A stretch of 64,000 nucleotides of DNA from positions 1 through 64,000 of the IMG/VR virus record IMGVR_UViG_3300030419_008098, one strand, 5' to 3'. Within the stretch, counting starts at the first letter, position 1, and the number at the start of each line of letters is the position of its first letter. Shown piece after piece: positions 1 through 64,000 of the stretch. Under the pieces are notes generated by a model. The model saw only the letters and a list, made by a program, of their open reading frames with translations. It searched no databases and was not told where the DNA came from. The stretch is from a virus. Made by a program: the position numbers and the translations under genes.

Positions 1-163
1 ACCCAAAATTGGCTTCATGCACATTTAACTCCCAATCCTTATCAAATCGAATCCACGCATCATACGCATCGACATCCTCTAATTCAATATCGGGATTGGC
101 TTGTACTTTGTCGATGTGGGCAAACGCCACAGCCATCATCTTTTCTTTAAGTTCTTTATTCAT
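1..163 (-). CDS. Hypothetical protein, partial (3' end outside the window)
   Basis: Open frame from ATG at 161-163 to the left edge without a stop; about 54 residues are visible, beginning MNKELKEKMM and rich in Asp, Glu and Lys. A sigma70-like promoter at 173-201 ends 9 bp before the ATG, which supports this start and a nearly leaderless mRNA. No family recognised. Confidence 0.6.
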   Translation of the reverse strand, partial: MNKELKEKMMAVAFAHIDKVQANPDIELEDVDAYDAWIRFDKDWELNVHEANFG

Positions 164-172
164 TGTCCCACC

Positions 173-201
173 ACTCTAGGGAAGAACTTTGGGTTTGTCA
201 A
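173..201 (-). promoter_or_regulatory. Sigma70-type promoter for the gene starting at 163
   Basis: TTGACA (196-201), 17-bp spacer, TAGAGT (173-178). The spacer contains a 15-bp string (176-190) identical to part of RNA scaffold C of the 5.7-8.2 kb locus. Confidence 0.6.
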
Positions 202-581
202 CTCAAAAAAGAGGGGAGCGTCCAATAGGGACTTGTACTAAGGGGAATCTTCTTGACAGGAAGTTTATTAATATCCTTCATATTTGGTAATTTAGCTTTC
301 CTTATTCGATGACTCCCATCCCCTAGGTTAATGGGAACATTATTTTCATCGACAATTAGTATGATAGGACAACTTAAATCTACGCTTTCTATTCGGGCTT
401 TACTGGTTCTCTCAACTCTAGGAGATGCCTTAAAGGACGGAATTTTATCCACTTCCATTTCTTCAATCGGATAATCTTCGGCAAAATCAATTAGGTCTTG
501 AACTATAAAATGAAAAGACCCATATTTGCAATTCTCAAATCCTGCCCTCATGGAAAGGCGTGACATTATTCCATTCCCCAA
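198..581 (-). CDS. Hypothetical protein with a ParB-like DGxHR motif
   Basis: 127 aa. The segment PINLGDGSHRIRKA resembles the DG-x-HR nucleotide-binding motif of ParB/sulfiredoxin-like domains, preceded by a predicted beta strand (PIILIVDEN). That is a motif-level resemblance only, so a role in NTP binding or DNA partition is inference. Its start overlaps the end of the upstream gene by 16 bp, as expected for translational coupling. The first in-frame ATG was taken; MSRLSMRAG six codons in is an alternative. Confidence 0.6.
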   Translation of the reverse strand: MGNGIMSRLSMRAGFENCKYGSFHFIVQDLIDFAEDYPIEEMEVDKIPSFKASPRVERTSKARIESVDLSCPIILIVDENNVPINLGDGSHRIRKAKLPNMKDINKLPVKKIPLSTSPYWTLPSFLS

Positions 582-889
582 TCTTTTCGCTTCTTCCGCT
601 TTTCATCGTCAGAAAGATTATCCCACCACTCCCAATCAACATGAGTTTCTGCTCCAAAATATTCCTCCATAACATCTTCACCAAATTCTTCGACAGAACC
701 ACATGGCATCATGGATTGAATAAACTCAAGCACTTTCTTTCCCACTTCATCATGGACAGGAGAAAAGGTATAGGTGGTAAGGTCTTTGTCACTACCATAA
801 CCAAATTCAATAGTGATATGACAATCGTCAATCATATCCTCACGACCTGTTATTGGGCAACGCACCCCATGTTCATCACTTTCTGTCAT
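566..889 (-). CDS. Hypothetical acidic protein
   Basis: 107 aa, acidic, with a basic C-terminal tail (DDEKRKKRKDW). No recognisable domain. It overlaps both neighbours by a few bases within a minus-strand operon. The overlapping plus-strand frame at 560-895 is a shadow. Confidence 0.6.
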   Translation of the reverse strand: MTESDEHGVRCPITGREDMIDDCHITIEFGYGSDKDLTTYTFSPVHDEVGKKVLEFIQSMMPCGSVEEFGEDVMEEYFGAETHVDWEWWDNLSDDEKRKKRKDWGME

Positions 890-1095
890 AATTGATTCTC
901 CGCTTTTTTAATTACATGGCTTTTATAATCAAGGTAAAACCCAATAGCTACTATCAAATTCATTCCTAGTGAAGCCACTACTTCTTTAATGTCATCATAG
1001 ACATTGAGGGACAAATGGATATGACCCACCATCCAAAAAGGAATGGCGAGGTTCTGACTTATCCATATTAAAGTAAAATTAATAAAATTTTTCAT
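886..1095 (-). CDS. Small membrane protein
   Basis: 69 aa with two hydrophobic stretches (about residues 5-25 and 38-53) and a charged C-terminus. It overlaps the downstream gene by 4 bp. Function unknown; small phage membrane proteins of this type may act in lysis or exclusion, but nothing here shows that. Confidence 0.55.
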   Translation of the reverse strand: MKNFINFTLIWISQNLAIPFWMVGHIHLSLNVYDDIKEVVASLGMNLIVAIGFYLDYKSHVIKKAENQL

Positions 1096-1235
1096 TAAAG
1101 TAAAATACTAAGTATGAACCCACAAGTCTTTGCTAACTTGAGTTCGGGGAGTCGGAGAAAGGTAAAAACCTTTTGCCAACTAGCTTTAGAGAGAAAATAA
1201 CTACGCGCTTTTTGGTATTTAGTTAAAAAGTTCAT
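1095..1235 (-). CDS. Small basic hypothetical protein
   Basis: 46 aa from the internal ATG (MNFLTKYQK) at 1233-1235, ending in a hydrophobic tail. A longer frame reaching 1310 would overlap the upstream gene by 61 bp, so the shorter start is preferred. No family recognised; coding status uncertain. Confidence 0.35.
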   Translation of the reverse strand: MNFLTKYQKARSYFLSKASWQKVFTFLRLPELKLAKTCGFILSILL

Positions 1236-1249
1236 CCTTCTAACTACAC

Positions 1250-1516
1250 TTACCAAGGATAACACGCCCTCTTGCCGTCTGCATCGGTTTGTCCACCGCT
1301 TAAAATCCAACTTCTAGTAAAGTTTACCGCATTTATTTGGCATTGAAGGATTTCGTTTTCTCTTAACGCCTCTGCGCCTTCACCTTCTTGCTTCATACTT
1401 TCATAAGCCTCGGCAACTTCATTACACAAGTCATGGACTTCGTTTCTAATATTGCGCTCTGTGCATTTATGTCCCTCCATAAACCCTGCATCATAATCAT
1501 CCATTATTTCACTCAT
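1250..1516 (-). CDS. Hypothetical protein with a YDAGFxxG motif
   Basis: 88 aa, acidic and helical. The N-terminal YDAGFMEGHK motif recurs in the next gene (YDAGFKKGQH) and, more loosely, in the 9960-10577 protein, suggesting a small phage-specific family. It overlaps the upstream gene by 8 bp. Confidence 0.6.
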   Translation of the reverse strand: MSEIMDDYDAGFMEGHKCTERNIRNEVHDLCNEVAEAYESMKQEGEGAEALRENEILQCQINAVNFTRSWILSGGQTDADGKRACYPW

Positions 1517-1823
1517 TGTTATTTGGCTCTATTTTATTTGCAATTAACTCCATTGCTTCTTCAAGTATTTCTCGTTGGGTGACTCTTTGGCTATTAGGGT
1601 CTTTATGAGAACTCAAAGTTCTTTGTAAGTGCCTAATAAGAACAATAGACTTAGTATATCCATCAAGCAAGCCTTTCTCATAGGCTAAATCTTCCTTTAA
1701 CGCAACAATTCTATTAAGGTCATGCTGACCTTTTTTAAACCCTGCATCATAACCTTCTTGCCAATCGGGAGAGGTTCGTTGCTTAAACAAAGTTCCATCC
1801 TTATTTATTATTTCTTTACTCAT
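1509..1823 (-). CDS. Hypothetical helical protein with a YDAGFxxG motif
   Basis: 104 aa, mostly helical, with WQEGYDAGFKKGQHDL near the N-terminus. Likely related to the downstream 1250-1516 protein. No function can be assigned. Confidence 0.6.
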   Translation of the reverse strand: MSKEIINKDGTLFKQRTSPDWQEGYDAGFKKGQHDLNRIVALKEDLAYEKGLLDGYTKSIVLIRHLQRTLSSHKDPNSQRVTQREILEEAMELIANKIEPNNNE

Positions 1824-2222
1824 TTATTTTAACCCTGTTAAGGCAGAGGAACTGCGGATTTTATCTCCAAGACCATCCACCATTTTGATGTTGTGTTTTT
1901 TCATTACTCGCGTTTCGGGTATTTCCCCCAAGCTTCGATCCCCCCCATTGGCAAAAATATCGGGCTTAATTGCTTCTAATGAGGCACAAACACTTCGGTC
2001 AGTATCAATAGCCAAAAAGACTTCATCAACAATCGCCAAAGCTTCAACAATTTTAACTCGATCAGCTTCGGGCATAAAGGCTTTACCCTTTTTTAGTTTA
2101 CATTGATAATCGTTATTAACAATGACAATTAAATGATCGCCAAGCTCTTTTGCTAAAGTTAAATATTCCAAATGCCCAACATGAATGGGGTCAAAATATC
2201 CACTAACTGCTACTCTTGTCAT
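1824..2222 (-). CDS. Nucleotidyltransferase of the HldE C-domain / TagD cytidylyltransferase family
   Basis: 132 aa, a typical length for this single-domain family. GYFDPIHVGH (residues 8-17) carries the HxGH nucleotide-binding motif, VIVNND follows strand 2, and IRSSSALTG near the C-terminus matches the ISSS-type motif. Such enzymes transfer a nucleotide to glycerol-3-phosphate or a sugar phosphate. It abuts a mannose-phosphate-type cupin gene, so activating a sugar for surface glycan or glycoprotein is a reasonable inference. The substrate cannot be told from the sequence. Confidence 0.85.
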   Translation of the reverse strand: MTRVAVSGYFDPIHVGHLEYLTLAKELGDHLIVIVNNDYQCKLKKGKAFMPEADRVKIVEALAIVDEVFLAIDTDRSVCASLEAIKPDIFANGGDRSLGEIPETRVMKKHNIKMVDGLGDKIRSSSALTGLK

Positions 2223-2572
2223 TATTTCCTTTCGTAATCATCTTCGATTCTGACAATATCATCTTCACCGAAATAAGTTCCAGTTTGAACCTCGATTAAA
2301 ATCATATCTTCAGTCTCGCTAGGGTTAGCCATACGATGCTTGTCTCCAAGTCCGATTAGAGCAGTTTCCCCTACCTCATAGTCTTTATCGACATCATTCT
2401 GAGTAACCCTAGCCACTCCTTGAACAACAGTCCAAGCTTCTTGCCTATGATGGTGATATTGATAACTTAATCTTTGTTTTGGTTTAACTACAATCCTTTT
2501 AACTTTACAGTATTTTGCATCAAGTAGGATTTCATAATGCCCCCAAGGGCGAATTGATTCATCGTCTTTCAT
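2222..2572 (-). CDS. Cupin of the mannose-6-phosphate isomerase type II / ManC C-terminal family
   Basis: 116 aa. It shows the RPWGxYEIL opening, the LSYQYHHHRQEAW metal-binding cupin motif and the closing EVQTG-YFGEDDIVRIEDDY that typify the C-terminal isomerase domain of bifunctional ManC/AlgA. Only the isomerase-like domain is present; the GDP-mannose pyrophosphorylase domain is absent. It could interconvert fructose-6-P and mannose-6-P and so feed the Gmd and epimerase genes near 50-62 kb (inference). Overlaps the downstream cytidylyltransferase gene by 1 bp. Confidence 0.85.
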   Translation of the reverse strand: MKDDESIRPWGHYEILLDAKYCKVKRIVVKPKQRLSYQYHHHRQEAWTVVQGVARVTQNDVDKDYEVGETALIGLGDKHRMANPSETEDMILIEVQTGTYFGEDDIVRIEDDYERK

Positions 2573-2573
2573 A

Positions 2574-2645
2574 TTATTTCCACAGTATTAAGATTATGGC
2601 TGTCACTATAATTAGCATCCAACCCCATGATATTCTATCTTCCAT
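2574..2645 (-). CDS. Tiny single-pass membrane peptide
   Basis: 23 codons (MEDRISWGWM then a hydrophobic helix ending ILWK). It starts inside the end of the VanZ-like gene and its stop lies 1 bp before the next ATG. The tight packing and clear membrane helix support a real small gene, but size limits certainty. Confidence 0.45.
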   Translation of the reverse strand: MEDRISWGWMLIIVTAIILILWK

Positions 2646-2997
2646 TATTTGAAAAAAGTTTAAACACAATTACAAACACCAATACTCCTGCGCATCCTGC
2701 ACCTATGTCATCTAAATTAAAGTGTCTATTAGGGAAGATGGCTTGAGAGCCTTCCTCTACCAATAAAAGAGACATAACCCAAAAAGCTATGCGATTAGGA
2801 CAAAAACGATGCCTAAAGACATAACATACCATCAAAGCTATTGCCCCCGCACCCCAAAAGTGAAGCATCTTATCGCCCCCTGCATAAACCTCAATAGTGG
2901 TAGCTATATCCCCACCAATACCAAAAGTTTTAAAGATAGAAAGGCAACCTAGCAGGAAAATAAGCCCTGCAAGTAATATTTGCACAATAAAGTTCAT
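2635..2997 (-). CDS. VanZ-like membrane protein
   Basis: 120 aa with four predicted membrane helices. The DKMLHFWGAGA segment and the later EEGSQ and HFNLDDIGAGCAG motifs match the VanZ family (DK-x-x-HF, E-x-x-Q, R-x-x-x-x-D-x-x-x-N/G). VanZ relatives occur in membranes and can alter glycopeptide or antimicrobial peptide sensitivity; a phage role is unknown. Confidence 0.7.
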   Translation of the reverse strand: MNFIVQILLAGLIFLLGCLSIFKTFGIGGDIATTIEVYAGGDKMLHFWGAGAIALMVCYVFRHRFCPNRIAFWVMSLLLVEEGSQAIFPNRHFNLDDIGAGCAGVLVFVIVFKLFSNNGR

Positions 2998-3080
2998 CTA
3001 TTCCACCAGTTAGTGATTATATCATAACCAAAACACAATACAATAATAATTGCAATATAAAAAAATGGGTCATTAGTCAT
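2994..3080 (-). CDS. Small single-pass membrane peptide
   Basis: 28 aa (MTNDPFFYIA, a hydrophobic core, ending NWWNR). The TGA stop overlaps the next ATG as ATGA and the start overlaps the end of the upstream gene. This coupling on both sides supports translation. Confidence 0.5.
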   Translation of the reverse strand: MTNDPFFYIAIIIVLCFGYDIITNWWNR

Positions 3081-3384
3081 CATCTGTATTCTCGTTTAAG
3101 GTGCTTAAGAAAGCTTTATAATTATCTATTGCTTGAGCTATCCTCAATGAAGTATTTAAATTCGTGCTTCTCTCAAGATAGAGTTCTCCTTGAGTGATAG
3201 TTTGTTTGAGAGTCTCAATATAGGCTTTGTTTAACCCTCGCACTTTTTTAGGGTCATATTCGGTGAGCGTTTTAGCTAAATCTTCACGAATTAATGTCGC
3301 CCTCCTTATACCCTCTTTAAAGGCGAGAAGATGGGTACGAGCAGTAGACATACCTAAAAATACACTATTTAAAGCATCTCGCAT
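3073..3384 (-). CDS. Hypothetical helical protein
   Basis: 103 aa, predicted nearly all alpha-helical with an acidic C-terminus (NENTDDD). It overlaps the end of the RuvB-like gene by 16 bp, suggesting co-translation with it. No family recognised. Confidence 0.6.
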   Translation of the reverse strand: MRDALNSVFLGMSTARTHLLAFKEGIRRATLIREDLAKTLTEYDPKKVRGLNKAYIETLKQTITQGELYLERSTNLNTSLRIAQAIDNYKAFLSTLNENTDDD

Positions 3385-4301
3385 ACCTTCATGCCTTCCG
3401 TAGTTATTTGGCGCTTGCCATCTATTTCAATCAAATTTTTGTTTAATAAATATAATTCATGGTCGCGCTGAACCGCACTTTTACTCAATCCAAGTTTGGC
3501 AGAAAGCCCTGTGAGAGTGCATGAACCACAATTATTTAAGACTTCTAGAATTTGTTTTTCGGTATAAGTAATACCATAAGGTAAAATCCCTACGGCATCA
3601 GCCAACTCTTTTAAATCTGCTTTTCCAAAAATATTATTTTCTTTTGCTCCGCAATATAAAGTAATTTCCTTGGCTCTTTTAACTGCACTACGAGCATTGT
3701 TTCTGACCGTTTTTGCTACTGCCTCAATACAGCCTTGGGAAAAAATAATATCGGGAGCAGATAACTTAATAATTTCCCCAAGCTCCTGAGAAGTATAAGG
3801 TTCAAAGTCAATAGTTGTTAATCTATCCTTGAGAGGAGGAAATATTTTATCACTTTCCGTTGTCGCAAAAATAAAAGTTTGTTGCCTAAAATTAAATTCA
3901 AAGGTCATTTCGTTCCACTCAAAGCGTTTACGAGCATTCTTTTCCGTATTAAAGATAGTAAGAAATGCCATTGTAAGGTCTTTGGGGAGGGCATGAGCTT
4001 CGTCAAACAAGACGGTTATCTCATTATCTGAAATGATGGGCAAAAAGATTTGTTCAAAAAATTGTTCATTATTTTTAATTGTGGAACAATTAAGCTCAAG
4101 GAAAGTGCGTCTGTCTCCATCGCCATTATAAAGATTTTTACCAAATGCCTTCGCAAATTCGGTTTTCCCTAAACCCTTTGCTCCTACAAGATTCAAGAAG
4201 GGACACATTCCTGTTTTGTTGAAAGCGTTGAGGTAGAAAGATAATTTCTTTTTAACTGCGTGTTGACCAATAAGGTCGGGAAAATAGTCATGTTTAATCA
4301 T
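3369..4301 (-). CDS. RuvB-like AAA+ ATPase with C-terminal winged helix
   Basis: 310 aa. Walker A GAKGLGKT (40-47), Walker B VLFDEAH (97-103), a sensor-1-like TTES and a following small helical domain match the RuvB/clamp-loader AAA+ group. The C-terminus (about 245-310) reads as a winged helix (LTGLSAKLGLSKSAVQRDHELY), as in RuvB. Length is close to bacterial RuvB (about 330 aa). It may drive branch migration or act as a loader in replication; no RuvA or RuvC-type partner is adjacent. Confidence 0.75.
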   Translation of the reverse strand: MIKHDYFPDLIGQHAVKKKLSFYLNAFNKTGMCPFLNLVGAKGLGKTEFAKAFGKNLYNGDGDRRTFLELNCSTIKNNEQFFEQIFLPIISDNEITVLFDEAHALPKDLTMAFLTIFNTEKNARKRFEWNEMTFEFNFRQQTFIFATTESDKIFPPLKDRLTTIDFEPYTSQELGEIIKLSAPDIIFSQGCIEAVAKTVRNNARSAVKRAKEITLYCGAKENNIFGKADLKELADAVGILPYGITYTEKQILEVLNNCGSCTLTGLSAKLGLSKSAVQRDHELYLLNKNLIEIDGKRQITTEGMKVCEML

Positions 4302-4575
4302 TTAAATCAATAAGGTTAAAGGTTATTTTTTCTTCGGGAGTAACAGAGGTTTTATAAACTTTAGTAGGGGGAGTTTTGGGTTGGTTTTTAGGAGAAGTTA
4401 ATTGGTGAGATTTACTTTGAAGCTTTTTAACTTTTGCATCTAAAGCTTTCTTAAACCACAATTTATTAACTTTAACTAAGTCCGTTGGAGCAAGATACTC
4501 CCCCAATTCCTCATAAGTTATCTCTAGGAAAGAGCTTCCTGTTGAGCCTTTGGGTCTACCTCGTTTAGCTGTCAT
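4294..4575 (-). CDS. AT-hook-like protein, GRPKGST family (copy 1)
   Basis: 93 aa from MTAKRGRPKG, chosen because the first eight codons of a longer frame lie in the upstream gene and because paralogs at 19805 and 20014 place this motif near the N-terminus. RGRPKGSTG resembles an AT-hook minor-groove binder, followed by a family segment (LGEYLAPTDLVKVNKLWFKK) and a basic, Pro/Lys-rich tail. Probably DNA binding (inference). Confidence 0.55.
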   Translation of the reverse strand: MTAKRGRPKGSTGSSFLEITYEELGEYLAPTDLVKVNKLWFKKALDAKVKKLQSKSHQLTSPKNQPKTPPTKVYKTSVTPEEKITFNLIDLND

Positions 4576-5011
4576 ACTTCTCGTTATAATAATTTTCAAC
4601 TATCTCAATGGCTTTATCGCTCTTTTTTTTTAAATTATCTGTCCACCAAGACTGCTGACCCCCTTTTGCTAGGCGTATAACCTCCCAAAAAGCCATTTTA
4701 AACTCTTGGGCGGTATTACCCCCTGTTTCAGGGTAATTAGTCTTTAAATAGTCTCTATGGATGTCTTTAAGCTTATTGTATTCTTCTTCACCAACTAGAA
4801 ACTCGGCAACTTCGTGAGGAATGCCCTTTACATCTTCTTCGTAACAAGACCCACCAGTATCACTAATGGTAGCATAGAAAGCGTTATCAGCAACTACATA
4901 AGTCAAAACGAAACAAATGCCTCGACTAACATTGCCGACAATATCACCCCTAAAATCAATATAATCGGGATTACCGCTCTCACTAGGTTCTAATCTAATT
5001 GTATTATCCAT
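4565..5011 (-). CDS. Hypothetical protein
   Basis: 148 aa, mixed alpha/beta, acidic N-terminal half (TYVVADNAFYATISDTGGS) and a helical C-terminus. No family recognised. It overlaps the gene downstream by 11 bp with the chosen start there. Confidence 0.6.
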   Translation of the reverse strand: MDNTIRLEPSESGNPDYIDFRGDIVGNVSRGICFVLTYVVADNAFYATISDTGGSCYEEDVKGIPHEVAEFLVGEEEYNKLKDIHRDYLKTNYPETGGNTAQEFKMAFWEVIRLAKGGQQSWWTDNLKKKSDKAIEIVENYYNEKYDS

Positions 5012-5144
5012 CTTGCAATTCTTTTATTCTGTTTTTAAGGACATAGATAGCTGTATGTAAATGACCACAGGCACTCGGCTTAATGCGAGACTTTAGAATC
5101 TCTATTTCTTCTTCAAGAATCTTTATGCGTAAATCTTGTTGCAT
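5004..5144 (-). CDS. Small coiled-coil protein
   Basis: 46 aa starting MQQDLRIKIL with a heptad-like repeat of Leu/Ile. The ATG lies 1 bp after the TAA stop of the upstream 56-aa gene (TAAGATG), which rules out the longer frame reaching 5204. Confidence 0.5.
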   Translation of the reverse strand: MQQDLRIKILEEEIEILKSRIKPSACGHLHTAIYVLKNRIKELQDG

Positions 5145-5145
5145 C

Positions 5146-5316
5146 TTAAAGAAACTTGTGAAAGACAGGGAGAGCGGAGGGTAAGAACTTAGAAAGGTAG
5201 GCACAAAATTCAGCGACCTCGGATTGCGACCAGTTTTCTTCTTTAATTATTCTTCCGACTTCATTGCAATTACCATCATGCCACAAGTCAGTTAATTTAA
5301 TATGTTCAGTATTCAT
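5146..5316 (-). CDS. Small hypothetical protein
   Basis: 56 aa (MNTEHIKLTD to VFHKFL). It contains a short helical segment (EVGRIIKEENW). It fits exactly between neighbours, ending 1 bp before the next ATG. Function unknown. Confidence 0.55.
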   Translation of the reverse strand: MNTEHIKLTDLWHDGNCNEVGRIIKEENWSQSEVAEFCAYLSKFLPSALPVFHKFL

Positions 5317-5318
5317 TA

Positions 5319-5633
5319 TTATTTATTAGTGTTATTATTGCGTTTGGAAAGGGCAAAATCCCTAACTTCTATCACAGCTTGACAGAACTCATCTATATTG
5401 TCAAGCGGAATATCCAAATGTTTCCAATAACTTTCGCCATCCCTAGTATGGGCGGTGATTTTTACTGAACCATCGACATCGGAGTCGTTGTACTTGCCAC
5501 AATTACTAATAGTGACACCACCAAGCCTAGCACAGTCTTTTGAACTTGACCACCATGTGTACTTGCGCTGTTCGGACTTTTTTCGTCCTTTTGCCCACAC
5601 GATGGGTTTGTGAATAATCTTGTTATTTGTCAT
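5319..5633 (-). CDS. Hypothetical protein downstream of the guide-array locus
   Basis: 104 aa from ATG at 5631-5633 (MTNNKII). A longer frame to 5648 would start inside the -10 box of the promoter at 5643-5671, so the inner ATG is the likely start with a leader of only a few bases. The protein is mixed alpha/beta with a Lys/Arg-rich N-terminus. No family recognised. It is transcribed away from the RNA-guided nuclease locus from its own promoter. Confidence 0.6.
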   Translation of the reverse strand: MTNNKIIHKPIVWAKGRKKSEQRKYTWWSSSKDCARLGGVTISNCGKYNDSDVDGSVKITAHTRDGESYWKHLDIPLDNIDEFCQAVIEVRDFALSKRNNNTNK

Positions 5634-5642
5634 AATACCCTC

Positions 5643-5671
5643 AATCATGCACAGATAAGAGGGCGTGTCAA
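5643..5671 (-). promoter_or_regulatory. Sigma70-type promoter for the gene starting at 5633
   Basis: TTGACA (5666-5671), 17-bp spacer ending in TGC, ATGATT (5643-5648). The -10 match is weak but the -35 is perfect and the geometry matches the other promoters here. Confidence 0.5.
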
Positions 5672-5696
5672 CAAAAAAAGGAAGTGAAGCTCCTCA

Positions 5697-5837
5697 GTTT
5701 CGCTCTACTTCACATTAGGAGGGGAATAAAAGAGGTATAAAACATTATACATTAGTATTTAAGTTTCGCTCTACTTAATTAAAAATGGTCGGGACGGATT
5801 TCGCTCTGAAGAACTGGATGCGAACCAGATTTCGCTC
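5697..5837 (-). repeat. Guide-like array after scaffold A
   Basis: Read on the minus strand after scaffold A, four GCGAAAY separators (plus-strand positions 5829-5835, 5798-5804, 5763-5769, 5697-5703) divide unique segments of 24, 28 and 59 nt. Three of the four separators sit in the longer form GAGCGAAAY or GTAGAGCGAAAC seen at the end of the 36-nt repeats. The last separator (5697) belongs to a degenerate copy of the 36-nt repeat lacking its first arm. Spacing 5697 to 5763 is 66 bp, the same as the repeat-spacer unit of the CRISPR-like array. Confidence 0.7.
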
Positions 5838-5948
5838 TAATAAGAAAGAAGATGCCTATTAATATAATCTCAAGGCTTTGAGTTCCCCCTGCGAACTAGG
5901 GAAGAACATTAAAATTTTTAAAGAACTGTTAGTTAAGGGCGTCCCTGC
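5838..5948 (-). ncRNA. RNA scaffold copy A of the TnpB/Cas12-like locus
   Basis: One of four homologous blocks. On the minus strand: GGGACGCCC, CAGTTCTTTAAA, a hairpin around TTCTTCCCTAG...CAGGGGGAA (5881-5906), then a 23-nt hairpin (5854-5876) with stem arms GCCT/AGGC. The arms differ from the other copies but still pair. The block ends directly at a GAGCGAAAT separator and lacks the GAGGGGAG anti-repeat-like end of copies B and C. Confidence 0.75.
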
Positions 5949-6013
5949 GTTTCGCTCTACTTCTGGATGATGGGGTTTCACTCACCTTTACAAGCAAGGC
6001 GGGCTAGTTTAGC
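5949..6013 (-). repeat. Guide-like array after scaffold B
   Basis: Minus-strand order: GCTAAAC (6007-6013), 25-nt unique segment, GTGAAAC (5975-5981), 19-nt segment, GCGAAAC (5949-5955), which abuts scaffold A. Spacing is 32 and 26 bp. The first segment can fold (CGCCTT/AAGGTG) and contains CGCCTTGCTTGT, found inverted in a spacer of the CRISPR-like array. Confidence 0.6.
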
Positions 6014-6129
6014 TCCCCTCCGTGAAGGAGATGCGTATTGATGTAATCGCAACGCTTTTAATTCCCCCTGCGAATTAGGGAAGAATATTTATAAAATTTT
6101 AAAGAACAGTTATTTAAGGGCGTCCCTGC
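6014..6129 (-). ncRNA. RNA scaffold copy B
   Basis: Shares with copy A the 5' elements GGGACGCCCTTAA and GTTCTTTAAA, and with all copies the TTCTTCCCTA/AGGGGGAA hairpin (6061-6086) and the 23-nt hairpin (6033-6055), here with arms GCGT/ACGC. It ends in CTCCTTCACGGAGGGGAGCT, which can pair with the first 15 nt of the 36-nt repeat at 13 positions. Confidence 0.75.
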
Positions 6130-6134
6130 TTACG

Positions 6135-6368
6135 GTTTCGCTCTACTTCAAATTCAGAGGAGTGCAAAACGAAACGAGTTTTTCGCCTTGCTTGTTTCAG
6201 GTTTCGCTCTACTTCAAATTCAGAGGAGTGCAAAACAAAGAAGTGGCAGATTGGCGGCATCTTTTAGTTTCGCTCTACTTCAAATTAGGAGGGGTGCGAA
6301 ACTATTACAGCCGAATTAACTGACCGACTAACGTTTCGCTCTACTTCAAATTAGGAGGGGTGCGAAAC
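6135..6368 (-). CRISPR. CRISPR-like array: four 36-nt repeats and three 30-nt spacers
   Basis: Repeats at 6135-6170, 6201-6236, 6267-6302 and 6333-6368; spacers at 6171-6200, 6237-6266 and 6303-6332. The unit is exactly 66 bp. On the minus strand each repeat starts GTTTCGCACC (or GTTTTGCACT) and ends GAAGTAGAGCGAAAC, so its ends form an inverted repeat. The two repeats nearest scaffold C are identical to each other and the two nearest scaffold B are identical to each other, with 4 differences between the pairs. No cas1 or cas2 is nearby. A 32-nt spacer-like segment (6369-6400) and a separator at 6401-6407 link the array to scaffold C. Confidence 0.85.
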
Positions 6369-6438
6369 CGTCAGGGCTTTCATGCCGCTAAAGGGGTTGA
6401 ATTTCGCTCACCAAAACCCGTGGGAACTCTAATTTCAC
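6369..6438 (-). repeat. Guide-like segments between scaffold C and the CRISPR-like array
   Basis: Minus-strand order after scaffold C: GTGAAAT (6432-6438), 24-nt unique segment (6408-6431), GCGAAAT (6401-6407), 32-nt unique segment (6369-6400), then the first full 36-nt repeat. This joins the compact 7-nt-separator layout to the CRISPR-like layout in one continuous array. Confidence 0.7.
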
Positions 6439-6527
6439 TCCCCTCGGTGAAGGAGATGTCTTTTGATGCAATCTCAAGACTTTTAGTTCCCCCTGCGAAC
6501 TAGGGAAGAACTTTAAACTGTAAAGAA
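6439..6527 (-). ncRNA. RNA scaffold copy C at the 3' end of the effector gene
   Basis: Begins about 3 bp past the effector stop codon, where TnpB loci carry their omega/re-RNA. It has the TTCTTCCCTAG/AGGGGGAA hairpin (6486-6511) and the 23-nt hairpin (6458-6480, arms GTCTT/AAGAC with an inner GAT/ATC pair). It then has CTCCTTCACCGAGGGGAG, leading into GTGAAAT. The 14 nt at 6432-6445 can pair with the first 14 nt of the 36-nt repeat with one mismatch, so it could act as an anti-repeat (tracr-like), or the block could be a natural single guide. Confidence 0.8.
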
Positions 6528-6529
6528 CA

Positions 6530-7906
6530 TTAACCGAAAACCGCTTTTTTTATGTTTTGGGCGGCATTTTGGTCACGCTCATGGTGTGTTCCACATTCGG
6601 GACACTCCCACTCGCGGTCAGTTAAGGACAATTCACTATTCCTGTAACCACAGCAAGAACAGTCTTGAGTGGTATAAGCAGGGGGAACTGCCTCAACTAC
6701 ATTACCCCTAAGCTCAGACTTATATGTTAATTGATTTTTAATATCATATATTCCTGCTTCAAGGGATTTTTTATTAATTGCTTGTTTTTGTTTATTAAAA
6801 AGTTTTTTATCTTTTTGGGTATTACCAACCATCTCTTTTACTTTATAATCTTCAAAAGCAATGCCATCGTAATTATTTGTTATTTGATGGGTGAAATTAT
6901 GGATGGCATCTTTGTGTTGGCGTGTTTGTTGGCGCTTAAGTTTACCCAATCTCTTGAGAAGTTTACGCCAATTATTTGAGCCGCGCTCCTTCAAAGACAG
7001 TTGTTGTTGAACTCGCAGAATACGATCCTCAAGTTTTTTATCCTTGGGGAAATTATATTTATTGTTTTGGTCGTCTATTACATTATCCTTAATCCCGAAA
7101 TCCAACCCAATAGTTTTAGTTGGCTTTTCCACAACAGGAGGTATTTTATTTGGGTCAAGAGCAATAGTAATACAGAGGTAAAACTCATTACCCTCTTTTG
7201 AGAGTGAAACCGTTTTCATTTTACCCCCTTCGGGGATGGGGCGGTGCATCACAAGCCTCATCGGCTCTTTTATCCCCGCTATTTTATTAAGTCGGCTGTG
7301 GGTTGGGCGCTCTTCATTTATAGTGATTGAATACTCGCCTTCTATTGGTTCACCCTCTGCATCTACAGTATTGGAGGTACTGATAAAACCCCCATCACAA
7401 AAATGAGTGGGATGAACAGGGAGGCGATTACCGCTTTCTTCTGCAAAATATTTTACACCTTTACCTTTAGTATACCAGCTAGACTTAACTTTGGGGGCAA
7501 CATGGTTTAGACACCTAGCTGACACCTTATTTAAAATCTCGTACCCCCAACATTCGCCCTCATCGTTCATGTAGCGGTTTGCTTTGAGGGATTTGTTTAT
7601 TATCCTTGTTTCTCCCGTTTTAAGTTTCTTTACTTTCTTATATTTGAACTCGGGCAAATTATCCAAGCCCTCTTTTTTGGTGCGCCATTGGGAGATTAAT
7701 TTATTCATGGCGGTGAAGTTTGGTGCGCCCTTGGCACTCTGAAACTCGGGGTAGTTCTCTATATCCCCCGCAATCCTGACGAATTCATTCACTACAATCT
7801 GAACAGCCTTCATTGCCTCGGTAACTTGGGCATACCACTCAGTTTCCTCAATCTTTTGACTACGAGTGAGGGGGAGGAGTCTATATTTATAAGTTATAGT
7901 TTTCAT
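6530..7906 (-). CDS. TnpB/Cas12-like RuvC nuclease, effector of the array locus
   Basis: 458 aa, typical TnpB size and much smaller than most Cas12 proteins. N-terminal KYRLLP is the usual TnpB opening. RuvC-I is TIGLDFGIKD (D269), the Arg-rich bridge helix follows (about 310-340), RuvC-II is IAFEDYKVKEM (E352), a zinc finger uses C416/C419 and C435/C438, and RuvC-III is HERDQNAAQN (D445). All three catalytic acidic residues are present, so it should be an active RNA-guided DNA nuclease (family knowledge). No TnpA transposase and no IS200/IS605 end was seen. The gene sits between scaffold D with its compact array upstream and scaffolds C, B, A with the CRISPR-like array downstream, all on the same strand. 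It is best read as a domesticated TnpB or a minimal type V effector. Biochemical role is inference. Confidence 0.9.
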   Translation of the reverse strand: MKTITYKYRLLPLTRSQKIEETEWYAQVTEAMKAVQIVVNEFVRIAGDIENYPEFQSAKGAPNFTAMNKLISQWRTKKEGLDNLPEFKYKKVKKLKTGETRIINKSLKANRYMNDEGECWGYEILNKVSARCLNHVAPKVKSSWYTKGKGVKYFAEESGNRLPVHPTHFCDGGFISTSNTVDAEGEPIEGEYSITINEERPTHSRLNKIAGIKEPMRLVMHRPIPEGGKMKTVSLSKEGNEFYLCITIALDPNKIPPVVEKPTKTIGLDFGIKDNVIDDQNNKYNFPKDKKLEDRILRVQQQLSLKERGSNNWRKLLKRLGKLKRQQTRQHKDAIHNFTHQITNNYDGIAFEDYKVKEMVGNTQKDKKLFNKQKQAINKKSLEAGIYDIKNQLTYKSELRGNVVEAVPPAYTTQDCSCCGYRNSELSLTDREWECPECGTHHERDQNAAQNIKKAVFG

Positions 7907-7963
7907 TTTTAAAAGTCCATGTCGAATGCCTCGGGTAGTCTTGAGGTCTCCGTGGAAGGTAGA
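7907..7963 (-). other. Link between the last array separator and the effector ATG
   Basis: 57 bp after the last GCGAAAT (7964-7970) with no Shine-Dalgarno. It holds possible short inverted pairs (GACCTC and GAGGC) and a unique stretch that could be a last guide. The effector mRNA probably continues from the array transcript. Confidence 0.4.
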
Positions 7964-8137
7964 ATTTCGCTCTTTCCTTAAGTTAAAGTTCAGCCTTGCC
8001 TAGTTTCGCTATTAAAGTGTGGCGTCATCGTACATATTTCGCTCTGTTAAAGCAACAATTGGATCATGTTTCGCAACCCAAGAGCTTAGCTCAGCTGGTG
8101 TTTCGCCTTGGAAGTAATACTCTCCACCTCGTTTCAC
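7964..8137 (-). repeat. Compact guide-like array with 7-nt separators after scaffold D
   Basis: Six separators on the minus strand: GTGAAAC (8131-8137), GCGAAAC (8100-8106), GCGAAAC (8068-8074), GCGAAAT (8036-8042), GCGAAAC (8003-8009), GCGAAAT (7964-7970). The unique segments between them are 24, 25, 25, 26 and 32 nt, giving a period of 31-33 bp, then 39. No 36-nt repeat is present; the separator equals the last 7 nt of that repeat. The segment at 8075-8099 resembles a tRNA D-arm. Confidence 0.75.
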
Positions 8138-8225
8138 TTTAGAAAAGATGCTCTTTGATGCAATCTCGGAGCTTTGGATTCCCCCTGCGAACTAGGGAAG
8201 AATTTTAAATTATTTAAAGAACTGT
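8138..8225 (-). ncRNA. RNA scaffold copy D, promoter-proximal
   Basis: Minus strand: ACAGTTCTTTAAAT at the predicted transcription start, TTCTTCCCTAG/AGGGGGAA hairpin (8178-8203), 23-nt hairpin (8150-8172) with arms GCTC/GAGC, then directly AAGTGAAAC. As in copy A, the GAGGGG anti-repeat-like end is missing. Confidence 0.8.
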
Positions 8226-8230
8226 AATAC

Positions 8231-8259
8231 ATTATCTCATAAACCGTGTTAAAAGTCAA
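8231..8259 (-). promoter_or_regulatory. Sigma70-type promoter of the scaffold-array-effector unit
   Basis: TTGACT (8254-8259), 17-bp spacer, GATAAT (8231-8236). The expected start, about 7 bp downstream (8224-8225), falls on the first conserved base of scaffold D, strong support that the scaffold is the 5' end of an RNA. Confidence 0.7.
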
Positions 8260-8265
8260 GGTTTT

Positions 8266-8427
8266 TTATTCTTTATGTCTCGTATTTGGACAAGTTACAT
8301 CGTGTATCCACACAGAGAGCCGACTAGCCCCCAGAGGGTTAAATAAATAAACAGCCCAATAAGCCATTTCAGCAAAGGAATGACCAAAAACATTGTGAAT
8401 GAACCAATTTTTATAAAGTTTTTTCAT
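8266..8427 (-). CDS. Small hydrophobic hypothetical protein
   Basis: 53 aa (MKKLYKNWFI to TRHKE) rich in Trp, Phe and His, with a hydrophobic centre (AEMAYWAVYLF). It overlaps the upstream gene by 17 bp and ends just before the array promoter. No family recognised. Confidence 0.5.
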   Translation of the reverse strand: MKKLYKNWFIHNVFGHSFAEMAYWAVYLFNPLGASRLSVWIHDVTCPNTRHKE

Positions 8428-8602
8428 AAGTAAGAGCATCCTTTATTTTGTTCACAGCCGTTTGTGAATCAGTAAGAATGTGTTCTCCATTAATTAAGAC
8501 GATCTTCCAAGTCCCATAATTTCTACGCTTTCTAATATAAACCACATGATCGCTATTTATATAATAAAACTGTTCGGTATTATCTACTACTTCTATAATC
8601 AT
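8411..8602 (-). CDS. Small hypothetical protein
   Basis: 63 aa, predicted beta-rich N-terminal half and a helical end. It overlaps the sigma-like gene by 23 bp and so is probably co-translated. Function unknown. Confidence 0.55.
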   Translation of the reverse strand: MIIEVVDNTEQFYYINSDHVVYIRKRRNYGTWKIVLINGEHILTDSQTAVNKIKDALTYEKTL

Positions 8603-9122
8603 AGTTATTTAGAGTATCCAACTCGTTTAAAAGTTTTTTTGCGCGTTGTATTAAGCGAAATTTTTCTGTATTTATATTATTTGCCGTGGTCTGTAGTTGC
8701 TCCGCTATTTCTTTGACCGTTAAGCCATCACAGATAAGAGAAAATATTTTTTGTTGTTTTTTAGTGAGCCTACCTAAAATTTTAAGACGGAGCCAACGCC
8801 TTTCCTCCGTAACCACTGGAGCAAAAGGAATGTAAGACAAAAACGGCTCACTCGCCTCGTTCTCCGCGCTGTTATAAAAATTAATGGATACATGAGTGGG
8901 GGTTTTTTTATGTTTTTTAAAATAATTTAATATTTGATACTTGGCTATTCCTATTATCCATGCTTCAAAACATCTCCCCTCCTCAAAAACCTCTTCTTTA
9001 TTTAACGCAACTTCATTCACACTTTGAACTATATCCAAAGCGTCTGCCTCATTGAAAACTTTAGACTTAACAAATGCTTTTAATTGAGGCTGATTTTGTT
9101 TAAGCTGAGTTCCATAAGACAT
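8580..9122 (-). CDS. ECF-type RNA polymerase sigma factor
   Basis: 180 aa, the usual length of two-domain sigma factors. Residues about 10-75 match sigma region 2 (EADALDIVQSVNEVAL, then AWIIGIAKYQILNYFKKHKK). Residues about 115-170 match region 4 (LTKKQQKIFSLICDG, then an HTH LTVKEIAEQLQTTANNINTE). It probably redirects host RNA polymerase to phage promoters (inference). A second sigma-like protein is at 12947-13672. Candidate target motifs are the GTGTATAWT and GTGGACTATA elements described elsewhere. Confidence 0.8.
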   Translation of the reverse strand: MSYGTQLKQNQPQLKAFVKSKVFNEADALDIVQSVNEVALNKEEVFEEGRCFEAWIIGIAKYQILNYFKKHKKTPTHVSINFYNSAENEASEPFLSYIPFAPVVTEERRWLRLKILGRLTKKQQKIFSLICDGLTVKEIAEQLQTTANNINTEKFRLIQRAKKLLNELDTLNNYDYRSSR

Positions 9123-9691
9123 TAAAAGGGAGCATACTGAGGTTTCGTAGCTTTTACCTTCCCAACTTTAGCTTTAGGGGATTTAGCTTGTTGTTTGGAT
9201 TTTTTAGGGATTTTGGGGGAAGCAGAAGGATTTCTAAATTGATACTGACTCAACACTAATTTATTTGTACCATATACATCATCGAGAGCAAGCTCCAAGG
9301 TTTCGAGTGCATAACGAGAGTGAGTCATGGAGCCGTAGTGTCTAGAGTTATCTAGTTTTCTGAAGATATTAAGTAAAAAATCTTTGGCATCAGCATAATT
9401 TCCTATATTGGCGAGATCAAGAGACTCCTTCCAGAATCTATAACTACTGCGTTGGCGATAACGCTTCTTTATTTGAATCTCTACCTTTCGTTTTTGAACG
9501 CTGTCAGGAGGAGAGAAATCCAACTCCGTTTGAATGGATTCAAAAACCTTTTCGGGAATACGATACCCACCGCCTTCCACGGGCTCGGCTTGTAAATAAG
9601 TTAAGTTAAGGAGATTCTGAAACCTGCGCAAAATCTTATTTTTATTCATCTCGCCAGTCATGCGAGCCCCTGCCATTGTCATACTGCTCAT
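9122..9691 (-). CDS. Hypothetical protein with basic C-terminal tail
   Basis: 189 aa; helical body and a Lys/Pro/Ala-rich tail (about 150-185) like nucleic-acid-binding tails. It abuts the sigma factor gene, so a regulatory or virion role is possible. No domain recognised. Confidence 0.6.
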   Translation of the reverse strand: MSSMTMAGARMTGEMNKNKILRRFQNLLNLTYLQAEPVEGGGYRIPEKVFESIQTELDFSPPDSVQKRKVEIQIKKRYRQRSSYRFWKESLDLANIGNYADAKDFLLNIFRKLDNSRHYGSMTHSRYALETLELALDDVYGTNKLVLSQYQFRNPSASPKIPKKSKQQAKSPKAKVGKVKATKPQYAPF

Positions 9692-9963
9692 TATTTTTCT
9701 TTATGTATTATTTTAAAAACTAAATTACTATACTCGTCTTTGGATATAATCATGCCTATTTTCGAATAACCTTCAGAGTAAAATATTTCATCTAAAAATT
9801 CTGCTATATGAAGGGACTGAGGGTTAGAGTCGGAAGAAGTCGGAAAAGAGGGAGGGGGAGGCTGAAGGTTGCTCGAAAAAATAGATTTCAAAAACTCTTT
9901 AGCTTGCTCATCAGAAATTCTTAAAGGAGAACTAGGCTCCCACCCTTCCTTAAAGGCTATCAC
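9691..9963 (-). CDS. Hypothetical protein
   Basis: 90 aa from a GTG start that forms a GTGA overlap with the upstream stop. Pro/Ser-rich centre (SNLQPPPPSFPTSS). No family recognised. Confidence 0.55.
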   Translation of the reverse strand: MIAFKEGWEPSSPLRISDEQAKEFLKSIFSSNLQPPPPSFPTSSDSNPQSLHIAEFLDEIFYSEGYSKIGMIISKDEYSNLVFKIIHKEK

Positions 9964-10577
9964 TGTTTATCTTCTTTGACAATGGATTTATCGTCAACAC
10001 GAGGAAATTGCGGAACAACAGGAACTGGCTCCCCTTGTCGCTCAAGAAGAGTATCGATTATACCAAGGTAGGCTTCATCAATGCTTTCCCCCGTGTCCAA
10101 AGCATCCATCAACATTTCCATTACATAATTGGAGTCTACTAGCGTATCTAATTCAGTTTGAAGCTCAGTATTTTGATTTAGGAGGCGTGGCACCATTTTG
10201 CGCAATGAGACAAGCTCCTTCATAATACCCTCCGACACCGTAAGAATATCCGCCTCTTCTATGTTTTGGCCAATGGCGGCATGATAGCCTTCGGTATAAT
10301 CATAAAGAGATTCTCCTCTCGCTAGCGCTACGCCAGCTTGAGTCTTTCCCGCCTCAAATCCTTGAGAATAGGACTCGGCCCTTACTACTGCAAGCTGACT
10401 GCTGAAGTCGTTTATTTGCGCGTTTTGAATATTTGTTTCCACCGCATAACTTTGCAGAAGAGTTTGCAAATTTTTATTATTATCCTGCTGGCTTTGAATA
10501 TTATCCTGCTGGCTTTGAAACATGAACCCACCGAGAATAATGGCGGCAATCCATAGGTATCTTTCAGTTATTTTCAT
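9960..10577 (-). CDS. Membrane-anchored coiled-coil protein
   Basis: 205 aa. An N-terminal hydrophobic segment (YLWIAAIILGGFMF) is followed by a repeated SQQDN stretch and long coiled coils. YSQGFEAGKTQAG and YTEGYHAAIGQ are reminiscent of the YDAGFxxG motifs near 1.5 kb. Possibly a virion or membrane-associated protein. Confidence 0.6.
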   Translation of the reverse strand: MKITERYLWIAAIILGGFMFQSQQDNIQSQQDNNKNLQTLLQSYAVETNIQNAQINDFSSQLAVVRAESYSQGFEAGKTQAGVALARGESLYDYTEGYHAAIGQNIEEADILTVSEGIMKELVSLRKMVPRLLNQNTELQTELDTLVDSNYVMEMLMDALDTGESIDEAYLGIIDTLLERQGEPVPVVPQFPRVDDKSIVKEDKQ

Positions 10578-10774
10578 GATTTAGTTTTTAGAGATTTAAC
10601 TTTTTTCTTTTTTTTAAAAGTTTTTTTGACTACAGGTTTTTTTCCTAAATTCTCCATGAAACTTCCATCAAGAAGTTCCATCCATCCTACATGATCTTTC
10701 CATACAGGAATTAAAAAGTTTTCCACATGCAGATCCCACACGCTTTTTTCTGCCAATTTTTTACTCTTCTTCAT
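10574..10774 (-). CDS. Small lysine-rich protein
   Basis: 66 aa with a very basic C-terminus (KKTFKKKKKVKSLKTKS). It overlaps both neighbours by 4-14 bp. May bind nucleic acid; no family recognised. Confidence 0.55.
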   Translation of the reverse strand: MKKSKKLAEKSVWDLHVENFLIPVWKDHVGWMELLDGSFMENLGKKPVVKKTFKKKKKVKSLKTKS

Positions 10775-11042
10775 ATTGAGGGCTCCAGTAAATGTTAGAG
10801 AAAAGCACTAATTCAATACCTTCAGGGGTTTCTACATCAATTCCAATAGGCTCCCCTTCGGGAACGGGACTGTCATCGACGGCGTAAAAGAATTCGTCTT
10901 CCTCTCCTGCATACATAATATCGTCAACGGTGGTTTTCATTACTATATCTTTATGGGTTAAGGGTGGAGCAATAACCTTAGTGTAGCCCCTTGGGCGACG
11001 GAGATGCTTCATATTTGGCTTCATTGTCTTCATTGTCTTCAA
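10761..11042 (-). CDS. Hypothetical acidic protein
   Basis: Up to 93 aa; the exact start is uncertain because the first codons (MKTMKTMKPN) repeat and overlap the upstream gene by 65 bp. MKHLRRPRGY (11012) or MKTTVDD (10940) are alternatives. The C-terminal half is acidic and beta-rich. Confidence 0.5.
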   Translation of the reverse strand: MKTMKTMKPNMKHLRRPRGYTKVIAPPLTHKDIVMKTTVDDIMYAGEEDEFFYAVDDSPVPEGEPIGIDVETPEGIELVLFSNIYWSPQYEEE

Positions 11043-11301
11043 ATTCGAGGGATTGTTGTAAATCTTTTACTGCTTCACTTTCCAATTCTGGCAAGGTTAG
11101 CACAGGAGATGACTCTTTGTCAACTATTTTTTTCGTTCTAAGCCAATTCCGTTGAGCTATGCGTATTACAAATCGCATAAATGCGAATGAGTAGACTTTG
11201 TTTAGCTTTACTTCATTGCCCTCTTTATCTTTAATAGTAAAGTTTTTAGTGACCTCGTCATAAGAGAACTGAGCAAATTTTAAAGATTTATTTATTTTCA
11301 T
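10978..11301 (-). CDS. Hypothetical protein
   Basis: 107 aa; beta-rich N-terminus, a helical centre (FMRFVIRIAQRNWLRTKK) and an acidic tail (EFEDNEDNEAKYE). Unknown function. Confidence 0.55.
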   Translation of the reverse strand: MKINKSLKFAQFSYDEVTKNFTIKDKEGNEVKLNKVYSFAFMRFVIRIAQRNWLRTKKIVDKESSPVLTLPELESEAVKDLQQSLEFEDNEDNEAKYEASPSPKGLH

Positions 11302-11434
11302 TTAAACATTCCTTGAGGAATTTTTCAGCTTCACTAAAAGCTTCAGGGTGATATTTGCGACACCACCTTAAAACCCATTTTTCTATGGCGCGCTCTTGAC
11401 AGAGAGTTATATCAAAATCTACCGTATAATTCAT
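11288..11434 (-). CDS. Small hypothetical protein
   Basis: 48 aa from MNYTVDFDIT. The promoter at 11448-11476 puts transcription start just upstream of this ATG and inside any longer frame, so the internal start is chosen. Helical C-terminus. Confidence 0.55.
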   Translation of the reverse strand: MNYTVDFDITLCQERAIEKWVLRWCRKYHPEAFSEAEKFLKECLNENK

Positions 11435-11447
11435 TTTTAACTCCACT

Positions 11448-11476
11448 ATAGTACCATAGGGAGGCAAAAATGTCAA
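11448..11476 (-). promoter_or_regulatory. Sigma70-type promoter for the gene starting at 11434
   Basis: TTGACA (11471-11476), 17-bp spacer ending TATGG (extended -10), TACTAT (11448-11453). ATG follows 13 bp later. Confidence 0.7.
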
Positions 11477-11736
11477 GGATTATTTTCGTAAAAACGCAAT
11501 TCAGGATTGGGGTCCATTTCTTTTCCGTTGTTGTTGCGTCGATAGTGTTCTTTTATTAATTCTTGCATAAAAAAATAATATGCACCATAGTCCTTATTTT
11601 CCCCCGCCACTTTTATCTCGTGAACGAAAACTTCCGCCCAATCACGCCTGGAGTCATCAAATTTAGTGTCTACTGGTTGAGGGTCGTGAGTGGTTACACA
11701 ACCACAGACCAACAACAGCGGCAGGAATCTGAGCAC
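11473..11736 (-). CDS. Predicted lipoprotein
   Basis: 87 aa from a GTG start. The N-terminus (LRFLPLLLVCGC) is a short signal peptide with a lipobox-like LLVCGC. The remainder is charged and helical. It begins 5 bp after a GTGTATATC box. Possible roles include an outer-membrane spanin-type lysis lipoprotein; not demonstrable here. Confidence 0.6.
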   Translation of the reverse strand: MLRFLPLLLVCGCVTTHDPQPVDTKFDDSRRDWAEVFVHEIKVAGENKDYGAYYFFMQELIKEHYRRNNNGKEMDPNPELRFYENNP

Positions 11737-11741
11737 ATAAG

Positions 11742-11750
11742 GATATACAC
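11742..11750 (-). promoter_or_regulatory. GTGTATAWT-type box, 5 bp before a GTG start
   Basis: GTGTATATC followed by 5 bp and the GTG at 11734-11736. One of eight such boxes in the window. Confidence 0.5.
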
Positions 11751-11767
11751 ATTATTTGGAAAACCCT

Positions 11768-12025
11768 CTACAAATCAAGGCTTTGGGGTTCAAACCATGC
11801 AGTACACAGCTCAGTTTTTAAGTCTTTTTGAACTTGAGTGCAACAGTACCCCGCCCCCACCATTCTTTCCACAAGGGGAGTAAAATATTTAACCTCTAAC
11901 CGACATTTTAATTCTTCGACGAACTGCCCCTTCTCCCCTATAGCTTCTCGGAAATTTTGTTGGACAACCTTATCTATGATGACAGTTTCGCAAAATTCTT
12001 CACAAATTGATTTCGCAATACTCAT
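11768..12025 (-). CDS. Hypothetical protein
   Basis: 85 aa, helical with several Cys (CEEFCET, GYCCTQV). It overlaps nothing and ends before the lipoprotein promoter box. Function unknown. Confidence 0.55.
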   Translation of the reverse strand: MSIAKSICEEFCETVIIDKVVQQNFREAIGEKGQFVEELKCRLEVKYFTPLVERMVGAGYCCTQVQKDLKTELCTAWFEPQSLDL

Positions 12026-12028
12026 TTT

Positions 12029-12496
12029 TTAACTCTCCAAATCTTGGACAATTTTTTTAACCTCTGTCATATCCACAGATTCATCGACTTGACCTTCGAG
12101 GCTACGGCGTTCTTCTAACACTTTTTCTTCCGTAAAACCGTAAAAGGTTATTTCATATAAAATATGAGCGGCAGTTTCATTTATATTAAAAATAAACGGC
12201 TCCTGTATTTGGGCATCAATAATCTCCGACCAAGGAGTGAGGTCAATCCCATAATCGGATTCTTCTTCAATATTATGCCAACAAATGTCGTCCAACTCAT
12301 CCCCTGTTGTTCTTACTTTAATTTCCCACTCTTTATTAGGCGCAAACGGCTTTTGGAGCAACTCATTCATAACTTTTTGGTAAGAGCGCGCCATTTCATG
12401 GACTTCGTCATCTATATTTTTATAATAATATTCTTTGTATAGATGATTAAAGATCTCTTTGTGGTTTGTTTTTTTTAATAATTCCCGAAAAGTCAT
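12029..12496 (-). CDS. Hypothetical acidic protein
   Basis: 155 aa, predicted largely helical and acidic. It overlaps the upstream membrane-protein gene by 4 bp (ATGA type). No family recognised. Confidence 0.6.
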   Translation of the reverse strand: MTFRELLKKTNHKEIFNHLYKEYYYKNIDDEVHEMARSYQKVMNELLQKPFAPNKEWEIKVRTTGDELDDICWHNIEEESDYGIDLTPWSEIIDAQIQEPFIFNINETAAHILYEITFYGFTEEKVLEERRSLEGQVDESVDMTEVKKIVQDLES

Positions 12497-12735
12497 AATG
12501 GTTTGCCGTGAAGAGGGTTATTTCTACCCTTATCATAACTATTGGTCAACTCGTTTTCAAGCATTTTTATATAAATTGTTTGCGCATTTATAAGTTTATT
12601 TTGGTCTGCGATCTCATCTCGTTGATCCACAGCAAGTTGGAAAAGTCGCTCATTCTCCACCTCCTGCTGATAGAGGGTGTAGGTGAGCCACAAAAAGATA
12701 AAAAATAAAAAATAAATTAAACTACGATCTGCCAC
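12493..12735 (-). CDS. Single-pass membrane coiled-coil protein
   Basis: 80 aa from a GTG start. N-terminal hydrophobic helix (SLIYFLFFIFLWLTYTLY), then a coiled coil of about 45 residues. This layout resembles inner-membrane spanins, and a lipoprotein lies about 760 bp downstream; that pairing is inference. Confidence 0.55.
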   Translation of the reverse strand: MADRSLIYFLFFIFLWLTYTLYQQEVENERLFQLAVDQRDEIADQNKLINAQTIYIKMLENELTNSYDKGRNNPLHGKPL

Positions 12736-12740
12736 ATAGC

Positions 12741-12750
12741 AATTTACACT
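12741..12750 (-). promoter_or_regulatory. GTGTATAWT-type box (variant), 5 bp before a GTG start
   Basis: AGTGTAAATT then GCTAT then GTG at 12733-12735; same geometry as the other boxes. Confidence 0.4.
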
Positions 12751-12946
12751 ATTTATTTCACAGATCTGGAATCAAAGGTAGAAAGCCCACAAAACATTGC
12801 CACACAAGCAGAAAAAATACAAGTTAAAGAGCCCGAATATAGCAGAAAGCCACCAATTATTAAATTTAAAATAGACAAAAAGTAAAGCAATTTACCTCTT
12901 AAATTTAGTTCTCCCCAAGAACGCATGCATTATATTACACCACCCT

Positions 12947-13672
12947 TTATTCTATAGCATAAACATAAGGGTTTTTATTGGGCTTGTCTGTCACGGTGTG
13001 GTATTTGAGACGCCTAACATCGGCTGTATTTAAAATATCTAAAACGACATTCAGAGACTTATCCATCTCCCTAAGGGATACCTGCGGCTCGTCTTCAACA
13101 CTCAAACCTCCAAAAGAGTGCTGTATTTTATCGAAGATTCGTGTTTTTGTTATATTGACTGCCTGACGAGAGTTGTCGTACTTTTGCGCCAACTCCAACT
13201 CAGTCATTCCCTGAAGAAGCCCCTCAAAAACTTCTTTTTCATGATCAGTTAAAATATGAGAATATTTATTTATTATATTTTCAATTACTTTTACTTTAGC
13301 AACAGCATCAAATTCTTCTAACTCTTCATTGTCTTCCCCTGTATTTTCCGCCACAATGTCGAAGAGGCTTTTTTCCCCCTCATCGGTATAAAAGGTTCCA
13401 TCGTGAAGCTTCTGATCTTTATTTATATAACGGATGGCCTGCCATTTAGTTAAATTGCGGGCATAGTTATAAGCCCACTTACCAAAATCGGCTTTAGTAA
13501 ACTCATACCCGAATCTCTCAAAGAACTTATCTTTCGTGCTTAACAGTTGTTGATTTGTAACACTCACGACGTCATCCACCTTGATGTGGAGAGTGTTGGA
13601 TAAATGTTTTCCAATAATACGTTTTAAGTCCTCTTGGTAATTAACTAAAAACTCTTCAAATCTACACTTCAT
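12947..13672 (-). CDS. Sigma-factor-like protein (second)
   Basis: 241 aa. Residues about 15-90 resemble sigma region 2 (DDVVSVTNQQLL, then FGKWAYNYARNLTKWQAIRYI). About 145-190 resemble region 4 (LTDHEKEVFEGLLQGMTELELAQKY, then SRQAVNITKTRIFDKI). A C-terminal extension of about 45 aa is unassigned. It probably forms a regulatory pair with the sigma factor at 8580-9122. It overlaps the HTH protein gene by 11 bp, so both are likely co-expressed. Confidence 0.7.
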   Translation of the reverse strand: MKCRFEEFLVNYQEDLKRIIGKHLSNTLHIKVDDVVSVTNQQLLSTKDKFFERFGYEFTKADFGKWAYNYARNLTKWQAIRYINKDQKLHDGTFYTDEGEKSLFDIVAENTGEDNEELEEFDAVAKVKVIENIINKYSHILTDHEKEVFEGLLQGMTELELAQKYDNSRQAVNITKTRIFDKIQHSFGGLSVEDEPQVSLREMDKSLNVVLDILNTADVRRLKYHTVTDKPNKNPYVYAIE

Positions 13673-14930
13673 GTTTTTCTATATCCTCTCTCCAACGTTT
13701 AAATGTGCGAGTATCTACCTTAAAAATTTTGGCAGCTTGGTGATCTAACTTACCCTCTTGGTAGTAAGCTTGCATAATTAAATGCTTGTTCTCTTTAATA
13801 AATTCAATCCTATTCTTGGTGCGAGTTTTGCGACACGAAGCAGCTTTGAGTCGCATAGAAATTTCTGAGGACCAAAATTCTTTTTCAAACTCGGGGTCTT
13901 CTTTAACAAAGCGCTTCATTAGCCTTATAAGATGGCTATTGGTAATCCCTAAGGCCTGCGCAGTCTCAGTGCGTTTATGGTCGTTCTCGCGCAACGCATC
14001 TATCACCCTCTCTTTCCAGTCGCCATAAAGCTTTGCTTTTTTAGCTTTCCATGTAGCGGTAATTTTTTTCTTCCATTTTTTATATTGAGGGGTCCCTTTT
14101 TTATTAGGAGGGGGTTTATGTCCCCTCTCACGTAAAGTATTAGCAAGTTTAGCTCGGGACTCTGGAGAGGCCATAGAATTGGGGGGCATAGGACGTGTTT
14201 TGGTAAGAGGAAACTCTTTTTTCCAGTCCACTTCAGGAAAGCGCTTAAGGGCGCGAAGGAAACTAGAGCGATTAGTCTTTGTACCATCAGCCGCCCAGTT
14301 TATATTTCCATGATATTTTTTCATTACCTTTTTTAAGTAATTCAACTCCATCTCCATATGCTCGGCATTACGCTTCGTAGAAAACCCTTTTCGTTGGGCG
14401 GAAGCCTTGCAGTAGGCGGAGCTGGCGCAAATTTTTCTTAATTCAGGACATAAAGGTTTAAAGGAGTCTTTAAGGTGCGTTTCTACTAGTTTATTACAGG
14501 CTTTTATTAATCGAGCTTTATGATCTGCAGAAACAGGGCGAGAGGGTACATTATATCTATTTAATTGCCCCTTGATTCGCTTTTTTTCGAACTTAAATAC
14601 TTTATTCCAATCATTGGGGAAAGAAACGTTACGGATAGCCTCCCACTGAGAAATAGAGAGTTTTCTTCTTAAATCAGCAATGTGCCAACATTCATGCACC
14701 ATTGAAGTGGAAACGCTGCGAATTTTTAGAAAATTTGCATCCTCCTTTAAACGCTCAATTAAAATCTTCTTAGCTAAGCCGGCAGAGCGTGCTTTAATGA
14801 TGGTTTTAAAGTCGCGTTCTAAACCAGCCTTATAACATTCGGTATAACTTAAGCACCAATATTGATTGTGGGAAAACTTCTTTTTTCTCACATCCTTTTG
14901 CTTTATTTTAGATCGGGGTCTCTTATCCAT
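13662..14930 (-). CDS. Large basic multi-HTH DNA-binding protein
   Basis: 422 aa, strongly basic. It contains at least three helix-turn-helix-like segments: around 215-245 (GNINWAADGTKTNRSSFLRAL), a Fis-type one around 310-345 (NDHKRTETAQALGITNSHLIRLMKRF) and a C-terminal one (KLDHQAAKIFKVDTRTFKRW). A central SPESRAKLANTLRERG segment followed by Lys-rich sequence resembles NUMOD-type DNA-binding modules. Probably a transcription regulator; its own promoter lies at 14940-14968. Confidence 0.65.
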   Translation of the reverse strand: MDKRPRSKIKQKDVRKKKFSHNQYWCLSYTECYKAGLERDFKTIIKARSAGLAKKILIERLKEDANFLKIRSVSTSMVHECWHIADLRRKLSISQWEAIRNVSFPNDWNKVFKFEKKRIKGQLNRYNVPSRPVSADHKARLIKACNKLVETHLKDSFKPLCPELRKICASSAYCKASAQRKGFSTKRNAEHMEMELNYLKKVMKKYHGNINWAADGTKTNRSSFLRALKRFPEVDWKKEFPLTKTRPMPPNSMASPESRAKLANTLRERGHKPPPNKKGTPQYKKWKKKITATWKAKKAKLYGDWKERVIDALRENDHKRTETAQALGITNSHLIRLMKRFVKEDPEFEKEFWSSEISMRLKAASCRKTRTKNRIEFIKENKHLIMQAYYQEGKLDHQAAKIFKVDTRTFKRWREDIEKHEV

Positions 14931-14939
14931 ATGCGGACT

Positions 14940-14968
14940 ATTATTTCATAGAACAGCCCAAAAGTCAA
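14940..14968 (-). promoter_or_regulatory. Sigma70-type promoter for the gene starting at 14930
   Basis: TTGACT (14963-14968), 17-bp spacer, AATAAT (14940-14945); ATG 9 bp later. Confidence 0.65.
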
Positions 14969-15120
14969 GACTTTTTTTGGGGTTTCCAATTAATATTCTC
15001 ATAATTATCTCTAAAGCGCGGGGATAAATTGCGGGGAGCATCCCCTTTACCGTTTTGACTCTTCGGCTTACAGGGGGTGCATTTGCCTTTTGTGCAAGAT
15101 TTTTTCTTTTTTTTAGTCAT
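14965..15120 (-). CDS. Small basic Cys-containing protein
   Basis: 51 aa (MTKKKKKSCT to WKPQKKS), very basic, with C9, C14 and C17. The C-terminal PRFRDNYENINW segment looks like a short conserved phage motif. Its start forms an ATGA overlap with the upstream gene, and its 3' end overlaps the next promoter. Confidence 0.5.
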   Translation of the reverse strand: MTKKKKKSCTKGKCTPCKPKSQNGKGDAPRNLSPRFRDNYENINWKPQKKS

Positions 15121-15287
15121 TTCCATTTACAATAATTGGGGTTCTCTAAACGTTTTCTACGCATATAGTCTCTTTTTTGCGCCCTCCGCTTGTCGAGGTG
15201 CGTTTTATCATATTTCTTTTGGGCGCGCAACAACGCCTCCTTTCCTTTGTCCGTTTTCATGTATTTTTGTTGAGATTTATTTTTCAT
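15117..15287 (-). CDS. Small basic protein
   Basis: 56 aa from MKNKSQQKYM; a longer frame to 15392 runs through the terminator at 15368-15399 and is rejected. Lys/Arg-rich, ending in NPNYCKWK. The GTGGACTATATA motif sits immediately upstream of the ATG. Confidence 0.55.
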   Translation of the reverse strand: MKNKSQQKYMKTDKGKEALLRAQKKYDKTHLDKRRAQKRDYMRRKRLENPNYCKWK

Positions 15288-15298
15288 ATATAGTCCAC
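15288..15298 (-). promoter_or_regulatory. GTGGACTATA element before the ATG at 15287
   Basis: GTGGACTATAT directly precedes the start codon. The same element precedes the ATGs at 17414 and 42791. Its role (promoter or translation signal) is unknown. Confidence 0.35.
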
Positions 15299-15367
15299 TG
15301 GCAGTTGAAAGTTTTTTAAAAAATTTTAAGGGGAAAAAAATTATACCCCAACTTATGGCGGTTACAC

Positions 15368-15399
15368 AAAAAGGGGGCGTCCCGTAGGACACCCCCTTT
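15368..15399 (-). terminator. Rho-independent terminator
   Basis: On the minus strand a 13-bp stem (AAAGGGGGTGTCC with GGACGCCCCCTTT, one G-U pair) with a UACG tetraloop closed by C-G, followed by a T run. It ends the transcript of the membrane protein at 15421-15669. Confidence 0.85.
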
Positions 15400-15420
15400 G
15401 GTGTACAGAAGTAAAATTAA

Positions 15421-15669
15421 TTACTTTTTCGGGCCGCAACAATCTTGCTTTTGCAAGAGTCCAACAAGGAGCAGAAGGGTGATGAGGCCAGCTAAGCTAG
15501 CTCCTTCCCCAACAAAACCATTGACAATCGCTTGAAGATTCCCAATAACATTCATTCCTGCTTCTTCACCGAAAACGACTTGTGAAAGCACAAGAAGTCC
15601 GATGACCGACGTTAACACTGTAAAGAGTCCTCCAATGGAAGACTTGATGGTTTGTACTACTTTATCCAT
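15421..15669 (-). CDS. Small two-helix membrane protein, holin-like
   Basis: 82 aa with two hydrophobic helices (about 13-33 and 52-70) and a short Cys-containing tail (QKQDCCGPKK). Size and topology are compatible with a holin, but no family motif is seen. It stands just upstream of a strong terminator, and its own start follows a TATATATTATCATGG sequence. Confidence 0.55.
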   Translation of the reverse strand: MDKVVQTIKSSIGGLFTVLTSVIGLLVLSQVVFGEEAGMNVIGNLQAIVNGFVGEGASLAGLITLLLLVGLLQKQDCCGPKK

Positions 15670-15691
15670 GATAATATATAATGGGTTAAGG

Positions 15692-16342
15692 TTAGAATTT
15701 TACACTAAGACCCAAGCCGACAACTGATTCATTCTCAATAGAATCAGAGTCTACATAGGCTACGGAAGCATTTACGCTAGAATTTTCGCTGAGAGATTTA
15801 CTCAAGGAAGCTCCCACCGTATAATAGTCGATGTTACTGCTAGTGGTAACATCGGTATTTCCATAAGACGCGCTCAAACCAAGAGTGGCAATTTCAAGAT
15901 CGAGATCATGAGATACGCCAAGTTCAATAGCATAGAGTGCATCCTCGGTGTCACGGGCAATACTTAAAGTAGGATTAAGCAGCGTATTCACCGAAAGATC
16001 CGCAGTTACGTCAAGGGTAGCAACTCCCGCAACGAACTCCGTATGCTCAAGCCCCACAGAAACCGAAAAAGTTTCGTTCAGAGCCCTAGAGAAAGCAGCA
16101 TCAATAATATAGGTATCCGTCCCACCCTCAATTGGTTGGTTGGTGAAGATTCCTACCGAGGAGTCGAGGCCGAGAGCCCTGAAGCCATAAGATGCGCTAG
16201 CTTGCACTGCCTCTTCTGACACAAGGGCTCCTTCGCGAAAATAATCAGATGTATATCCGATATTCGCTGAACCATTGCCTCCAGAGGCGACGTTAATAGA
16301 AAGTCCTAAAAGGACGGTTAGTATACTGAGTTTAGTTTTCAT
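15692..16342 (-). CDS. Outer-membrane beta-barrel protein (TIGR02001/Gcw_chp-like)
   Basis: 216 aa with a signal peptide (MKTKLSILTVLLGLSINVASG). The mature part opens ANIGYTSDYFREG, as in the Gcw_chp family of small outer-membrane barrels. Alternating beta strands follow, and the chain ends in Phe (LGLSVKF), the usual sorting signal for bacterial outer-membrane proteins. It should go to the host outer membrane (inference), where it might alter receptors or block superinfection; it might instead be an acquired host gene. Codon and base use look like the neighbours. Confidence 0.7.
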   Translation of the reverse strand: MKTKLSILTVLLGLSINVASGGNGSANIGYTSDYFREGALVSEEAVQASASYGFRALGLDSSVGIFTNQPIEGGTDTYIIDAAFSRALNETFSVSVGLEHTEFVAGVATLDVTADLSVNTLLNPTLSIARDTEDALYAIELGVSHDLDLEIATLGLSASYGNTDVTTSSNIDYYTVGASLSKSLSENSSVNASVAYVDSDSIENESVVGLGLSVKF

Positions 16343-16364
16343 ATATAGTTATTGTTTATGAAAG

Positions 16365-16544
16365 TTATTCATCCCCTTTTTTGTTAGCAACATGCTCCCC
16401 CACATTACCAGCGGCATAAATGCCAAAAATCCACTTCACAAAATCTGCCCATTCAGGAAAAGTGGCAAGACTTGCAGCTAAAAGACCACTGGCAGACACG
16501 AAGCATATCCCGGCGCATAAGAGTTTTCTACTTTTAAAATTCAT
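16365..16544 (-). CDS. Small membrane protein
   Basis: 59 aa (MNFKSRKLLC to ANKKGDE) with one or two hydrophobic helices and a GIYAAGNVGEHVA motif typical of small phage membrane proteins. It ends about 20 bp before the beta-barrel gene start and begins 2 bp from the next gene. Confidence 0.55.
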   Translation of the reverse strand: MNFKSRKLLCAGICFVSASGLLAASLATFPEWADFVKWIFGIYAAGNVGEHVANKKGDE

Positions 16545-16545
16545 T

Positions 16546-17136
16546 TTATTTTATCCTGATTTCTTTCCAAGCCACATGTTTGTTTTTAATTAAATCTCTT
16601 ATATGTCTTTGTTTGGCATTGAGTTGGCTTTTGCCCATTTTTACTTCAATAAAGGTAATTTCCTCATCTGCAAAAGAGATATAATCTATAGGGCGGCCTA
16701 AAAAAATACAATTTTCGGGGTCAAAGGCAAACTGGTCAAGAAATGGGGCAAGAGTTTCGGCAACGTTTCCTAATCTTACTTCACTACTTTTCTTTTGAGA
16801 TACAACCTTTTTCCGGTTTTCAGTTTCTTGTTGTAAGCTTTTTTCTACTTCAGCAATATTTTTAAGAAGGTGAGCTTCCTGCTCCTTGAGCTGAGCTTCC
16901 TTTGCTTTAGTAGATTTCTGTTCTTCAGAGAGAGCGTCCTGTAATCCTAAAATAGTCCGATGGAGTTTGGATTCAAGGAGATCGTGAGAGTCTTTGTTTG
17001 TGTTAAGTTGATCCTTTAGGGAAGAGGTTTCTTTCTTAAGGGATGTAGCGTTAAGTTTTAAGTCTTTTAATCTGAATACTAGGATTAGTACACATATAAT
17101 AGTGGATCCCAGAGCAAATTCTAATAAAAATTCCAT
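16546..17136 (-). CDS. Membrane-anchored coiled-coil endonuclease of the Holliday-junction-resolvase-related (Endonuc_Holl) type
   Basis: 196 aa. N-terminal membrane helix, coiled coil (about 25-120), then a C-terminal nuclease-like domain: FLGRPIDYISFADEEITFIEVKMGKSQLNAKQRHIRD. The D and E-V-K residues match PD-(D/E)XK nucleases, and GKS-x-L-N-x-x-Q-R matches the Endonuc_Holl family. Probably a DNA junction or branched-DNA nuclease; substrate unknown. Confidence 0.7.
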   Translation of the reverse strand: MEFLLEFALGSTIICVLILVFRLKDLKLNATSLKKETSSLKDQLNTNKDSHDLLESKLHRTILGLQDALSEEQKSTKAKEAQLKEQEAHLLKNIAEVEKSLQQETENRKKVVSQKKSSEVRLGNVAETLAPFLDQFAFDPENCIFLGRPIDYISFADEEITFIEVKMGKSQLNAKQRHIRDLIKNKHVAWKEIRIK

Positions 17137-17153
17137 AAATACGCATAAAAAAA

Positions 17154-17414
17154 TTATTTCTTTGTAAGGGAAATAATCCTATCATGCCGGAAAGAACGAA
17201 CTTCGTCACGACCATAGCAATAAGCTTTGAACCCTACATTACGACGATTATCGTCTTTATTGCCGAAGGAACTAAATAAATCAATTTTCCCAATTTGATA
17301 AGTTTTAATTTTATCGTCGCTCCCGCGATATACTACATAGTAACGGGGGCTGTAAAAAGATTTACGAGCTAAACCGTTAAGTTTTTTGAGTTGATAATAT
17401 ATTTTCTTGAGCAT
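17154..17414 (-). CDS. Hypothetical basic protein
   Basis: 86 aa, beta-rich, basic (FYSPRYYVVYRGSDDKIKTYQIGK). Possibly a WYL/SH3-like small fold, not assignable. A GTGGACTATA element lies 7 bp upstream of its ATG. Confidence 0.55.
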   Translation of the reverse strand: MLKKIYYQLKKLNGLARKSFYSPRYYVVYRGSDDKIKTYQIGKIDLFSSFGNKDDNRRNVGFKAYCYGRDEVRSFRHDRIISLTKK

Positions 17415-17417
17415 CGT

Positions 17418-17427
17418 CTATAGTCCA
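17418..17427 (-). promoter_or_regulatory. GTGGACTATA element before the ATG at 17414
   Basis: Same 10-bp element as at 15289 and 42795, close to the start codon. Confidence 0.35.
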
Positions 17428-17428
17428 C

Positions 17429-17683
17429 TTACTTCTCGTTTTTTTTAATATTTTTTTTGCGTTTTGGCGATAATGGGGCGGTGGGGTCAATCCCACGCGC
17501 ATCACAGTATCCCACACTATAACCTACTTTGAATTGAAATCTATCGATAAACAATATGGAAGCCATTATAGCATAAGGTTTCCATTGAGTCAACTCGAAA
17601 CTAGTAAAAAGTAAAAAAGTTACAATAATGAGGGGGCAAAATCGATTTAAACAATAATTAACTATAGCTTGGGTGTTATTCAT
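17429..17683 (-). CDS. Small membrane protein
   Basis: 84 aa with hydrophobic helices (about 15-30 and 37-48), then GYSVGYCDARG and a Lys-rich tail. Overlaps the upstream gene by 8 bp. Unknown role. Confidence 0.55.
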   Translation of the reverse strand: MNNTQAIVNYCLNRFCPLIIVTFLLFTSFELTQWKPYAIMASILFIDRFQFKVGYSVGYCDARGIDPTAPLSPKRKKNIKKNEK

Positions 17684-18056
17684 CTTTTATCTGGGTTTGT
17701 AATTCTATATAAGAGGGAGGGTTAATGGAGGGGAGATTTAGAGAAGGTTCAGGCTTTAAAAAATAATCTATATCATCTTCTGGTGTGGAGGTAATTCCTT
17801 CTTTGATATTGAGTTTTTGAGCTTGAGTAAAAGTTTGGTGAAGCGCAGTTGGATCTTCGTTACTAGTAAATACATGCTTAAATAAAATTTTTACCCCCTT
17901 TTTTCCATACGGAATATGCAAACCCACGCAGGCTCCCTTTTTAATACGTTTAAAATTCCTGAGATCAAAAAAATTTTTTTCATCTCCCACATAAATTAAC
18001 CAATCGGGATTGATGTGAGAAAGAGTTTCCATATAACTGGAATTTAACTCTGACAT
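17676..18056 (-). CDS. Hypothetical protein
   Basis: 126 aa, mixed alpha/beta with a Pro-rich C-terminus. It overlaps the dCMP deaminase gene by 13 bp. No family recognised. Confidence 0.6.
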   Translation of the reverse strand: MSELNSSYMETLSHINPDWLIYVGDEKNFFDLRNFKRIKKGACVGLHIPYGKKGVKILFKHVFTSNEDPTALHQTFTQAQKLNIKEGITSTPEDDIDYFLKPEPSLNLPSINPPSYIELQTQIKDE

Positions 18057-18487
18057 GATTCCACTCCAGCTTGCGCTAATAAATCTAACCCATCACGATT
18101 TCTATAAATTTCTCCATAAACTACTCGTTTTATACCGGCTTGAATAATTAATTTAGCGCACTCGATACACGGGGAAATAGTTATATAAGCTGTAGCTCCA
18201 ATACTGGATTGAGTAGATTTAGCGAGCTTCGTTATAGCATTACTTTCGGCATGTAAAACTTCAGGTTTAGTTGTTAGCTCCTCACCACCTTTTTGTATAG
18301 CAGTGAAGGAATTCCTCATCTCACAATTATTATTAAATCCACTAGGAGTACCGTTATACCCATCTGAAATAATAGCTCCATCTTTAACAATCAAACACCC
18401 AACCTTCTTCCTCTTCGCCGTAGACAAGAGGCTCCATGTGTGGGCCATCACAAGGTATGTCTTGTCTAGTTTTTCTTGAGAAGCCAT
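18044..18487 (-). CDS. Deoxycytidylate (dCMP) deaminase
   Basis: 147 aa, normal size. The zinc site is present: HAESNAI (His and catalytic Glu) and PCIECAK (two Cys), with the upstream KVGCLIVKDG and GYNGTPSGF motifs typical of dCMP deaminases, plus a third Cys/His-type region around NNCEMR. It converts dCMP to dUMP for dTTP synthesis, in line with the reductase genes at 46-50 kb. No thymidylate synthase is visible in this window. Confidence 0.9.
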   Translation of the reverse strand: MASQEKLDKTYLVMAHTWSLLSTAKRKKVGCLIVKDGAIISDGYNGTPSGFNNNCEMRNSFTAIQKGGEELTTKPEVLHAESNAITKLAKSTQSSIGATAYITISPCIECAKLIIQAGIKRVVYGEIYRNRDGLDLLAQAGVESCQS

Positions 18488-18768
18488 ATCTCATCACCCT
18501 TAATTTTAAGTTCGGGAGCCTCACAGTGTTGCGCTGCTTTAGGGGTTCGGTTTACCCATTTTTTAGCAAAACGATCAAACTCCTCCACGGCTACAACAGT
18601 TAATTTATTTCCCTCGATGTGTTCGCGACGGAAAGTGTGGGCAAGGTAGTCCAATGCCTCACTGGAGTGAAAAACATTATAATATTGAACGGTTTCCGTA
18701 ACCGCTCCATTAATTAAATACCTAATTCGATATTCGCAGGGAGAAGTATGTGTGGCTTTATTTTTCAT
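18466..18768 (-). CDS. Small hypothetical protein (Y-x-I-x-Y family)
   Basis: 100 aa. An N-terminal beta strand (CEYRIRYLING), helix (SSEALDYLAHTFR) and second strand (KLTVVAVEEFDRF) recur in layout in the proteins at 18803, 20256 and 20466, suggesting a divergent paralogous family. A consensus-like promoter precedes it. Confidence 0.6.
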   Translation of the reverse strand: MKNKATHTSPCEYRIRYLINGAVTETVQYYNVFHSSEALDYLAHTFRREHIEGNKLTVVAVEEFDRFAKKWVNRTPKAAQHCEAPELKIKGDEIWLLKKN

Positions 18769-18777
18769 ACTGCGAGT

Positions 18778-18806
18778 ATGATACCATAGACAAACACGAA
18801 AGTCAA
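18778..18806 (-). promoter_or_regulatory. Sigma70-type promoter for the gene starting at 18768
   Basis: TTGACT (18801-18806), 17-bp spacer ending TATGG, TATCAT (18778-18783); ATG 9 bp later. Confidence 0.75.
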
Positions 18807-19057
18807 GAACTAAAATTGCCGCTACTGAGAAGGTGAAAAGTAGGCGCGTCTTTTTGTAACGCCAGCACCCCCGCGCTCTTACTAATAAAAAACTCCCCCT
18901 CGGTGGGAGAACCCTCAGCTAACACGTACCAGTGGGGTGGATATAGGTTGGGGGCAACTCTCGCAATGTGAGCAAGGGCCTCCTTGTGGCCAGAAGCCTC
19001 TACCGTAGTTAAAGTAGAGACTAAAGCGGGCTGAATAACCTGAAAGGTGTACTCCAC
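18803..19057 (-). CDS. Small hypothetical protein (Y-x-I-x-Y family)
   Basis: 84 aa with the same strand-helix-strand outline as its neighbours (YTFQVIQPAL, then GHKEALAHIARVAP, then HWYVLAEG). Function unknown. Confidence 0.55.
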   Translation of the reverse strand: MEYTFQVIQPALVSTLTTVEASGHKEALAHIARVAPNLYPPHWYVLAEGSPTEGEFFISKSAGVLALQKDAPTFHLLSSGNFSS

Positions 19058-19064
19058 CTGAATA

Positions 19065-19289
19065 TTAAGAAGTTTTGATCTCAGGGATTTTTTTCACAGG
19101 GGCGTCCTCAACCTCCACGCAACTGAGAGGTAAAGACTGGATCTCTTTGGTTATATCCTGGGCAATTAACTTTATCACTTCATCATCACCGAGATCCACC
19201 TTAAGTTTTTGGTATTTCTTCAGGACAGAAGTGATTTCAGGACCGTAAAGAAATCCATCACGGCCAGTGGGGATAAGATAATTAGGCAT
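19065..19289 (-). CDS. Hypothetical protein
   Basis: 74 aa from MPNYLIPTGR, preferred over a start nine codons upstream that overlaps the previous gene; AGGAAT lies upstream as a weak ribosome site. Acidic helical centre. Unknown. Confidence 0.55.
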   Translation of the reverse strand: MPNYLIPTGRDGFLYGPEITSVLKKYQKLKVDLGDDEVIKLIAQDITKEIQSLPLSCVEVEDAPVKKIPEIKTS

Positions 19290-19294
19290 TTTTT

Positions 19295-19801
19295 TTATTC
19301 CTTTATTTTTTTCCAAATATGGGTGTCTTGTATTTGTAATAAATCGTTGGCTTGAATTTGGGTTATAGATTCTTTTTTGTTGGGGCGTCTGTACAACCTA
19401 TACTTAGCTTCCCAACTATCGTTTACAAAAGGTAAATCAAATCTAATTTTATTTAAAGTATTAATCCAGTGAACCAAGTTTTTTCTCTTAACTATTATAA
19501 AATCCTGTTTTCGTTCAAAAGCAATGAAATCAGCCTCTTGATAAATCCACCCAGGGCGCCCTGTTAAGTCCCTAAGCTCTATCCAGTGCCATTTGTTAGA
19601 GCAATTCTTCAGGGTTTTACAACACTTTAAATCAAGAGTTATGGTAGAAACTTGTTTTTTTGGGTTCAAACCACTCAACACTAGGTCAATATGAGAACGT
19701 TTTTCATTTTTAGTGGGACGACGAGTCTTATATTTGCGAGCTTTGGCTATATTCAAAAAGCTCTGAAAGCCGAAAGGCGGCGAAGATGGTGACGCAGGCA
19801 T
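19295..19801 (-). CDS. Possible PD-(D/E)XK-type endonuclease
   Basis: 168 aa. SHIDLVLSG and ITLDLKCCKT give a D...DxK-like pair, followed by HWIELRDLTGRPGWIYQEADFIAFE, which resembles the core of restriction-like nucleases found in phages. The match is by pattern only. It overlaps nothing and lies between small DNA-binding genes. Confidence 0.45.
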   Translation of the reverse strand: MPASPSSPPFGFQSFLNIAKARKYKTRRPTKNEKRSHIDLVLSGLNPKKQVSTITLDLKCCKTLKNCSNKWHWIELRDLTGRPGWIYQEADFIAFERKQDFIIVKRKNLVHWINTLNKIRFDLPFVNDSWEAKYRLYRRPNKKESITQIQANDLLQIQDTHIWKKIKE

Positions 19802-19804
19802 AAA

Positions 19805-20017
19805 CTAAAGGTGATTTAGTTTGTTACACAAATCCACGGCACGAGAAGCGCCTTTTTTTTCCAACCATACCCGACTTACCACCACGATCTCTTCCTCTGA
19901 GGGTAATAAATTAATTAACTCCTGTAAAGAGATGTCCGCGAAAGAGGTAGAGCCCTTTGGTCTTCCACTTCCTTTCTTTCGGAGCGACCCGTCTTTGTTA
20001 TAACTCTGAGATTTCAT
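19805..20017 (-). CDS. AT-hook-like protein, GRPKGST family (copy 2)
   Basis: 70 aa: SYNKDGSLRKKGSGRPKGST, then a LQELINLLPSEEEIVVVSRVWLEKKG segment. Nearly the same opening as the next gene, so a recent tandem duplicate; related to 4294-4575. Probably DNA binding. Confidence 0.65.
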   Translation of the reverse strand: MKSQSYNKDGSLRKKGSGRPKGSTSFADISLQELINLLPSEEEIVVVSRVWLEKKGASRAVDLCNKLNHL

Positions 20018-20208
20018 CGTTCTACTTTGTCTATTAATTCAATAGCAATGGTATGCAGCCATTTCTTGCTCACAGGAATTAAACAATCTTTACTTACAAA
20101 ACGCTCTAATTCCGACAGCTTTACTTGCGTGAAGGAAGTAGAGCCCTTAGGTCTACCGCTTCCTTTTTTGCGAGGTTTGCCATCTTTGTTATAACTGATA
20201 CGCGACAT
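20014..20208 (-). CDS. AT-hook-like protein, GRPKGST family (copy 3)
   Basis: 64 aa: SYNKDGKPRKKGSGRPKGST and a LSELERFVSKDCLIPVSKKWLHTIA segment. Overlaps copy 2 by 4 bp. Confidence 0.65.
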   Translation of the reverse strand: MSRISYNKDGKPRKKGSGRPKGSTSFTQVKLSELERFVSKDCLIPVSKKWLHTIAIELIDKVER

Positions 20209-20255
20209 ACCTTATTATAGAAGAAAGAAAAATATCTTCTATTTTTTTTAAAAAA

Positions 20256-20444
20256 TTATTTAACTGTAGAGTTTAATTTTTTTTCCATAACGGGAGATAC
20301 AGCTAATATTGTAGGGGTATATCCCGACTCCCTAAGATTGGCTTCCAGCATCTCCACTGCCGTGGCTTTGTTAAGAGCACGGAGGTATTTAAAATGTGGC
20401 TGGCGGTCTGACTTAGTTAAGGAGTATTTGATTTTATAAGTCAT
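20256..20444 (-). CDS. Small hypothetical protein (Y-x-I-x-Y family)
   Basis: 62 aa from the ATG at 20442-20444; the upstream in-frame TTG is less likely. Basic; the MTYKIKYSL strand and a following helix match the layout at 18466 and 20466. Confidence 0.5.
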   Translation of the reverse strand: MTYKIKYSLTKSDRQPHFKYLRALNKATAVEMLEANLRESGYTPTILAVSPVMEKKLNSTVK

Positions 20445-20465
20445 CAAGAGTCAATACACGAAATT

Positions 20466-20678
20466 TTAATAAATAGAAGCCGGATCTTGCGTTTTAATTA
20501 TTTCCACCTTCTTGGAGTCACGATCTCCCCATTTTCGGAGGCAGAACCGCAGCTTAGAGGCTCGACCTTCAGCCTCTTCATAAGTCCAATAATTATTCTC
20601 TTCAACGCGACGCCCATTACGAGTGACCACATAGAAGATATCATATTTTTGTCTACGTTTGCGCCGGCGCGTTGTCAT
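20466..20678 (-). CDS. Small basic hypothetical protein (Y-x-I-x-Y family)
   Basis: 70 aa, N-terminus TRRRKRRQKYDIFYVV, then a helix and a KKVEIIK strand. Overlaps the thioredoxin gene by 26 bp. Function unknown. Confidence 0.55.
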   Translation of the reverse strand: MTTRRRKRRQKYDIFYVVTRNGRRVEENNYWTYEEAEGRASKLRFCLRKWGDRDSKKVEIIKTQDPASIY

Positions 20679-20985
20679 ATAAAGAACGAATTAAAGAGGT
20701 TAAACTTGAGGGATCTAATACACCCACCTGGGTATAGATAACTTGATTGTTGCGAATAAATTTAAAAGTGGGTACCCCGGTAATCATAAAACTTTGGGCT
20801 AAATCGGGACTCGCCTCTATATCCACCTTAAATATGGTGAGGTCGTCAAATAATGCCTCCATTTGGTCGAGTAAAGGAGCTATAGCCTTACAGGGGCCAC
20901 ACCACTCCGCAAAAAAATCCACTAACACCAAACCAGACTGGGAGGCTATTTCGTCGGAGAAATTTTCGGAGTTTAGTATTTTCAC
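20653..20985 (-). CDS. Thioredoxin
   Basis: 110 aa, standard thioredoxin length. Active site AEWCGPCKAI (W-C-G-P-C), the conserved cis-Pro in GVPTF, and the LVDFFAEWC strand are all present. It is a cytoplasmic disulfide reductant and probably regenerates the phage class I ribonucleotide reductase (46-50 kb); as in T7 it could also serve as a polymerase processivity factor, though no T7-type polymerase is seen. Confidence 0.93.
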   Translation of the reverse strand: MKILNSENFSDEIASQSGLVLVDFFAEWCGPCKAIAPLLDQMEALFDDLTIFKVDIEASPDLAQSFMITGVPTFKFIRNNQVIYTQVGVLDPSSLTSLIRSLYDNAPAQT

Positions 20986-21326
20986 GTCTCGGAGTTCAGG
21001 GATTCCATGAATTTAATAACCCCATTCGCGAACTTAATTTTTTGTTCTTGACCGGGGTAGGTGTCCTCATCTAGCCTCTCGTCTTTAATATGTATCCAAC
21101 CGGAAAATTTTTCATCCGTGGATTTCTCATGAAGATATTTTTCCTCATCATTAACCCATTTCCATTCAAACAATAACGAAAACTCGGTCATGTTCCCTTT
21201 AAAGTCAGTTCCGGCTTGGCGTTCATCAAGAAGCTCTTGATTGACGTTGGTGTACTCCACACCCTTCTTCACTCTCTCTTGGTCTTCTTTACTAAGATCA
21301 GATAAATTAGAATCTTCAGCGTTCAT
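20982..21326 (-). CDS. Hypothetical acidic protein
   Basis: 114 aa, acidic, mixed alpha/beta, Trp-rich centre (LLFEWKWVNDEEK). Overlaps thioredoxin by 4 bp. Unknown. Confidence 0.6.
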   Translation of the reverse strand: MNAEDSNLSDLSKEDQERVKKGVEYTNVNQELLDERQAGTDFKGNMTEFSLLFEWKWVNDEEKYLHEKSTDEKFSGWIHIKDERLDEDTYPGQEQKIKFANGVIKFMESLNSET

Positions 21327-21907
21327 TTTTGATATAATGCATTAAATAAATTCACAGAGCGCTCACGGAGAGCTTTTTTACGGATGGATTCCGCCTCGGC
21401 CTCTTGTTGGGCTCTCTGCGCGGCGAGCTCATCTTCTTCCTTCATTTGCTCTAATTCTTCTTTTAGGGCACTCTTTGTTCCCATTATCTCATTTAATTGT
21501 TCTTGAAGGAGATCATGTTTGGCCTGTATGTCTACCCGCTCATCTAGCTCTTTTTCTAAGATAGAGATTTGGGCATTCAAGTGTTTTATCTCACCCATTA
21601 ACCCTTCCCGGTCTTCTTGGAGGTTCTCTAGTTCCGAACCTAGACTTTGATTGTTTGCTAGGAGACGTTTTTTATCGGCTTCCTTAGCTTCTCTTCGCGC
21701 TTGATCCTTTTCAATTTGATCTTGCGTTCCTTTGGCTACAATAAGAAACAAAATCTCTTGATCTTCATCAGTTTTAACTAGTTGCTCGGAATAATCTATA
21801 AGATCAAGCCATTGGGTTTTCTCTAACTCTACATACTGCTCACTCTCGGCAATCTCCTCAGGGAGGGCACTGCTAGTCACTAAAGCATATTGTAGATCTT
21901 TTTTCAT
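21323..21907 (-). CDS. Coiled-coil protein
   Basis: 194 aa; residues about 65-185 form a long, highly charged coiled coil. N-terminal 60 residues may be a small globular domain. Overlaps the downstream gene by 4 bp. Could be structural or a scaffold; unassigned. Confidence 0.6.
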   Translation of the reverse strand: MKKDLQYALVTSSALPEEIAESEQYVELEKTQWLDLIDYSEQLVKTDEDQEILFLIVAKGTQDQIEKDQARREAKEADKKRLLANNQSLGSELENLQEDREGLMGEIKHLNAQISILEKELDERVDIQAKHDLLQEQLNEIMGTKSALKEELEQMKEEDELAAQRAQQEAEAESIRKKALRERSVNLFNALYQK

Positions 21908-22186
21908 TTATAAATCTACCAAGGGATCATTCGCACCCTTAGTATCGCTAGGAGACGCATCTAGATTGTCACGAGGACGATCTTCGAAAACTCTAAAATC
22001 AGGTTGACGATCATTTTCCTTGTAATTGTTTTTGAAAACTACCACAGAGATCTCACGCTCTTCACCTGAATCGGTTACTTTTATTTTTCCCGAAAGAAAA
22101 GTTTGGTTCTTGCCTTCGCGACGCCACAAGGCTCCAAGTTCGCGTTTCTTCCATTCACTCTGGGTTTCGTTATTTTTTTCGGACAT
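21908..22186 (-). CDS. DUF736-like hypothetical protein
   Basis: 92 aa. RELGALWRREGKNQTFLSGKIK, then VVVFKNNYKENDRQPDFRVFE, follows the outline of small DUF736-type proteins (a beta-rich fold ending in PD-x-R-V). Role unknown. Confidence 0.5.
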   Translation of the reverse strand: MSEKNNETQSEWKKRELGALWRREGKNQTFLSGKIKVTDSGEEREISVVVFKNNYKENDRQPDFRVFEDRPRDNLDASPSDTKGANDPLVDL

Positions 22187-22409
22187 TTTTAGTAGGGACT
22201 GATTTGTTTAGGCGACGCTCTGTTCTTAAAAGAGATTGAGAACCTTTACGCACTGAATATCTTAAAGCTTTATTGTGGGGATGTTTGGAGAGTAAACGCT
22301 CTTTCGCCAACTGCTTTTTTTGTTGGTGGTAAAAACGATTAGTTGTCGTGGCGCCACTTAAAAGACTAGTAACAAAACTGAAGAATAAAAATAAAAATAA
22401 AAGTTTCAT
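22170..22409 (-). CDS. Small secreted or membrane-anchored basic protein
   Basis: 79 aa. N-terminal signal peptide (LLFLFLFFSFVTSLLSGA) followed by a strongly basic chain (Arg/Lys/His). It could act in the periplasm, for example in lysis; unproven. Confidence 0.55.
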   Translation of the reverse strand: MKLLFLFLFFSFVTSLLSGATTTNRFYHQQKKQLAKERLLSKHPHNKALRYSVRKGSQSLLRTERRLNKSVPTKNVRKK

Positions 22410-22410
22410 A

Positions 22411-22662
22411 TTAGAGAGATAGGTTATGAGAGATTGTGTCTAGGACTTGAGGGGTGACGAGATCGATGGCCGGCACCCCGAAAATATTTTTGATAAGATA
22501 GTAATATTGATGATGGCGAATAATGATTGTTGTTGCTTTATTGTAAAACTCTTCTCCATAATTTTCTATAAAAAGATCAGTTAAATTGTTAATTATATCT
22601 GCTGCCTCTGCACCAAAGTCAAAAGTATGCCCTACATCCTTATTGTCAACCAAAATAACCAT
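22411..22662 (-). CDS. Hypothetical protein
   Basis: 83 aa, helical, His-rich centre (IIIRHHQYYYLI). Starts with a TAATG overlap with the upstream small gene. Unknown. Confidence 0.55.
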   Translation of the reverse strand: MVILVDNKDVGHTFDFGAEAADIINNLTDLFIENYGEEFYNKATTIIIRHHQYYYLIKNIFGVPAIDLVTPQVLDTISHNLSL

Positions 22663-22835
22663 TAATCGCTACCAATGGAAACATCTATCCCACTAAACAC
22701 GGTACGATAAACAGCCGCAGTTAAGGCACCATACACTAAAAGACCCAACCCTTCGCCGTTGTCTGCGCCAAGGCACGTTACAACAAATAAGAGAATAAAA
22801 AAAGCTCCACCGATCTTTAATACTTTATTTTTCAT
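22662..22835 (-). CDS. Small membrane protein
   Basis: 57 aa (MKNKVLKIGG to IDVSIGSD) with a signal-like hydrophobic helix and a second weakly hydrophobic segment. Its ATG overlaps the GMP reductase stop (ATGA) and its stop overlaps the next ATG (TAATG), which strongly supports translation. Confidence 0.55.
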   Translation of the reverse strand: MKNKVLKIGGAFFILLFVVTCLGADNGEGLGLLVYGALTAAVYRTVFSGIDVSIGSD

Positions 22836-23806
22836 AATGCCCTATATTTTACAGATTTATCCAAAGAAGTCAAGTCTTTTCCACCAGAATAACTTATGGA
22901 ACTTTGGAGGTCTTCTTCAATCTCCACGAGCTTGTCCTTAAAAGTGAGGCCACAAGAGGGAATGTTTTTGAGTGTTCCTTCAATATGAGTTTTAGTTTTT
23001 TTATTTTCAAAACTAGCGGAACCATAGTAGGCGCGATGCAAGGATCCTTCCACCATGATCGAGTGAGCAGCACTGTCTACACAACACGCAAAGATTCCTC
23101 CAGCCATAACAAAGTCCGCCCCCGCAACTAAAGCTTTAGCTATATCCCCATTACATTTTACTCCCCCATCTGCAATAATGGGAACACGGTGAGATTCACT
23201 AAAACCATCTCCGCTAAAAATACCAGAGCAATCTTGGATACAAGTAAACATAGGTAATGTGAAGCCAGTTTTATCCTTCGTAGTGCAGGGAGAGCCTTGA
23301 CCAATTCCCACTTTTACTATATCGGCACCCCACTTAGCAAGATCCGCAACCCCTTGCGGGGTAGCCACATTCCCTGCGATAATTTTCGTCTCAGGAAGGT
23401 TGGTCTTGCAGCACTCTAGCATAGACCTCATGAGGTCTAGATGACCATGTGCAATGTCAATAGTTAGAAAATCAACACGGGCTCCCGAAGCTCTAAGGTT
23501 GGAGAGGATTTGCTTATCAACAGACTTTACTCCCAAACTGGCGGAAATAATGGGCCACGATTCGCGATTAGCATCTTCTATAAATCTTTGAATATCTATA
23601 TCAAACCTATGCATGATATAAAAATAGTGATTGTGACTCAACCATTTACATTGATCTGTATTCACCACAGCCTTCATATTTGCAGGAACAACCGGAAGAC
23701 GAAAGGGGTGGCCGCAGAGGATCGCTTCAGTACTACACTCACTGCGTGTAGCGCAATTATTGTAGCGCGGCAACAGACACACGTCGGAATATTTTAAAGC
23801 CCTCAT
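22832..23806 (-). CDS. guaC: GMP reductase (IMPDH/GMPR family)
   Basis: 324 aa from MRALKYSDVC, which overlaps the upstream stop as TAATG; ten further codons upstream lie in the neighbouring gene. Motifs: YSDVCLLP at the start, FLTIDIAHGH, KVGIGQGSPCTTK with the catalytic Cys, and ADGGVKCNGDIAKALVAGADFVM. There is no CBS insert and the length matches GMP reductase rather than IMP dehydrogenase (about 480 aa). It would convert GMP to IMP with NADPH, shifting the purine pool. It overlaps a deoxyribosyltransferase-like gene, so both may act in nucleotide salvage. Confidence 0.85.
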   Translation of the reverse strand: MRALKYSDVCLLPRYNNCATRSECSTEAILCGHPFRLPVVPANMKAVVNTDQCKWLSHNHYFYIMHRFDIDIQRFIEDANRESWPIISASLGVKSVDKQILSNLRASGARVDFLTIDIAHGHLDLMRSMLECCKTNLPETKIIAGNVATPQGVADLAKWGADIVKVGIGQGSPCTTKDKTGFTLPMFTCIQDCSGIFSGDGFSESHRVPIIADGGVKCNGDIAKALVAGADFVMAGGIFACCVDSAAHSIMVEGSLHRAYYGSASFENKKTKTHIEGTLKNIPSCGLTFKDKLVEIEEDLQSSISYSGGKDLTSLDKSVKYRAL

Positions 23807-24342
23807 TAGCGAAACTCTTTGCGTAATAACCGCCAACGATCTGAATCAATTTCTTTATCACCTTCATCGATGGCTTGAAGCATAGAAATTATTTCATCCA
23901 CATTATTATAAATATATTTATGTGGAAACATACCTAACATCCATAAAGGAGTTTTAGATTTGCCGCCCTCCATGCTAACAAATACAGGTTTTTTCATTCT
24001 AACTGCCGTTACTATTTCTTCAGCAGAGCCCCAACTAGCCACGTCAGGCACCAAGTGGGCAATTATAAAATCAGAACGATCCACTAAGTTAAGATCATAG
24101 GCTCGAACCATTTTCATACGATCCGTTACTCGATCATATTGCTTAGTTTGCATCCATACCTCCATCTGCTCTCGCGTTTCCTCATCCTCTTCTACGTCTT
24201 TAAGGAAAGGCTTCTTGTAAGGATTAAAACAGGTTACCCCGAGGGGTGTAAGTTTCTCCGTGACGTGAGAGCGCCAATCTCTACCTTCTACATATTGCAT
24301 ATGACCCACAAGATAGGTTTTTGTTTTATAGAGAAGATTCAT
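23806..24342 (-). CDS. Nucleoside 2-deoxyribosyltransferase-like protein
   Basis: 178 aa from MNLLYKTKTY. The promoter at 24352-24380 places transcription start after the earlier in-frame ATG (24349-24351), so the inner start is favoured. YLVGHMQYVEGRDWR, then DLNLVDRSDFIIAHL and SWGSAEEIVTAVRMKKPVFV, match the Rossmann-like NDT fold, including the acidic-plus-Glu active-site pattern. It may cleave or exchange nucleobases on deoxynucleosides. The substrate is not clear. Confidence 0.65.
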   Translation of the reverse strand: MNLLYKTKTYLVGHMQYVEGRDWRSHVTEKLTPLGVTCFNPYKKPFLKDVEEDEETREQMEVWMQTKQYDRVTDRMKMVRAYDLNLVDRSDFIIAHLVPDVASWGSAEEIVTAVRMKKPVFVSMEGGKSKTPLWMLGMFPHKYIYNNVDEIISMLQAIDEGDKEIDSDRWRLLRKEFR

Positions 24343-24351
24343 ATCCTGCAT

Positions 24352-24380
24352 AGGATACCATACTCTGACACAAAAGTCAA
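24352..24380 (-). promoter_or_regulatory. Sigma70-type promoter upstream of the 23806-24342 gene
   Basis: TTGACT (24375-24380), 17-bp spacer ending TATGG, TATCCT (24352-24357). It overlaps the last codons of the ClpC-type gene, so the downstream nucleotide genes can be expressed independently of the replication operon. Confidence 0.75.
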
Positions 24381-26842
24381 GAAATTTTTAAACAAACTTT
24401 ATTATCTCTAACTTTAATTTTAACCACACTGTTTCTGCTTAAATTTCCATCCACTAATTCAAAGGCCAAGAGGGACTCTATCTTGTCTTGAATAAGTCTT
24501 TGAAGTGGACGAGCTCCACAATTCTGCTCTAACGTGTGGGTAATTAAATAATTATTAACAGAAGAATCAATTACTAAACCAATATTCTTTTGGGTTAACT
24601 TATCTTTTACTTTATTTAATTCCATATCCACAATTTGACTAATATCATTCTCCGTGAAATTGTTAAACACTAAGATGTCGTCTAATCTATTTAAAAATTC
24701 AGGCCTAAAGAACTTCTTTGCCTCATCAGCAACCTTATCCCGAGAAGTGGAGGAGTCATCTGAATTAAACCCAACGCTTGTATTTTTATTTAAATGGACT
24801 GAACCTAGATTTCCTGTAAGAATAACTAAACAGTTGCGAAAGTTGGCGCTTCGGCCAAAGTTATCGGTAAGACGACCCTCATCTAGTAGTTGAAGTAATA
24901 ACTGAATAACTTCATCATTAGCTTTTTCTATTTCATCAAAAAGAATTATGCTATACGGATCTTTCCTTACTCTCTCTGTAAGTAATCCACCCTCCTCGTA
25001 ACCCACATAACCAGGGGATGCCCCAATTAATTTAGAAGCCGAATGTTTTTCTGAAAACTCACTCATGTCCAAATGAATAAGTTTGCGGTGAGAGCCGAAT
25101 ACTTCTTGAGCTAAAATTTTAGTTAAATAAGTTTTTCCAACTCCCGAAGATCCCAGAAACAAAAAAGACCCCAAAGGTTTATGAATATTACCTAACCCCG
25201 ACTTATTTCGGATTAAGGTCTTGTGGATTTTATTAATTACTTCATCTTGACCGATTACAATTTTTTTCAAACGAGTGTTTAAAGATAAAATTTTTCGTGG
25301 TTGCACATGGCTTAATTCGTTAACGGGAATGCCCGTTTTGGAAGAAACTATATGAAATAAATCTTCTTGCTTCACTTGCACTTTCTTAGGTGCTTTCGCC
25401 CATTTTCCTAAAACCTCCTTGTAGTTTTCAAAAAGTTTTTCTTGTTGTTTTTGTAGCTCCAACTTAAGGGACGAAGCAGTGGCGGCCTCTTCTTTATCGA
25501 ATAAATCTTCAATTTTAGTTTCCAGCTCACGGGCTTGAGCAGGACGCTGAAAACCTCGGATTTTAGCTCGCGCCCCCGCTTGGTCTAAAAGATCAATGGC
25601 TTTATCCGGAAAATCTCTATCGGTAATGTAGCGTTCCGCTAAATTATAAATTAAAGGAAGTAAAGGTTTGCGATATTTAACCCCATGGAAGTCCTCATAA
25701 GAAGGAATAACCCCTTCTAGGATAGCTAGAGTTTCAGGTTTAGTGGGTTCAGTTATTTTTAAAGATTGAAAACGACGCTCTAATGCACGATCTTTAGCGA
25801 TACTTTTGGTGTACTCTTTTAAAGTAGTGGCCCCAATGCACCTAAATTGCCCTCTAGCTAGCTTAGGTTTTAATATATTAGCAGCATCCATGGTTCCTTC
25901 CGCACTTCCTGCTCCCACTAGCGTATGTATTTCGTCAATAAATAAAATTATATTCTCATTACCCTCCACTTCTTCGAGGACTTTTTTTAACCGCTCTTCA
26001 AACTGCCCCCGGTATTTAGTGCCGGCAATCATCGAGGCTAAATCTAAACTGTAGACCGTTTTATTTAATAAAAAATCGGTGCATTCTCCTCTTATGATTT
26101 GAGAAACTAACCCTTCAATTAAAGCCGTTTTACCTACCCCGGCACTCCCGAGAATTAAGGGGTTGTTTTTACTCCTCCGGCATAAAATTTCCTCGAGTTG
26201 TTGGATTTCTTCCTCCCTCCCAATCACGGGATCAATCTTTCCTTGCAAAGCTAAAGCATTAAAATTGATAGCGTAACTCTCCATGACGCTTGATGGCGAA
26301 GATTGAGAAGGGCGACGGGGAAGCGAAGTATCCGCCAGGGAAGTATCCTGTTCAGGGAAATCCCTGACGCCGTGAAGAAAATAATTTTTAATTTTATTTA
26401 TTAAAATATAAGAGTCTAGTTGAGAAGCCTCAAGGTATTCTGAAAAAACACCCGATCCGTGCTTACATAAAGCTAAAACAATATGCAATAAACCCACATA
26501 TCCATGTTCCATTTTATTAGCAAATAAAATAGCAACGGCAAAAATCTTTTTAACTTCGTTAGAATAGTGGGTTTTGGGCGGCTCACTCTCAGTCGCGTCA
26601 AACGCGGGAGCTATTACCACATTTTTTAATGCAATAGCCTCGCTTACAAAAGATAAAAAATCATCTACATTAATCCCGCATTGAATTAAAATAGACTTCA
26701 CGGGCCCCGTTTTAAGATGTAAAATTCCTAAAGAGAGATGGTTAAGATCAATAGTAGAGGATTGGGACTCAATGGCATACTGGCGGGCCATTTTTAAGGC
26801 AGCTTGGAGACGCGGAGTAAAGTTAGGTTTTTGGGTTTGCAT
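24377..26842 (-). CDS. clpC: ClpC-type AAA+ unfoldase
   Basis: 821 aa, full ClpC length. Two N-terminal Clp-N repeats (about 1-155), D1 with Walker A GSAGVGKT (232-239) and Walker B FIDEIH, a middle region with a UVR-like stretch (about 440-475), then D2 with Walker A GSSGVGKT (564-571) and ILFDEIEKA. After it comes a VGF tripeptide (690-692), where ClpA/C/X proteins carry the loop that docks on ClpP. No clpP is present, so it probably uses host ClpP or acts as a disaggregase (inference). It sits directly downstream of the polymerase gene. Confidence 0.92.
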   Translation of the reverse strand: MQTQKPNFTPRLQAALKMARQYAIESQSSTIDLNHLSLGILHLKTGPVKSILIQCGINVDDFLSFVSEAIALKNVVIAPAFDATESEPPKTHYSNEVKKIFAVAILFANKMEHGYVGLLHIVLALCKHGSGVFSEYLEASQLDSYILINKIKNYFLHGVRDFPEQDTSLADTSLPRRPSQSSPSSVMESYAINFNALALQGKIDPVIGREEEIQQLEEILCRRSKNNPLILGSAGVGKTALIEGLVSQIIRGECTDFLLNKTVYSLDLASMIAGTKYRGQFEERLKKVLEEVEGNENIILFIDEIHTLVGAGSAEGTMDAANILKPKLARGQFRCIGATTLKEYTKSIAKDRALERRFQSLKITEPTKPETLAILEGVIPSYEDFHGVKYRKPLLPLIYNLAERYITDRDFPDKAIDLLDQAGARAKIRGFQRPAQARELETKIEDLFDKEEAATASSLKLELQKQQEKLFENYKEVLGKWAKAPKKVQVKQEDLFHIVSSKTGIPVNELSHVQPRKILSLNTRLKKIVIGQDEVINKIHKTLIRNKSGLGNIHKPLGSFLFLGSSGVGKTYLTKILAQEVFGSHRKLIHLDMSEFSEKHSASKLIGASPGYVGYEEGGLLTERVRKDPYSIILFDEIEKANDEVIQLLLQLLDEGRLTDNFGRSANFRNCLVILTGNLGSVHLNKNTSVGFNSDDSSTSRDKVADEAKKFFRPEFLNRLDDILVFNNFTENDISQIVDMELNKVKDKLTQKNIGLVIDSSVNNYLITHTLEQNCGARPLQRLIQDKIESLLAFELVDGNLSRNSVVKIKVRDNKVCLKIS

Positions 26843-26867
26843 TAAAAATAATTACACGTTTGAATAT

Positions 26868-29800
26868 TTATTTCAGATCACTAAGTTTTAAGTAAATTTT
26901 CTTGTCAAGCACTTTAAGCTCATCAATAAAAAAAACATCTTCCCCTTTAGTGCATCTCAACATTACAATATTACCCTTTTCGGGAAGCTTGTTTCCGTCA
27001 TTTATGTAGTCATCCAAACGGGGAATGCGTCTATACCCCCCATTGGCTTGGCGCACATTACCGTTCATGAATAATCCCTTAAGGGTTCCCACATCATCCC
27101 CCAACTCTAAGCGCAAATAATCATTTCCATTGCGGGAAGTGCTTTTAAAAGAATCCTCTACAGTACCGATAAATTTTATCTCACGCCTTAATTCAACATC
27201 CTCAGCCTCCCTGCTATCTAAAAGATAACGATCTTGCGCAAAAACATTCTTGAGTTTAGTGCTATAGCTATATCCTAAAAGCTGGGTTTCAAAGTACCAA
27301 TTAGCAAATTTTTCATATTTTTTATTTTGGTTATATATATCCCGGTAGGGAACATATTTTTTCTTAAAAGTGCCAAAGCGTTTTTCCGTCATAAGAAGAC
27401 GGCCATCGTCCCCCACGAGCTTGCCGTCTCTAGCATCAACTAAAATATCCAAGAGTTTGTAATTGTATTTTTCTCCTAACTGTAAAATGTTACGTTTTTC
27501 CCTGTCGGTTAAAACATTAAACGCCTGCGCCTCCAAGACGAGTAAAGAACGGTTCGTTTTATAACTAGAAAGCGCCCCTGCTTGAATTAAAGCTGACACA
27601 ATTCCAATATTTAAACCTGCCTGTTTAGCCGCAATAAAAATATCAAACTTAGTAGGGGTCTCGCTTTCCCTAAAATCCCTTAATGCCGTAAGAGACTTTT
27701 TGCTTACACCTTTAATACTGTTAAGTCCATAACGAATATCCTTTCCCTCTAACGCAAAATCCATGGAGGACTTAACAAGATCAGGGGGGAGTAATTCGAT
27801 ATCAAAGAAAGAGAGTTCTTGCGAAATTTTAGCAATCTCCTCTTGCGGTGCGGGTTCAAATTGAGTCATCTTCAATAAACTCAAAAAGAATTGTTGTGGA
27901 TAAGTGAATTTTAAATAGGCTGTCCAGGCGGCAAGAGTAGCATAGGCAATAGAGTGAGATTTATTAAAAGAATAGTTAGCACTATCTTCCGCCACACTCC
28001 ATAAAACATCAGCGACTTCCGACGGTAAGTTGTTTGCTCGCACCTTACTCTCAATTTTAGCTTTCCAGGCGGGCATTTTATCTACCTTTTTCTTCCCTAC
28101 AATACGCCTTAATTGCTCAGCCTCATCCAGGGAAAACCCTACATGCACCGCCATTTTCATTAATTGTTCCTGATATAAGGGGATCCCACCTGTATAATCG
28201 AGGACTTCACTAAAAAACTCATGAGGACATTGAGCCTCGCCTTGCTCTATAGATAATCGGTATTGATCTACAAAATCCAATGCGCCGGGGCGAGCTAAGG
28301 CTACCACCGCACTTAATTGTTCTAAGTTTTTAGGTTTCACTTTAGTACACACCCTGTAATTGGTGTCGGCCTCTAATTGAAACAGACCATGGGGAGACTT
28401 AAGGTCATCTAAGGGGGCAAAGGTAGAATAGGAGTCCAAATCAATATCATTGGTGTCGATGTCGAGAGAAGTACATACATCATAAATAACACTAAGAGTT
28501 CTCAAACCCAAAATATCAAATTTTACCATAAGCTCTGAAACCCAGTTCATATCATAGCCGGTTACTAAGGCGCCATCATTTGTTAATTGGAGGGGACAGA
28601 TATCGCTGATGTCTTGATGGCTAATAGCTATGCCACTCGGGTGAACTCCTGTATTTTTATTTAACCCCTCCAGTTTAAGTGCAATGAGATATACTTCCTG
28701 ATTTGCATCAGCCCACTCTCGAAATTTTTCGCTCTCTTCATAGGCATCGCTCAATGGCATCACTTCTCCATACTGCTTGGGAATCATGTCGCTTACCGCG
28801 TTAACCTCCTGCTCACCCATCCCACCTACAATTTTTCCACATTCCTTAATGCAGAGTTTCGAGCTTAAGGTATTAAGTGTTAAGATTTTAGCTGTACGGC
28901 CTGGATGTTTATTTTCTATATATTTTATTACTTCCTGGCGGCGTTCATAAGAAATATCGTTGTCAATATCAGCCAACAAGCTACCATCCAAATAAATTAC
29001 CCCTTCATGCTCAATTTGTTTAGCTCTTGTTTTCGACACAAATCTTTCAAAAAACAACTCATGTTTCACGGGGTCTACATTAGTAACCCCAATTAAATAT
29101 AAAACTAAAGACCCCGCAGCTGAACCACGGCCCGGCCCAGTTGGGATATCATTTTCGTGACAAAAGTTAAGAATATCCCAGTTAAGCAAAATATAATCAA
29201 CAAAACCCAAATCACGAAGAATAGTAAGCTCCACTTTGACGCGATCATAGTAGGCTTGTTTATTAGGGAATTCATTTAGCTTTTTCTCCTTTGATCCTTT
29301 AAGGCATAGTTGGCGAAGAAACTCGTAGTTAGAAATATCTTTATCTAGATGCAGATCTTCGTAATATTTGTCTTCGATATGGATTTGGGGTAACAAAACA
29401 CCGGGAGGAACACAGTTTTGATACGACTCAAACCCCTTTAAGAAAGTGGAGGAAAAACTCTGTGAAGGTGTAGGGGTTGAACTAACCCTCTCGGTGCCCG
29501 CCTGCTGAGTTTCCCCTTGAAGGCCGGCTAAAAACCAAGGGGATTCTTCAAGGCGCAACCGATTCAGTTGAGATGCTCCCACCACCCAATTAACAGGACC
29601 ATCAGAACGGTATTGTTCTTTAAGTTTTATAACATTAAATTCTTCCTTTAATATTTTCCCCAGTATAGATATTTTACAGCGATCCTTACGGGGACGACGG
29701 GCAGGCACACCCTCCACTAATGCAAGAGTATACTTTGTTAATGCAGGAGGAATGTAACATAAAAAATACTCCTCAATATTAGAACGAACCGAAAATTCAT

Positions 29801-30179
29801 CTTCCGGAATTTTTAAATCCGTTTCGTTTAAGCGTCCTGTCTGGGAGTTGGTTTGCCCTGTACCCCAATACTGCGAAACTTTGACTTCGGTTTTCTTGAA
29901 ATCTTCCCCCGTGTCTCTTACATCATAAAGGTTTAAATCCAGAGGTTCGTTAAGGTACACCCCTACAGCCTTTTCCCCTAAAACTCCAGCTAGATGACTT
30001 GCATATTCTTCTTGGTCATCAGGCTGGAATTGGGTGGCATTACGAAAGCTCGAATCCTTTTGCATGTGACGATCCCTTCCATGGCTCCCATAAAACTTAA
30101 GTTGGTCATCAGAGAGAGTCAACGAAAGGGCTCCCCCTTTCTCCGTTTTTAATTCACAATGTGGATGATGATTCTCCAT
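26868..30179 (-). CDS. dnaE: DNA polymerase III alpha subunit core (C family) with a nuclease-like N-terminal domain and no PHP domain
   Basis: 1103 aa from MENHHPHCEL, 2 bp after the exonuclease stop; the frame extends 7 codons upstream. Polymerase motifs: GRGSAAGS (about 350), ADIDND with two catalytic Asp (about 404-406), KFDILGLRTL with the third Asp, GGIPLYQEQLM, then YSFNKSHSIAYA and a C-terminal OB-like region. The usual N-terminal PHP domain is absent. Instead residues about 65-160 read GEKAVGVYL, then YDVRDTGEDF and KTEVKVSQYWGTG, which resembles a PD-(D/E)XK nuclease core. The missing PHP domain is encoded separately at 31937-32701. Confidence 0.9.
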   Translation of the reverse strand: MENHHPHCELKTEKGGALSLTLSDDQLKFYGSHGRDRHMQKDSSFRNATQFQPDDQEEYASHLAGVLGEKAVGVYLNEPLDLNLYDVRDTGEDFKKTEVKVSQYWGTGQTNSQTGRLNETDLKIPEDEFSVRSNIEEYFLCYIPPALTKYTLALVEGVPARRPRKDRCKISILGKILKEEFNVIKLKEQYRSDGPVNWVVGASQLNRLRLEESPWFLAGLQGETQQAGTERVSSTPTPSQSFSSTFLKGFESYQNCVPPGVLLPQIHIEDKYYEDLHLDKDISNYEFLRQLCLKGSKEKKLNEFPNKQAYYDRVKVELTILRDLGFVDYILLNWDILNFCHENDIPTGPGRGSAAGSLVLYLIGVTNVDPVKHELFFERFVSKTRAKQIEHEGVIYLDGSLLADIDNDISYERRQEVIKYIENKHPGRTAKILTLNTLSSKLCIKECGKIVGGMGEQEVNAVSDMIPKQYGEVMPLSDAYEESEKFREWADANQEVYLIALKLEGLNKNTGVHPSGIAISHQDISDICPLQLTNDGALVTGYDMNWVSELMVKFDILGLRTLSVIYDVCTSLDIDTNDIDLDSYSTFAPLDDLKSPHGLFQLEADTNYRVCTKVKPKNLEQLSAVVALARPGALDFVDQYRLSIEQGEAQCPHEFFSEVLDYTGGIPLYQEQLMKMAVHVGFSLDEAEQLRRIVGKKKVDKMPAWKAKIESKVRANNLPSEVADVLWSVAEDSANYSFNKSHSIAYATLAAWTAYLKFTYPQQFFLSLLKMTQFEPAPQEEIAKISQELSFFDIELLPPDLVKSSMDFALEGKDIRYGLNSIKGVSKKSLTALRDFRESETPTKFDIFIAAKQAGLNIGIVSALIQAGALSSYKTNRSLLVLEAQAFNVLTDREKRNILQLGEKYNYKLLDILVDARDGKLVGDDGRLLMTEKRFGTFKKKYVPYRDIYNQNKKYEKFANWYFETQLLGYSYSTKLKNVFAQDRYLLDSREAEDVELRREIKFIGTVEDSFKSTSRNGNDYLRLELGDDVGTLKGLFMNGNVRQANGGYRRIPRLDDYINDGNKLPEKGNIVMLRCTKGEDVFFIDELKVLDKKIYLKLSDLK

Positions 30180-30181
30180 CA

Positions 30182-30820
30182 CTAAATCTCTACCTCCCAT
30201 ATCATTTTTTTAAATACTTCATAATTCTTTTCAATATCATATAAGGCATCGTGAAGTAACTTGGGGTCAAAGTCAATGGAATAATCCTTACAGCACTGTT
30301 GTAGAGAAGTGCGCAACCCTTTTTCACGAAAACTATGAAGTTTATATTGCCAACTTAAAAAATTTCCATTTTTAAAAGGAATTTCCTTTTTTATCGCCCT
30401 GCCTAAGCATACCGTGTCTATAGTGCGATCTATATAGGAGTAATCAGCCTTTAAACCTAAGAGTTTCCTGTGGATATTGTGAATGTAGACATCAAAACCT
30501 AAAATATTATGCCCCACAATAAAAAAATCTTTATTATAAAGGTACTCCTCAAATTTTTTCAAAGGGATTGACGGGTCAACAGCAAGCTTGTCGTGTTGAG
30601 TTTTCTTGAAGCCTGTAATTCTTGCCGCCTCTTTCGATACCTCAAGACCCTCCCATTTTAACCTGAAGTCCTCTTTTTTTATTACCTTACCCTGTTGAAC
30701 AACGATGAAAGCTAATTGCCACGGTTTATTGGTGGTAGAGCAAAGGTTAAGATTACACGTTTCGTAATCAAAAATAACTAAATTTAGGTCATTTTTAAAA
30801 CGCAGTAAATTATTATCCAT
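30182..30820 (-). CDS. DnaQ-like 3'-5' exonuclease (DEDDh)
   Basis: 212 aa. Exo I is LVIFDYETCNL (D, E), Exo II is VGHNILGFDV and Exo III is HDALYDIEKN (His and Asp). It is expected to proofread for the adjacent DnaE-type polymerase, as epsilon does. The ATG lies 6 bp after a TATTAT -10 box, so the mRNA is probably leaderless. It heads the operon exonuclease-polymerase-ClpC. Confidence 0.9.
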   Translation of the reverse strand: MDNNLLRFKNDLNLVIFDYETCNLNLCSTTNKPWQLAFIVVQQGKVIKKEDFRLKWEGLEVSKEAARITGFKKTQHDKLAVDPSIPLKKFEEYLYNKDFFIVGHNILGFDVYIHNIHRKLLGLKADYSYIDRTIDTVCLGRAIKKEIPFKNGNFLSWQYKLHSFREKGLRTSLQQCCKDYSIDFDPKLLHDALYDIEKNYEVFKKMIWEVEI

Positions 30821-30826
30821 CCCTTA

Positions 30827-30855
30827 ATAATAGCATTATTGACGCCCAAAGTCAA
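30827..30855 (-). promoter_or_regulatory. Sigma70-type promoter for the exonuclease-polymerase-ClpC operon
   Basis: TTGACT (30850-30855), 17-bp spacer, TATTAT (30827-30832). Expected start coincides with the ATG at 30820. Confidence 0.8.
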
Positions 30856-30959
30856 GGAGTTTTTTTTAAAAAAAAGAAAGAGTAAGAGAAAAAATTTAAA
30901 AATTCCCAATGCTAGTTTTTAGTTGTATATTTAAGTAAACCTTATATTATTTTTATATT

Positions 30960-31421
30960 ATGGCTAATGCATTAACAGAATTAGATTCGCTGTCAGGATT
31001 ATTTCCTGGCGCTCATGCTATAGCTGCTGGAGCTAGTACTCCTGCGGCTGGGGCTGGAGTAGACGGCGAAAGAAACGATGACGGTTACGTGTGCATCCCC
31101 GTGAACTCTATATATTACACAGGAGGATTACCTAACCGCTTAAATACGACAGACGATGGTGCTATTTCCGCCCTCACAGCAGGAGATGGAGATATAGCGG
31201 GTACTTCGACGGGATCCTTCAGACAATTTGCCCGAGGAATGCACGTTTCGCTATCGCGATATACCGCTGAATGTTTAACTGGAAACAACGCCTTTACCTA
31301 TTGGGGGGAGAGTTCCGGTAATTATTCAGTTTATAATGCGACAACGTTATCCAAACGTTACACAACCAACTTATATTACGAAGCAGGAGATGGCTTGGGC
31401 CTTAAGGGCTCTGCTACTTAA
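30960..31421 (+). CDS. Virion-like protein, tandem paralog 1
   Basis: 153 aa on the plus strand, against the general direction. Ala/Gly-rich N-terminus, then beta-rich sequence with FRQFARGMHVSLSRYTAECLTGNNAFTYWGESSGNYSVYNATTLSK. It is clearly homologous to the next gene. Small, abundant-looking, duplicated and followed by a strong terminator, it could be a head-decoration or tail protein (inference). No Shine-Dalgarno; the upstream sequence is TTATATTA-rich. Confidence 0.7.
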   Translation: MANALTELDSLSGLFPGAHAIAAGASTPAAGAGVDGERNDDGYVCIPVNSIYYTGGLPNRLNTTDDGAISALTAGDGDIAGTSTGSFRQFARGMHVSLSRYTAECLTGNNAFTYWGESSGNYSVYNATTLSKRYTTNLYYEAGDGLGLKGSAT

Positions 31422-31441
31422 TCTTTAACTAATTAAATATT

Positions 31442-31903
31442 ATGGCTGATTCACTATCACAATTAAATACCTTAACAGGTTGTTTTCCAGGAGCTACCGG
31501 AGCGGCAGTTGCTACTGCTTTGCCCGCTGCGCACTCCGACGACTATAACAACACTGACGGTTATATAGCTATTCCTGTCAATTCTATTGCCTATACAGGA
31601 GGAGTACCTAATAAAGTAAATGTTACTGACGCAGGAATTCTTGCATCCCCTTCCTTGACGGCTGGAGTGGGAGATGGCGCCGGTACATGCTCTGGAGATT
31701 TCAGAAAATTTGCTAGAGGTTTACACGAATCCTGGGCGCGTTATACAGCAGAAACTCTTACTGGAAACAACTCCATTACATTCTGGGGCGAAAGTTCAGG
31801 AAATTATGTTGTCTTCAACGCAAATACGTTGTCCAAGACTTATAGCACAGACCTCTATTATGAAGTAGGCTTGGGACTACCCTCCAAAACCTCAACTTCA
31901 TAA
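31442..31903 (+). CDS. Virion-like protein, tandem paralog 2
   Basis: 153 aa, same length as its neighbour and sharing YIAIPVNSI-YTGG-PNKVNVT, FRKFARGLHESWARYTAETLTGNN and ITFWGESSGNY. DNA identity is moderate, so the duplication is not recent. Ends just before the terminator at 31926. Confidence 0.7.
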   Translation: MADSLSQLNTLTGCFPGATGAAVATALPAAHSDDYNNTDGYIAIPVNSIAYTGGVPNKVNVTDAGILASPSLTAGVGDGAGTCSGDFRKFARGLHESWARYTAETLTGNNSITFWGESSGNYVVFNANTLSKTYSTDLYYEVGLGLPSKTSTS

Positions 31904-31925
31904 AGAGATTAAAAAACCTTAACCT

Positions 31926-31955
31926 TAAAAACTCGCTTAACCGCGAGTTTTTTTG
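31926..31955 (+). terminator. Rho-independent terminator of the tandem plus-strand genes
   Basis: AAAAACTCGC and GCGAGTTTTTTT form a 10-bp stem with a short TTAACC loop, followed by a T run. The A-rich left arm may let it work in both directions, and it overlaps the end of the convergent PHP gene. Confidence 0.85.
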
Positions 31956-32701
31956 TGCCATGATTCAAAAGAGAATTGATCCGACGCACAATGATCTAAG
32001 TTAGGCTTTGATAAAGTAGCGTTCCCGAAAGACGCTCTCTTGTGGATACATTTACGGGTTTGGTATGCGGAAAAATCTGCTTGGGTCGAATAATAAATCG
32101 ATTGGGTTTCCTCCGTAGGAAAATCTCCTTGAATAGCATATTTCAAGACGCTCTCTCTCACCATCATATCAAAAGGGAGATCATTACTCTCTAAGAAAAA
32201 GGTAGGATTAATGGTTGAAAAATCCACGACGCAATTTTTAAAACTCATTAAATTATTAAAAATAAAAGAATCATAAAAGGGGATGGCTAGCTTCAAAGCA
32301 GTACTATCCCAGAACTTTTTTAAGTGCATCATGTCTATTCTTCCTTCCCCGTTAGTAAATGCCCAGGAGTAGATTTTATTTAACAACCGACACCCGGCGT
32401 CATTGCGACTAAAAATAATTATTTTATGGGCGGTGGCGTCTTCGCGCCCTGTTGTTTCCCCCGTGGCATCATCACAACAGGAGAGCCTCAAACCAAAAAC
32501 TAACTGAATCCCTGCAGACTCAGACACCTTTTTAGCTTGTAAAAAACCTGTTAAAGAGTCTTCCACTAAAACTAATTTATCTAACCCCGCTTTCTGAATT
32601 AAGGAAATAATATTCCGTTCCGGCTTTAAGGTAGCAGTGGGAACCTCTAAAGACAAAATACTTTTCCCTAAACTGTAATGGGATTTAAATAAAGGAATCA
32701 T
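31937..32701 (-). CDS. Separate PHP domain of the DnaE-type polymerase
   Basis: 254 aa, matching the N-terminal PHP region of DnaE: FKSHYSLGKSILSLE at the start, LIQKAGLDKLVLVEDSLTGFLQAKKVSESAGIQLVFGLRL, then HKIIIFSRNDAGCRLLNKIYSWAF. The usual HxHSxYS is reduced to SHYSLG and TDH-type residues are VED, so metal binding and nuclease activity are probably lost, as in many proteobacterial PHP domains. It likely binds the polymerase core encoded at 26868-30179 or the exonuclease (inference). Leaderless start 7 bp after TATCAT. Confidence 0.75.
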   Translation of the reverse strand: MIPLFKSHYSLGKSILSLEVPTATLKPERNIISLIQKAGLDKLVLVEDSLTGFLQAKKVSESAGIQLVFGLRLSCCDDATGETTGREDATAHKIIIFSRNDAGCRLLNKIYSWAFTNGEGRIDMMHLKKFWDSTALKLAIPFYDSFIFNNLMSFKNCVVDFSTINPTFFLESNDLPFDMMVRESVLKYAIQGDFPTEETQSIYYSTQADFSAYQTRKCIHKRASFGNATLSKPNLDHCASDQFSFESWHKKTRG

Positions 32702-32708
32702 ATGCCAT

Positions 32709-32737
32709 ATGATAGCATAGAAACACTAAAGGGTCAA
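32709..32737 (-). promoter_or_regulatory. Sigma70-type promoter for the PHP-domain gene
   Basis: TTGACC (32732-32737), 17-bp spacer ending TATGC, TATCAT (32709-32714). Confidence 0.75.
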
Positions 32738-32985
32738 GGCTTTTTTCTATTTTTTAAAGCTTCAATATAAGAGCGTACATTAATTTCCCCTATCTCTCCG
32801 AGCTCAATGGGGTCTTCATTGAACCCCACCCGAGTCCCAATTAAACCTTCCGCTCTAGCAATGGAGCGCTCTAAGATAGATTCATCGTTGGTCGAAAGTA
32901 AACTGTTATCTTGCATGTATCGAGCAATAATAACTAAATTCTCAATAGCTGTTTTATCTTTATTGTCCATGCTTAATAACGCCAT
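32734..32985 (-). CDS. Hypothetical protein
   Basis: 83 aa, helical, ending EALKNRKKP. It overlaps the upstream gene by 26 bp. Unknown. Confidence 0.55.
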   Translation of the reverse strand: MALLSMDNKDKTAIENLVIIARYMQDNSLLSTNDESILERSIARAEGLIGTRVGFNEDPIELGEIGEINVRSYIEALKNRKKP

Positions 32986-34636
32986 CAGTTAATCCTCCGG
33001 CAGCTTTATTTAAATCTAATCCCACCCTTTTAGAGGCGTTAAATAATAACTTCAGATAATACAAAGGCTCTCCATGATCGTTAACATGATAAACATCGCT
33101 AAATACAATACCATCTTTATTATCGATGTGGTGTTTGTTCTCTTGCCAATAGTATTTTTTTAAATTGTGATTTTCGAGGTAACCTTTTCCCTGCCACGAG
33201 TTTTCCACGAACTCTTTAAAAGACTTCGCAAAAGTACGACCCCGGTCAACTTGAAGCATAATACCTCGATAGAGACCCGTATGCTTATCTAGGACGCCTT
33301 TCAGTTGATTAAGGTCGGCTAGGTATTCATCTTCGGGAAAGCGGTTGAAATTAGGCAAATGGTATGACGGTTGAGCCTCGTCTTGAAAGACTAAAGCTAG
33401 TACATTGTCTTTACTAGCGGCATCTTTAAAAAATTGCAAGGTACGCTCTCCATTACCGTCAACAATGGTTACTCGTCTCTCATAAAGAGATTCATCATTA
33501 TTGTAATAAGGAAGAAGCGCATCCTTTAGGAGAGTGTCTTTCATTACCTCTAGTTGCTTTCGTGTATTAAGAATGCTCCCACTACCGTCCACATGCATCA
33601 TAATATGCAGGGCTCCATTGGCAGGCAGATGTTTAAAATAATCCCCTCCTTTGCCGGCGTGGCTATAACCCCCTGCGCCTCTGCCGTCTCTCAAGCCTAG
33701 CCTATCTTGAGCCAGCGAAGTGGTAATCCCCGCAACTCCCCCCGCGCCGGCTCCCCCAACTAAACCGCCTACCCCGCCAGACGGAGAAAGAGAATATCCT
33801 TTAGTCCCTACACCACCTAAAGCAGGAACCGCCTTCCCGTTTAAAAGAGCCTCCCCAATTCCAGCTCCCAACCCAGCACTGCCGGCCCCCGCTCCTAAAG
33901 CGGGGGAGCCCACACCAGCTCCTATGCCGTGGCTGGGGTAATTATAGGCATATAAATCCCCTTTTTTAGTTTTCCCCTCACCTAAAATAGAAGAATCGTC
34001 GTCGGGTTTATAATCAAAATCTCCCGCTTTCTCTTTAGCTAAGGTCAAATTTAACCCATCTTCTTTTTCTAGGCCATAATTTTCATCTTTAAGATCTTCT
34101 TCCTGAGCGGCAGTCTTTATAGCAGCTTCCATAGCCGCAATGTCTACCACCCCCTCAAAGTCTTTTCCAGATTTGTTATGAATAACATCGCTCCCATCGT
34201 GGCCGCCATGTAAAGCGACAGTAGGATCACCATGTAAACCATGGCCACTACGATGCCCAATACTCGTTTTAGTTTCAAAGCCCCCTTTTGTTAAATGATT
34301 ATTTCCTCTCAATACCACCGCGTCAGAATTGTCTACTACAGCCACTCCATGATCGTCTAGTACGAGAACATCGGCGTGGTTATCCAGTACGACACCCACT
34401 CCCCGATCTATACCCACCTCCCGCTCCAGTGCTAAAGCGGGTGCACGTCTATCAATATAAATAAATTCTTTTTCAGTTGGAGCTATAACCAGCTCTTCCG
34501 TGTTATTTGTGTCGCCCTGAGTTATCTGCGTCTCCTCGGCACGGTTTCCGAGCACCAATAAAATAAACAAAAAGGCGCAGAGATATCCCGCGATAAGATT
34601 GAATAACAAAAACCTTTTGAGTTTATTCTTTTTCAT
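32960..34636 (-). CDS. Membrane-anchored glycine-rich protein with a vWA-like domain
   Basis: 558 aa. Short basic N-terminus and one membrane helix (LLFNLIAGYLCAFLFILLVLG). A stretch of repeating V-V-L-D-N/D units follows (about 80-115), then a Gly/Ala-rich linker (about 230-330). A C-terminal domain beginning ALHIMMHVDGSGSILNTRKQ resembles a von Willebrand A fold with a D-x-S-x-S-like metal site (DGSGS). The linker is low complexity but stays in frame. Surface or virion role unknown. Confidence 0.65.
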   Translation of the reverse strand: MKKNKLKRFLLFNLIAGYLCAFLFILLVLGNRAEETQITQGDTNNTEELVIAPTEKEFIYIDRRAPALALEREVGIDRGVGVVLDNHADVLVLDDHGVAVVDNSDAVVLRGNNHLTKGGFETKTSIGHRSGHGLHGDPTVALHGGHDGSDVIHNKSGKDFEGVVDIAAMEAAIKTAAQEEDLKDENYGLEKEDGLNLTLAKEKAGDFDYKPDDDSSILGEGKTKKGDLYAYNYPSHGIGAGVGSPALGAGAGSAGLGAGIGEALLNGKAVPALGGVGTKGYSLSPSGGVGGLVGGAGAGGVAGITTSLAQDRLGLRDGRGAGGYSHAGKGGDYFKHLPANGALHIMMHVDGSGSILNTRKQLEVMKDTLLKDALLPYYNNDESLYERRVTIVDGNGERTLQFFKDAASKDNVLALVFQDEAQPSYHLPNFNRFPEDEYLADLNQLKGVLDKHTGLYRGIMLQVDRGRTFAKSFKEFVENSWQGKGYLENHNLKKYYWQENKHHIDNKDGIVFSDVYHVNDHGEPLYYLKLLFNASKRVGLDLNKAAGGLTDGVIKHGQ

Positions 34637-35141
34637 TCTTTTTCTTCTGAGCTTTTTTCCAGGCAGTGGGAGAGGGCCTATCCTTATCTCCCGGCTTCGC
34701 TGGTTTGTATTTTTTACCCATCTTCTTTTTCTTTTCTCTGATGTTATCCCATAGCCCTTTTTCCCCTTCGGATTCGTCCAGCTCGTTCTCTAAACCCTCT
34801 TCTCCTTCCGTAATATTAGTAACACTCTTTCCCGACCACATTTTACAACTCCAATATCTAGCTTTAGTTTTCGGCCCTGGGTTGTCGCAGTTGTGGCGCG
34901 CTCTAAAACTTTTTCGGCGCTGGGGATCATCACGCTTTATTTCCATATTAGGGTCACCAAAATTAACCTTCACCACATTTCCTTTTTCGTTTTTTACATA
35001 AACAGAGAACTTCTTAGGGCCTTTTGGAGTTCTGAAAGGTTTGTTTAATTTTTTACCGGCTTGCTCGGCGGCACCCCAGGCTTCATGGGAAACGGGCTCT
35101 TCCGTTCCATCATTAATTTTATCTGAAAAATCTAGTTCCAT
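34623..35141 (-). CDS. DUF5872-like phage protein
   Basis: 172 aa. The central KNEKGNVVKVNFGDPNMEIK and RRKSFRARHNCDNPGPKTKARYWSCKMW blocks match a conserved phage domain (DUF5872 as I recall it). Cys and His spacing (HNC, WSCKMW) might bind zinc. C-terminus basic (RPSPTAWKKAQKKKNEK). Overlaps the vWA gene by 14 bp. Confidence 0.65.
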   Translation of the reverse strand: MELDFSDKINDGTEEPVSHEAWGAAEQAGKKLNKPFRTPKGPKKFSVYVKNEKGNVVKVNFGDPNMEIKRDDPQRRKSFRARHNCDNPGPKTKARYWSCKMWSGKSVTNITEGEEGLENELDESEGEKGLWDNIREKKKKMGKKYKPAKPGDKDRPSPTAWKKAQKKKNEKE

Positions 35142-35157
35142 GGTAATATAATTTTAT

Positions 35158-35316
35158 TTACTTACACTTACAATTTCCCGAAAACGCACAATCTTCCGCA
35201 GAACAGTCAGTACAGCGACAAATTTTATCTCCATTACATTTGTGGGAAGGGTAATTGTGGGGAAGAGGGTAGCACCCTCCAATAAATACAGTTAGTAATA
35301 AGACGTATTTTTTCAT
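35158..35316 (-). CDS. Small Cys-rich lipoprotein
   Basis: 52 aa. Signal peptide with lipobox (KKYVLLLTVFIGGC), then a mature chain of about 37 residues with eight further Cys (CNGDKICRCTDCSAEDC, then CKCK). Probably a compact disulfide- or metal-stabilised periplasmic lipoprotein. The ATG lies 5 bp after a GTGTATAAT box. Confidence 0.6.
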   Translation of the reverse strand: MKKYVLLLTVFIGGCYPLPHNYPSHKCNGDKICRCTDCSAEDCAFSGNCKCK

Positions 35317-35321
35317 AATTT

Positions 35322-35330
35322 ATTATACAC
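35322..35330 (-). promoter_or_regulatory. GTGTATAAT box, 5 bp before the ATG at 35316
   Basis: GTGTATAAT, AAATT, ATG; leaderless geometry. Confidence 0.5.
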
Positions 35331-35333
35331 GAG

Positions 35334-35645
35334 TTAATTCTTAATATTATATATTACACTTAGTATAAAATCCAGATTAAAAGAATTAATAGAATCAATG
35401 TTTAAGTTGCCGCCTCGTGATGCAACCTTGAATCCTCTTTCATGTTCGGTAGGTTTGAGTAAGTAAGAAATGAAATCATGAGCCCCACGAGACTTTAACC
35501 ACTTCCAGTAGAAACTCCGCGTGCCTAATTCACATTCTAATAAAATATCCTCACAAACAAAAGTTTTAGCATATAAAGTCACATCTCTGAAACACGTGCT
35601 CTCACTGGGGGGAGCACAAAGAGGTGCCTCTATAATAAGGTTCAC
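35334..35645 (-). CDS. Hypothetical protein
   Basis: 103 aa, mixed alpha/beta. It overlaps the upstream membrane protein by 4 bp. No family recognised. Confidence 0.55.
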   Translation of the reverse strand: MNLIIEAPLCAPPSESTCFRDVTLYAKTFVCEDILLECELGTRSFYWKWLKSRGAHDFISYLLKPTEHERGFKVASRGGNLNIDSINSFNLDFILSVIYNIKN

Positions 35646-35893
35646 CGCTTTTTAGATTTAACTGACTGAACTAAATCGTAAAGCTTACGAATATCGTTTC
35701 GCCGGTCTTCGAGACGTTTGTCCGTGGAAGCCCACCGTTCTCGATCCCGCACCTCATTTTTTGCTAAAGTTACATTGATTTCATTAAGTAAACCATCCAT
35801 TTCCGTTAAACGCCTATTTTCTCGTTTAAGAAAATAACCAATTACCGAGATCGCTGTCCCGATTCCCATGAGCCAAAATTCACCATACTCCAT
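35642..35893 (-). CDS. Single-pass membrane protein with coiled coil
   Basis: 83 aa: N-terminal helix (FWLMGIGTAISVIGYFL) then a charged coiled coil (about 25-80). Topology like an inner-membrane spanin, and a lipoprotein gene lies about 300 bp downstream at 35158; the pairing is a guess. Leaderless start after a GTGTATATT box. Confidence 0.55.
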   Translation of the reverse strand: MEYGEFWLMGIGTAISVIGYFLKRENRRLTEMDGLLNEINVTLAKNEVRDRERWASTDKRLEDRRNDIRKLYDLVQSVKSKKR

Positions 35894-35898
35894 ATTGG

Positions 35899-35907
35899 AA
35901 TATACAC
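35899..35907 (-). promoter_or_regulatory. GTGTATATT box, 5 bp before the ATG at 35893
   Basis: GTGTATATT, CCAAT, ATG. It lies inside the tail of the Hsp20 terminator, so initiation follows termination directly. Confidence 0.5.
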
Positions 35908-35938
35908 AAAAAAGGGCGCCAACCGAAGCTGGCGCCCT
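35907..35938 (-). terminator. Rho-independent terminator after hsp20
   Basis: Minus strand: GGGCGCCAGC, UUCG loop, GTTGGCGCCC, then TTTTTTG. A 10-bp stem with a C(UUCG)G tetraloop. Confidence 0.88.
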
Positions 35939-35963
35939 GCGTTCAGGAGGAGTGGGCGTAAAT

Positions 35964-36452
35964 TTATAAAATTTTAACCTTTTTAGGTGCCGTCGCTTCC
36001 TTTTTGGGAACGGAAATCAATAATATTCCATTATTAAATGAGGCTTCAATTTTTTTATAGTTAATATTTTTACCAAGTTTAAAAGAACGCTTAAAGGAAG
36101 AACGCTTTAATTCTTTACGGATATAGCGAGCATTTCTCTGCGTATCATGACCTGTTTTAGCTGCACACGATCCGGAAATAGTAAGAACATTCTCTTCGAG
36201 GTCGACGGAAACATCTTCTTTTCCTAAACCCGGAATTTCCGCTTCAATGGTAATCTTATCCTCGTGATCAATTACATCCACCTTGGGGTAAGAGTTGTTC
36301 CCGAAAAACTCCACGCCAAATTCTTGGCTAAAGGTGGGGTACGCCTTACTTATGATATTATCGAATAAAGAGTCGAAGGGCGTAAGAAACTCTTCTCGAT
36401 TATTGAATAGTTCGCGATTGAACTTTGATATTTGCTGTTTTGATTGTGTCAT
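35964..36452 (-). CDS. Small heat-shock protein (Hsp20/IbpA family)
   Basis: 162 aa. The alpha-crystallin domain (about 52-150) includes KVDVIDHEDKITIEAEIPGLGKEDVSVDLEENVLTISG in outline, ends GILLISVPK and keeps a C-terminal V-x-I (KVKIL) anchor. An ATP-independent chaperone that may work with the phage ClpC. Unlike most genes here it has a clear ribosome site (AAGGAG, 6 bp before the ATG) and a leader of about 65 nt. Own promoter and terminator: a monocistronic unit. Confidence 0.92.
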   Translation of the reverse strand: MTQSKQQISKFNRELFNNREEFLTPFDSLFDNIISKAYPTFSQEFGVEFFGNNSYPKVDVIDHEDKITIEAEIPGLGKEDVSVDLEENVLTISGSCAAKTGHDTQRNARYIRKELKRSSFKRSFKLGKNINYKKIEASFNNGILLISVPKKEATAPKKVKIL

Positions 36453-36521
36453 AATAACTCCTTTTAGATGTTAGTGAGCCTTTTAAGTGCTCAGGAAGCC
36501 TCTGTGAGTACTTCTGCTTAT

Positions 36522-36549
36522 ATAGTAACATAAAATCTATAAAAGTCAA
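36522..36549 (-). promoter_or_regulatory. Sigma70-type promoter for hsp20
   Basis: TTGACT (36544-36549), 16-bp spacer ending TATGT, TACTAT (36522-36527). The only promoter of this set followed by a normal leader with Shine-Dalgarno. Confidence 0.65.
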
Positions 36550-37001
36550 GAATTTTTAATACGTAAAGTATCGCAATAAAAATTAATAACCTCTAAAATA
36601 CCCGCATCCAGCGGCGAAAGAGAGGGAAGGGTCGAAATTTTAAAATAATCTGCGGTAGTATGCTCTTCATCTAAGGTTGGTTTAAATAAAAAATTTAATT
36701 CATGGGCATACAAAATTAAACTGCGGTTAGGGCCGCTTACCTCTTTTATGTATTTTAAAGAATGAAGTGGAACTTCCAGACCAGTCTCCTCTCGTAGCTC
36801 ACGCTGGCCGCATACCAAGGGGTTTTCCCCTTCTTCTATCGCCCCTGTAAAAGGAGACCAATAACCCCCAAAAACAACAGGATGGCCGCGATATTCTACA
36901 CAACGTTTCCCTAAAAGAACAGCGTCTTTATAAAAAAGTAACACTCCTGCCGCTCTAGATGTTGAAGGGGTCGGGTCGGTTCCAGTGGGGGCAACCTTCA
37001 T
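36546..37001 (-). CDS. Nudix hydrolase
   Basis: 151 aa. The Nudix box is complete: GAIEEGENPLVCGQRELREE followed by TGLEV (G-x5-E-x7-R-E-x2-E-E-x-G). Preceded by a core strand GVLLFYKDAVLLGKR. It hydrolyses nucleoside diphosphate derivatives; could clean damaged dNTPs or nucleotide sugars. Overlaps the RecB-like gene by 47 bp, so the true start may be slightly internal. Confidence 0.85.
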   Translation of the reverse strand: MKVAPTGTDPTPSTSRAAGVLLFYKDAVLLGKRCVEYRGHPVVFGGYWSPFTGAIEEGENPLVCGQRELREETGLEVPLHSLKYIKEVSGPNRSLILYAHELNFLFKPTLDEEHTTADYFKISTLPSLSPLDAGILEVINFYCDTLRIKNS

Positions 37002-38037
37002 AATATCTTTCCTCTATTGTCTCACCCTTCTCTGCGTTGGGGTGAAGTTCCTCTTTGTCTTCTGTAAAAACACTCCGTTTCACTTTACCGTCTTTGTTTA
37101 GTAATACATAATAGGTGGAAGGTTTGCGATAAGCGCAAATATAGGCAGGGATAGGGTTCCCCTCTTTATCTAGGACAGGTTTTCCTCTATACATTTTATG
37201 GCCATCCTTTCCGCACATCAAAGGACCCCCAAAGGTTCCGTCAGCAGGGTACTTTCCTCTAGCGGCTAAGTTAAGAACAGCCTCTTTTTCGGAAAAGGAA
37301 TCTATAAATACTTGGACTTCGGTTAAATAGTGCTCGAAGCCTTCTAGTTCGGCCTCGGAAACCGCTTCCATGCGGACAATACCGGAACCAGGCTTACCAA
37401 AAAGGTCTTCAGTTAAGTCAAATTTAAGGAAAACAAATTCAGATTGACGCTTGAGATATTCCGGGTAAAGATGTTTGACAGCTAAAGAATACATTAAGTT
37501 TTGTAAATTATCCGTTAATTCATTTCCTTTAAAAACCCGCTTACTGCTTTTGAAATCTCGAATTATAGCTTTCTTTTTGCGGGAATACAGAAAAAGTTTA
37601 TCAATGAAGCCTCGAATAGAATATTTTTTACCATCTTCGTCTATTACAATATTGAACTCTTCTTCCGAAATTCCTTGGGCCGGCTTCTCTTTTGTGTCTC
37701 CGTAAAAATCATAATGCAAACCATTGACAATCATCTTGTCAATAAGAGCCAAGTTCTCTTTGTCATCCACTTCTAGCTTGCGAGAATAGATGTCCACTAA
37801 TCTCCCTACAGCCTTACTAGCCCACACTGTACCCCCTTTAAGAATCTTTTTATAATGATGGTGGTGGCGAGGGTTACCCAAGCATTCAAAAACCAAATGA
37901 CATACGCTCCCCCTCGAAGCCCCATCATTGGAGCGATCTGGCATTTTAAGCTTATACTTGCACCAATAGATCCAAGAGCAATCTTTAGCCGTTTTTATCC
38001 GGCTCGCGGAAAGCGGAGTGAGGTTACTCATCTCCAA
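36955..38037 (-). CDS. RecB/Cas4-like PD-(D/E)XK nuclease
   Basis: 360 aa. Motifs of the PDDEXK_1 (RecB) family in order: LSASRIKTAKDCSWIYWCKYKL, RGSVCHLVFECL, IRGFIDKLFLY (D), AIIRDFKSSK (D-x-K), then the NLQNLMYSLA motif. C-terminal Cys/His-rich part (CAYRKP...CPHWN) could be an iron-sulfur or zinc cluster as in Cas4/AddB. Likely exonuclease in recombination or genome processing; neighbours are primase and helicase. Confidence 0.8.
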   Translation of the reverse strand: MEMSNLTPLSASRIKTAKDCSWIYWCKYKLKMPDRSNDGASRGSVCHLVFECLGNPRHHHHYKKILKGGTVWASKAVGRLVDIYSRKLEVDDKENLALIDKMIVNGLHYDFYGDTKEKPAQGISEEEFNIVIDEDGKKYSIRGFIDKLFLYSRKKKAIIRDFKSSKRVFKGNELTDNLQNLMYSLAVKHLYPEYLKRQSEFVFLKFDLTEDLFGKPGSGIVRMEAVSEAELEGFEHYLTEVQVFIDSFSEKEAVLNLAARGKYPADGTFGGPLMCGKDGHKMYRGKPVLDKEGNPIPAYICAYRKPSTYYVLLNKDGKVKRSVFTEDKEELHPNAEKGETIEERYYEGCPHWNRPDPFNI

Positions 38038-39073
38038 AGGCCGCTAATAATTTACGGTTTTTAATAAGCTTTTTTGAGAGTTGGCGGTTCTGGACAAGGG
38101 ATTTAGAGTGCTCTAAAACCTTTTTGTAATGAGTTGAAGGATCTAGATCCTCTACCTTAGTTATCCATTTTTCAAAATTTTTTGAATCCATGTCCCCAAA
38201 ATCATTACACATTGGCAGGCAAATAAACAATTTCTGATAATCAAAAAAGGATAATAATTTAAGATAACTTTTAAGAGAGCCAGTTAATCCCCTGTTTTCA
38301 TTACTCTCAGAGTCATTATTGAAAGATAAAATGATTTTAGAAGGATTAAACTGCACTAAGACCGAAATAAGGGCTGGACTTATATCCAAACCAAAACTAA
38401 CCAGGACATTATAATGCCCTTGTTGATGAAAAGCCAAGAGGTCTCCAATGCTCTCCACCAAAATAACATAATCCGCCTCCTCTAAGGAGGATAGAAAAAA
38501 GGGATTTACATACGCAGGATAGACCCAGTGAGACTTACGACCCACATGCTTCCATTTGGGGCGATTGGGTTTATTGAGCATGTCTCTCCCCGAGTACCCA
38601 TGAATCTGCTCAAATTCATTATAAATAGGAAACACTAACCGTTGATACATTCGACCTTGCGTGGCTAGACCGCACTTTAACTTTTTTAACACGGGATCAT
38701 CTATCCCTCTGTCATTATAAAACCGATAATGAGGTAAAAGTTTTTTTAAAGAATCCTCGGGGTATATTTCTTCCATTTGTAGTTTCTTGGGAGGGGGAGC
38801 TGTCTGCTTGGTCAAGTTTAGAAACTTTTTAGTGTCAACTAATTTTTTAAATTCGTCGCTATCCTTCCCTAGGGATTTTTCCACTAACCTCTCAAACTTA
38901 AGGGGAGGAGTGTTGCTTACAAAATCCCGCCACACCCCAGTATCTTTATAAATTTGAAGAGCCGTCTGGTTGTCCCCGTTCCTAAAAACAGCACTCGTCT
39001 GCCAATAGGAACCTCGATCATGTAATTTATACCCCAAAGAAGTTAAAACGTCATATATTTCCTGCGTGTTCAC
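38024..39073 (-). CDS. DnaG/TOPRIM-type primase
   Basis: 349 aa. The TOPRIM core is DYVILVESIGDLLAF (motif with Glu), VLVSFGLDISP and KIILSFNNDSE (D-x-D-like). N-terminal region (WRDFVSNTPPLKFERLVEKSLG) resembles the fold preceding TOPRIM in phage primases; no clear zinc finger. It overlaps the helicase gene by 4 bp, the typical primase-helicase pairing of phage replisomes. Confidence 0.8.
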   Translation of the reverse strand: MNTQEIYDVLTSLGYKLHDRGSYWQTSAVFRNGDNQTALQIYKDTGVWRDFVSNTPPLKFERLVEKSLGKDSDEFKKLVDTKKFLNLTKQTAPPPKKLQMEEIYPEDSLKKLLPHYRFYNDRGIDDPVLKKLKCGLATQGRMYQRLVFPIYNEFEQIHGYSGRDMLNKPNRPKWKHVGRKSHWVYPAYVNPFFLSSLEEADYVILVESIGDLLAFHQQGHYNVLVSFGLDISPALISVLVQFNPSKIILSFNNDSESNENRGLTGSLKSYLKLLSFFDYQKLFICLPMCNDFGDMDSKNFEKWITKVEDLDPSTHYKKVLEHSKSLVQNRQLSKKLIKNRKLLAAFGDE

Positions 39074-40596
39074 AAATCTACCCCTTCATCTTCACCATCT
39101 TCCTCGGCCTGACCCCCAAGGCTCATAGCCTCCACTTGATCCTGAAGGTCACCGACTTCTACAATGCTGAAATTATCCATTTCAAGATTGATGTGGTTCA
39201 TCACTTTAGAGCCATCATCCTTTTCGACATAACCTAAAGCCCTCTGCACATTAGTCCCTAAATGGCGGCATTTAAATTTTTCTAAAACACAATTCCCAAA
39301 TTGAGCATTCTCTTCTTGGATTTCTTCGGCAACCTTAACGCGCAAATGAAACATGTGGGAACAGTATTGAATAATTCTATCTGAAAGGGAAACAATGCTT
39401 TCATCGTTAAGGATGTTTTCCGGTCTACGATTAGTGACCACGCCAGACCTATTGCTTTGCACACTCGTAATCATAGAAATAACTGGAGTAGGTTTTCCGT
39501 TCTCATCTTCCCCTTGTATTTCTTTGGTGATTAGGTTTTTAAAAGAAGTAACTAAATCCCCCACTACCTCCCACTCGTTACTGTTTTTCCCTCGCATCGA
39601 ACTGGTCGTCTTAATGTAATCAAAGCTAAAAATCATAGGATTGTTGCGTTTAACTTTAGAATAATAAAAACGCCTTAGAATATTAAGCATAGAGGGTACA
39701 TCCATCCCCGCCACACTATAATAATAGAGCTTCATCTTTTTGATTTTAGGCCAAAGATTACGAATTTTATCGACGCAGTCTTGGTTTTGTCGCCACGTTC
39801 CATGTTGGATCATGGTAAGAGGCACTCCAGTTAAAGCCGCACACTGACGCCATACAAGTTCTTCTTGACTCATTTCTCCATTATCAAAATGAAGAATGGG
39901 GATATTGTCATATTTAAGTGCAGCCTTACTGACGAAATCCAGGCAAAAAGTGGTTTTACCGACACCAGAACGAGCCACTATCACACTTATATTGCCGGGC
40001 AAAAGCAAAGAACCGTAAAGTTCATTGATGCGAGGGTGGGGCCCCATGATGCCAAATTCCTCAACCGGGTTATTCCCTCGGTCTTCCACCAGAAACTCCA
40101 TGTCTTCATAAATATTCTCGGGGGAACTGCTATCGACAGAGTAGCTTTCTAAAGAGTCATGAAAAATAGAATCCGCCGCTCCAATAATCTCATCATGAGT
40201 AGAAGAAGAGTCCAAGGAGAGCATTTTCTTGCAGACTCCTTGGCCAGCAGCCCAAACCTTGCGTAGCAAAGTAACTCTACCAAGAGATTTAACGGCAGTT
40301 ATAACTCCGGATTTATTAATTTTTCGCATTCCCAACTTCTGTATAAAATTGGTAATGTCTAATTGATCCTCAAAGGTAATATTTAAATCAATTATTCTTT
40401 GGGCTAAAATAATTTCATCAATTTCCTCGCCTCTGTCCAACGCCATCTTTAAAACTTTAAAAATGGTTTGGTTAACCTGACTACTCTCAGTATAAAAATC
40501 TTTTTCAGAAATATACGGAGCCACCTCAGCATAAACAGAGGGGATTTTAATTAAGCCAGCGAGCACATGTTGCTCTAGTTCATATGAGTATATCAT
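39070..40596 (-). CDS. dnaB: DnaB-like replicative helicase
   Basis: 508 aa. N-terminal DnaB domain (LEQHVLAGLIKIPSVYAEVAPYISEKDF outline), linker, then a RecA-like domain with Walker A ARSGVGKT (208-215), PILHFDNGEM, a Walker B-like IFSFDYIK and downstream conserved SDRIIQYCSHMFHL. Unwinds DNA 5' to 3' at the fork. Start codon 6 bp after the -10 box. Confidence 0.9.
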   Translation of the reverse strand: MIYSYELEQHVLAGLIKIPSVYAEVAPYISEKDFYTESSQVNQTIFKVLKMALDRGEEIDEIILAQRIIDLNITFEDQLDITNFIQKLGMRKINKSGVITAVKSLGRVTLLRKVWAAGQGVCKKMLSLDSSSTHDEIIGAADSIFHDSLESYSVDSSSPENIYEDMEFLVEDRGNNPVEEFGIMGPHPRINELYGSLLLPGNISVIVARSGVGKTTFCLDFVSKAALKYDNIPILHFDNGEMSQEELVWRQCAALTGVPLTMIQHGTWRQNQDCVDKIRNLWPKIKKMKLYYYSVAGMDVPSMLNILRRFYYSKVKRNNPMIFSFDYIKTTSSMRGKNSNEWEVVGDLVTSFKNLITKEIQGEDENGKPTPVISMITSVQSNRSGVVTNRRPENILNDESIVSLSDRIIQYCSHMFHLRVKVAEEIQEENAQFGNCVLEKFKCRHLGTNVQRALGYVEKDDGSKVMNHINLEMDNFSIVEVGDLQDQVEAMSLGGQAEEDGEDEGVDL

Positions 40597-40602
40597 CGTC
40601 TA

Positions 40603-40631
40603 ATTCTACCACAGACGACGGGGATTGTCAA
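40603..40631 (-). promoter_or_regulatory. Sigma70-type promoter for the helicase-primase operon
   Basis: TTGACA (40626-40631), 17-bp spacer ending TGTGG, TAGAAT (40603-40608). Confidence 0.75.
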
Positions 40632-40637
40632 TAACTT

Positions 40638-40904
40638 TTATTCGTCTACTTGACCGAAGCTTGTATCAATATCGGTTTGGGTCGCTTGCTTTAAATATTC
40701 CTCCATAGCTTTGCGTAATCCCATCTCGATAAGTTGGCTTTCGGTCTTAGAATAAATCATCGGAGTACCATCCTGCCCCGCAAAAATCAACAGAAACCCC
40801 TTCCCTGCGTCACCGTTGCCGGAAAAATTATAGAGTTGCTCTAGTGTATTCTCCGGAAGATGAAAATTAGGAATATTTTCTGGGTCTAAATTGAAGTCGT
40901 CCAT
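40638..40904 (-). CDS. Hypothetical acidic protein
   Basis: 88 aa, acidic; GKGFLLIFAGQDGTPMIYSKTESQLIEMGLRKAMEEYLKQ forms a strand-turn-strand-helix. Unknown. Leaderless start. Confidence 0.6.
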   Translation of the reverse strand: MDDFNLDPENIPNFHLPENTLEQLYNFSGNGDAGKGFLLIFAGQDGTPMIYSKTESQLIEMGLRKAMEEYLKQATQTDIDTSFGQVDE

Positions 40905-40909
40905 GTTTT

Positions 40910-40938
40910 ATTATACACTTTATATATCGGTTTGTCCA
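40910..40938 (-). promoter_or_regulatory. Promoter for the gene starting at 40904
   Basis: TGGACA (40933-40938), 17-bp spacer ending AGTG, TATAAT (40910-40915), then 5 bp and ATG. It combines both promoter classes seen in this window. Confidence 0.75.
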
Positions 40939-40939
40939 C

Positions 40940-41347
40940 TTATAAATATACCCCTTGAGACTCAAAAAGAGTTTTGGTAAGGTCATCCTCGGGGTAAATT
41001 TCCACTAACTTAATGGCATTTAATTTGCAGAAATCCAGTTTTTGTTGATCGCGCCTTAATTGTTTTACAAATTCGCCTCGCCGTTGATGAAAAAACGGTA
41101 CATACTTAGTGTGTTGCCTGCCTTGAACTTCTACGGCAATTTTTTTAGTGGCATTATAAAAGTCTAAAGTCATGCGCGTTCCCACAATAGGAAATTCCTC
41201 GAAAACCACATAATTCTCCCAATATTTTTTAAGAAATTGTTTGGCGGCAAACTGGCATTTACTGCGACTTTGTTGCGGCCAGTTTATTAAATAGTTTTTA
41301 GGTTTAGGGAGGCGCTTCAGGGAACCCGTTAAGGTTTTGAACTTCAT
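40940..41347 (-). CDS. PD-(D/E)XK endonuclease, possible Holliday junction resolvase
   Basis: 135 aa. Motifs: FEEFPIVGTRMTLDFYN (D), KIAVEVQGRQHTKY (E-x-Q), then QLRRDQQKLDFCKLNAIKLVEIY, the usual order of small VSR-like or resolvase-like nucleases. It overlaps the recombinase gene by 4 bp, which favours a role in recombination or repair. Confidence 0.7.
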   Translation of the reverse strand: MKFKTLTGSLKRLPKPKNYLINWPQQSRSKCQFAAKQFLKKYWENYVVFEEFPIVGTRMTLDFYNATKKIAVEVQGRQHTKYVPFFHQRRGEFVKQLRRDQQKLDFCKLNAIKLVEIYPEDDLTKTLFESQGVYL

Positions 41348-42459
41348 GTGTTATCTTTAGAAAAGGTAGAGAGCATATCTTGAAAATATTTAATTAAAAA
41401 TTTTCGCAACTCTTCGTTTTCCTCTAAAAGGGTATTTAGCTTGGGTTCCCCTTGTATTTTATCCGGAATTTCTATCCCTTCTTCTTTTAAAAGGTTGGTG
41501 AGTTCTATGTCGAGGGTTATCCACGCCCCTTTGCGGTGAATAAACTCCCACCCGTACAACATATCGATTACTTCTCGTTCCACCCAAATAGAATTACCGC
41601 CTTTTCTCCCATAACAAATAGGATATTCTAATACATAGTTAGTTTTTTCATTAGGAGATTTCTTGACCGTCACCTTAACGTTATGTCCTAAAATTTTATT
41701 TTTTATTTTATCTATGGGTTGGGTTTGGTTTTCAAGAATTAAGTCTTTTTTAAACCTTGGTTCAAATTCCAGTATATAATTAGCAAAATGAAGGAGGGCA
41801 TTCCCTCCGGTGGCGGTTGTTTGTCGAATTGGAGCTTTGCTATACGGATCTAATTTAATATCAGCCCGCACTTGCGAAATAAAAATAGCCATGTGGCCTC
41901 TTTTCGCTAAAGCAATACTCATTTTTTGCATAAATTTAGCACCTAAAAGAGCGCCCCCGGCCACCTTGTGGGCATCACTAAAGCTTTTATTTAAATCCTC
42001 TTTCATTATAAGGCCATCCAGAGAATCTAAAACAAAACAATATTTTATTTTTTCTTTATTATTCATTATGAGAGCTTGGATTAATTCCACCACGGTCTCA
42101 TAAATATTACTTTCAAATACAAAACAACTCCCGTCTTCCCAGTCTTCCTCGCTGAAGGCAAATTTCACACCACTGCGATCCCTCATTTCTTTAGGTAGCC
42201 GCCCTTCTGCTTTAATGTAGATACCTCTAGAGTCCGGCATCCCGAGAAAGTTTTTCATAACTTCCAGGGCTTCAGATGTTTTTCCCCCTTCGTTCATCCC
42301 AGTAAAGCGGTGGAGGCCTGGACCAAATCCTCCGTTTAACTCAAAATCAAATTTTAAACTACCGCTAGAAACTCTGTAGGTAACTTCTTCTTCGAAATTA
42401 TAGTGATGGTCTTTATTTTCTTTTAAGAAAGACTCTAAAGTTTCGTTGGCTGTACCCAT
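41344..42459 (-). CDS. RecA/UvsX-like recombinase
   Basis: 371 aa. Walker A GMNEGGKT (54-61), Walker B-like YCFVLDSLDGLI, the loop region ISQVRADIKLDPYSKAPIRQTTATGGNALLHFANYILEFE (RecA L1/L2 region) and a C-terminal part resembling UvsX. The Walker A is atypical (MNEG) but keeps G-x4-G-K-T. Strand-exchange protein for recombination-dependent replication. Confidence 0.85.
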   Translation of the reverse strand: MGTANETLESFLKENKDHHYNFEEEVTYRVSSGSLKFDFELNGGFGPGLHRFTGMNEGGKTSEALEVMKNFLGMPDSRGIYIKAEGRLPKEMRDRSGVKFAFSEEDWEDGSCFVFESNIYETVVELIQALIMNNKEKIKYCFVLDSLDGLIMKEDLNKSFSDAHKVAGGALLGAKFMQKMSIALAKRGHMAIFISQVRADIKLDPYSKAPIRQTTATGGNALLHFANYILEFEPRFKKDLILENQTQPIDKIKNKILGHNVKVTVKKSPNEKTNYVLEYPICYGRKGGNSIWVEREVIDMLYGWEFIHRKGAWITLDIELTNLLKEEGIEIPDKIQGEPKLNTLLEENEELRKFLIKYFQDMLSTFSKDNT

Positions 42460-42791
42460 TATTCGTTTAAAAATGCTCTAATGCTTTTAGGTATGGAAAG
42501 ACGACGATCTTCGCCAATCTTTTCTCCTAAATTATATGATACTGGAGAGGGAATCTCAAAAGTAAATTCATTATATTTTCGCTTTACCTGATATTTACCA
42601 ATAGCCGTCAATAAATAAGCCAAACTCGGAACCCTCTCTCCAAAATTAACCTTGCTCCAAAAATCCAGATCAGGGTAGTCAGCTAACAATCGCTTTAATA
42701 GGGTCATTTCCCTTGCCCAAAAAGGTCTTTTGTTTTTAAGAGGAACCTCTACTAATCTTTCTATAATCCTTTTCTTGTCCGTTTGTTTCAT
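42459..42791 (-). CDS. Hypothetical protein upstream of the recombinase
   Basis: 110 aa; helical with KNKRPFWAREMTLLKRLLADYPDLDFWSKV and a later beta part. Overlaps the recombinase start by 1 bp. It might be a loader or accessory factor (context only). Confidence 0.55.
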   Translation of the reverse strand: MKQTDKKRIIERLVEVPLKNKRPFWAREMTLLKRLLADYPDLDFWSKVNFGERVPSLAYLLTAIGKYQVKRKYNEFTFEIPSPVSYNLGEKIGEDRRLSIPKSIRAFLNE

Positions 42792-42794
42792 TTT

Positions 42795-42804
42795 ATATAG
42801 TCCA
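42795..42804 (-). promoter_or_regulatory. GTGGACTATA element before the ATG at 42791
   Basis: TATAGTGGACTATATAAA directly precedes the start codon; same element as at 15289 and 17418. Confidence 0.4.
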
Positions 42805-42844
42805 CTATAGCCGCTGAGCTATTTTAATTTTTTTTCTTTTATTA

Positions 42845-43213
<369 letters not shown>

Positions 43214-43238
43214 AAAATTTACAAAGAACAAGTATACT

Positions 43239-43267
43239 ACTATACAGTTATTTTAAACTTTTGTCAA
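43239..43267 (-). promoter_or_regulatory. Promoter of the tmRNA gene
   Basis: TTGACA (43262-43267), 17-bp spacer, TATAGT (43239-43244). Start expected near 43232, leaving a leader of about 18 nt to be removed by RNase P. Confidence 0.8.
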
Positions 43268-43562
43268 GCTTTTGATCTATTTTTTTCTTGATATAACGAA
43301 AAAACTTAGGCGGATAAGGAGAGAGAGCACGATATAAAAAAGGTACAATGCAAATTGTTACAATAATCACCACAATGGTTACAAAAGGGAAGATGTGAGT
43401 AACTTCCTCGGGTGCAAATGTAGGGGCAACGGAGCCATCTTCCGTTTTGCCTTCTCCTTGACGAGACAGAGCGCTCTTTCTGAAAGGATTTTTACTTGGA
43501 CCAGGCCCCGGGGTGTAGCACCCTCCAAGCAGAAAAAATAAATATATAATTAAATTTTTCAT
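43248..43562 (-). CDS. Predicted lipoprotein with a membrane helix
   Basis: 104 aa from MKNLIIYLFF; six upstream codons overlap the previous gene. Lipobox FLLGGC near residue 15, Pro-rich linker, then a membrane helix (FPFVTIVVIIVTICIVPFLY) and a basic tail. Unusual combination of lipid anchor and helix. Confidence 0.55.
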   Translation of the reverse strand: MKNLIIYLFFLLGGCYTPGPGPSKNPFRKSALSRQGEGKTEDGSVAPTFAPEEVTHIFPFVTIVVIIVTICIVPFLYRALSPYPPKFFRYIKKKIDQKLDKSLK

Positions 43563-44818
43563 TTGCCTGTTACCATCCAACCATTACTGTCTGCATCCTT
43601 ATTGTCACGGGGAGAAGTAGATCTTTCTATTTTTTTTTCTACCACCCCGGCAGGCGGCGGGAGGTTGGGGGATTCAGGAGTCGTTTTCTCTGCCTCTTTA
43701 GGGTTGGGAGGTTTGTGTTCAGCTTTAATGTGATCCGATAATTTATCGTAAGGGCGCCCAAAAGCCTTAGTAAGGGACATATGGGCAGCGATTACCAAAA
43801 GTATGGCTAGGGGATCAAAGACAAGCATTAAGACCAATATAATGGCTCTAACAGCCTTGTCGGCAGCTAATTCAGACCCGCCCATATCCTGAATGGCCTC
43901 CGCTACATATTTCAAAGGCCCAATTTCCGCTTCTAGGGCACGAATTTTTTCACCATAACTAAGTTTTTCTTTTTCAAATTCGGTTACTCGGTCCATCGCA
44001 TCACGAATTAAACCATTAGTTTTTTCCACTTCAGCTTGTAGGTCTTTGACATTGGTACCCCCTTGAGTCCGGAAAGCTTTAATATTGTCACGGAGAGTCG
44101 CAATTTCTAAGTTAACGGCTTCCCTGAATTTTTCAATATTATCATTATAGGTTTTAATGCTGGCAGACAGTTCGAGGCGCTCTGGCCCTTGTTGGGCTTT
44201 TAGTTCTTCGATTTTTTTCTTTTTATTAGAAAATAAACCACCACTGGAAGCCTGTAAGGTGGTAAGGGCATCATCTAATTCTTTTCTGCGAGATGTTAAT
44301 TTATTAATTCTTTCTTGTTCTATTGCAACATCTTTGTCGAGGCTACTTAATAATTGGGCGATGCGCTTCTCCTCGCGTTCTATTTCTATGTTAGATTGAT
44401 TACCTGTATTATTTAAACGATCCTGCGAGGCAGAAACATAATTTTCGTATTGAGTTATTAAACCCTTCTCTTTAGAGATTTTAGTTTCCAGGGTTTGTAT
44501 TAAGGTTATTTCATGGGTGGTTTGAGCTTGGTGTTCAATATGTGATTTACTTAAAAAACCAAAAATTCCCAAACTCGTAATCCCCATTAAAACTAAAACA
44601 GCAAAACATAAATAACCCTTAACTACCCAGGGCGCAATCTTCCAATTACGGTGCAACCATACCGCTGCAATAACTTTCCCCAGTTCCAACACTATCCCCA
44701 TTATCACCACAGAGACTTGCGATCCTGGGAAAATAGTCGCTAAACCTAAAATACTAAAATAAGCCCCCACGCAAGAAATGCTGAGGGCGGATAACAGGGT
44801 TGTGATTGCAAAAATCAC
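43559..44818 (-). CDS. Polytopic membrane protein with long coiled coil
   Basis: 419 aa from a GTG start. Three N-terminal membrane helices (about 3-25, 33-50, 66-90), a coiled coil of about 200 residues (95-310), another helix (about 325-350) and a charged Pro-rich tail. Similar architecture occurs in large-phage membrane proteins of unknown role. Confidence 0.65.
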   Translation of the reverse strand: MIFAITTLLSALSISCVGAYFSILGLATIFPGSQVSVVIMGIVLELGKVIAAVWLHRNWKIAPWVVKGYLCFAVLVLMGITSLGIFGFLSKSHIEHQAQTTHEITLIQTLETKISKEKGLITQYENYVSASQDRLNNTGNQSNIEIEREEKRIAQLLSSLDKDVAIEQERINKLTSRRKELDDALTTLQASSGGLFSNKKKKIEELKAQQGPERLELSASIKTYNDNIEKFREAVNLEIATLRDNIKAFRTQGGTNVKDLQAEVEKTNGLIRDAMDRVTEFEKEKLSYGEKIRALEAEIGPLKYVAEAIQDMGGSELAADKAVRAIILVLMLVFDPLAILLVIAAHMSLTKAFGRPYDKLSDHIKAEHKPPNPKEAEKTTPESPNLPPPAGVVEKKIERSTSPRDNKDADSNGWMVTGK

Positions 44819-44823
44819 GAAAT

Positions 44824-45054
44824 TTAACTCAAAGGAAAACTATCGGGGTTTTCTATTTTTTTACGATCCGAATCGCTTAAAGGGCGCGGACTGGTACGTG
44901 CCCCCGGCATTCCAGAATGCCCCCCCATTACAATACCTACATTAGCAGGACACTGAGCCCCAACGGACTTCAGAAGAGCTGCTTTAGCTAATAAGGAACC
45001 GCCCTTAGTAACTCCGCTCCGGAATAAGTCGCAAAATCGACGTAATTGAGTCAT
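44824..45054 (-). CDS. Hypothetical protein
   Basis: 76 aa with Gly-rich centre (GIVMGGHSGMPGA). Located between virion-like and membrane genes. Unknown; moderate coding confidence. Confidence 0.5.
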   Translation of the reverse strand: MTQLRRFCDLFRSGVTKGGSLLAKAALLKSVGAQCPANVGIVMGGHSGMPGARTSPRPLSDSDRKKIENPDSFPLS

Positions 45055-45068
45055 TCAGGCGCCCAACC

Positions 45069-45707
45069 TTAATAATCATGGCGCTCTGAGACATTAAAGG
45101 CGCCAATAACATTAGTCGTATCGGTCACACTCGGGTCAGGAGACATGATACGGACCCGCCCCTGCTGAAAATTCCAAGTATCATAGATCGCAACACCAGT
45201 TTCCCATGCGTCGGCGGAATACCCTGTGTGAACCCCTGACTCAATAACCGCCCAGTTTGTTCCATCATTAGAAACTTCAATAACAAAAGCTCCGCTGATA
45301 CACTCCCCCCCGGCGGCTTGAATCCAACCAGCATCTGGTATAACCGACGAAGCTGTTAATTGATAGGAGTGTTTGGACAGCGCACCTAATTCGTCAGTCG
45401 CTAAACTAAGGACGGTGGAAGTTTTTGTGGCATTAACCGCAGTGGTATCTTGTGATTGAGGGACGCGCCCAAGCCTGCCAGTAACGTTAATGTCACCACT
45501 GACGGGAACATCGTGGGTATTCAGCCCCCCCACTGCAACCGAATCACTCGGCCACTCTAGGTCCACTGCTACAGAAAGATTTTCAACATTAACATCAATT
45601 CCGGTTTGAGGCTCCCATTGAGCCGTAGTGGGATTGTAGTTATACGCCAAAGACATGGTGGGGCCATGCCCCAAATTGGAAATATCCGTTATATTATTAA
45701 CTCCCAT
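45069..45707 (-). CDS. Virion-like beta-rich protein (possible fibre or decoration protein)
   Basis: 212 aa, almost no Lys or Cys, rich in Val, Thr, Asn and Gly, with repeated VxVxNLxVxV-type strands and a FVIEVSNDGTNWAVIESGVHTG segment typical of carbohydrate-binding or Ig-like beta sandwiches. Probably structural (inference). Confidence 0.6.
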   Translation of the reverse strand: MGVNNITDISNLGHGPTMSLAYNYNPTTAQWEPQTGIDVNVENLSVAVDLEWPSDSVAVGGLNTHDVPVSGDINVTGRLGRVPQSQDTTAVNATKTSTVLSLATDELGALSKHSYQLTASSVIPDAGWIQAAGGECISGAFVIEVSNDGTNWAVIESGVHTGYSADAWETGVAIYDTWNFQQGRVRIMSPDPSVTDTTNVIGAFNVSERHDY

Positions 45708-45714
45708 AATAAAT

Positions 45715-45723
45715 CTTATACAC
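45715..45723 (-). promoter_or_regulatory. GTGTATAAG box, 7 bp before the ATG at 45707
   Basis: AGTGTATAAG, ATTTATT, ATG. Confidence 0.45.
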
Positions 45724-45929
45724 TAAATTAAACCCAAAGCATCCCCTTTTCTTATTGAATCCCATTTTACTGCGGCATTGCTGGTTTTTTTTCGTTTTTT
45801 ATATTGACTCAAACACACGGCAACCCGCTGCTTTGAATCCGAAAACTCTTGCTTCATGATGTCATCGCTCATACAGCGTTGAACAAAGGAGTTTTTTTCT
45901 TCGCCAGAATTTTTAGTAGGGAGAGGCAT
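45723..45929 (-). CDS. Small phage protein with KNSFVQRCM motif
   Basis: 68 aa. EEKNSFVQRCMSDDIMKQEFSDSKQRVAVCLSQYKKRKK matches a small protein often found in phages (two Cys, QR-x-AVC). Function unknown. Confidence 0.65.
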   Translation of the reverse strand: MPLPTKNSGEEKNSFVQRCMSDDIMKQEFSDSKQRVAVCLSQYKKRKKTSNAAVKWDSIRKGDALGLI

Positions 45930-45935
45930 TTTACA

Positions 45936-45944
45936 GTATTACAC
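45936..45944 (-). promoter_or_regulatory. GTGTAATAC box before the ATG at 45929
   Basis: AGTGTAATAC followed by 6 bp and ATG; weaker member of the GTGTATAWT group. Confidence 0.35.
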
Positions 45945-45971
45945 TTAAAACCGCGAAGATTTACCTGTTAT

Positions 45972-46985
45972 TTAAAAATCATCCTCTAAAGCGCCGCTTT
46001 GCTGGTATTCCCTTACACGCCTTTCAAAGAAATTTCCCATAGCCTGCACATCCACCACTTCACCTAACCATGGAAAGGGGTTTTTGTCGCTAGGAAAAGA
46101 GTAATCTAACCCAATACCTTCCAACCGACGATTCCCGATGTAGTGCATGTAATCCACGAACATCTCGGCATTTAAACCTAAAATTCCCGTCGGTAACACG
46201 TCGTGGGCATAAGCTATTTCAAGCTCCACGGCTTTACGAATGTGTTCAATGAATTCACCTTGGATAGTTTTAGTCCAGATGGAAGGGTTTTGCTCGATAA
46301 TAGTATTAATTAAATAAGTCCCGAAGGCAATATGACTGCTTTCATCTCGTAAAGTGTATTTAATCTGGTCCGATACCCCTTGCAGTTTGTTTTGTCTACC
46401 AAGAGCTAAGAGCATAGCGAAACCACTAAAGAAAAAAGTTCCCTCACAGACTATATAATAAGTGAGAAGATTTCTTAGGATTTCTTGTTTCCCTGCTTTC
46501 GTGTTGGGGTTAAAATCTTGACGACTGATATCCGTCGTGATTTCCATAAGGAAGTCGTCTTTGGCTTTAATGCTGGGAATAGTTTCGTAAGCATTAAACA
46601 CTTCTTCAATATCCAATTCCAGGCTATCGCAAATATAAACCACGGTAAGGTTATGCAAACTTTCTTCAAAAGCTTGACGCAAAATGTACTGGCGACATTC
46701 AGCATCCGTAATAAATCTAAAAGCAGAAAGAAGAAGGTTATTGCCCACCAAAGACTCGCTTCCCGCAAAAAATCCCAAACATCTCTTGACGAGGAGTTTT
46801 TCATCATGTGTGATTTCATTATTCTTCCATTGTTTAATGTCATCTTGCATGGAGATTTCTGTGGGCATCCAATTGTTGGCGCAACTTTTAATAAATAAAT
46901 CCCACGCAAATTTATGTTTATGCGGTAAGATTCGATTTACCCCCGCAAGATCAGGGGTGAGTAATTCTCCAGTTTTATCATCCAT
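45972..46985 (-). CDS. nrdB: Ribonucleotide reductase small subunit (class Ia)
   Basis: 337 aa, usual length. Metal ligands in DAECRQYILRQAFEESLHNLTVVY (E, H), FFFSGFAMLL and DESSHIAFG (E-x-x-H) are present. It makes the radical for NrdA (47483-49927). It has its own strong promoter, separate from nrdA, with a holin-like gene in between. Confidence 0.93.
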   Translation of the reverse strand: MDDKTGELLTPDLAGVNRILPHKHKFAWDLFIKSCANNWMPTEISMQDDIKQWKNNEITHDEKLLVKRCLGFFAGSESLVGNNLLLSAFRFITDAECRQYILRQAFEESLHNLTVVYICDSLELDIEEVFNAYETIPSIKAKDDFLMEITTDISRQDFNPNTKAGKQEILRNLLTYYIVCEGTFFFSGFAMLLALGRQNKLQGVSDQIKYTLRDESSHIAFGTYLINTIIEQNPSIWTKTIQGEFIEHIRKAVELEIAYAHDVLPTGILGLNAEMFVDYMHYIGNRRLEGIGLDYSFPSDKNPFPWLGEVVDVQAMGNFFERRVREYQQSGALEDDF

Positions 46986-46998
46986 AACAAGAGCCTAT

Positions 46999-47027
46999 AT
47001 AATAACAAAAACAGGCAGACTTGTCAA
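46999..47027 (-). promoter_or_regulatory. Sigma70-type promoter for nrdB
   Basis: TTGACA (47022-47027), 17-bp spacer ending TTTGT, TATTAT (46999-47004); ATG 13 bp later. Confidence 0.8.
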
Positions 47028-47030
47028 GAG

Positions 47031-47465
47031 TTATCTTTTTTTTCCAGGGACAGCGTAAAAACCCACAACCATAAAGCATAAATCCATAAAAGAGCTTAAC
47101 AATAGCCCCCCCGTTAAAGTTACCACCTTCCAGTCTTCACCCCCAAATACCCAACTAAAAAAGCCCCATTTGGCGGAGTCCCCTTTAGGTACAATAATAT
47201 CATAAGTAATAGAGGGGTTATGGGCATAATAAACCATTAAATAACACATAGTAAAAGTAATCGACATAAATAAAATACGTCGGGTTACTTTTACAAACGG
47301 ATCATGCGCCTGCTTAAGCTGGTTCTCCAGCATAGCTTCAACAATTTTTTGATCCCGTGCAGCCAACATCATTTGATCTTGGCGTTTTTGCTCTAGCCAT
47401 GAGTTGATCATGTTGCAGGCAAGTTTAATGCCCGCTCCAATAATAGTATTTAGTATAGGTCCCAC
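47031..47465 (-). CDS. Holin-like membrane protein (3TM holin type)
   Basis: 144 aa from a GTG start, 5 bp after a GTGTATAAT box. N-terminal amphipathic part and coiled segment (about 20-55), then helices at about 62-80 and 115-138. This follows phage holins of the 3TM family (HDPFVKVTRRILFMSITFTMCYL). Likely lysis function; unproven. Confidence 0.55.
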   Translation of the reverse strand: MGPILNTIIGAGIKLACNMINSWLEQKRQDQMMLAARDQKIVEAMLENQLKQAHDPFVKVTRRILFMSITFTMCYLMVYYAHNPSITYDIIVPKGDSAKWGFFSWVFGGEDWKVVTLTGGLLLSSFMDLCFMVVGFYAVPGKKR

Positions 47466-47470
47466 ATGGG

Positions 47471-47479
47471 ATTATACAC
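47471..47479 (-). promoter_or_regulatory. GTGTATAAT box, 5 bp before the GTG at 47465
   Basis: AGTGTATAAT, CCCAT, GTG. Confidence 0.5.
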
Positions 47480-47482
47480 TTT

Positions 47483-49927
47483 TTATTGGCAAGATTCGCA
47501 AACTTCTCCGTTAGAAAGCGCTTCTAAACTGCAAGCCTCCGATTCTGTTTGGGGTGTTTCGATGGTAGATTTTTCTACTTTAGTTGCCGCTCTGTTGCGT
47601 AAATAATAAGTAGTTTTTAAGCCGGCTTCCCACGCTTTCATGTATAAATCATTGAGATGCTTTAAGGAAGTAGATTTGTTATATAAATTAAAACTGATAG
47701 ATTGATCTATCCATTTTTGCCTGACAGCATTGATTTCAATTAATTTAAACATATCTCGATCAAAAGCGGTTTTATACTTTTCCTTAAGATGGAGAGGGAT
47801 ATCACCGTTAAGAGAGTAAACGTCACCATCCACACTCTTAATTAAGCGGGCTAATTCCGGAGACCAAAGATTGTGTTTTTTTGCATCGCGAACAAAATGT
47901 TCGTTGGTTATATAAAAATTCCCACTCTTACACTCATAAACAAAAAGAACAGAAAAATTTGGTTCAATACTCTGTTCCACCCCATTGATGTATCCAATGG
48001 TGGCCGTTGGCGCAATAGCCATCACATTAGAATTACGCATTCCATGTTCTTTGATAGAGTCTCTTACCTCCTGCCAATTAAAAGTAGTTTTATGAGTTTT
48101 TTTCTGCCCCCTATAAGACATTAAATTATTCCAACTATCAAGAGGAAGAATGTTTTGATCCCACAACGACCCAATAAATGATTCGTAAGACCCTCTTTCG
48201 GCGGCGAGTTGACTACTTGCTAGAATCGCGTGTCTGCTATAAAATTCAAAAAGTTTATCGTTAAACTTAAGAGACTCCGGCGAGTCAATTTGAATATCTA
48301 AACGATGTAAAACATCATGAACCCCCATTAAACCCAAACCAATAGGTCTATGTCGTAGATTAGAGTTAGATGCTTCAGGGGTAGGATAAAAGTTGAGGTC
48401 TATTACATTGTCCAACATGCGAATAGCTAAATGAATAGTCTCCTCAAGTTTAGTCCAGTCCATATCTTGATGGGAAAGCTGACCCTCCTTGCTGTAGGAT
48501 TCTCTTAAATGATTAAACACATTAACTGAACCCAGATTACACACTGCTGTTTCGCCTGTCTCTACTTTTTCCCCTTGTTTATATTGAGAGGCTTTGGTAT
48601 GTAAAGTTATCTCTGTACAAAGATTAGAGCTATGAACCACGCCCTCATGTTGGTTGGTGTAGCGAATATTGCATGGGTCTTTGAAAGTATTCCACGGATG
48701 CGAGGTCTCAAACAATACTTTTAACATTTTTTTCCATAACTCTTTCGCTGGAAGCTTATGAAAACTTTTAATTTCCCCACTCTCCGCTTTCTTACAATAA
48801 AATTTATATTTTTTATCAAAAGCCTCCCCATACAAATCATGCAGTTCAGAACATTCTCTCGGATCAAATAGATACCAGTCCTTTTCTTGCTGCACCCGCC
48901 TCATAAAGATATCAGGTATCCACGAAGCAGTATTCATGTCGTGACAACGAAGTCTGTCATCCCCAGTGTTTTTACGTAGACTCAGAAAAGCTTCATAATC
49001 AAGATGCCACGGCTCTAAATATGCACAGCCCGCACCGGGACGCTTACCCCCTTGATTTACCGCAACTAAAAGATCATTATAAATCTTAAGCCACGGAACC
49101 AACCCGCTGGAAATTCCATTAGTTCCTTTAATGTAAGAGCCAGTAGACCTAAAAGGCGTAACATCCAATCCAAGACCCCCCGCATATTTCGACTTGCGAG
49201 CCTCTTGCCATGCTCCATCAAAAATTCCATCTATACTATCGTCAAAAGTATTTAAATAACAAGAGCTAAGTTGAGAATGACTCGTGCCACTATTAAAAAG
49301 AGTGGGGGTGGAGGTTGTATATCTAAATTGGCTCAAAAGATCATAAAATTTAATAGCCCATTCTTCTTTATCCTTTTCGTTAATTGCCAACCCCATGGCC
49401 ACACGCATCCAAAAGCATTGAGGAGCCTCCATAATTTTATTATCTTGACGAATAAAATAACGATCATAAAGAATTTGGATGCCTAAATATTTAAAGCGCT
49501 GATCTCTACTTAACTCTAGAGAATCACTTAATTTCTTAAGATCAAAATCCAATAATCTTTTATCTAACCTTCCTTCCTTTACAAGACCTTTAATGTTTTG
49601 AATAAAAGACTTGCGGTACTGTAAGTTAAAAGTGTCAGAATCCACACCTTCTTTAAAAACTTCTTTGTAAAGACAGTTAAGAAGGAGGCCGGCGGCAGCA
49701 TAAGAATACTGTGGCTCCTTCTCTATTTTTTCTCGGGCCGATAAAATAAGAGCTTGGTCAATCTCCGCTGTAGTAATCTTGTCATAGAGTTGAAGTTGGG
49801 CATCTAGAACTATCTCGCTAGCTGAAACTTCTTTTATGTTTTCACAGACTCTCTGAGCGCTAGCATTAATCTTATCGACTTCAAAATCTTCCAAACGGCC
49901 ATTGCGTTTTTTAACTTTTATATCCAT
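47483..49927 (-). CDS. nrdA: Ribonucleotide reductase large subunit (class Ia)
   Basis: 814 aa. N-terminal ATP cone (VKKRNGRLEDFEVDKINASAQRVCENIKEV outline), catalytic barrel with SSCYLNTFDDS, NLCTEI (catalytic Cys and Glu), AVCNLGSVN and the PTATIGYINGVEQSIEPNF motif, and the C-terminal CESCQ redox tail. Full length, all key Cys present. Works with NrdB and probably the phage thioredoxin. Confidence 0.95.
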   Translation of the reverse strand: MDIKVKKRNGRLEDFEVDKINASAQRVCENIKEVSASEIVLDAQLQLYDKITTAEIDQALILSAREKIEKEPQYSYAAAGLLLNCLYKEVFKEGVDSDTFNLQYRKSFIQNIKGLVKEGRLDKRLLDFDLKKLSDSLELSRDQRFKYLGIQILYDRYFIRQDNKIMEAPQCFWMRVAMGLAINEKDKEEWAIKFYDLLSQFRYTTSTPTLFNSGTSHSQLSSCYLNTFDDSIDGIFDGAWQEARKSKYAGGLGLDVTPFRSTGSYIKGTNGISSGLVPWLKIYNDLLVAVNQGGKRPGAGCAYLEPWHLDYEAFLSLRKNTGDDRLRCHDMNTASWIPDIFMRRVQQEKDWYLFDPRECSELHDLYGEAFDKKYKFYCKKAESGEIKSFHKLPAKELWKKMLKVLFETSHPWNTFKDPCNIRYTNQHEGVVHSSNLCTEITLHTKASQYKQGEKVETGETAVCNLGSVNVFNHLRESYSKEGQLSHQDMDWTKLEETIHLAIRMLDNVIDLNFYPTPEASNSNLRHRPIGLGLMGVHDVLHRLDIQIDSPESLKFNDKLFEFYSRHAILASSQLAAERGSYESFIGSLWDQNILPLDSWNNLMSYRGQKKTHKTTFNWQEVRDSIKEHGMRNSNVMAIAPTATIGYINGVEQSIEPNFSVLFVYECKSGNFYITNEHFVRDAKKHNLWSPELARLIKSVDGDVYSLNGDIPLHLKEKYKTAFDRDMFKLIEINAVRQKWIDQSISFNLYNKSTSLKHLNDLYMKAWEAGLKTTYYLRNRAATKVEKSTIETPQTESEACSLEALSNGEVCESCQ

Positions 49928-50064
49928 GATACGGGTATTACTACACAGGAAAATAGTCCCCTGTTTTTTCTTCAGTTATATTGTGAGTTTTTCTTGTTTA
50001 ACCCCAAAAAAAGTGTACGGGTCTGGCTAAAATAATTATTCCAGCCTAGGGTTTTAAAAACACT
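49928..50064 (-). promoter_or_regulatory. Long nrdA leader with inverted repeats
   Basis: About 130 nt between the promoter and the ATG, unusual in a genome of near-leaderless genes. It contains a hairpin-capable segment (GGCT...AGCC around AATAATTATT, 50020-50045) and a second one (ACAGGG...CCTGT, about 49946-49965). Possible regulatory RNA or operator; no known riboswitch recognised. Confidence 0.4.
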
Positions 50065-50093
50065 ATCATACCAGAAAACCTCATCACTGGCAA
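50065..50093 (-). promoter_or_regulatory. Sigma70-type promoter for nrdA
   Basis: TTGCCA (50088-50093), 17-bp spacer ending CTGG (extended -10), TATGAT (50065-50070). Confidence 0.65.
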
Positions 50094-50122
50094 GTATAAA
50101 AAGAAAAAGTTATTCACAGTCT

Positions 50123-51154
50123 CTACGAGAGAAGCGAGTAATCGTGCTGGTACATTTTTTTTACCAACCCTTTAAAGTCTGTATGACGCTCCCAACCAAG
50201 TTCTTTTTCCGCTAAAGAAGGATCCCCGCAAAGCTCATGCACCTCGGCGGGTCGATAGAATTTAGGGTTTATTTTAAAGATAAGTTGGCCTGACGGGGAG
50301 TGATAAAAACATTCATGCTCCTTATTTCCCCGGGAATAATATTCGATACCGGCTACAGCTAAAGATTCTTCGAGAAATTCTCTTACACTATGCATTTCCC
50401 CACTTGCTAAAACATAATTTTTAGGTTGATCTTGATTTAACATCAACCATACGCCACCCATAAAGTCTTCTGCGTCACTCCAATCACGTTGAGCCTCTAA
50501 ATTTCCTAGTGACAAAACTGGGATTTCGGTAGAATTATTTAACGCAATCTTGATTTTAGCCACTCCATCACTAATCTTGCGGGTAACAAAATCTAAACCG
50601 CGCCGAGTACCTTCATGATTGAAAAGCCATCCCTGTACCGCATAAAGACCATAGGACTCCCTATAAACTCTAACTAAATGTCTAGCGGCACATTTCGCCG
50701 CACCATAAGGAGACTGGGGCAACAAGGGGTGCTCTTCGGATTGGGGCGAATGAATTACATCACCAAACTCCTCCGAAGACCCCGCATTATAAAAACGACA
50801 ATCTGGAACAAAACGGCGTACAGATTCCAGAATATGTAAGACCGCATCAGCATCAGTGCCCCAGGTTTGAATGGGATATTTCCAGCTCCCCGCCACAAAA
50901 GACTGAGCTGCAAAGTTTATAAAGTAATCAGGCTCAATGTCAATGATAACATCTCTGATGCTGTGAGCATCCATAAGATCCATATCAATCAATTCAAAAC
51001 GTTCTTCATTTTCTAAGTGAAGGATGTTTTCATGGTTTTTAACGCTAAGCCTACGAATGGCTCCATAAATTTTATGAGAAGTCTTTTTGAGTAGGTAATC
51101 CACCATGTGGCTCCCATCCTGGCCGGTAACCCCGGTAATGATTATTTTTTTCAT
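50123..51154 (-). CDS. gmd: GDP-mannose 4,6-dehydratase
   Basis: 343 aa. GVTGQDGSH (NADP-binding), NAGSSEEFG, the YGAAK catalytic pair, NHEGTRRG (family NHESPRRG) and the C-terminal PAEVHELCGDPSLAEKELGW motif are all present. It converts GDP-mannose to GDP-4-keto-6-deoxymannose, the first step to GDP-fucose, rhamnose or perosamine. A fucosyltransferase-like gene is at 60612. AGGA precedes the start. Confidence 0.95.
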   Translation of the reverse strand: MKKIIITGVTGQDGSHMVDYLLKKTSHKIYGAIRRLSVKNHENILHLENEERFELIDMDLMDAHSIRDVIIDIEPDYFINFAAQSFVAGSWKYPIQTWGTDADAVLHILESVRRFVPDCRFYNAGSSEEFGDVIHSPQSEEHPLLPQSPYGAAKCAARHLVRVYRESYGLYAVQGWLFNHEGTRRGLDFVTRKISDGVAKIKIALNNSTEIPVLSLGNLEAQRDWSDAEDFMGGVWLMLNQDQPKNYVLASGEMHSVREFLEESLAVAGIEYYSRGNKEHECFYHSPSGQLIFKINPKFYRPAEVHELCGDPSLAEKELGWERHTDFKGLVKKMYQHDYSLLS

Positions 51155-51173
51155 ATTAAGATTCCTTATTTAT

Positions 51174-52151
51174 TTAAGCCTGCATTAGTATATCTAATGT
51201 AGACGAAATATCCACAATATAATTTTGGTCAAAAAGCGGATTCTCTTGAGCACGGCCACTTTTTCCTCCGGGATTAGGGTTATGCACTAAAGAAAAAGAA
51301 GGAAAGAAGTATTTAGAAAACAGTCTGTCGGTCCCCATTAAGCGAGGCCAAGAATTACGATAATCTACTTCGAGAATACAAATATTTTTATTCATTAATA
51401 AAAGATTGGTCATATTAGCCCCCGTGGGGGAGATGAAAATTTTACAACTGTTCAGAAGTAGGGCTTGATCACGGAAACTTAAATTGGCTAAAGTGTCTAC
51501 AATTTTTACGGAAAAGCCAATCTTTTTAATTTCCTCTGCGAGCTGCGCGGCATTTAAGATTATGCGAGAGCCCGCCTCTTCTCGGGTGTAGATAATTACA
51601 TCTTCAGCCGGAGGGGGTGGTAGCTTTAGGGTTGTAGAAATTAACTTATATAACAGATGCGCATCCCCGGGATATCGCAACAATCTATCTTCCCCTAAAA
51701 TAATAAGTTCTTCAAAGAAATAAACTTTTTCGGTTTGATAAACCACCTTAATGTTAAACTGAGACAGCGCGCATAAAAATAAAGAATTACACCAATAGTT
51801 GGAGCCAGTTTTAAATGTACCCACAGCATCCATATCGCTTAATTGAGGAAAGGCTGGGGTCTCCAGGGAGTCGCTTTTTACATTAATTAATAAAGTGTCA
51901 ATCCCCGCACTATTCTCTCTCAAAAAATGAAAAAAATTCAAGAAAGTATCGTAAGTAAAATGAGCTATATTGTGAACATGTAGTTCATAGCGAAGAGTAG
52001 TTCCCTTAAGATGTATAAAGTTCTCAAAAGAAAGGGGTTTATGAAAATTATATAAGCGATTTTCAATGGAAGTAAAGTTTCCAAACAAATCAGTACCATT
52101 ATATATTCCTTTATGGGAATTTTTTAAAAATACATTCCTAAAAGATTTCAT
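51174..52151 (-). CDS. Glycosyltransferase, GT61/DUF563-like
   Basis: 325 aa. C-terminal half carries NSCKIFISPTGANMTNLLLMNKNICILEVDYR, typical of GT61 enzymes (S-P-x-G-A-x-x-x-N), after a KLPPPPAEDVIIYTREEAGSR segment. Overlaps its neighbour by 1 bp. It would move a sugar onto a glycan or protein; acceptor unknown. Confidence 0.7.
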   Translation of the reverse strand: MKSFRNVFLKNSHKGIYNGTDLFGNFTSIENRLYNFHKPLSFENFIHLKGTTLRYELHVHNIAHFTYDTFLNFFHFLRENSAGIDTLLINVKSDSLETPAFPQLSDMDAVGTFKTGSNYWCNSLFLCALSQFNIKVVYQTEKVYFFEELIILGEDRLLRYPGDAHLLYKLISTTLKLPPPPAEDVIIYTREEAGSRIILNAAQLAEEIKKIGFSVKIVDTLANLSFRDQALLLNSCKIFISPTGANMTNLLLMNKNICILEVDYRNSWPRLMGTDRLFSKYFFPSFSLVHNPNPGGKSGRAQENPLFDQNYIVDISSTLDILMQA

Positions 52152-53242
52152 TACTTGTGAAGGGTTTGGTAAATTTTAAGAAGGAAGTACCGCGCCAAAG
52201 ACGTACTGCTAAAATACTTGAGGGCTCGCTCACTCATTTTTTTAATCCGAGTTTCAAATTCGGAAGGGTGGGAATATAAATACAAAGCTTTTTCTACGAG
52301 TTCTCTATAATCAGTGCACTCCGCAAAAGAGTCGCATTCTGATAAAGGATATTCAGAAATGTCTATAGGAGGCTTCGTGAATAAAAAATAACTACCACTT
52401 GATAGGGCCTCCCAGGGGCGCTTGGAATCCCAAAAAGGCCAATGGTCAATGCCCCCATATAAAATACATTTACAGTTTCCCAGGGCGCTTACATACGCGG
52501 GATTGGAGGCCCAGCGGTGGTAGGAATGTATGTTCTGATCTTTGGAGGCCATAGCTGAAATGGGAGAAGGGAACTTCGGGTCACCATAAACTTTACCATA
52601 AAAAGTATTTCCGGGAATCAACCCCCTCGCTACTAAAGCGTCCACCTCATTCCGTTTTTGGCCGGGACCAGAAATGTGGGCAAAATCTATCTCTCTATCC
52701 TTAAAGGAGCGCGACTTGGGATTTTTATAAAAATCCGTAATTCCAAAAGGTAAATAAAAATTGGCCTCGTGGGAGGAGGTAAATTGCTTCTGAGAGGTGA
52801 AGAGAATATCAGGGGTATAGTTTCCTAAGGGAAGGGCCCACCGCTCTAAAAATACATCCTGGGTTAAGTCCGAGGGCACACATTTACCATGGTCATCTAC
52901 AAAAGAGTTGGCTTTCTTAATCCATGTGTCGTTACCATTTACCACATCACTTCCATCCACCATTATTTTAATAAGGTTAGAGGGAATTAAATCCCATCGG
53001 GTGCCCCACTGCTGCCCGCTTAAGCAAAAATCATAACCTTCACTAGCGGCAGAAATGAGGTTTTCACAAAACCAGGAATTTATGTTTGATTTGAAAACGT
53101 CAATTTGAAACCCTAACTTATATAAACCCTCTAAAATTGTAATGACGGGAGCCTCGTAACTTTCGGAACCAACGAAAAGAATTTTTTTATTAAAGTTTTT
53201 TTCAATTCCCCGAGCTTCTTGAAAATATTTTTTAATAATCAT
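52151..53242 (-). CDS. Glycosyltransferase, CgeB/GT-B-like
   Basis: 363 aa. N-terminal KILFVGSESYEAPVITILEGLYKLGFQIDVFKS and C-terminal KRPWEALSSGSYFLFT, ECTDYRELVEKALYLYSHPSEFE and ARYFLLKI follow the CgeB-like GT-B outline (nucleotide-binding P-x-E-x-x-x-x-G). Divergent from the plus-strand gene at 53296. Confidence 0.7.
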   Translation of the reverse strand: MIIKKYFQEARGIEKNFNKKILFVGSESYEAPVITILEGLYKLGFQIDVFKSNINSWFCENLISAASEGYDFCLSGQQWGTRWDLIPSNLIKIMVDGSDVVNGNDTWIKKANSFVDDHGKCVPSDLTQDVFLERWALPLGNYTPDILFTSQKQFTSSHEANFYLPFGITDFYKNPKSRSFKDREIDFAHISGPGQKRNEVDALVARGLIPGNTFYGKVYGDPKFPSPISAMASKDQNIHSYHRWASNPAYVSALGNCKCILYGGIDHWPFWDSKRPWEALSSGSYFLFTKPPIDISEYPLSECDSFAECTDYRELVEKALYLYSHPSEFETRIKKMSERALKYFSSTSLARYFLLKIYQTLHK

Positions 53243-53295
53243 GGAACTTTTGTATTATAAAGGGAGGTTATTAATATTCTAATAAAAGAACTGTA

Positions 53296-54330
53296 ATGAA
53301 AGTGGTGATTGTCAAAGAGGCGTTAGATGAATTAGGGCCGTATTCATCTTTTGAATACAGGGGCATGTCATTTAAAAAATTATTAAATCAGTTTAAAACT
53401 AAAGCTAATGGGGTGCATACATTTTTAGCTTTTCAAGCCGATAGCATTATTCTTAACCAACCGCCTTCTCAAGGATATAAACAAAATATACCTCTAGAGC
53501 GTCAACAGAGGATTCTTTCCGCCACCACCAACACATACAATTTAAAAGACATATCGTGGGGAAGTTATGATGTGGTGTGGTGTCGCGATGCTATACTGGG
53601 GGAAATTGATACACTCAGAAAAAACTACCCTCAAACCTTATTTATTTATGAAAATGTCGAACACGCGTTTGCGATAATGGATCCTCGGTATGACATAATT
53701 TTAAATCATGTGGATTTTTCATTTACCGGAAAACCCAACAAACAAGGTTTAACGCCCTTTCCTTATGTAATAAATCCTGCAATTTTAAGAAAAAATATAA
53801 ACTGCAGCAAAAAAAGGGGGGTTTATCTAGATAGTAGAGACATCTACGAGTACGCCGAAGAAAAAAACATTAAAGATAAATACAAAAATCTCCAACAAAA
53901 ATTTAAAACTTTTAATATAAACCTAAACTCTCTTATTCCAAGGCCAGAATTCTGTTATAGGGAGGTAAATGATATACAGTCCAATACCTATAATTATCTG
54001 AAGCGCGTAGGAGAAGCCGAATATTTTGCTTTATTAGCTGACCGAGAGGGGCAAGCATTGGTAGAAGCCGCCGCTCTAGGATGTATTGTAATTGGTAACG
54101 GGACGACGACACAATCGAAATTAATTTGCCATCCAGTATGTAGGGTGGAAAAATTTTTAGATGGGGGTCTTTTAAGGAATAAAATACTAGCCTTGCAAGA
54201 AAACGCCCCTCTTAAAAAAGAAATTTTAGAATACCAAAATACCGTTTTAGATAATTACTATTATAAATATCAAGAGCGCCTCATTCGCACCGCCCTTTAT
54301 AATAAAAGAGGGTTAAGGGTTGCGTTTTAA
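53296..54330 (+). CDS. GT-B glycosyltransferase-like protein, paralog 1
   Basis: 344 aa, plus strand. MKVVIVKEALDELGPYSSFEYRGMSFKKLLN and YFALLADREGQALVEAAALGCIVIGNG match the minus-strand gene next to it along the full length. The latter motif is like the nucleotide-sugar site of GT-B enzymes. It overlaps its paralog tail to tail by 18 bp. Confidence 0.6.
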   Translation: MKVVIVKEALDELGPYSSFEYRGMSFKKLLNQFKTKANGVHTFLAFQADSIILNQPPSQGYKQNIPLERQQRILSATTNTYNLKDISWGSYDVVWCRDAILGEIDTLRKNYPQTLFIYENVEHAFAIMDPRYDIILNHVDFSFTGKPNKQGLTPFPYVINPAILRKNINCSKKRGVYLDSRDIYEYAEEKNIKDKYKNLQQKFKTFNINLNSLIPRPEFCYREVNDIQSNTYNYLKRVGEAEYFALLADREGQALVEAAALGCIVIGNGTTTQSKLICHPVCRVEKFLDGGLLRNKILALQENAPLKKEILEYQNTVLDNYYYKYQERLIRTALYNKRGLRVAF

Positions 54331-55398
54331 CTGAAGTGCTGTAGATAAAATATTTTGTTGGTATTCTACAAAATAGGTTTGGAGTCTTTGATTTTGATAG
54401 AGTAGTATTTCTTCTTGAAGTTGGGGGTTTGATTCGAGCTTAAGTATGCGCTCTTCGACCTCCGAGTAGGGTTGAAAAGAAGAAAAAAGAGTAAAAGGAT
54501 GGCATAGGAGATTGTGGTTGGGTGAACGAGTGGTACCAAAGCAAATACAATTTAACCCTGCGGCATCCACTAAAGATTGACCTAACCTACCGCTAGTTGA
54601 GGAAAAATATTTACTTTCCGCCAGTAAAGATAAATATTGAAAGCTGTCGGACTCACCACTCGGAGATACGCATAATCCGTTAAGGGAATTCTTGAGATTA
54701 CAGACTTTCTTAATGTTTCGATCCGCCTGGATGTGGTTTAATTTAGCCACCACCTTTATTTTGTCGGAGGAATAGCTAGGCGAAGAGGCACTCAACTCTG
54801 CCCCCAAAGCATAGTGCATCAGATCCCTATAGTCTATGTATAGCTGTATTTTTTTATCGCAAGAAAACTGCTTTCTCATTTTAGCTGGAGAACGCGGATA
54901 GGGAAATGGGATTTCCTTGTTTAATTCTTGGAGTAATATATCCCGGGGTGGGTGGTCGTGGCGCAAAATCAAATCATAAAAACGTGAATTGGTGGGACAG
55001 AACCCACGACTATGCTCAACTTCCTCATAAACAAAAAGAGTAGTGGGGTATTTAACCTTATGGGATTGAATGTTTTTTAAAATAGGGTCACGACACCATA
55101 CTACATCATAATTTTCAAATGGAATCTCTTGCTCGGATTTTACAGTCCCTAAGGTGGCGTGATAAGTATTGGTATAATTATCTTCTAAAGTGTTGGCTTC
55201 AATAATGTCGCATTCATGCCGGGCAAAGTTGTAGCTGTCTAAAATGTAATGGTCGGCTTCGAATAACAAAAAGGATTCTAAGCCATTAGTTTTGGTGTTA
55301 TGGAGCTTTAGTAAATCTTGAAATTTTAAATCCCTATAGTTGAAAGAGGTGGTGGGACCCAGGACGTCATAATATTGTTTGATTATACAGACTTTCAT
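54313..55398 (-). CDS. GT-B glycosyltransferase-like protein, paralog 2
   Basis: 361 aa. MKVCIIKQYYDVLGPTTSFNYRDLKFQDLL, FENYDVVWCRDPILKNI and YFSSTSGRLGQSLVDAAGLNCICFG parallel paralog 1 (YDVVWCRDAILGEI). The two genes form an inverted convergent pair. Confidence 0.6.
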   Translation of the reverse strand: MKVCIIKQYYDVLGPTTSFNYRDLKFQDLLKLHNTKTNGLESFLLFEADHYILDSYNFARHECDIIEANTLEDNYTNTYHATLGTVKSEQEIPFENYDVVWCRDPILKNIQSHKVKYPTTLFVYEEVEHSRGFCPTNSRFYDLILRHDHPPRDILLQELNKEIPFPYPRSPAKMRKQFSCDKKIQLYIDYRDLMHYALGAELSASSPSYSSDKIKVVAKLNHIQADRNIKKVCNLKNSLNGLCVSPSGESDSFQYLSLLAESKYFSSTSGRLGQSLVDAAGLNCICFGTTRSPNHNLLCHPFTLFSSFQPYSEVEERILKLESNPQLQEEILLYQNQRLQTYFVEYQQNILSTALQLKRNP

Positions 55399-55448
55399 TT
55401 TTTTTTAGATTTATGTGAAAATTAATTGAATATAAAGCAAGAAATATT

Positions 55449-56549
55449 ATGGCGTGCAACAAGATTATTATAAATAACATGGCGGAGATTGATGCCTATT
55501 TGCAATCTCAAGACACTGAAAACTGTAATATCGCTAACTATGTATGGTTGGAGTATGGTTTTTATCCTATATTCTTTAATGAATTGTTTTATGAATTTTT
55601 TAATAATTTGAAGGGGAAATATATTGGGTTATGTTTTGAGGGACAAGAAATCTTATACGAAGACAAAGTAGATGACTTGTTGATTTTGAAAGATTTTATA
55701 GATACTCGCAAAACCTACCTAGATAATAAAGAAACTCCGCTACTAATTCAAAACTTTAATTCTATAAGCGATAGGGGTATTGCTTTTTGGTATACGTTGC
55801 GTAATTTCGATGAAAATGAATATGCTAATGTTGTATACAAATATAAATATAAAAACATCCTACACCCTTTAGGTAAAGATGATCCCTGGAGGCTCGGGTT
55901 GTTTTCGTGTTTAAAATTTTGCTATGCCACCGGAGAGAAAGAGTTTTGGACAACTGAAGATACATTGTGGAAAACTTCGGGAACCCTGGGGTGGCGACTC
56001 GATAGATGGAGGCAAGATTATAAATTCCCAAATATTCTACCCTTTGACACCAACGAGTACTATGCCATTTTCGTAAAAAATACCTGGAAAACGCGCAACT
56101 TTAGATCGAACAATATTCAAGACATCCTCGTGGGAGACAGTGGGGCTGAGGGGCAAAGAGGGTTTGGTTTTGTGGATACGGGGTTTTATAAAAACCTAAT
56201 AGAATATATTTTAAAAAACAATAAAAAATTAGTTATTATTAGCGACCTAGTAAAATACCCCATACCCGTTCACCCTAATATAGAAGTTTTTGAGATGAAG
56301 GGCTTTTTTGATATAAAAAAATATTGCGCCGTGGTCCATAATAGTAAAGCGTTTCTAACCTCTTCTACCTCGCCATTAGATTTAGCGTCTTATTATTGTG
56401 ATACTAATATAGTCTGCCTCGACGACCAGCAAAATAAATTTTCCTGGGTAGAGCAAATATTAAAAATCAAAAATAAAAAGGGGCTGGCCTTTGATATGCA
56501 GCATGATAGCTTCGGGAAACTCAAATCTTTCCTCGAAGAGTTAGGATAA
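55449..56549 (+). CDS. Hypothetical protein in the glycan cluster, possible glycosyltransferase
   Basis: 366 aa, plus strand. The C-terminal half (KKLVIISDLVKYPIPVHPNIEVFEMKGFFDIKKYCAVVHNSKAFLTSSTSPLDLASYYC) has the strand-helix order of heptosyltransferase-like GT-B domains. N-terminal half unassigned. Starts without a Shine-Dalgarno. Confidence 0.5.
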   Translation: MACNKIIINNMAEIDAYLQSQDTENCNIANYVWLEYGFYPIFFNELFYEFFNNLKGKYIGLCFEGQEILYEDKVDDLLILKDFIDTRKTYLDNKETPLLIQNFNSISDRGIAFWYTLRNFDENEYANVVYKYKYKNILHPLGKDDPWRLGLFSCLKFCYATGEKEFWTTEDTLWKTSGTLGWRLDRWRQDYKFPNILPFDTNEYYAIFVKNTWKTRNFRSNNIQDILVGDSGAEGQRGFGFVDTGFYKNLIEYILKNNKKLVIISDLVKYPIPVHPNIEVFEMKGFFDIKKYCAVVHNSKAFLTSSTSPLDLASYYCDTNIVCLDDQQNKFSWVEQILKIKNKKGLAFDMQHDSFGKLKSFLEELG

Positions 56550-56550
56550 C

Positions 56551-57252
56551 TTAGAGCTCAGATATTACTCTCCCCTCTAAGGGCATCATAGGTATATCGG
56601 TAGGCTGACCCCAAAGCTGATGGTAGGGATAGGAAAATAAATCGGTAGAAGGTATCTTGTTTATATCGCAGCGCACAAAAGCCATGTTGACGTGATTTAG
56701 CCAGACTAAATCATAGCCTTTCAATGCTCCCAGCTCCAAGAAGGCTGGCGCAGAGGCGCCATAATAACGGATATTGTTGAGGTGGCGATAACCTGGCTCA
56801 TATCGCATAACACAACTTTCGGAATGATTGGAATTGTATTCCACTAAAACCACCTGTGGTTGATAGTTTAAATTTTTCCAAACCCACCAATCAATACTGT
56901 CGATGTCAATGGTGAAGAATTCAAAATCTTCTTTAATGTTATGAGCTTTTAGGTGAAAATTTACATTTGTAGAATCGTCCTCGCAGGTAACAAAAGAGTT
57001 AATGCAAATGGCATCGTGTCCAGCCAAATTTTGTTGGGACTCTTGAGATTTTTGAGAGTCTCCTTCTATGCAGAGGCCTCGCCAGCCTTTTTCTAGGAGC
57101 AATTTAGTATTACTAAGATAAACGCCATCCCACGCCCCCACATCAACAAAAACTCCTTTTTCTATCCCTTGACGCTCAAAAATCTCTTGTAATACTCCAT
57201 CTTCATTATTTTGGCTATATTTAGACCAGGGATATTTTGTTAAAGAACTCAT
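56551..57252 (-). CDS. FkbM-like methyltransferase
   Basis: 233 aa. SQNNEDGVLQEIFERQGIEKGVFVDVGAWDGVYLSNTKLLLEKGWRGLCIEGD outlines motif I (VDVGAWDG) and the acidic loop; FEFFTIDIDSIDWWVWKNL corresponds to motif IV. Likely O-methylates a sugar. Overlaps the next MTase gene by 4 bp. Confidence 0.7.
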   Translation of the reverse strand: MSSLTKYPWSKYSQNNEDGVLQEIFERQGIEKGVFVDVGAWDGVYLSNTKLLLEKGWRGLCIEGDSQKSQESQQNLAGHDAICINSFVTCEDDSTNVNFHLKAHNIKEDFEFFTIDIDSIDWWVWKNLNYQPQVVLVEYNSNHSESCVMRYEPGYRHLNNIRYYGASAPAFLELGALKGYDLVWLNHVNMAFVRCDINKIPSTDLFSYPYHQLWGQPTDIPMMPLEGRVISEL

Positions 57253-57938
57253 TGTAATATATTGGCATAGGGAATATTATTCTCTAAATGAAAGAGGTCA
57301 GAGGGTTTTACCTTAAATTGGTTCATTAGAGCGGTGGGAACAACGTATAGTTTTCCTACGCCTATACAATGAGGCCTAAGAGAAGGATGATAATTTTCGG
57401 CTGTATTTGAATAATAATAAACATAATCCCCCAGATTTTTCAGTGCATCCTTTACAAAACTTAGGTCACACGCTTGATCTTTGTATTTATCATATTGAAG
57501 GGGGCGGTGGGGGACATAAAAATCGTCAATTACAATAATCGCTTTATTTTTATAAACTTTTCCAATTTCCTGGAGTTCGGCATTAAGGGGCCAGTCATTT
57601 TCCCAATGGGCATCTAAAAAACATAAAATAAAATCGTGTTGTTCTTGGAGTAGGGGTAGTTGTTTGGATAAAAATTCTACCGAGTGGGATTTGGTAATTG
57701 AAATGTTAGCGGCACCAGCTTCTTTGAATTTCGCGGAGGAATAAGAAAACCATTCATCGGTGATTTCTACGGTGTGTACATTGGACGCGAAGGCAGAAAG
57801 CCATAAAGAAGTGTTTCCTGTATAAGTCCCGGTTTCAATACAACAAGATACTTTAAATTTCTCTAATAAAAGTTTTACTTGTTTTTCTACCTGAAGGTCA
57901 CAATTAAATGCTCCTCCCTGATCATTTGCGTGAAACAT
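57249..57938 (-). CDS. Class I SAM methyltransferase-like protein
   Basis: 229 aa. CCIETGTYTGNTSLWLSAFASNVHTVEI holds a SAM-binding glycine motif (ETGTYTG) and post-I acidic residue; FILCFLDAHWENDWPL and AIIVIDDFYVPH resemble the later core strands of class I methyltransferases or cephalosporin-hydroxylase-like proteins. Confidence 0.65.
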   Translation of the reverse strand: MFHANDQGGAFNCDLQVEKQVKLLLEKFKVSCCIETGTYTGNTSLWLSAFASNVHTVEITDEWFSYSSAKFKEAGAANISITKSHSVEFLSKQLPLLQEQHDFILCFLDAHWENDWPLNAELQEIGKVYKNKAIIVIDDFYVPHRPLQYDKYKDQACDLSFVKDALKNLGDYVYYYSNTAENYHPSLRPHCIGVGKLYVVPTALMNQFKVKPSDLFHLENNIPYANILQ

Positions 57939-57943
57939 GGAGT

Positions 57944-58717
57944 TTAGGAATTAGGGATTAAGCAAGTAGGTGGCGGAAGTAATTTATGTTTAGTATTAAG
58001 ATGGCGAGCCGTATAAAGATCTAGGACTTCTTTTTGGCGTAGAGAGAGATTGGAGTAGTCTCCCTTGTGGATATCATAATAATTCAATGCCCACTCTAGT
58101 TCATCGTAAGAAGCGCCTATTTGGTCTTCGTCGGTCCTATTATCATCCCATAGGCCATCAGTGGGGGGAGCAGCAAGAATATCTTCCAAAATATCCAATT
58201 CTTTTGCCAGCGAGTAAACTTGGTTTTTGGTTAAATCCGCAATAGGACTTAAGTCCACCCCCCCATCCCCATACTTGGTAAAAAAACCAATTCCATAATC
58301 TTCAACTTTATTTCCCGTACCTAAAACTAAATAGTTGTGGGTGTTGGCTATACTATAAATAGCGGTCATCCTTAAGCGCGAGGCGGTATTAGCTAAAGCT
58401 AATTTATTTACACAAGAAGGGAAGGCCTCCACTAACGAATTAAAAGAGTCTGTCAGATCAATCGTGTAAGGTTTAATGTTGTTGAATTTCTCTTCGAGCC
58501 AATCAATATGATCCAGGGATCGGCTGTGCTGCGAAGCCTCTTGATTGATGGGTAAACTTAAGGGGATAACAGGTAGGTTGGTAAGAGCGCCTAAGGTGGA
58601 AGTTAGGGCAGAATCCACGCCTCCAGAAACCCCCACTACAAAGCCCTTGGAGCCGCTTTTATTAGCGTAATTAATTAGCCAGTCCGTAATATGTTTGGTG
58701 ATTTCAGAATGATTCAT
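57944..58717 (-). CDS. nadE: NH3-dependent NAD+ synthetase
   Basis: 257 aa, the short ammonia-dependent form. ATP pyrophosphatase P-loop GVSGGVDSA, then NTASRLRMTAIYSIANTHNYLVLGTGNKVEDYGIGFFTKYGDGGVDLSPIADL in outline and APPTDGLWDDNRTDEDQIGASYDELE match NadE closely. It makes NAD+ from deamido-NAD+. It sits in the glycan cluster next to an NAD-dependent dehydrogenase; it may also offset NAD+ depletion by host defence (inference). Confidence 0.92.
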   Translation of the reverse strand: MNHSEITKHITDWLINYANKSGSKGFVVGVSGGVDSALTSTLGALTNLPVIPLSLPINQEASQHSRSLDHIDWLEEKFNNIKPYTIDLTDSFNSLVEAFPSCVNKLALANTASRLRMTAIYSIANTHNYLVLGTGNKVEDYGIGFFTKYGDGGVDLSPIADLTKNQVYSLAKELDILEDILAAPPTDGLWDDNRTDEDQIGASYDELEWALNYYDIHKGDYSNLSLRQKEVLDLYTARHLNTKHKLLPPPTCLIPNS

Positions 58718-58721
58718 GAAT

Positions 58722-59831
58722 TTAATCCGTTTGTTTGTAAATAAAAAGATCTCCGAATTGTGCCTTAAGTACTTTAAGGACTGGAGCTCTTTCGTTAATA
58801 TGAACTATATAGCCGGCAAGCGCAAGAGCTTCCGCGAATTTAAGTTGTTGGGATTCCGTGAGAATCGTTGACTCCGGTTTATAAGTTATGGGGCCTAGCT
58901 CAATAGGTTTAGTTTTATCGGGAAACTTTTTGATATAATCATCGAATTGATAAGTGAGATGAAGATCGTTCATTTCATCGGCGGCCTTACAAAGAGGAGC
59001 CTCTCTTCCACGGGATAACGCATAACGCCTTAAAGCTTTATTGTCTCGGGGAAAACACGGTCCTCCGTAGCCATAACCAAACCCCAAATATTTTGAAGAA
59101 ATACGGGAATCTTTGCCTATTGCCCCCAAAACCTTATCGGGGCTTGCTCCGCTGGCTACACAAATATCCCCAATCATATTTGCATAAGAAATTTTTGTTG
59201 TAAGAAAGCAGTTGAGAGATAGTTTACAAATCTCCGCCTCAAGACAGCTGACGCGACAAAAAGTTGGGGTGTTGTTGGTCATTTTTTTGTAATGAGCCTC
59301 TATTTCATCCCCCCCCTCTACCGTTGATTCTCCAATTAACACCATGTCAGGAGAAAGTTGATCGCGTAAAATTGTGCCTTGGGCAATGAATTCAGGGTTA
59401 TAAAAAACATTGTAATTATAAGCACTTAAAAGAGACTGAATTTTGTCACAGTACCCCGGGAAGGTAGTTGAGCAAATGATTAAATTACGCGAGGAATCCT
59501 GTTTGCCTAAAGAGATTAATTCTGTAATTAAGTTATCAATGCGACTGTGGTCATATTCTCCATTCGGTAAAGAAGGGGTATCTATGACCACATACAAAAA
59601 CCTACTAAAAGAGACGGCCTCTTCTAGGTTTGTGGTGGCTATAAAATTATTGCTTTCCTTAAGGTATTTATTAACCCCAGGTTCATCCGAAGAAAAACTC
59701 TTTGAGTTTATAGCCTCCACGTAAGCGGTATTAATATCTACCCCTCTCACACAATACCCAGCCTTCTCTAGGGTGAGAGAAAAGCATAACCCTAATTTTC
59801 CTATTCCTATGACGCTGATGTTTTGTTTCAT
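58722..59831 (-). CDS. UDP-glucose/GDP-mannose dehydrogenase family protein
   Basis: 369 aa from MKQNISVIGIGKLG, whose ATG overlaps the upstream stop as ATGA; eight more codons upstream lie in the previous gene. NAD-binding VIGIGKLGLCFSLTLEKAGY, the middle EICKLSLNCFLTTKISYAN helix and the catalytic Cys motif GFGYGGPCFPRDNKAL are present. It oxidises an NDP-hexose to the uronic acid, most likely UDP-glucose to UDP-glucuronate; slightly short C-terminal domain. Confidence 0.88.
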   Translation of the reverse strand: MKQNISVIGIGKLGLCFSLTLEKAGYCVRGVDINTAYVEAINSKSFSSDEPGVNKYLKESNNFIATTNLEEAVSFSRFLYVVIDTPSLPNGEYDHSRIDNLITELISLGKQDSSRNLIICSTTFPGYCDKIQSLLSAYNYNVFYNPEFIAQGTILRDQLSPDMVLIGESTVEGGDEIEAHYKKMTNNTPTFCRVSCLEAEICKLSLNCFLTTKISYANMIGDICVASGASPDKVLGAIGKDSRISSKYLGFGYGYGGPCFPRDNKALRRYALSRGREAPLCKAADEMNDLHLTYQFDDYIKKFPDKTKPIELGPITYKPESTILTESQQLKFAEALALAGYIVHINERAPVLKVLKAQFGDLFIYKQTD

Positions 59832-60619
59832 GATAGAGTTTTCCGGGACAAGCATATTTGTTGATCGGCATTATAGGAAGTAATAAAGTCTGCATCAACG
59901 ATAGAGCAAAATCCTTTGGGCGCGGGCTTCCAGGTATCCGCTTTAAAAAATAGTTGGTCGTTATAAAGTTCATCGCTGTCGGGGCGAACATGGCGACTAA
60001 TGGGGTCAGAGTGAATTGCTTGAACCGTAGCGGTGGCATCAATTAGCGGGATTCGACCAACTTTCGAAAGACCAATAAACCATTGGTCCCAGCGGAATTT
60101 AGGGACAATAAAAGGTGGAATGGTAACCCCACGTAAGAAATCGGTTTTAAAGAGAAAATAATCTATGCCACAGGGATCATGAATGGCCCCGTTCTCGGAG
60201 ACGACCTTTTGTATGTCTTTTTGGGTCCAGGAGTCCGAAATTAAATGAGGAGAAAACCAGTCATAACGTTGACCCACCATAAAAAAATCCTTTACATTTT
60301 CTTGCAAAAAAGATGCAGACGCCAGAAAGTCAGGAAAAATCATTATGTCCGCATTAATATAACACATGTAGTCGGTAGAGACCACAGAAAGCATTGAGTC
60401 GAGAAGTGAATCTAAAAAAGGAAGGCCGCTTTCACTTAGAGACCCTTCGGGGTGGAGGGTTATATTGTAAGATGAAAGGAGCTCTTTAAACTCATCATTA
60501 TCGGGACCCCATAAATGGACATCTACCCCTAAGCGGGCCCATGTTTTAAAGGCGTTAATTACGAGATAGTCGTCTGGAGAAACTACCCCTGAGGTGCAGC
60601 AAAAAGTTAGATTATTCAT
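59828..60619 (-). CDS. GT-A-like glycosyltransferase
   Basis: 263 aa. VVSTDYMCYINADIMIFPDFL contains a D-x-D-like N-A-D motif after predicted Rossmann strands (VHLWGPDND); DPCGIDYFLFKTDFLRGVTIP and FRWDQWFIGLSK resemble the acceptor side of GT-A enzymes. Overlaps both neighbours. Confidence 0.65.
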   Translation of the reverse strand: MNNLTFCCTSGVVSPDDYLVINAFKTWARLGVDVHLWGPDNDEFKELLSSYNITLHPEGSLSESGLPFLDSLLDSMLSVVSTDYMCYINADIMIFPDFLASASFLQENVKDFFMVGQRYDWFSPHLISDSWTQKDIQKVVSENGAIHDPCGIDYFLFKTDFLRGVTIPPFIVPKFRWDQWFIGLSKVGRIPLIDATATVQAIHSDPISRHVRPDSDELYNDQLFFKADTWKPAPKGFCSIVDADFITSYNADQQICLSRKTLS

Positions 60620-61448
60620 CGCGAATACAAATATTGTTAAGCGAGTGGGACCTCATTAGCTCGCGCTGCTCGGTTGTATTGCTCCAATCGCTGAAATTGA
60701 TATAATTATAATGCTCTACCGGAATAACTTCACAATCGTATTTAAAATGAGATATAAAAGATTGAGGCGTATTTTCATATACAGGGAAATAGATTTTTTT
60801 TAACCCCGGAGCCATTTGAGAAAAAACCCTACTAAAGCTTCCGGCCCCACCACAAATAAAAATGCTAGCATTAAGTATAGTATTTATGTCTGTCCATAAG
60901 TCTTCGGTCTGAAGCGTGCAGTCCCACTTGGAAGATAAAAGATTTTCAATGACGGGGTTGGATTTATCTTCTGATACTAAAAGGATTTTTTTGGGATTTT
61001 CTTTTTCGAAAATCTTTAAAAAATAAGAAGCAGGAGATTGGAGAATGTGTCCGGGAGAAGAGGAAAAAATATCACCACCTCTAAGGTGAACCACGATATC
61101 ATGAGTGTTGCTGGTTTTTTTATAATGAAAAAACGAGAAACAATATTTTTTAAGGACCTCCAAACGCTGGGACTCCACTTCACTTTGTGAAATGTCGAAG
61201 TGCTCCCAAATATTCCAAAAATCAGAGGAATATAAACTTTGGTTAACCAAACTATTCTCCGAATCTCCTCGGAAATCAAAATGGGTTGGGGATAAAATGG
61301 GATGATCTAGAACTCGCAAGGGAGATTTTATTTTTTTTGCTAAAACTATAGCATTAGATAATTGTAAAACATTATTACCCAAACGCCCAAACCAGGAGTC
61401 TAGGAAAAGTGGTTGACCTGTATCAGGGAGAGGAGGTGATTTGATCAT
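60612..61448 (-). CDS. Fucosyltransferase-like protein (GT11-like)
   Basis: 278 aa from MIKSPPLPDT (a start eight codons upstream overlaps the epimerase gene further). DIVVHLRGGDIFSS matches the VHxRxGD motif of alpha-1,2-fucosyltransferases and SRVFSQMAPGL the later nucleotide region; WFGRLGNNVLQLSNAIVLAKK matches the usual G-R-x-G-N-x-x-x-Q start. GDP-fucose could come from Gmd. Confidence 0.7.
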   Translation of the reverse strand: MIKSPPLPDTGQPLFLDSWFGRLGNNVLQLSNAIVLAKKIKSPLRVLDHPILSPTHFDFRGDSENSLVNQSLYSSDFWNIWEHFDISQSEVESQRLEVLKKYCFSFFHYKKTSNTHDIVVHLRGGDIFSSSPGHILQSPASYFLKIFEKENPKKILLVSEDKSNPVIENLLSSKWDCTLQTEDLWTDINTILNASIFICGGAGSFSRVFSQMAPGLKKIYFPVYENTPQSFISHFKYDCEVIPVEHYNYINFSDWSNTTEQRELMRSHSLNNICIRDE

Positions 61449-62397
61449 ATATCCATTTATAGGTTTTTTCAAGACCTGTTTCCAAGAAAACAGAAGGAGC
61501 CCACCCTAGAACCTCCTTGATCATCGTGTTGTCGCTATTTCTGCCCCTTACTCCTTGAGGAGCATTAAGGTTATAATTTCGCTTTAATTTAACGCCGGCA
61601 AATTTTTCCGCTAAATCTACCAGTTCATTTATAGAAACCATTTCGTCGCTCCCTAAATTAATGGGACGACTATCGCCTTGCTCCCAAAGTAAATTCATTC
61701 CTAAAATGCAGTCATCTATATACATAAAAGAGCGCGTTTGTTCACCGTCTCCCCAAATTTCAATTTCATGATTACCACTTAACTTTGCTTCTATAACCTT
61801 TCTGCAAATTGCGGCGGGAGCCTTTTCTCTTCCTCCTCTCCACGTTCCCAGCGGTCCATATACATTGTGATAACGGCAGACGCGGGATTCGATTCCAAAA
61901 TCTTTTCCAAAATAATGAGTAATTATCTCGCTAAAGAGCTTCTCCCACCCATAACCGTCTTCAGGATTGGCTGGATAGGCGTCTGATTCTTTTAGGCCTT
62001 GTGATTGCGCATCTTTAACGGAAGATTGTATTTCCGCAGGATAAATACACGCGGAGGAACTATATAAAATTTCTGAAACACTATTATCTCGCGCCGCCAT
62101 AAGGGCGTGAACTTGAGTTAATACGCTTTCCATGCAGAGGGCATGGTTATTTTGAATAAAGCCCATTCCTCCCATATTGCACGCTAAATTGTAAATGCGA
62201 TCAATTCCTTCGGAAAGCCTATAGGCGTTTTCCTTTAGTCCCATATCCGCCTCTACATTTGTAGCTTCTGGTGAAAGTTGGTACCAGGCGTTTACTGGTT
62301 TGATATCGCTTGCTACCACCTCGTGACCTTTACTGAGAAGGTCCTTAACTAAATACCCCCCAATAAATCCACCTGCGCCAGCTACTAATGTTTTCAT
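61423..62397 (-). CDS. GDP-mannose 3,5-epimerase-like SDR enzyme
   Basis: 324 aa. NAD-binding GAGGFIGGYL; then CNMGGMGFIQNNHALCMESVLT, SSSACIYPAE, LKESDAYPANPEDGYGWEK (catalytic YxxxK), CRYHNVYGPLGTWRGGREKAPAAICRK and WGDGEQTRSFMYIDDC. These match plant and bacterial GDP-mannose 3,5-epimerase segment by segment. The enzyme makes GDP-L-galactose (and GDP-L-gulose) from GDP-mannose. Confidence 0.85.
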   Translation of the reverse strand: MKTLVAGAGGFIGGYLVKDLLSKGHEVVASDIKPVNAWYQLSPEATNVEADMGLKENAYRLSEGIDRIYNLACNMGGMGFIQNNHALCMESVLTQVHALMAARDNSVSEILYSSSACIYPAEIQSSVKDAQSQGLKESDAYPANPEDGYGWEKLFSEIITHYFGKDFGIESRVCRYHNVYGPLGTWRGGREKAPAAICRKVIEAKLSGNHEIEIWGDGEQTRSFMYIDDCILGMNLLWEQGDSRPINLGSDEMVSINELVDLAEKFAGVKLKRNYNLNAPQGVRGRNSDNTMIKEVLGWAPSVFLETGLEKTYKWIYDQITSSP

Positions 62398-62515
62398 ATC
62401 TTATATATTATTTAATGCTTTAGAAATTTCTAATTAAAATTACCGACACATCTTTGATTAGTGCATAGTAAGACTCTAGGGATAAAATTACCATTTTATT
62501 TGAGATGAAGAGGGG

Positions 62516-63151
62516 TTAAGTTATTCTTTGGAGAGCTGATTCATGTATTAAGGTATATTCCTTGTTATTGGAAGTGTATTGTGTCGTATAACCGTCGGCC
62601 CACAGGGACGCTAAAGCAGCTCGTGTGTCTTGAGGAGAAAAATCCGTGCAAAAATGATGGAACTCTATACAAACTTGAGGGATGCCGCTGTTTCCAATTT
62701 CTTCTATCATTTCGTACTCCGCTCCTTCTATATCTAATTTTAGAACCGCAATAGAAGAATTCTGGCTTATTATAGAAGTTAAGTTGAAAGCTGGTGCTAG
62801 GTGGTAATCATCACTACAATTCTTATTAGACTCAATAATAGACTCCGAAACATAATCAGGGTTCTTTTGCTTGAAAATTTTAACAGTAGACTCTCCCCCT
62901 CCCACAAGAGCCCCTTTAAGAAGGGTAAAATTGGGGGGATTCAAAGTTTCAATATACTGGTGGGATTTGGGGGTGGGGTCAATACCTAAAATTTTACATT
63001 TCTTTAAGGTAATTAAAGCCTCATCAAAGCTAATGTCTTCCCCTACACCCGCTGAAATAATAAGAGACTCCGACGGAACTAAATCCAAGCAGATGGCCCA
63101 GCCGCCATAGTCAGTGCCTAAGTAATTTAGTTGGATTTGTTTAGCGGTCAT
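62516..63151 (-). CDS. FkbM-family methyltransferase
   Basis: 211 aa. SLIISAGVGEDISFDEALI corresponds to motif I, ILGIDPTPKSH to the acidic loop, and IAVLKLDIEGAEYEMIEEIG is the diagnostic FkbM KxDIEGxE motif; IPQVCIEFHHF follows. Likely sugar O-methyltransferase. Confidence 0.85.
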   Translation of the reverse strand: MTAKQIQLNYLGTDYGGWAICLDLVPSESLIISAGVGEDISFDEALITLKKCKILGIDPTPKSHQYIETLNPPNFTLLKGALVGGGESTVKIFKQKNPDYVSESIIESNKNCSDDYHLAPAFNLTSIISQNSSIAVLKLDIEGAEYEMIEEIGNSGIPQVCIEFHHFCTDFSPQDTRAALASLWADGYTTQYTSNNKEYTLIHESALQRIT

Positions 63152-64000
63152 TAGAAAAAAGATAAGTTAAGATATTATTCCATAAGGAAGGGGGAACATT
63201 ACTCATGTTTAAGGAATTCGCTTTAATTAAATTTGGGTGATCTAGGTGTTTAAGATAAATTGCACCTTCGCGGAAATAAAGTTTCTTTACCCCATTCTCC
63301 ATCTCGTACCCTTTATCTGGCGCAGCTCCTACCATAAGGTTTTTGCCGGTTTGAACCAGGCATTGGTCAAAAGTTTCCTCAGCTATAATATCCTGTAGTA
63401 GCGTGGAGTTAAAATTAGTAGGCGGGTATATCCTTAGGGACCCATTGGTAGTGCATCCTGGTTTTTTGTATTCCCCATAAGCGCGCATCTCTGTAAATGA
63501 ATAGTCCGGATGGGTGGTGCAGAACTCTTTTTTTTGAGTGTTTAAGTATTTTTCATTCTGAAAAAGATTATTAATGGTCTCTAGGTAGTTTTTTACAACG
63601 TTTAAGTTGTTTATAAACCCATTCATGCAAGCGCCATTACATTGCTCCGTGCAATCATAGGAGGTGAATTTAGATTGTTGCGAACTTAGGTCCGTGAGAA
63701 TTAAAGTGTCTGAGTCAAAGGTCCAGAAACTCGTGTGTTGAGTGGTTTGGATAAAATTATACATGTAGAACCACCGTTTGAAGACGAACTTTATCCATTC
63801 AGCTGATTGGCCGCAACGCGGCCCTTTTATGAGTTGAAATACCCTATCAAAAAGTTTTGTAGCTTCACTGTTGTCATACTCCTTGAATGGGAAGAAAGAA
63901 ACTTTCGCCTCCTCTGCATAAGGCTCGGTCCCCTCGTCTCCTAAGAGGTATATATCCAAGTCTGGATTAAAGCGCCGTGCTACTCCTAAGGTCGCCCTAA
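63141..64000 (-). CDS. Glycosyltransferase-like protein, partial (5' end outside the window)
   Basis: The frame stays open to the right edge: before LDIYLLGDEGTEPY the codons read RATLGVARRFNP, so the TTG at 63957-63959 is not the start. About 286 residues visible. A D-x-D motif in FWTFDSDTLILTD and the nearby YNFIQTT suggest a GT-A glycosyltransferase. It overlaps the FkbM gene by 11 bp. Confidence 0.65.
   Translation of the reverse strand, partial: RATLGVARRFNPDLDIYLLGDEGTEPYAEEAKVSFFPFKEYDNSEATKLFDRVFQLIKGPRCGQSAEWIKFVFKRWFYMYNFIQTTQHTSFWTFDSDTLILTDLSSQQSKFTSYDCTEQCNGACMNGFINNLNVVKNYLETINNLFQNEKYLNTQKKEFCTTHPDYSFTEMRAYGEYKKPGCTTNGSLRIYPPTNFNSTLLQDIIAEETFDQCLVQTGKNLMVGAAPDKGYEMENGVKKLYFREGAIYLKHLDHPNLIKANSLNMSNVPPSLWNNILTYLFSNDR

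What the first reader, a model, noticed from the sequence alone, without database searches (positions are those of the whole stretch)
7964..8137. Compact array: 24-26-nt unique segments separated by only 7 nt
After scaffold D, six GNGAAAY separators occur every 31-33 bp (last 39), with unique sequence between. The separator equals the last 7 nt of the 36-nt repeat. This suggests the minimal element needed next to a guide is GCGAAAC, and that one scaffold may serve a string of guides, or that several guide parts are used at once on one RNA. I do not know a described system with such short separators for a RuvC/TnpB effector.
Basis: partly seen in the sequence, partly recalled or inferred. Interest (0 to 1): 0.88.

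Follow-up and report, generated by a model that had tools for sequence, protein, structure and literature searches.

The report
Phage guide array with 7-nt separators
A phage carries a small RNA-guided DNA-cutting enzyme of the TnpB/Cas12 kind whose guide sequences are packed almost end to end, separated only by the 7 letters that must sit next to a guide in such RNAs; if it works as it looks, it is the tightest natural guide array of this kind I know of and a glimpse of how CRISPR arrays could have grown out of transposon nucleases.

Summary
On the minus strand, GYGAAAY occurs at 8137, 8106, 8074, 8042, 8009 and 7970, with unique 24, 25, 25, 26 and 32-nt segments between; shuffled sequence never gave more than two in a row. 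All four boxA-preceded scaffolds of this operon run into a 7-nt handle, a 24-25-nt segment, then a second short separator. The operon also holds a 458-aa TnpB-family effector with its catalytic residues intact and a regular 36-nt-repeat/30-nt-spacer CRISPR array. Two scaffold hairpins are supported by compensatory changes among the four copies. The loop of the first, UUCGC, can pair with GCGAA/GUGAA of every separator except one. That matches the guide-adjacent pseudoknot of TnpB and Cas12 guide RNAs. I infer that the separators are bare pseudoknot strands: each scaffold makes a natural single guide with its first segment and lends itself, tracrRNA-like, to the rest. Use of the later segments, by cutting or by exchange on one RNA, is not shown, and erosion remains a serious rival. 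No relative carries the RNA; sibling phages lack the locus. No protospacers were found, but segments D2 and A1 match tRNA genes (15/15, 14/15).

The parts
8231..8259 (-). sigma-70-like promoter TTGACT-17-GATAAT with TG before the -10, just upstream of scaffold D
   Evidence: 10 of 12 matches; consensus match only, the region has about as many promoter-like sites as its shuffles
8213..8222 (-). boxA-like GTTCTTTAAA before scaffold D
   Evidence: the Legionella CRISPR-leader boxA is GTTCTTTAAAA (PMC7862264)
8131..8225 (-). scaffold D, ending in its own handle GTGAAAC (8137-8131); HP1 8203-8178 with loop UUCGC 8191-8187, HP2 8172-8150
8107..8130 (-). segment D1, 24 nt
8100..8106 (-). separator GCGAAAC
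8075..8099 (-). segment D2, 25 nt; first 15 nt equal the antisense of a tRNA D-arm
8068..8074 (-). separator GCGAAAC
8043..8067 (-). segment D3, 25 nt
8036..8042 (-). separator GCGAAAT
8010..8035 (-). segment D4, 26 nt
8003..8009 (-). separator GCGAAAC
7971..8002 (-). segment D5, 32 nt
7964..7970 (-). separator GCGAAAT, followed by segment D6 / mRNA leader 7963-7907
6530..7906 (-). effector gene, 458 aa, TnpB family; RuvC residues D269, E352, D445 and zinc-finger cysteines present
6432..6528 (-). boxA (6528-6519) and scaffold C with handle GTGAAAT (6438-6432)
6369..6431 (-). compact pair: C1 (24 nt), GCGAAAT (6407-6401), C2 (32 nt)
6135..6368 (-). regular CRISPR array: four 36-nt repeats (GTTTCGCACCCCTCCTAATTTGAAGTAGAGCGAAAC and a close variant), three 30-nt spacers between them
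6007..6107 (-). boxA (6107-6098) and scaffold B with degenerate handle GCTAAAC (6013-6007)
5949..6006 (-). compact pair: B1 (25 nt), GTGAAAC (5981-5975), B2 (19 nt), GCGAAAC (5955-5949)
5829..5926 (-). boxA (5926-5917) and scaffold A with handle GCGAAAT (5835-5829)
5763..5828 (-). compact pair: A1 (24 nt, tRNA T-arm-like), GCGAAAT (5804-5798), A2 (28 nt), GCGAAAC (5769-5763)
5697..5762 (-). 30-nt spacer and a last, degenerate 36-nt repeat (5732-5697)
5673..5713 (-). terminator-like stem GUGAAG / CUUCAC followed by a T run
   Evidence: read from the sequence; the loop is too long for the scan, so this is inference

Best explanation
This is a phage-borne, TnpB-derived, CRISPR-like system whose guides are stored partly in an ultra-compact format. 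Each of four scaffold RNAs folds into two conserved hairpins and runs into a 7-nt handle (G-YGAAA-Y) and a guide, as in a natural single-guide omega-RNA. The handle is the strand that pairs with the UUCGC loop of the scaffold's first hairpin, forming the pseudoknot next to the guide. Since that strand is the one part that must be joined to the guide, further guides are added with only the 7 nt in front. After cutting of the transcript, or by exchange along one uncut RNA, these handle-guide pieces borrow a scaffold as crRNAs borrow a tracrRNA. The regular 36-nt repeats carry the same handle. Shown: the layout, the hairpins, the complementarity, the intact catalytic residues. Inferred: the pseudoknot in the cell, use of the second and later guides, processing, and DNA cleavage. 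The likely biological use is inter-phage conflict or an attack on host DNA; guides aimed at tRNA genes are a lead only.
For: Six-in-a-row separators against at most 2 in shuffles. The same arrangement at four scaffolds, with first segments of 24, 24, 25 and 24 nt. HP1 and HP2: 100% of cells paired, 4 pairs changed on both sides, covariation reached by 1 of 500 shuffles, and no shifted register comes close. GCGAA or GUGAA pairs 5 bp with loop UUCGC at -7.0 or -5.1 kcal/mol; 18 of the 19 handles listed keep this pairing, and only GCTAAAC at 6013 does not. In ISDra2 TnpB the pseudoknot uses positions -6 to -2 before the guide, and it is conserved among all Cas12 guide RNAs (PMC10097598); here the paired stretch is -7 to -3. 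TnpB can cut its own transcript to make omega-RNA (PMC10278001). Four of the five D separators have no trace of the rest of the 36-nt repeat in front of them (p 0.38-0.58; the fifth p 0.04). boxA, a signal of long untranslated RNAs including CRISPR arrays, precedes all four scaffolds. The effector belongs to the TnpB family with an intact D-E-D site.
Against: No RNA data. No protospacer in phage or plasmid collections, in this phage, or in about 2.3 Mb of sibling phages beyond chance, so the segments are not proven to be guides. No small stem stands before the compact separators, so the later guides would lack the third hairpin that the scaffolds give their first guide; a 5-bp contact in trans may be too weak. 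The scaffold loop is invariant, so the pseudoknot itself has no compensatory support, and the heptamer motif was partly defined by its own pattern. Scaffold B's own handle breaks the pairing.
Confidence: 0.5

Rival explanations
1. Eroded array: only the first segment after each scaffold (a cis, omega-RNA-like guide) and perhaps the 36-nt-repeat array work; the later short separators are 5'-truncated repeats on the way out.
For: Separators form a series from 36 nt through about 15-20 nt (5955, 5769) to 10 and 7 nt, always keeping the 3' end. Repeat 5703 and handle 6013 are visibly degenerate. The scaffold arm that could bind the 36-nt repeat is present in B and C only, not in A and D.
Against: Random loss should not give five periods of 31-39 nt and first segments of 24-25 nt at four places. 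Four of the five D separators have no repeat remnant upstream. The D array lies directly behind the best promoter match and keeps the heptamer nearly perfect.
Confidence: 0.27
2. Cis multi-guide RNA: the transcript is not cut; the single UUCGC loop pairs with one of six handles at a time, so one RNA offers a choice of guides.
For: One scaffold, several identical pairing strands in one transcript; all segments lie downstream of the loop.
Against: Up to about 170 nt of RNA would have to be looped out. Trimming of guide 3' ends, usual for guide RNAs, would destroy the later guides. Nothing separates this from the trans model with the tools at hand.
Confidence: 0.1
3. Leader regulation: the array in the effector's 5' untranslated region is a decoy or sensor (handles titrate the scaffold loop and tune effector expression) and the segments are filler.
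For: The D array lies between the promoter and the start codon at 7906. AmaTnpB activity is inhibited by part of its own mRNA (PMC10278001).
Against: The same separators occur downstream of the gene at scaffolds C, B and A, where no leader exists. Filler would not need a 24-25-nt period.
Confidence: 0.08
4. Coding sequence or chance repeats.
For: A 41-codon GTG-start frame crosses D1-D4.
Against: Separators fall in different frames, the peptide has no real homologue, and shuffles give runs of at most 2.
Confidence: 0.02

Closest known systems
IS200/IS605 TnpB with omega-RNA (ISDra2 and relatives)
   Same: Effector family, D-E-D RuvC site and zinc finger; scaffold 5' of the guide on one RNA; pseudoknot beside the guide.
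   Different: No TnpA and no transposon ends seen; four scaffolds; several guides per scaffold; one scaffold lies upstream of the gene; a CRISPR array is present.
CRISPR intermediates derived from TnpB (type V-U, LaTranC)
   Same: TnpB-like effector beside a CRISPR array, with separate scaffold RNAs. About 50 such TnpB-CRISPR associations have been inferred (PMC12669027). LaTranC is in the PDB as a hit by sequence and fold.
   Different: Not a close relative (TnpB proteins score higher). I know of no such system with 7-nt separators or with scaffolds interleaved with guides; the TranC paper itself was not in the library.
Type V-C and V-D systems with scoutRNA (Cas12c, Cas12d)
   Same: A separate RNA joins the crRNA through very short complementarity (scoutRNA = short-complementarity untranslated RNA, PMC11127173).
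   Different: Effectors of about 1,200 aa (PMC7889808); to my knowledge ordinary repeats and one scoutRNA gene.
Cas12f (type V-F) dual guide RNA
   Same: Similar size, fold hits at E near 1e-13, pseudoknot plus repeat:anti-repeat.
   Different: tracrRNA in one copy and full-length repeats (from general knowledge).
TIGR-Tas
   Same: Compact guide arrays in phages with very short repeats.
   Different: Tas proteins carry a Nop domain, and arrays have paired edge and loop repeats giving 36-nt units (PMC12045711); here there is no Nop domain and one kind of separator.

Membership tests
TnpB (RNA-guided nuclease family) | OrfB/TNB domains above curated cut-offs | tested here: met
   PF07282 79.1 bits (cut-off 26.3), PF01385 50.1 (30.5), NF040570 191 (100)
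TnpB (RNA-guided nuclease family) | RuvC D-E-D and zinc-finger cysteines | tested here: met
   D269, E352, D445, C416/C419/C435/C438 invariant in the alignment with 34 TnpB proteins
IS200/IS605 or IS607 element | TnpA or serine recombinase next door, or transposon ends | tested here: not met
   No such gene among the neighbouring frames examined; siblings have other genes at the site. End structures were not searched with a dedicated tool.
TnpB omega-RNA | Scaffold directly 5' of the guide, with a pseudoknot strand next to the guide | tested here: inconclusive
   Layout and complementarity met in all four scaffolds (one with a broken handle); pairing in the cell not tested
CRISPR array | Several near-identical repeats with unique spacers of even length | tested here: met
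   Four 36-nt repeats at 66-nt steps, plus a degenerate fifth
CRISPR-Cas type V | Spacers that match foreign DNA | tested here: inconclusive
   No protospacers found; D2 and A1 match tRNA genes
CRISPR-Cas type V | crRNA maturation from the array | not testable with these tools
   needs RNA sequencing
CRISPR-Cas adaptation | cas1 and cas2 nearby | tested here: not met
   none found among the neighbours scanned; not every gene of the genome was scanned
TIGR-Tas | Nop domain effector | tested here: not met
   no Nop domain hit
TranC / type V-U subgroup | Falls in one of the published clades | not tested
   reference sequences and paper not held; only PDB hits to LaTranC (E 1.5e-11)

The most novel reading that the evidence does not exclude
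A natural multiplex guide format: the only element repeated per guide is the 7-nt pseudoknot strand, and each scaffold serves its own first guide in cis and a string of further guides in trans or by exchange, so that an omega-RNA and a CRISPR array are one and the same transcript.
Probability: 0.4. Interest if true: 0.9.

Novelty: new variant of a known kind. Interest (0 to 1): 0.74.

Why it matters
How single-RNA TnpB guides became CRISPR arrays with separate tracrRNA and crRNA is an open question. Published structures suggest that the tracrRNA-crRNA pair arose by splitting an omega-RNA (PMC10097598). This locus carries both states side by side, full repeats and bare pseudoknot strands, with four copies of the scaffold, and so makes the minimal requirement for a separable guide directly testable. 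A working 7-nt separator would also be the shortest multiplex guide format I know of, for a 458-aa nuclease.

Tried and rejected
Relatives by RNA: scaffold core pattern, 0 hits in viral contigs; repeat end GAAGTAGAGCGAAAC, 23 hits, none with a repeat array around it. Relatives by protein: one at 33% at first, then 80 genome loci and 80 viral loci, none with this RNA or a compact array; the apparent compact run in L315 is a plain tandem duplication, and L379 is an ordinary array. An Ignavibacteria hit reaching the N-terminus (L114) is a plain TnpA-TnpB element. Mini-stem in front of each compact separator: rejected (sum of energies at shuffle level). Anti-repeat pairing of the 36-nt repeat to HP3: weak, B and C only. 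Protospacers: none. Rfam: no family in the locus. Host search through the tmRNA in 148 genomes of one phylum: no close match.

Full report
What is there. The window lies in a 96,744-base virus record. All features of interest are on the minus strand, read in falling coordinates. Behind a sigma-70-like promoter match (8259-8231) comes scaffold D, then six GYGAAAY heptamers at 8137, 8106, 8074, 8042, 8009 and 7970, then the effector gene 7906-6530. Behind the gene follow scaffold C, a four-repeat CRISPR array of 36-nt repeats and 30-nt spacers, scaffold B, scaffold A, a last degenerate repeat and a terminator-like stem.

The observation. In shuffled sequence a run of more than two never occurred, against six here. 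More important, the arrangement is general to the locus. After each of the four scaffolds the first segment is 24 or 25 nt long (24, 24, 25, 24 for D, C, B, A), followed by another short separator and another segment. Four of the five separators in the D array show no trace of the other 29 nt of the repeat in front of them, and the intervals are not coding.

The scaffolds. The four scaffolds are 80% alike on average. Two hairpins fit all four copies. In HP2 three of four pairs change on both sides (C-G, U-A, G-C and so on), in HP1 one does; all 52 cells are standard pairs; the covariation score was reached in 1 of 500 shuffles, and registers shifted by 1-3 columns fall to 62% or less. With only four related rows this is good but not conclusive. 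Ten bases matching GTTCTTTRNA stand about 20 nt before HP1 in all four; there are seven sites in the window against 2.2 expected. GTTCTTTAAAA is the boxA antitermination signal in front of the Legionella Lens CRISPR array (PMC7862264). That fits long untranslated transcripts.

The separators as pseudoknot strands. The loop of HP1 holds UUCGC in every scaffold. GCGAA of the separators pairs with it over 5 bp; the GUGAA forms keep the pairing through G-U. Only GCTAAAC of scaffold B breaks it. In ISDra2 TnpB positions -6 to -2 before the guide form the pseudoknot with a loop about 100 nt upstream, and this element is common to all Cas12 guide RNAs (PMC10097598). The separators here are thus the same element plus one or two bases. 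This is the simplest reason why just these 7 nt recur next to every segment. It rests on complementarity and position; the loop never varies, so covariation cannot test it.

The effector. 458 aa, Pfam and NCBIfam TnpB models well above cut-off, nearest solved natural structures TnpB, then Cas12f and LaTranC (the model has mean pLDDT 72 with a confident RuvC part). D269, E352 and D445 are in place. The first 200 residues are poorly matched by any relative.

Distribution. The best match in viral contigs was 33% identical; none of 80 genome and 80 viral TnpB loci carries a compact array of this kind. Of 50 sibling phage records found through the DNA polymerase (best 67%) only one has a TnpB-like protein, and it is a different one. 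In two siblings the same slot between conserved genes holds HNH-like or other nuclease-like frames (named from sequence, not tested), so the locus sits at a site where such genes seem to come and go.

Targets. No protospacers were found in phages or plasmids, in this genome or in siblings beyond shuffle level. Of the 17 segments tested against 54 sibling-phage tRNA genes, which make up 0.18% of the sibling DNA, D2 matches 15 of 15 (antisense of the D-arm) and A1 14 of 15 (T-arm), while shuffles of the segments reach two mismatches at best. The D2 match stops exactly at nt 15. This is a post hoc finding. D-arms are alike in many bacteria, so it does not name a host; A1 differs at an otherwise invariant tRNA base and also resembles HP1. 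It hints at guides of about 15-16 nt aimed at tRNA genes of the host or of rival phages; this phage has none that ARAGORN finds.

How it may work. One long transcript, kept going by boxA, is folded at each scaffold; the effector binds scaffold, pseudoknot and first segment as a natural single guide. Later segments, each with its pseudoknot strand, are either cut free, perhaps by the effector, which can do this in other TnpB systems (PMC10278001), and loaded with a scaffold in trans, or compete for the loop on one RNA. The regular repeats hide the handle in a GUUUCGC/GCGAAAC hairpin and would need processing; the compact separators do not. Against this stand the lack of any RNA evidence, the missing third hairpin for later guides, and signs of decay elsewhere in the locus. 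I give 0.5 to the guide-array reading in its general form, 0.27 to erosion.

Verdict. A real and well-supported anatomical novelty in a known kind of system; mechanism open, and cheaply testable.

Noticed in passing
window 42847-43213 (-): A complete phage-encoded tmRNA gene (Rfam RF00023, 136.9 bits, E 2e-55); ARAGORN reads the tag as AATSVLLTQIG, without the usual ALAA-like end, which would not mark proteins for the usual proteases if the reading is right.
   Followed up: partly
L106 1779-2160 (sibling phage G037): A TnpB-like ORF (481-1809) followed by five tandem units of 69-70 nt, nearly identical except for about 6 variable bases between GATGAG and ATAAGC, then a terminator: too short for a DNA guide and unexplained.
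   Followed up: partly
L205 12846-14011, L203 3281-3901: In sibling phages the slot between the clamp-loader side and the sigma-factor side holds HNH-like or other nuclease-like frames instead of this locus.
   Followed up: partly
window 6134-6108 and 5948-5927 (-): The stretch GCAGGGACGCCCTTAA before boxA of scaffolds B and A is the same in both copies, directly or 5 nt after a GCGAAAC handle: a duplicated unit whose first part looks like a shared guide or a linker.
   Followed up: no
window 6200-6171 and 6006-5982: CRISPR spacer R3 and segment B1 share 12 nt in opposite orientation (CGCCTTGCTTGT), as if aimed at one target on both strands; could be chance.
   Followed up: no
window, 30 gene starts: Only 4 of 30 phage genes have a Shine-Dalgarno-like motif, which points to a host that initiates translation mostly without it.
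   Followed up: no
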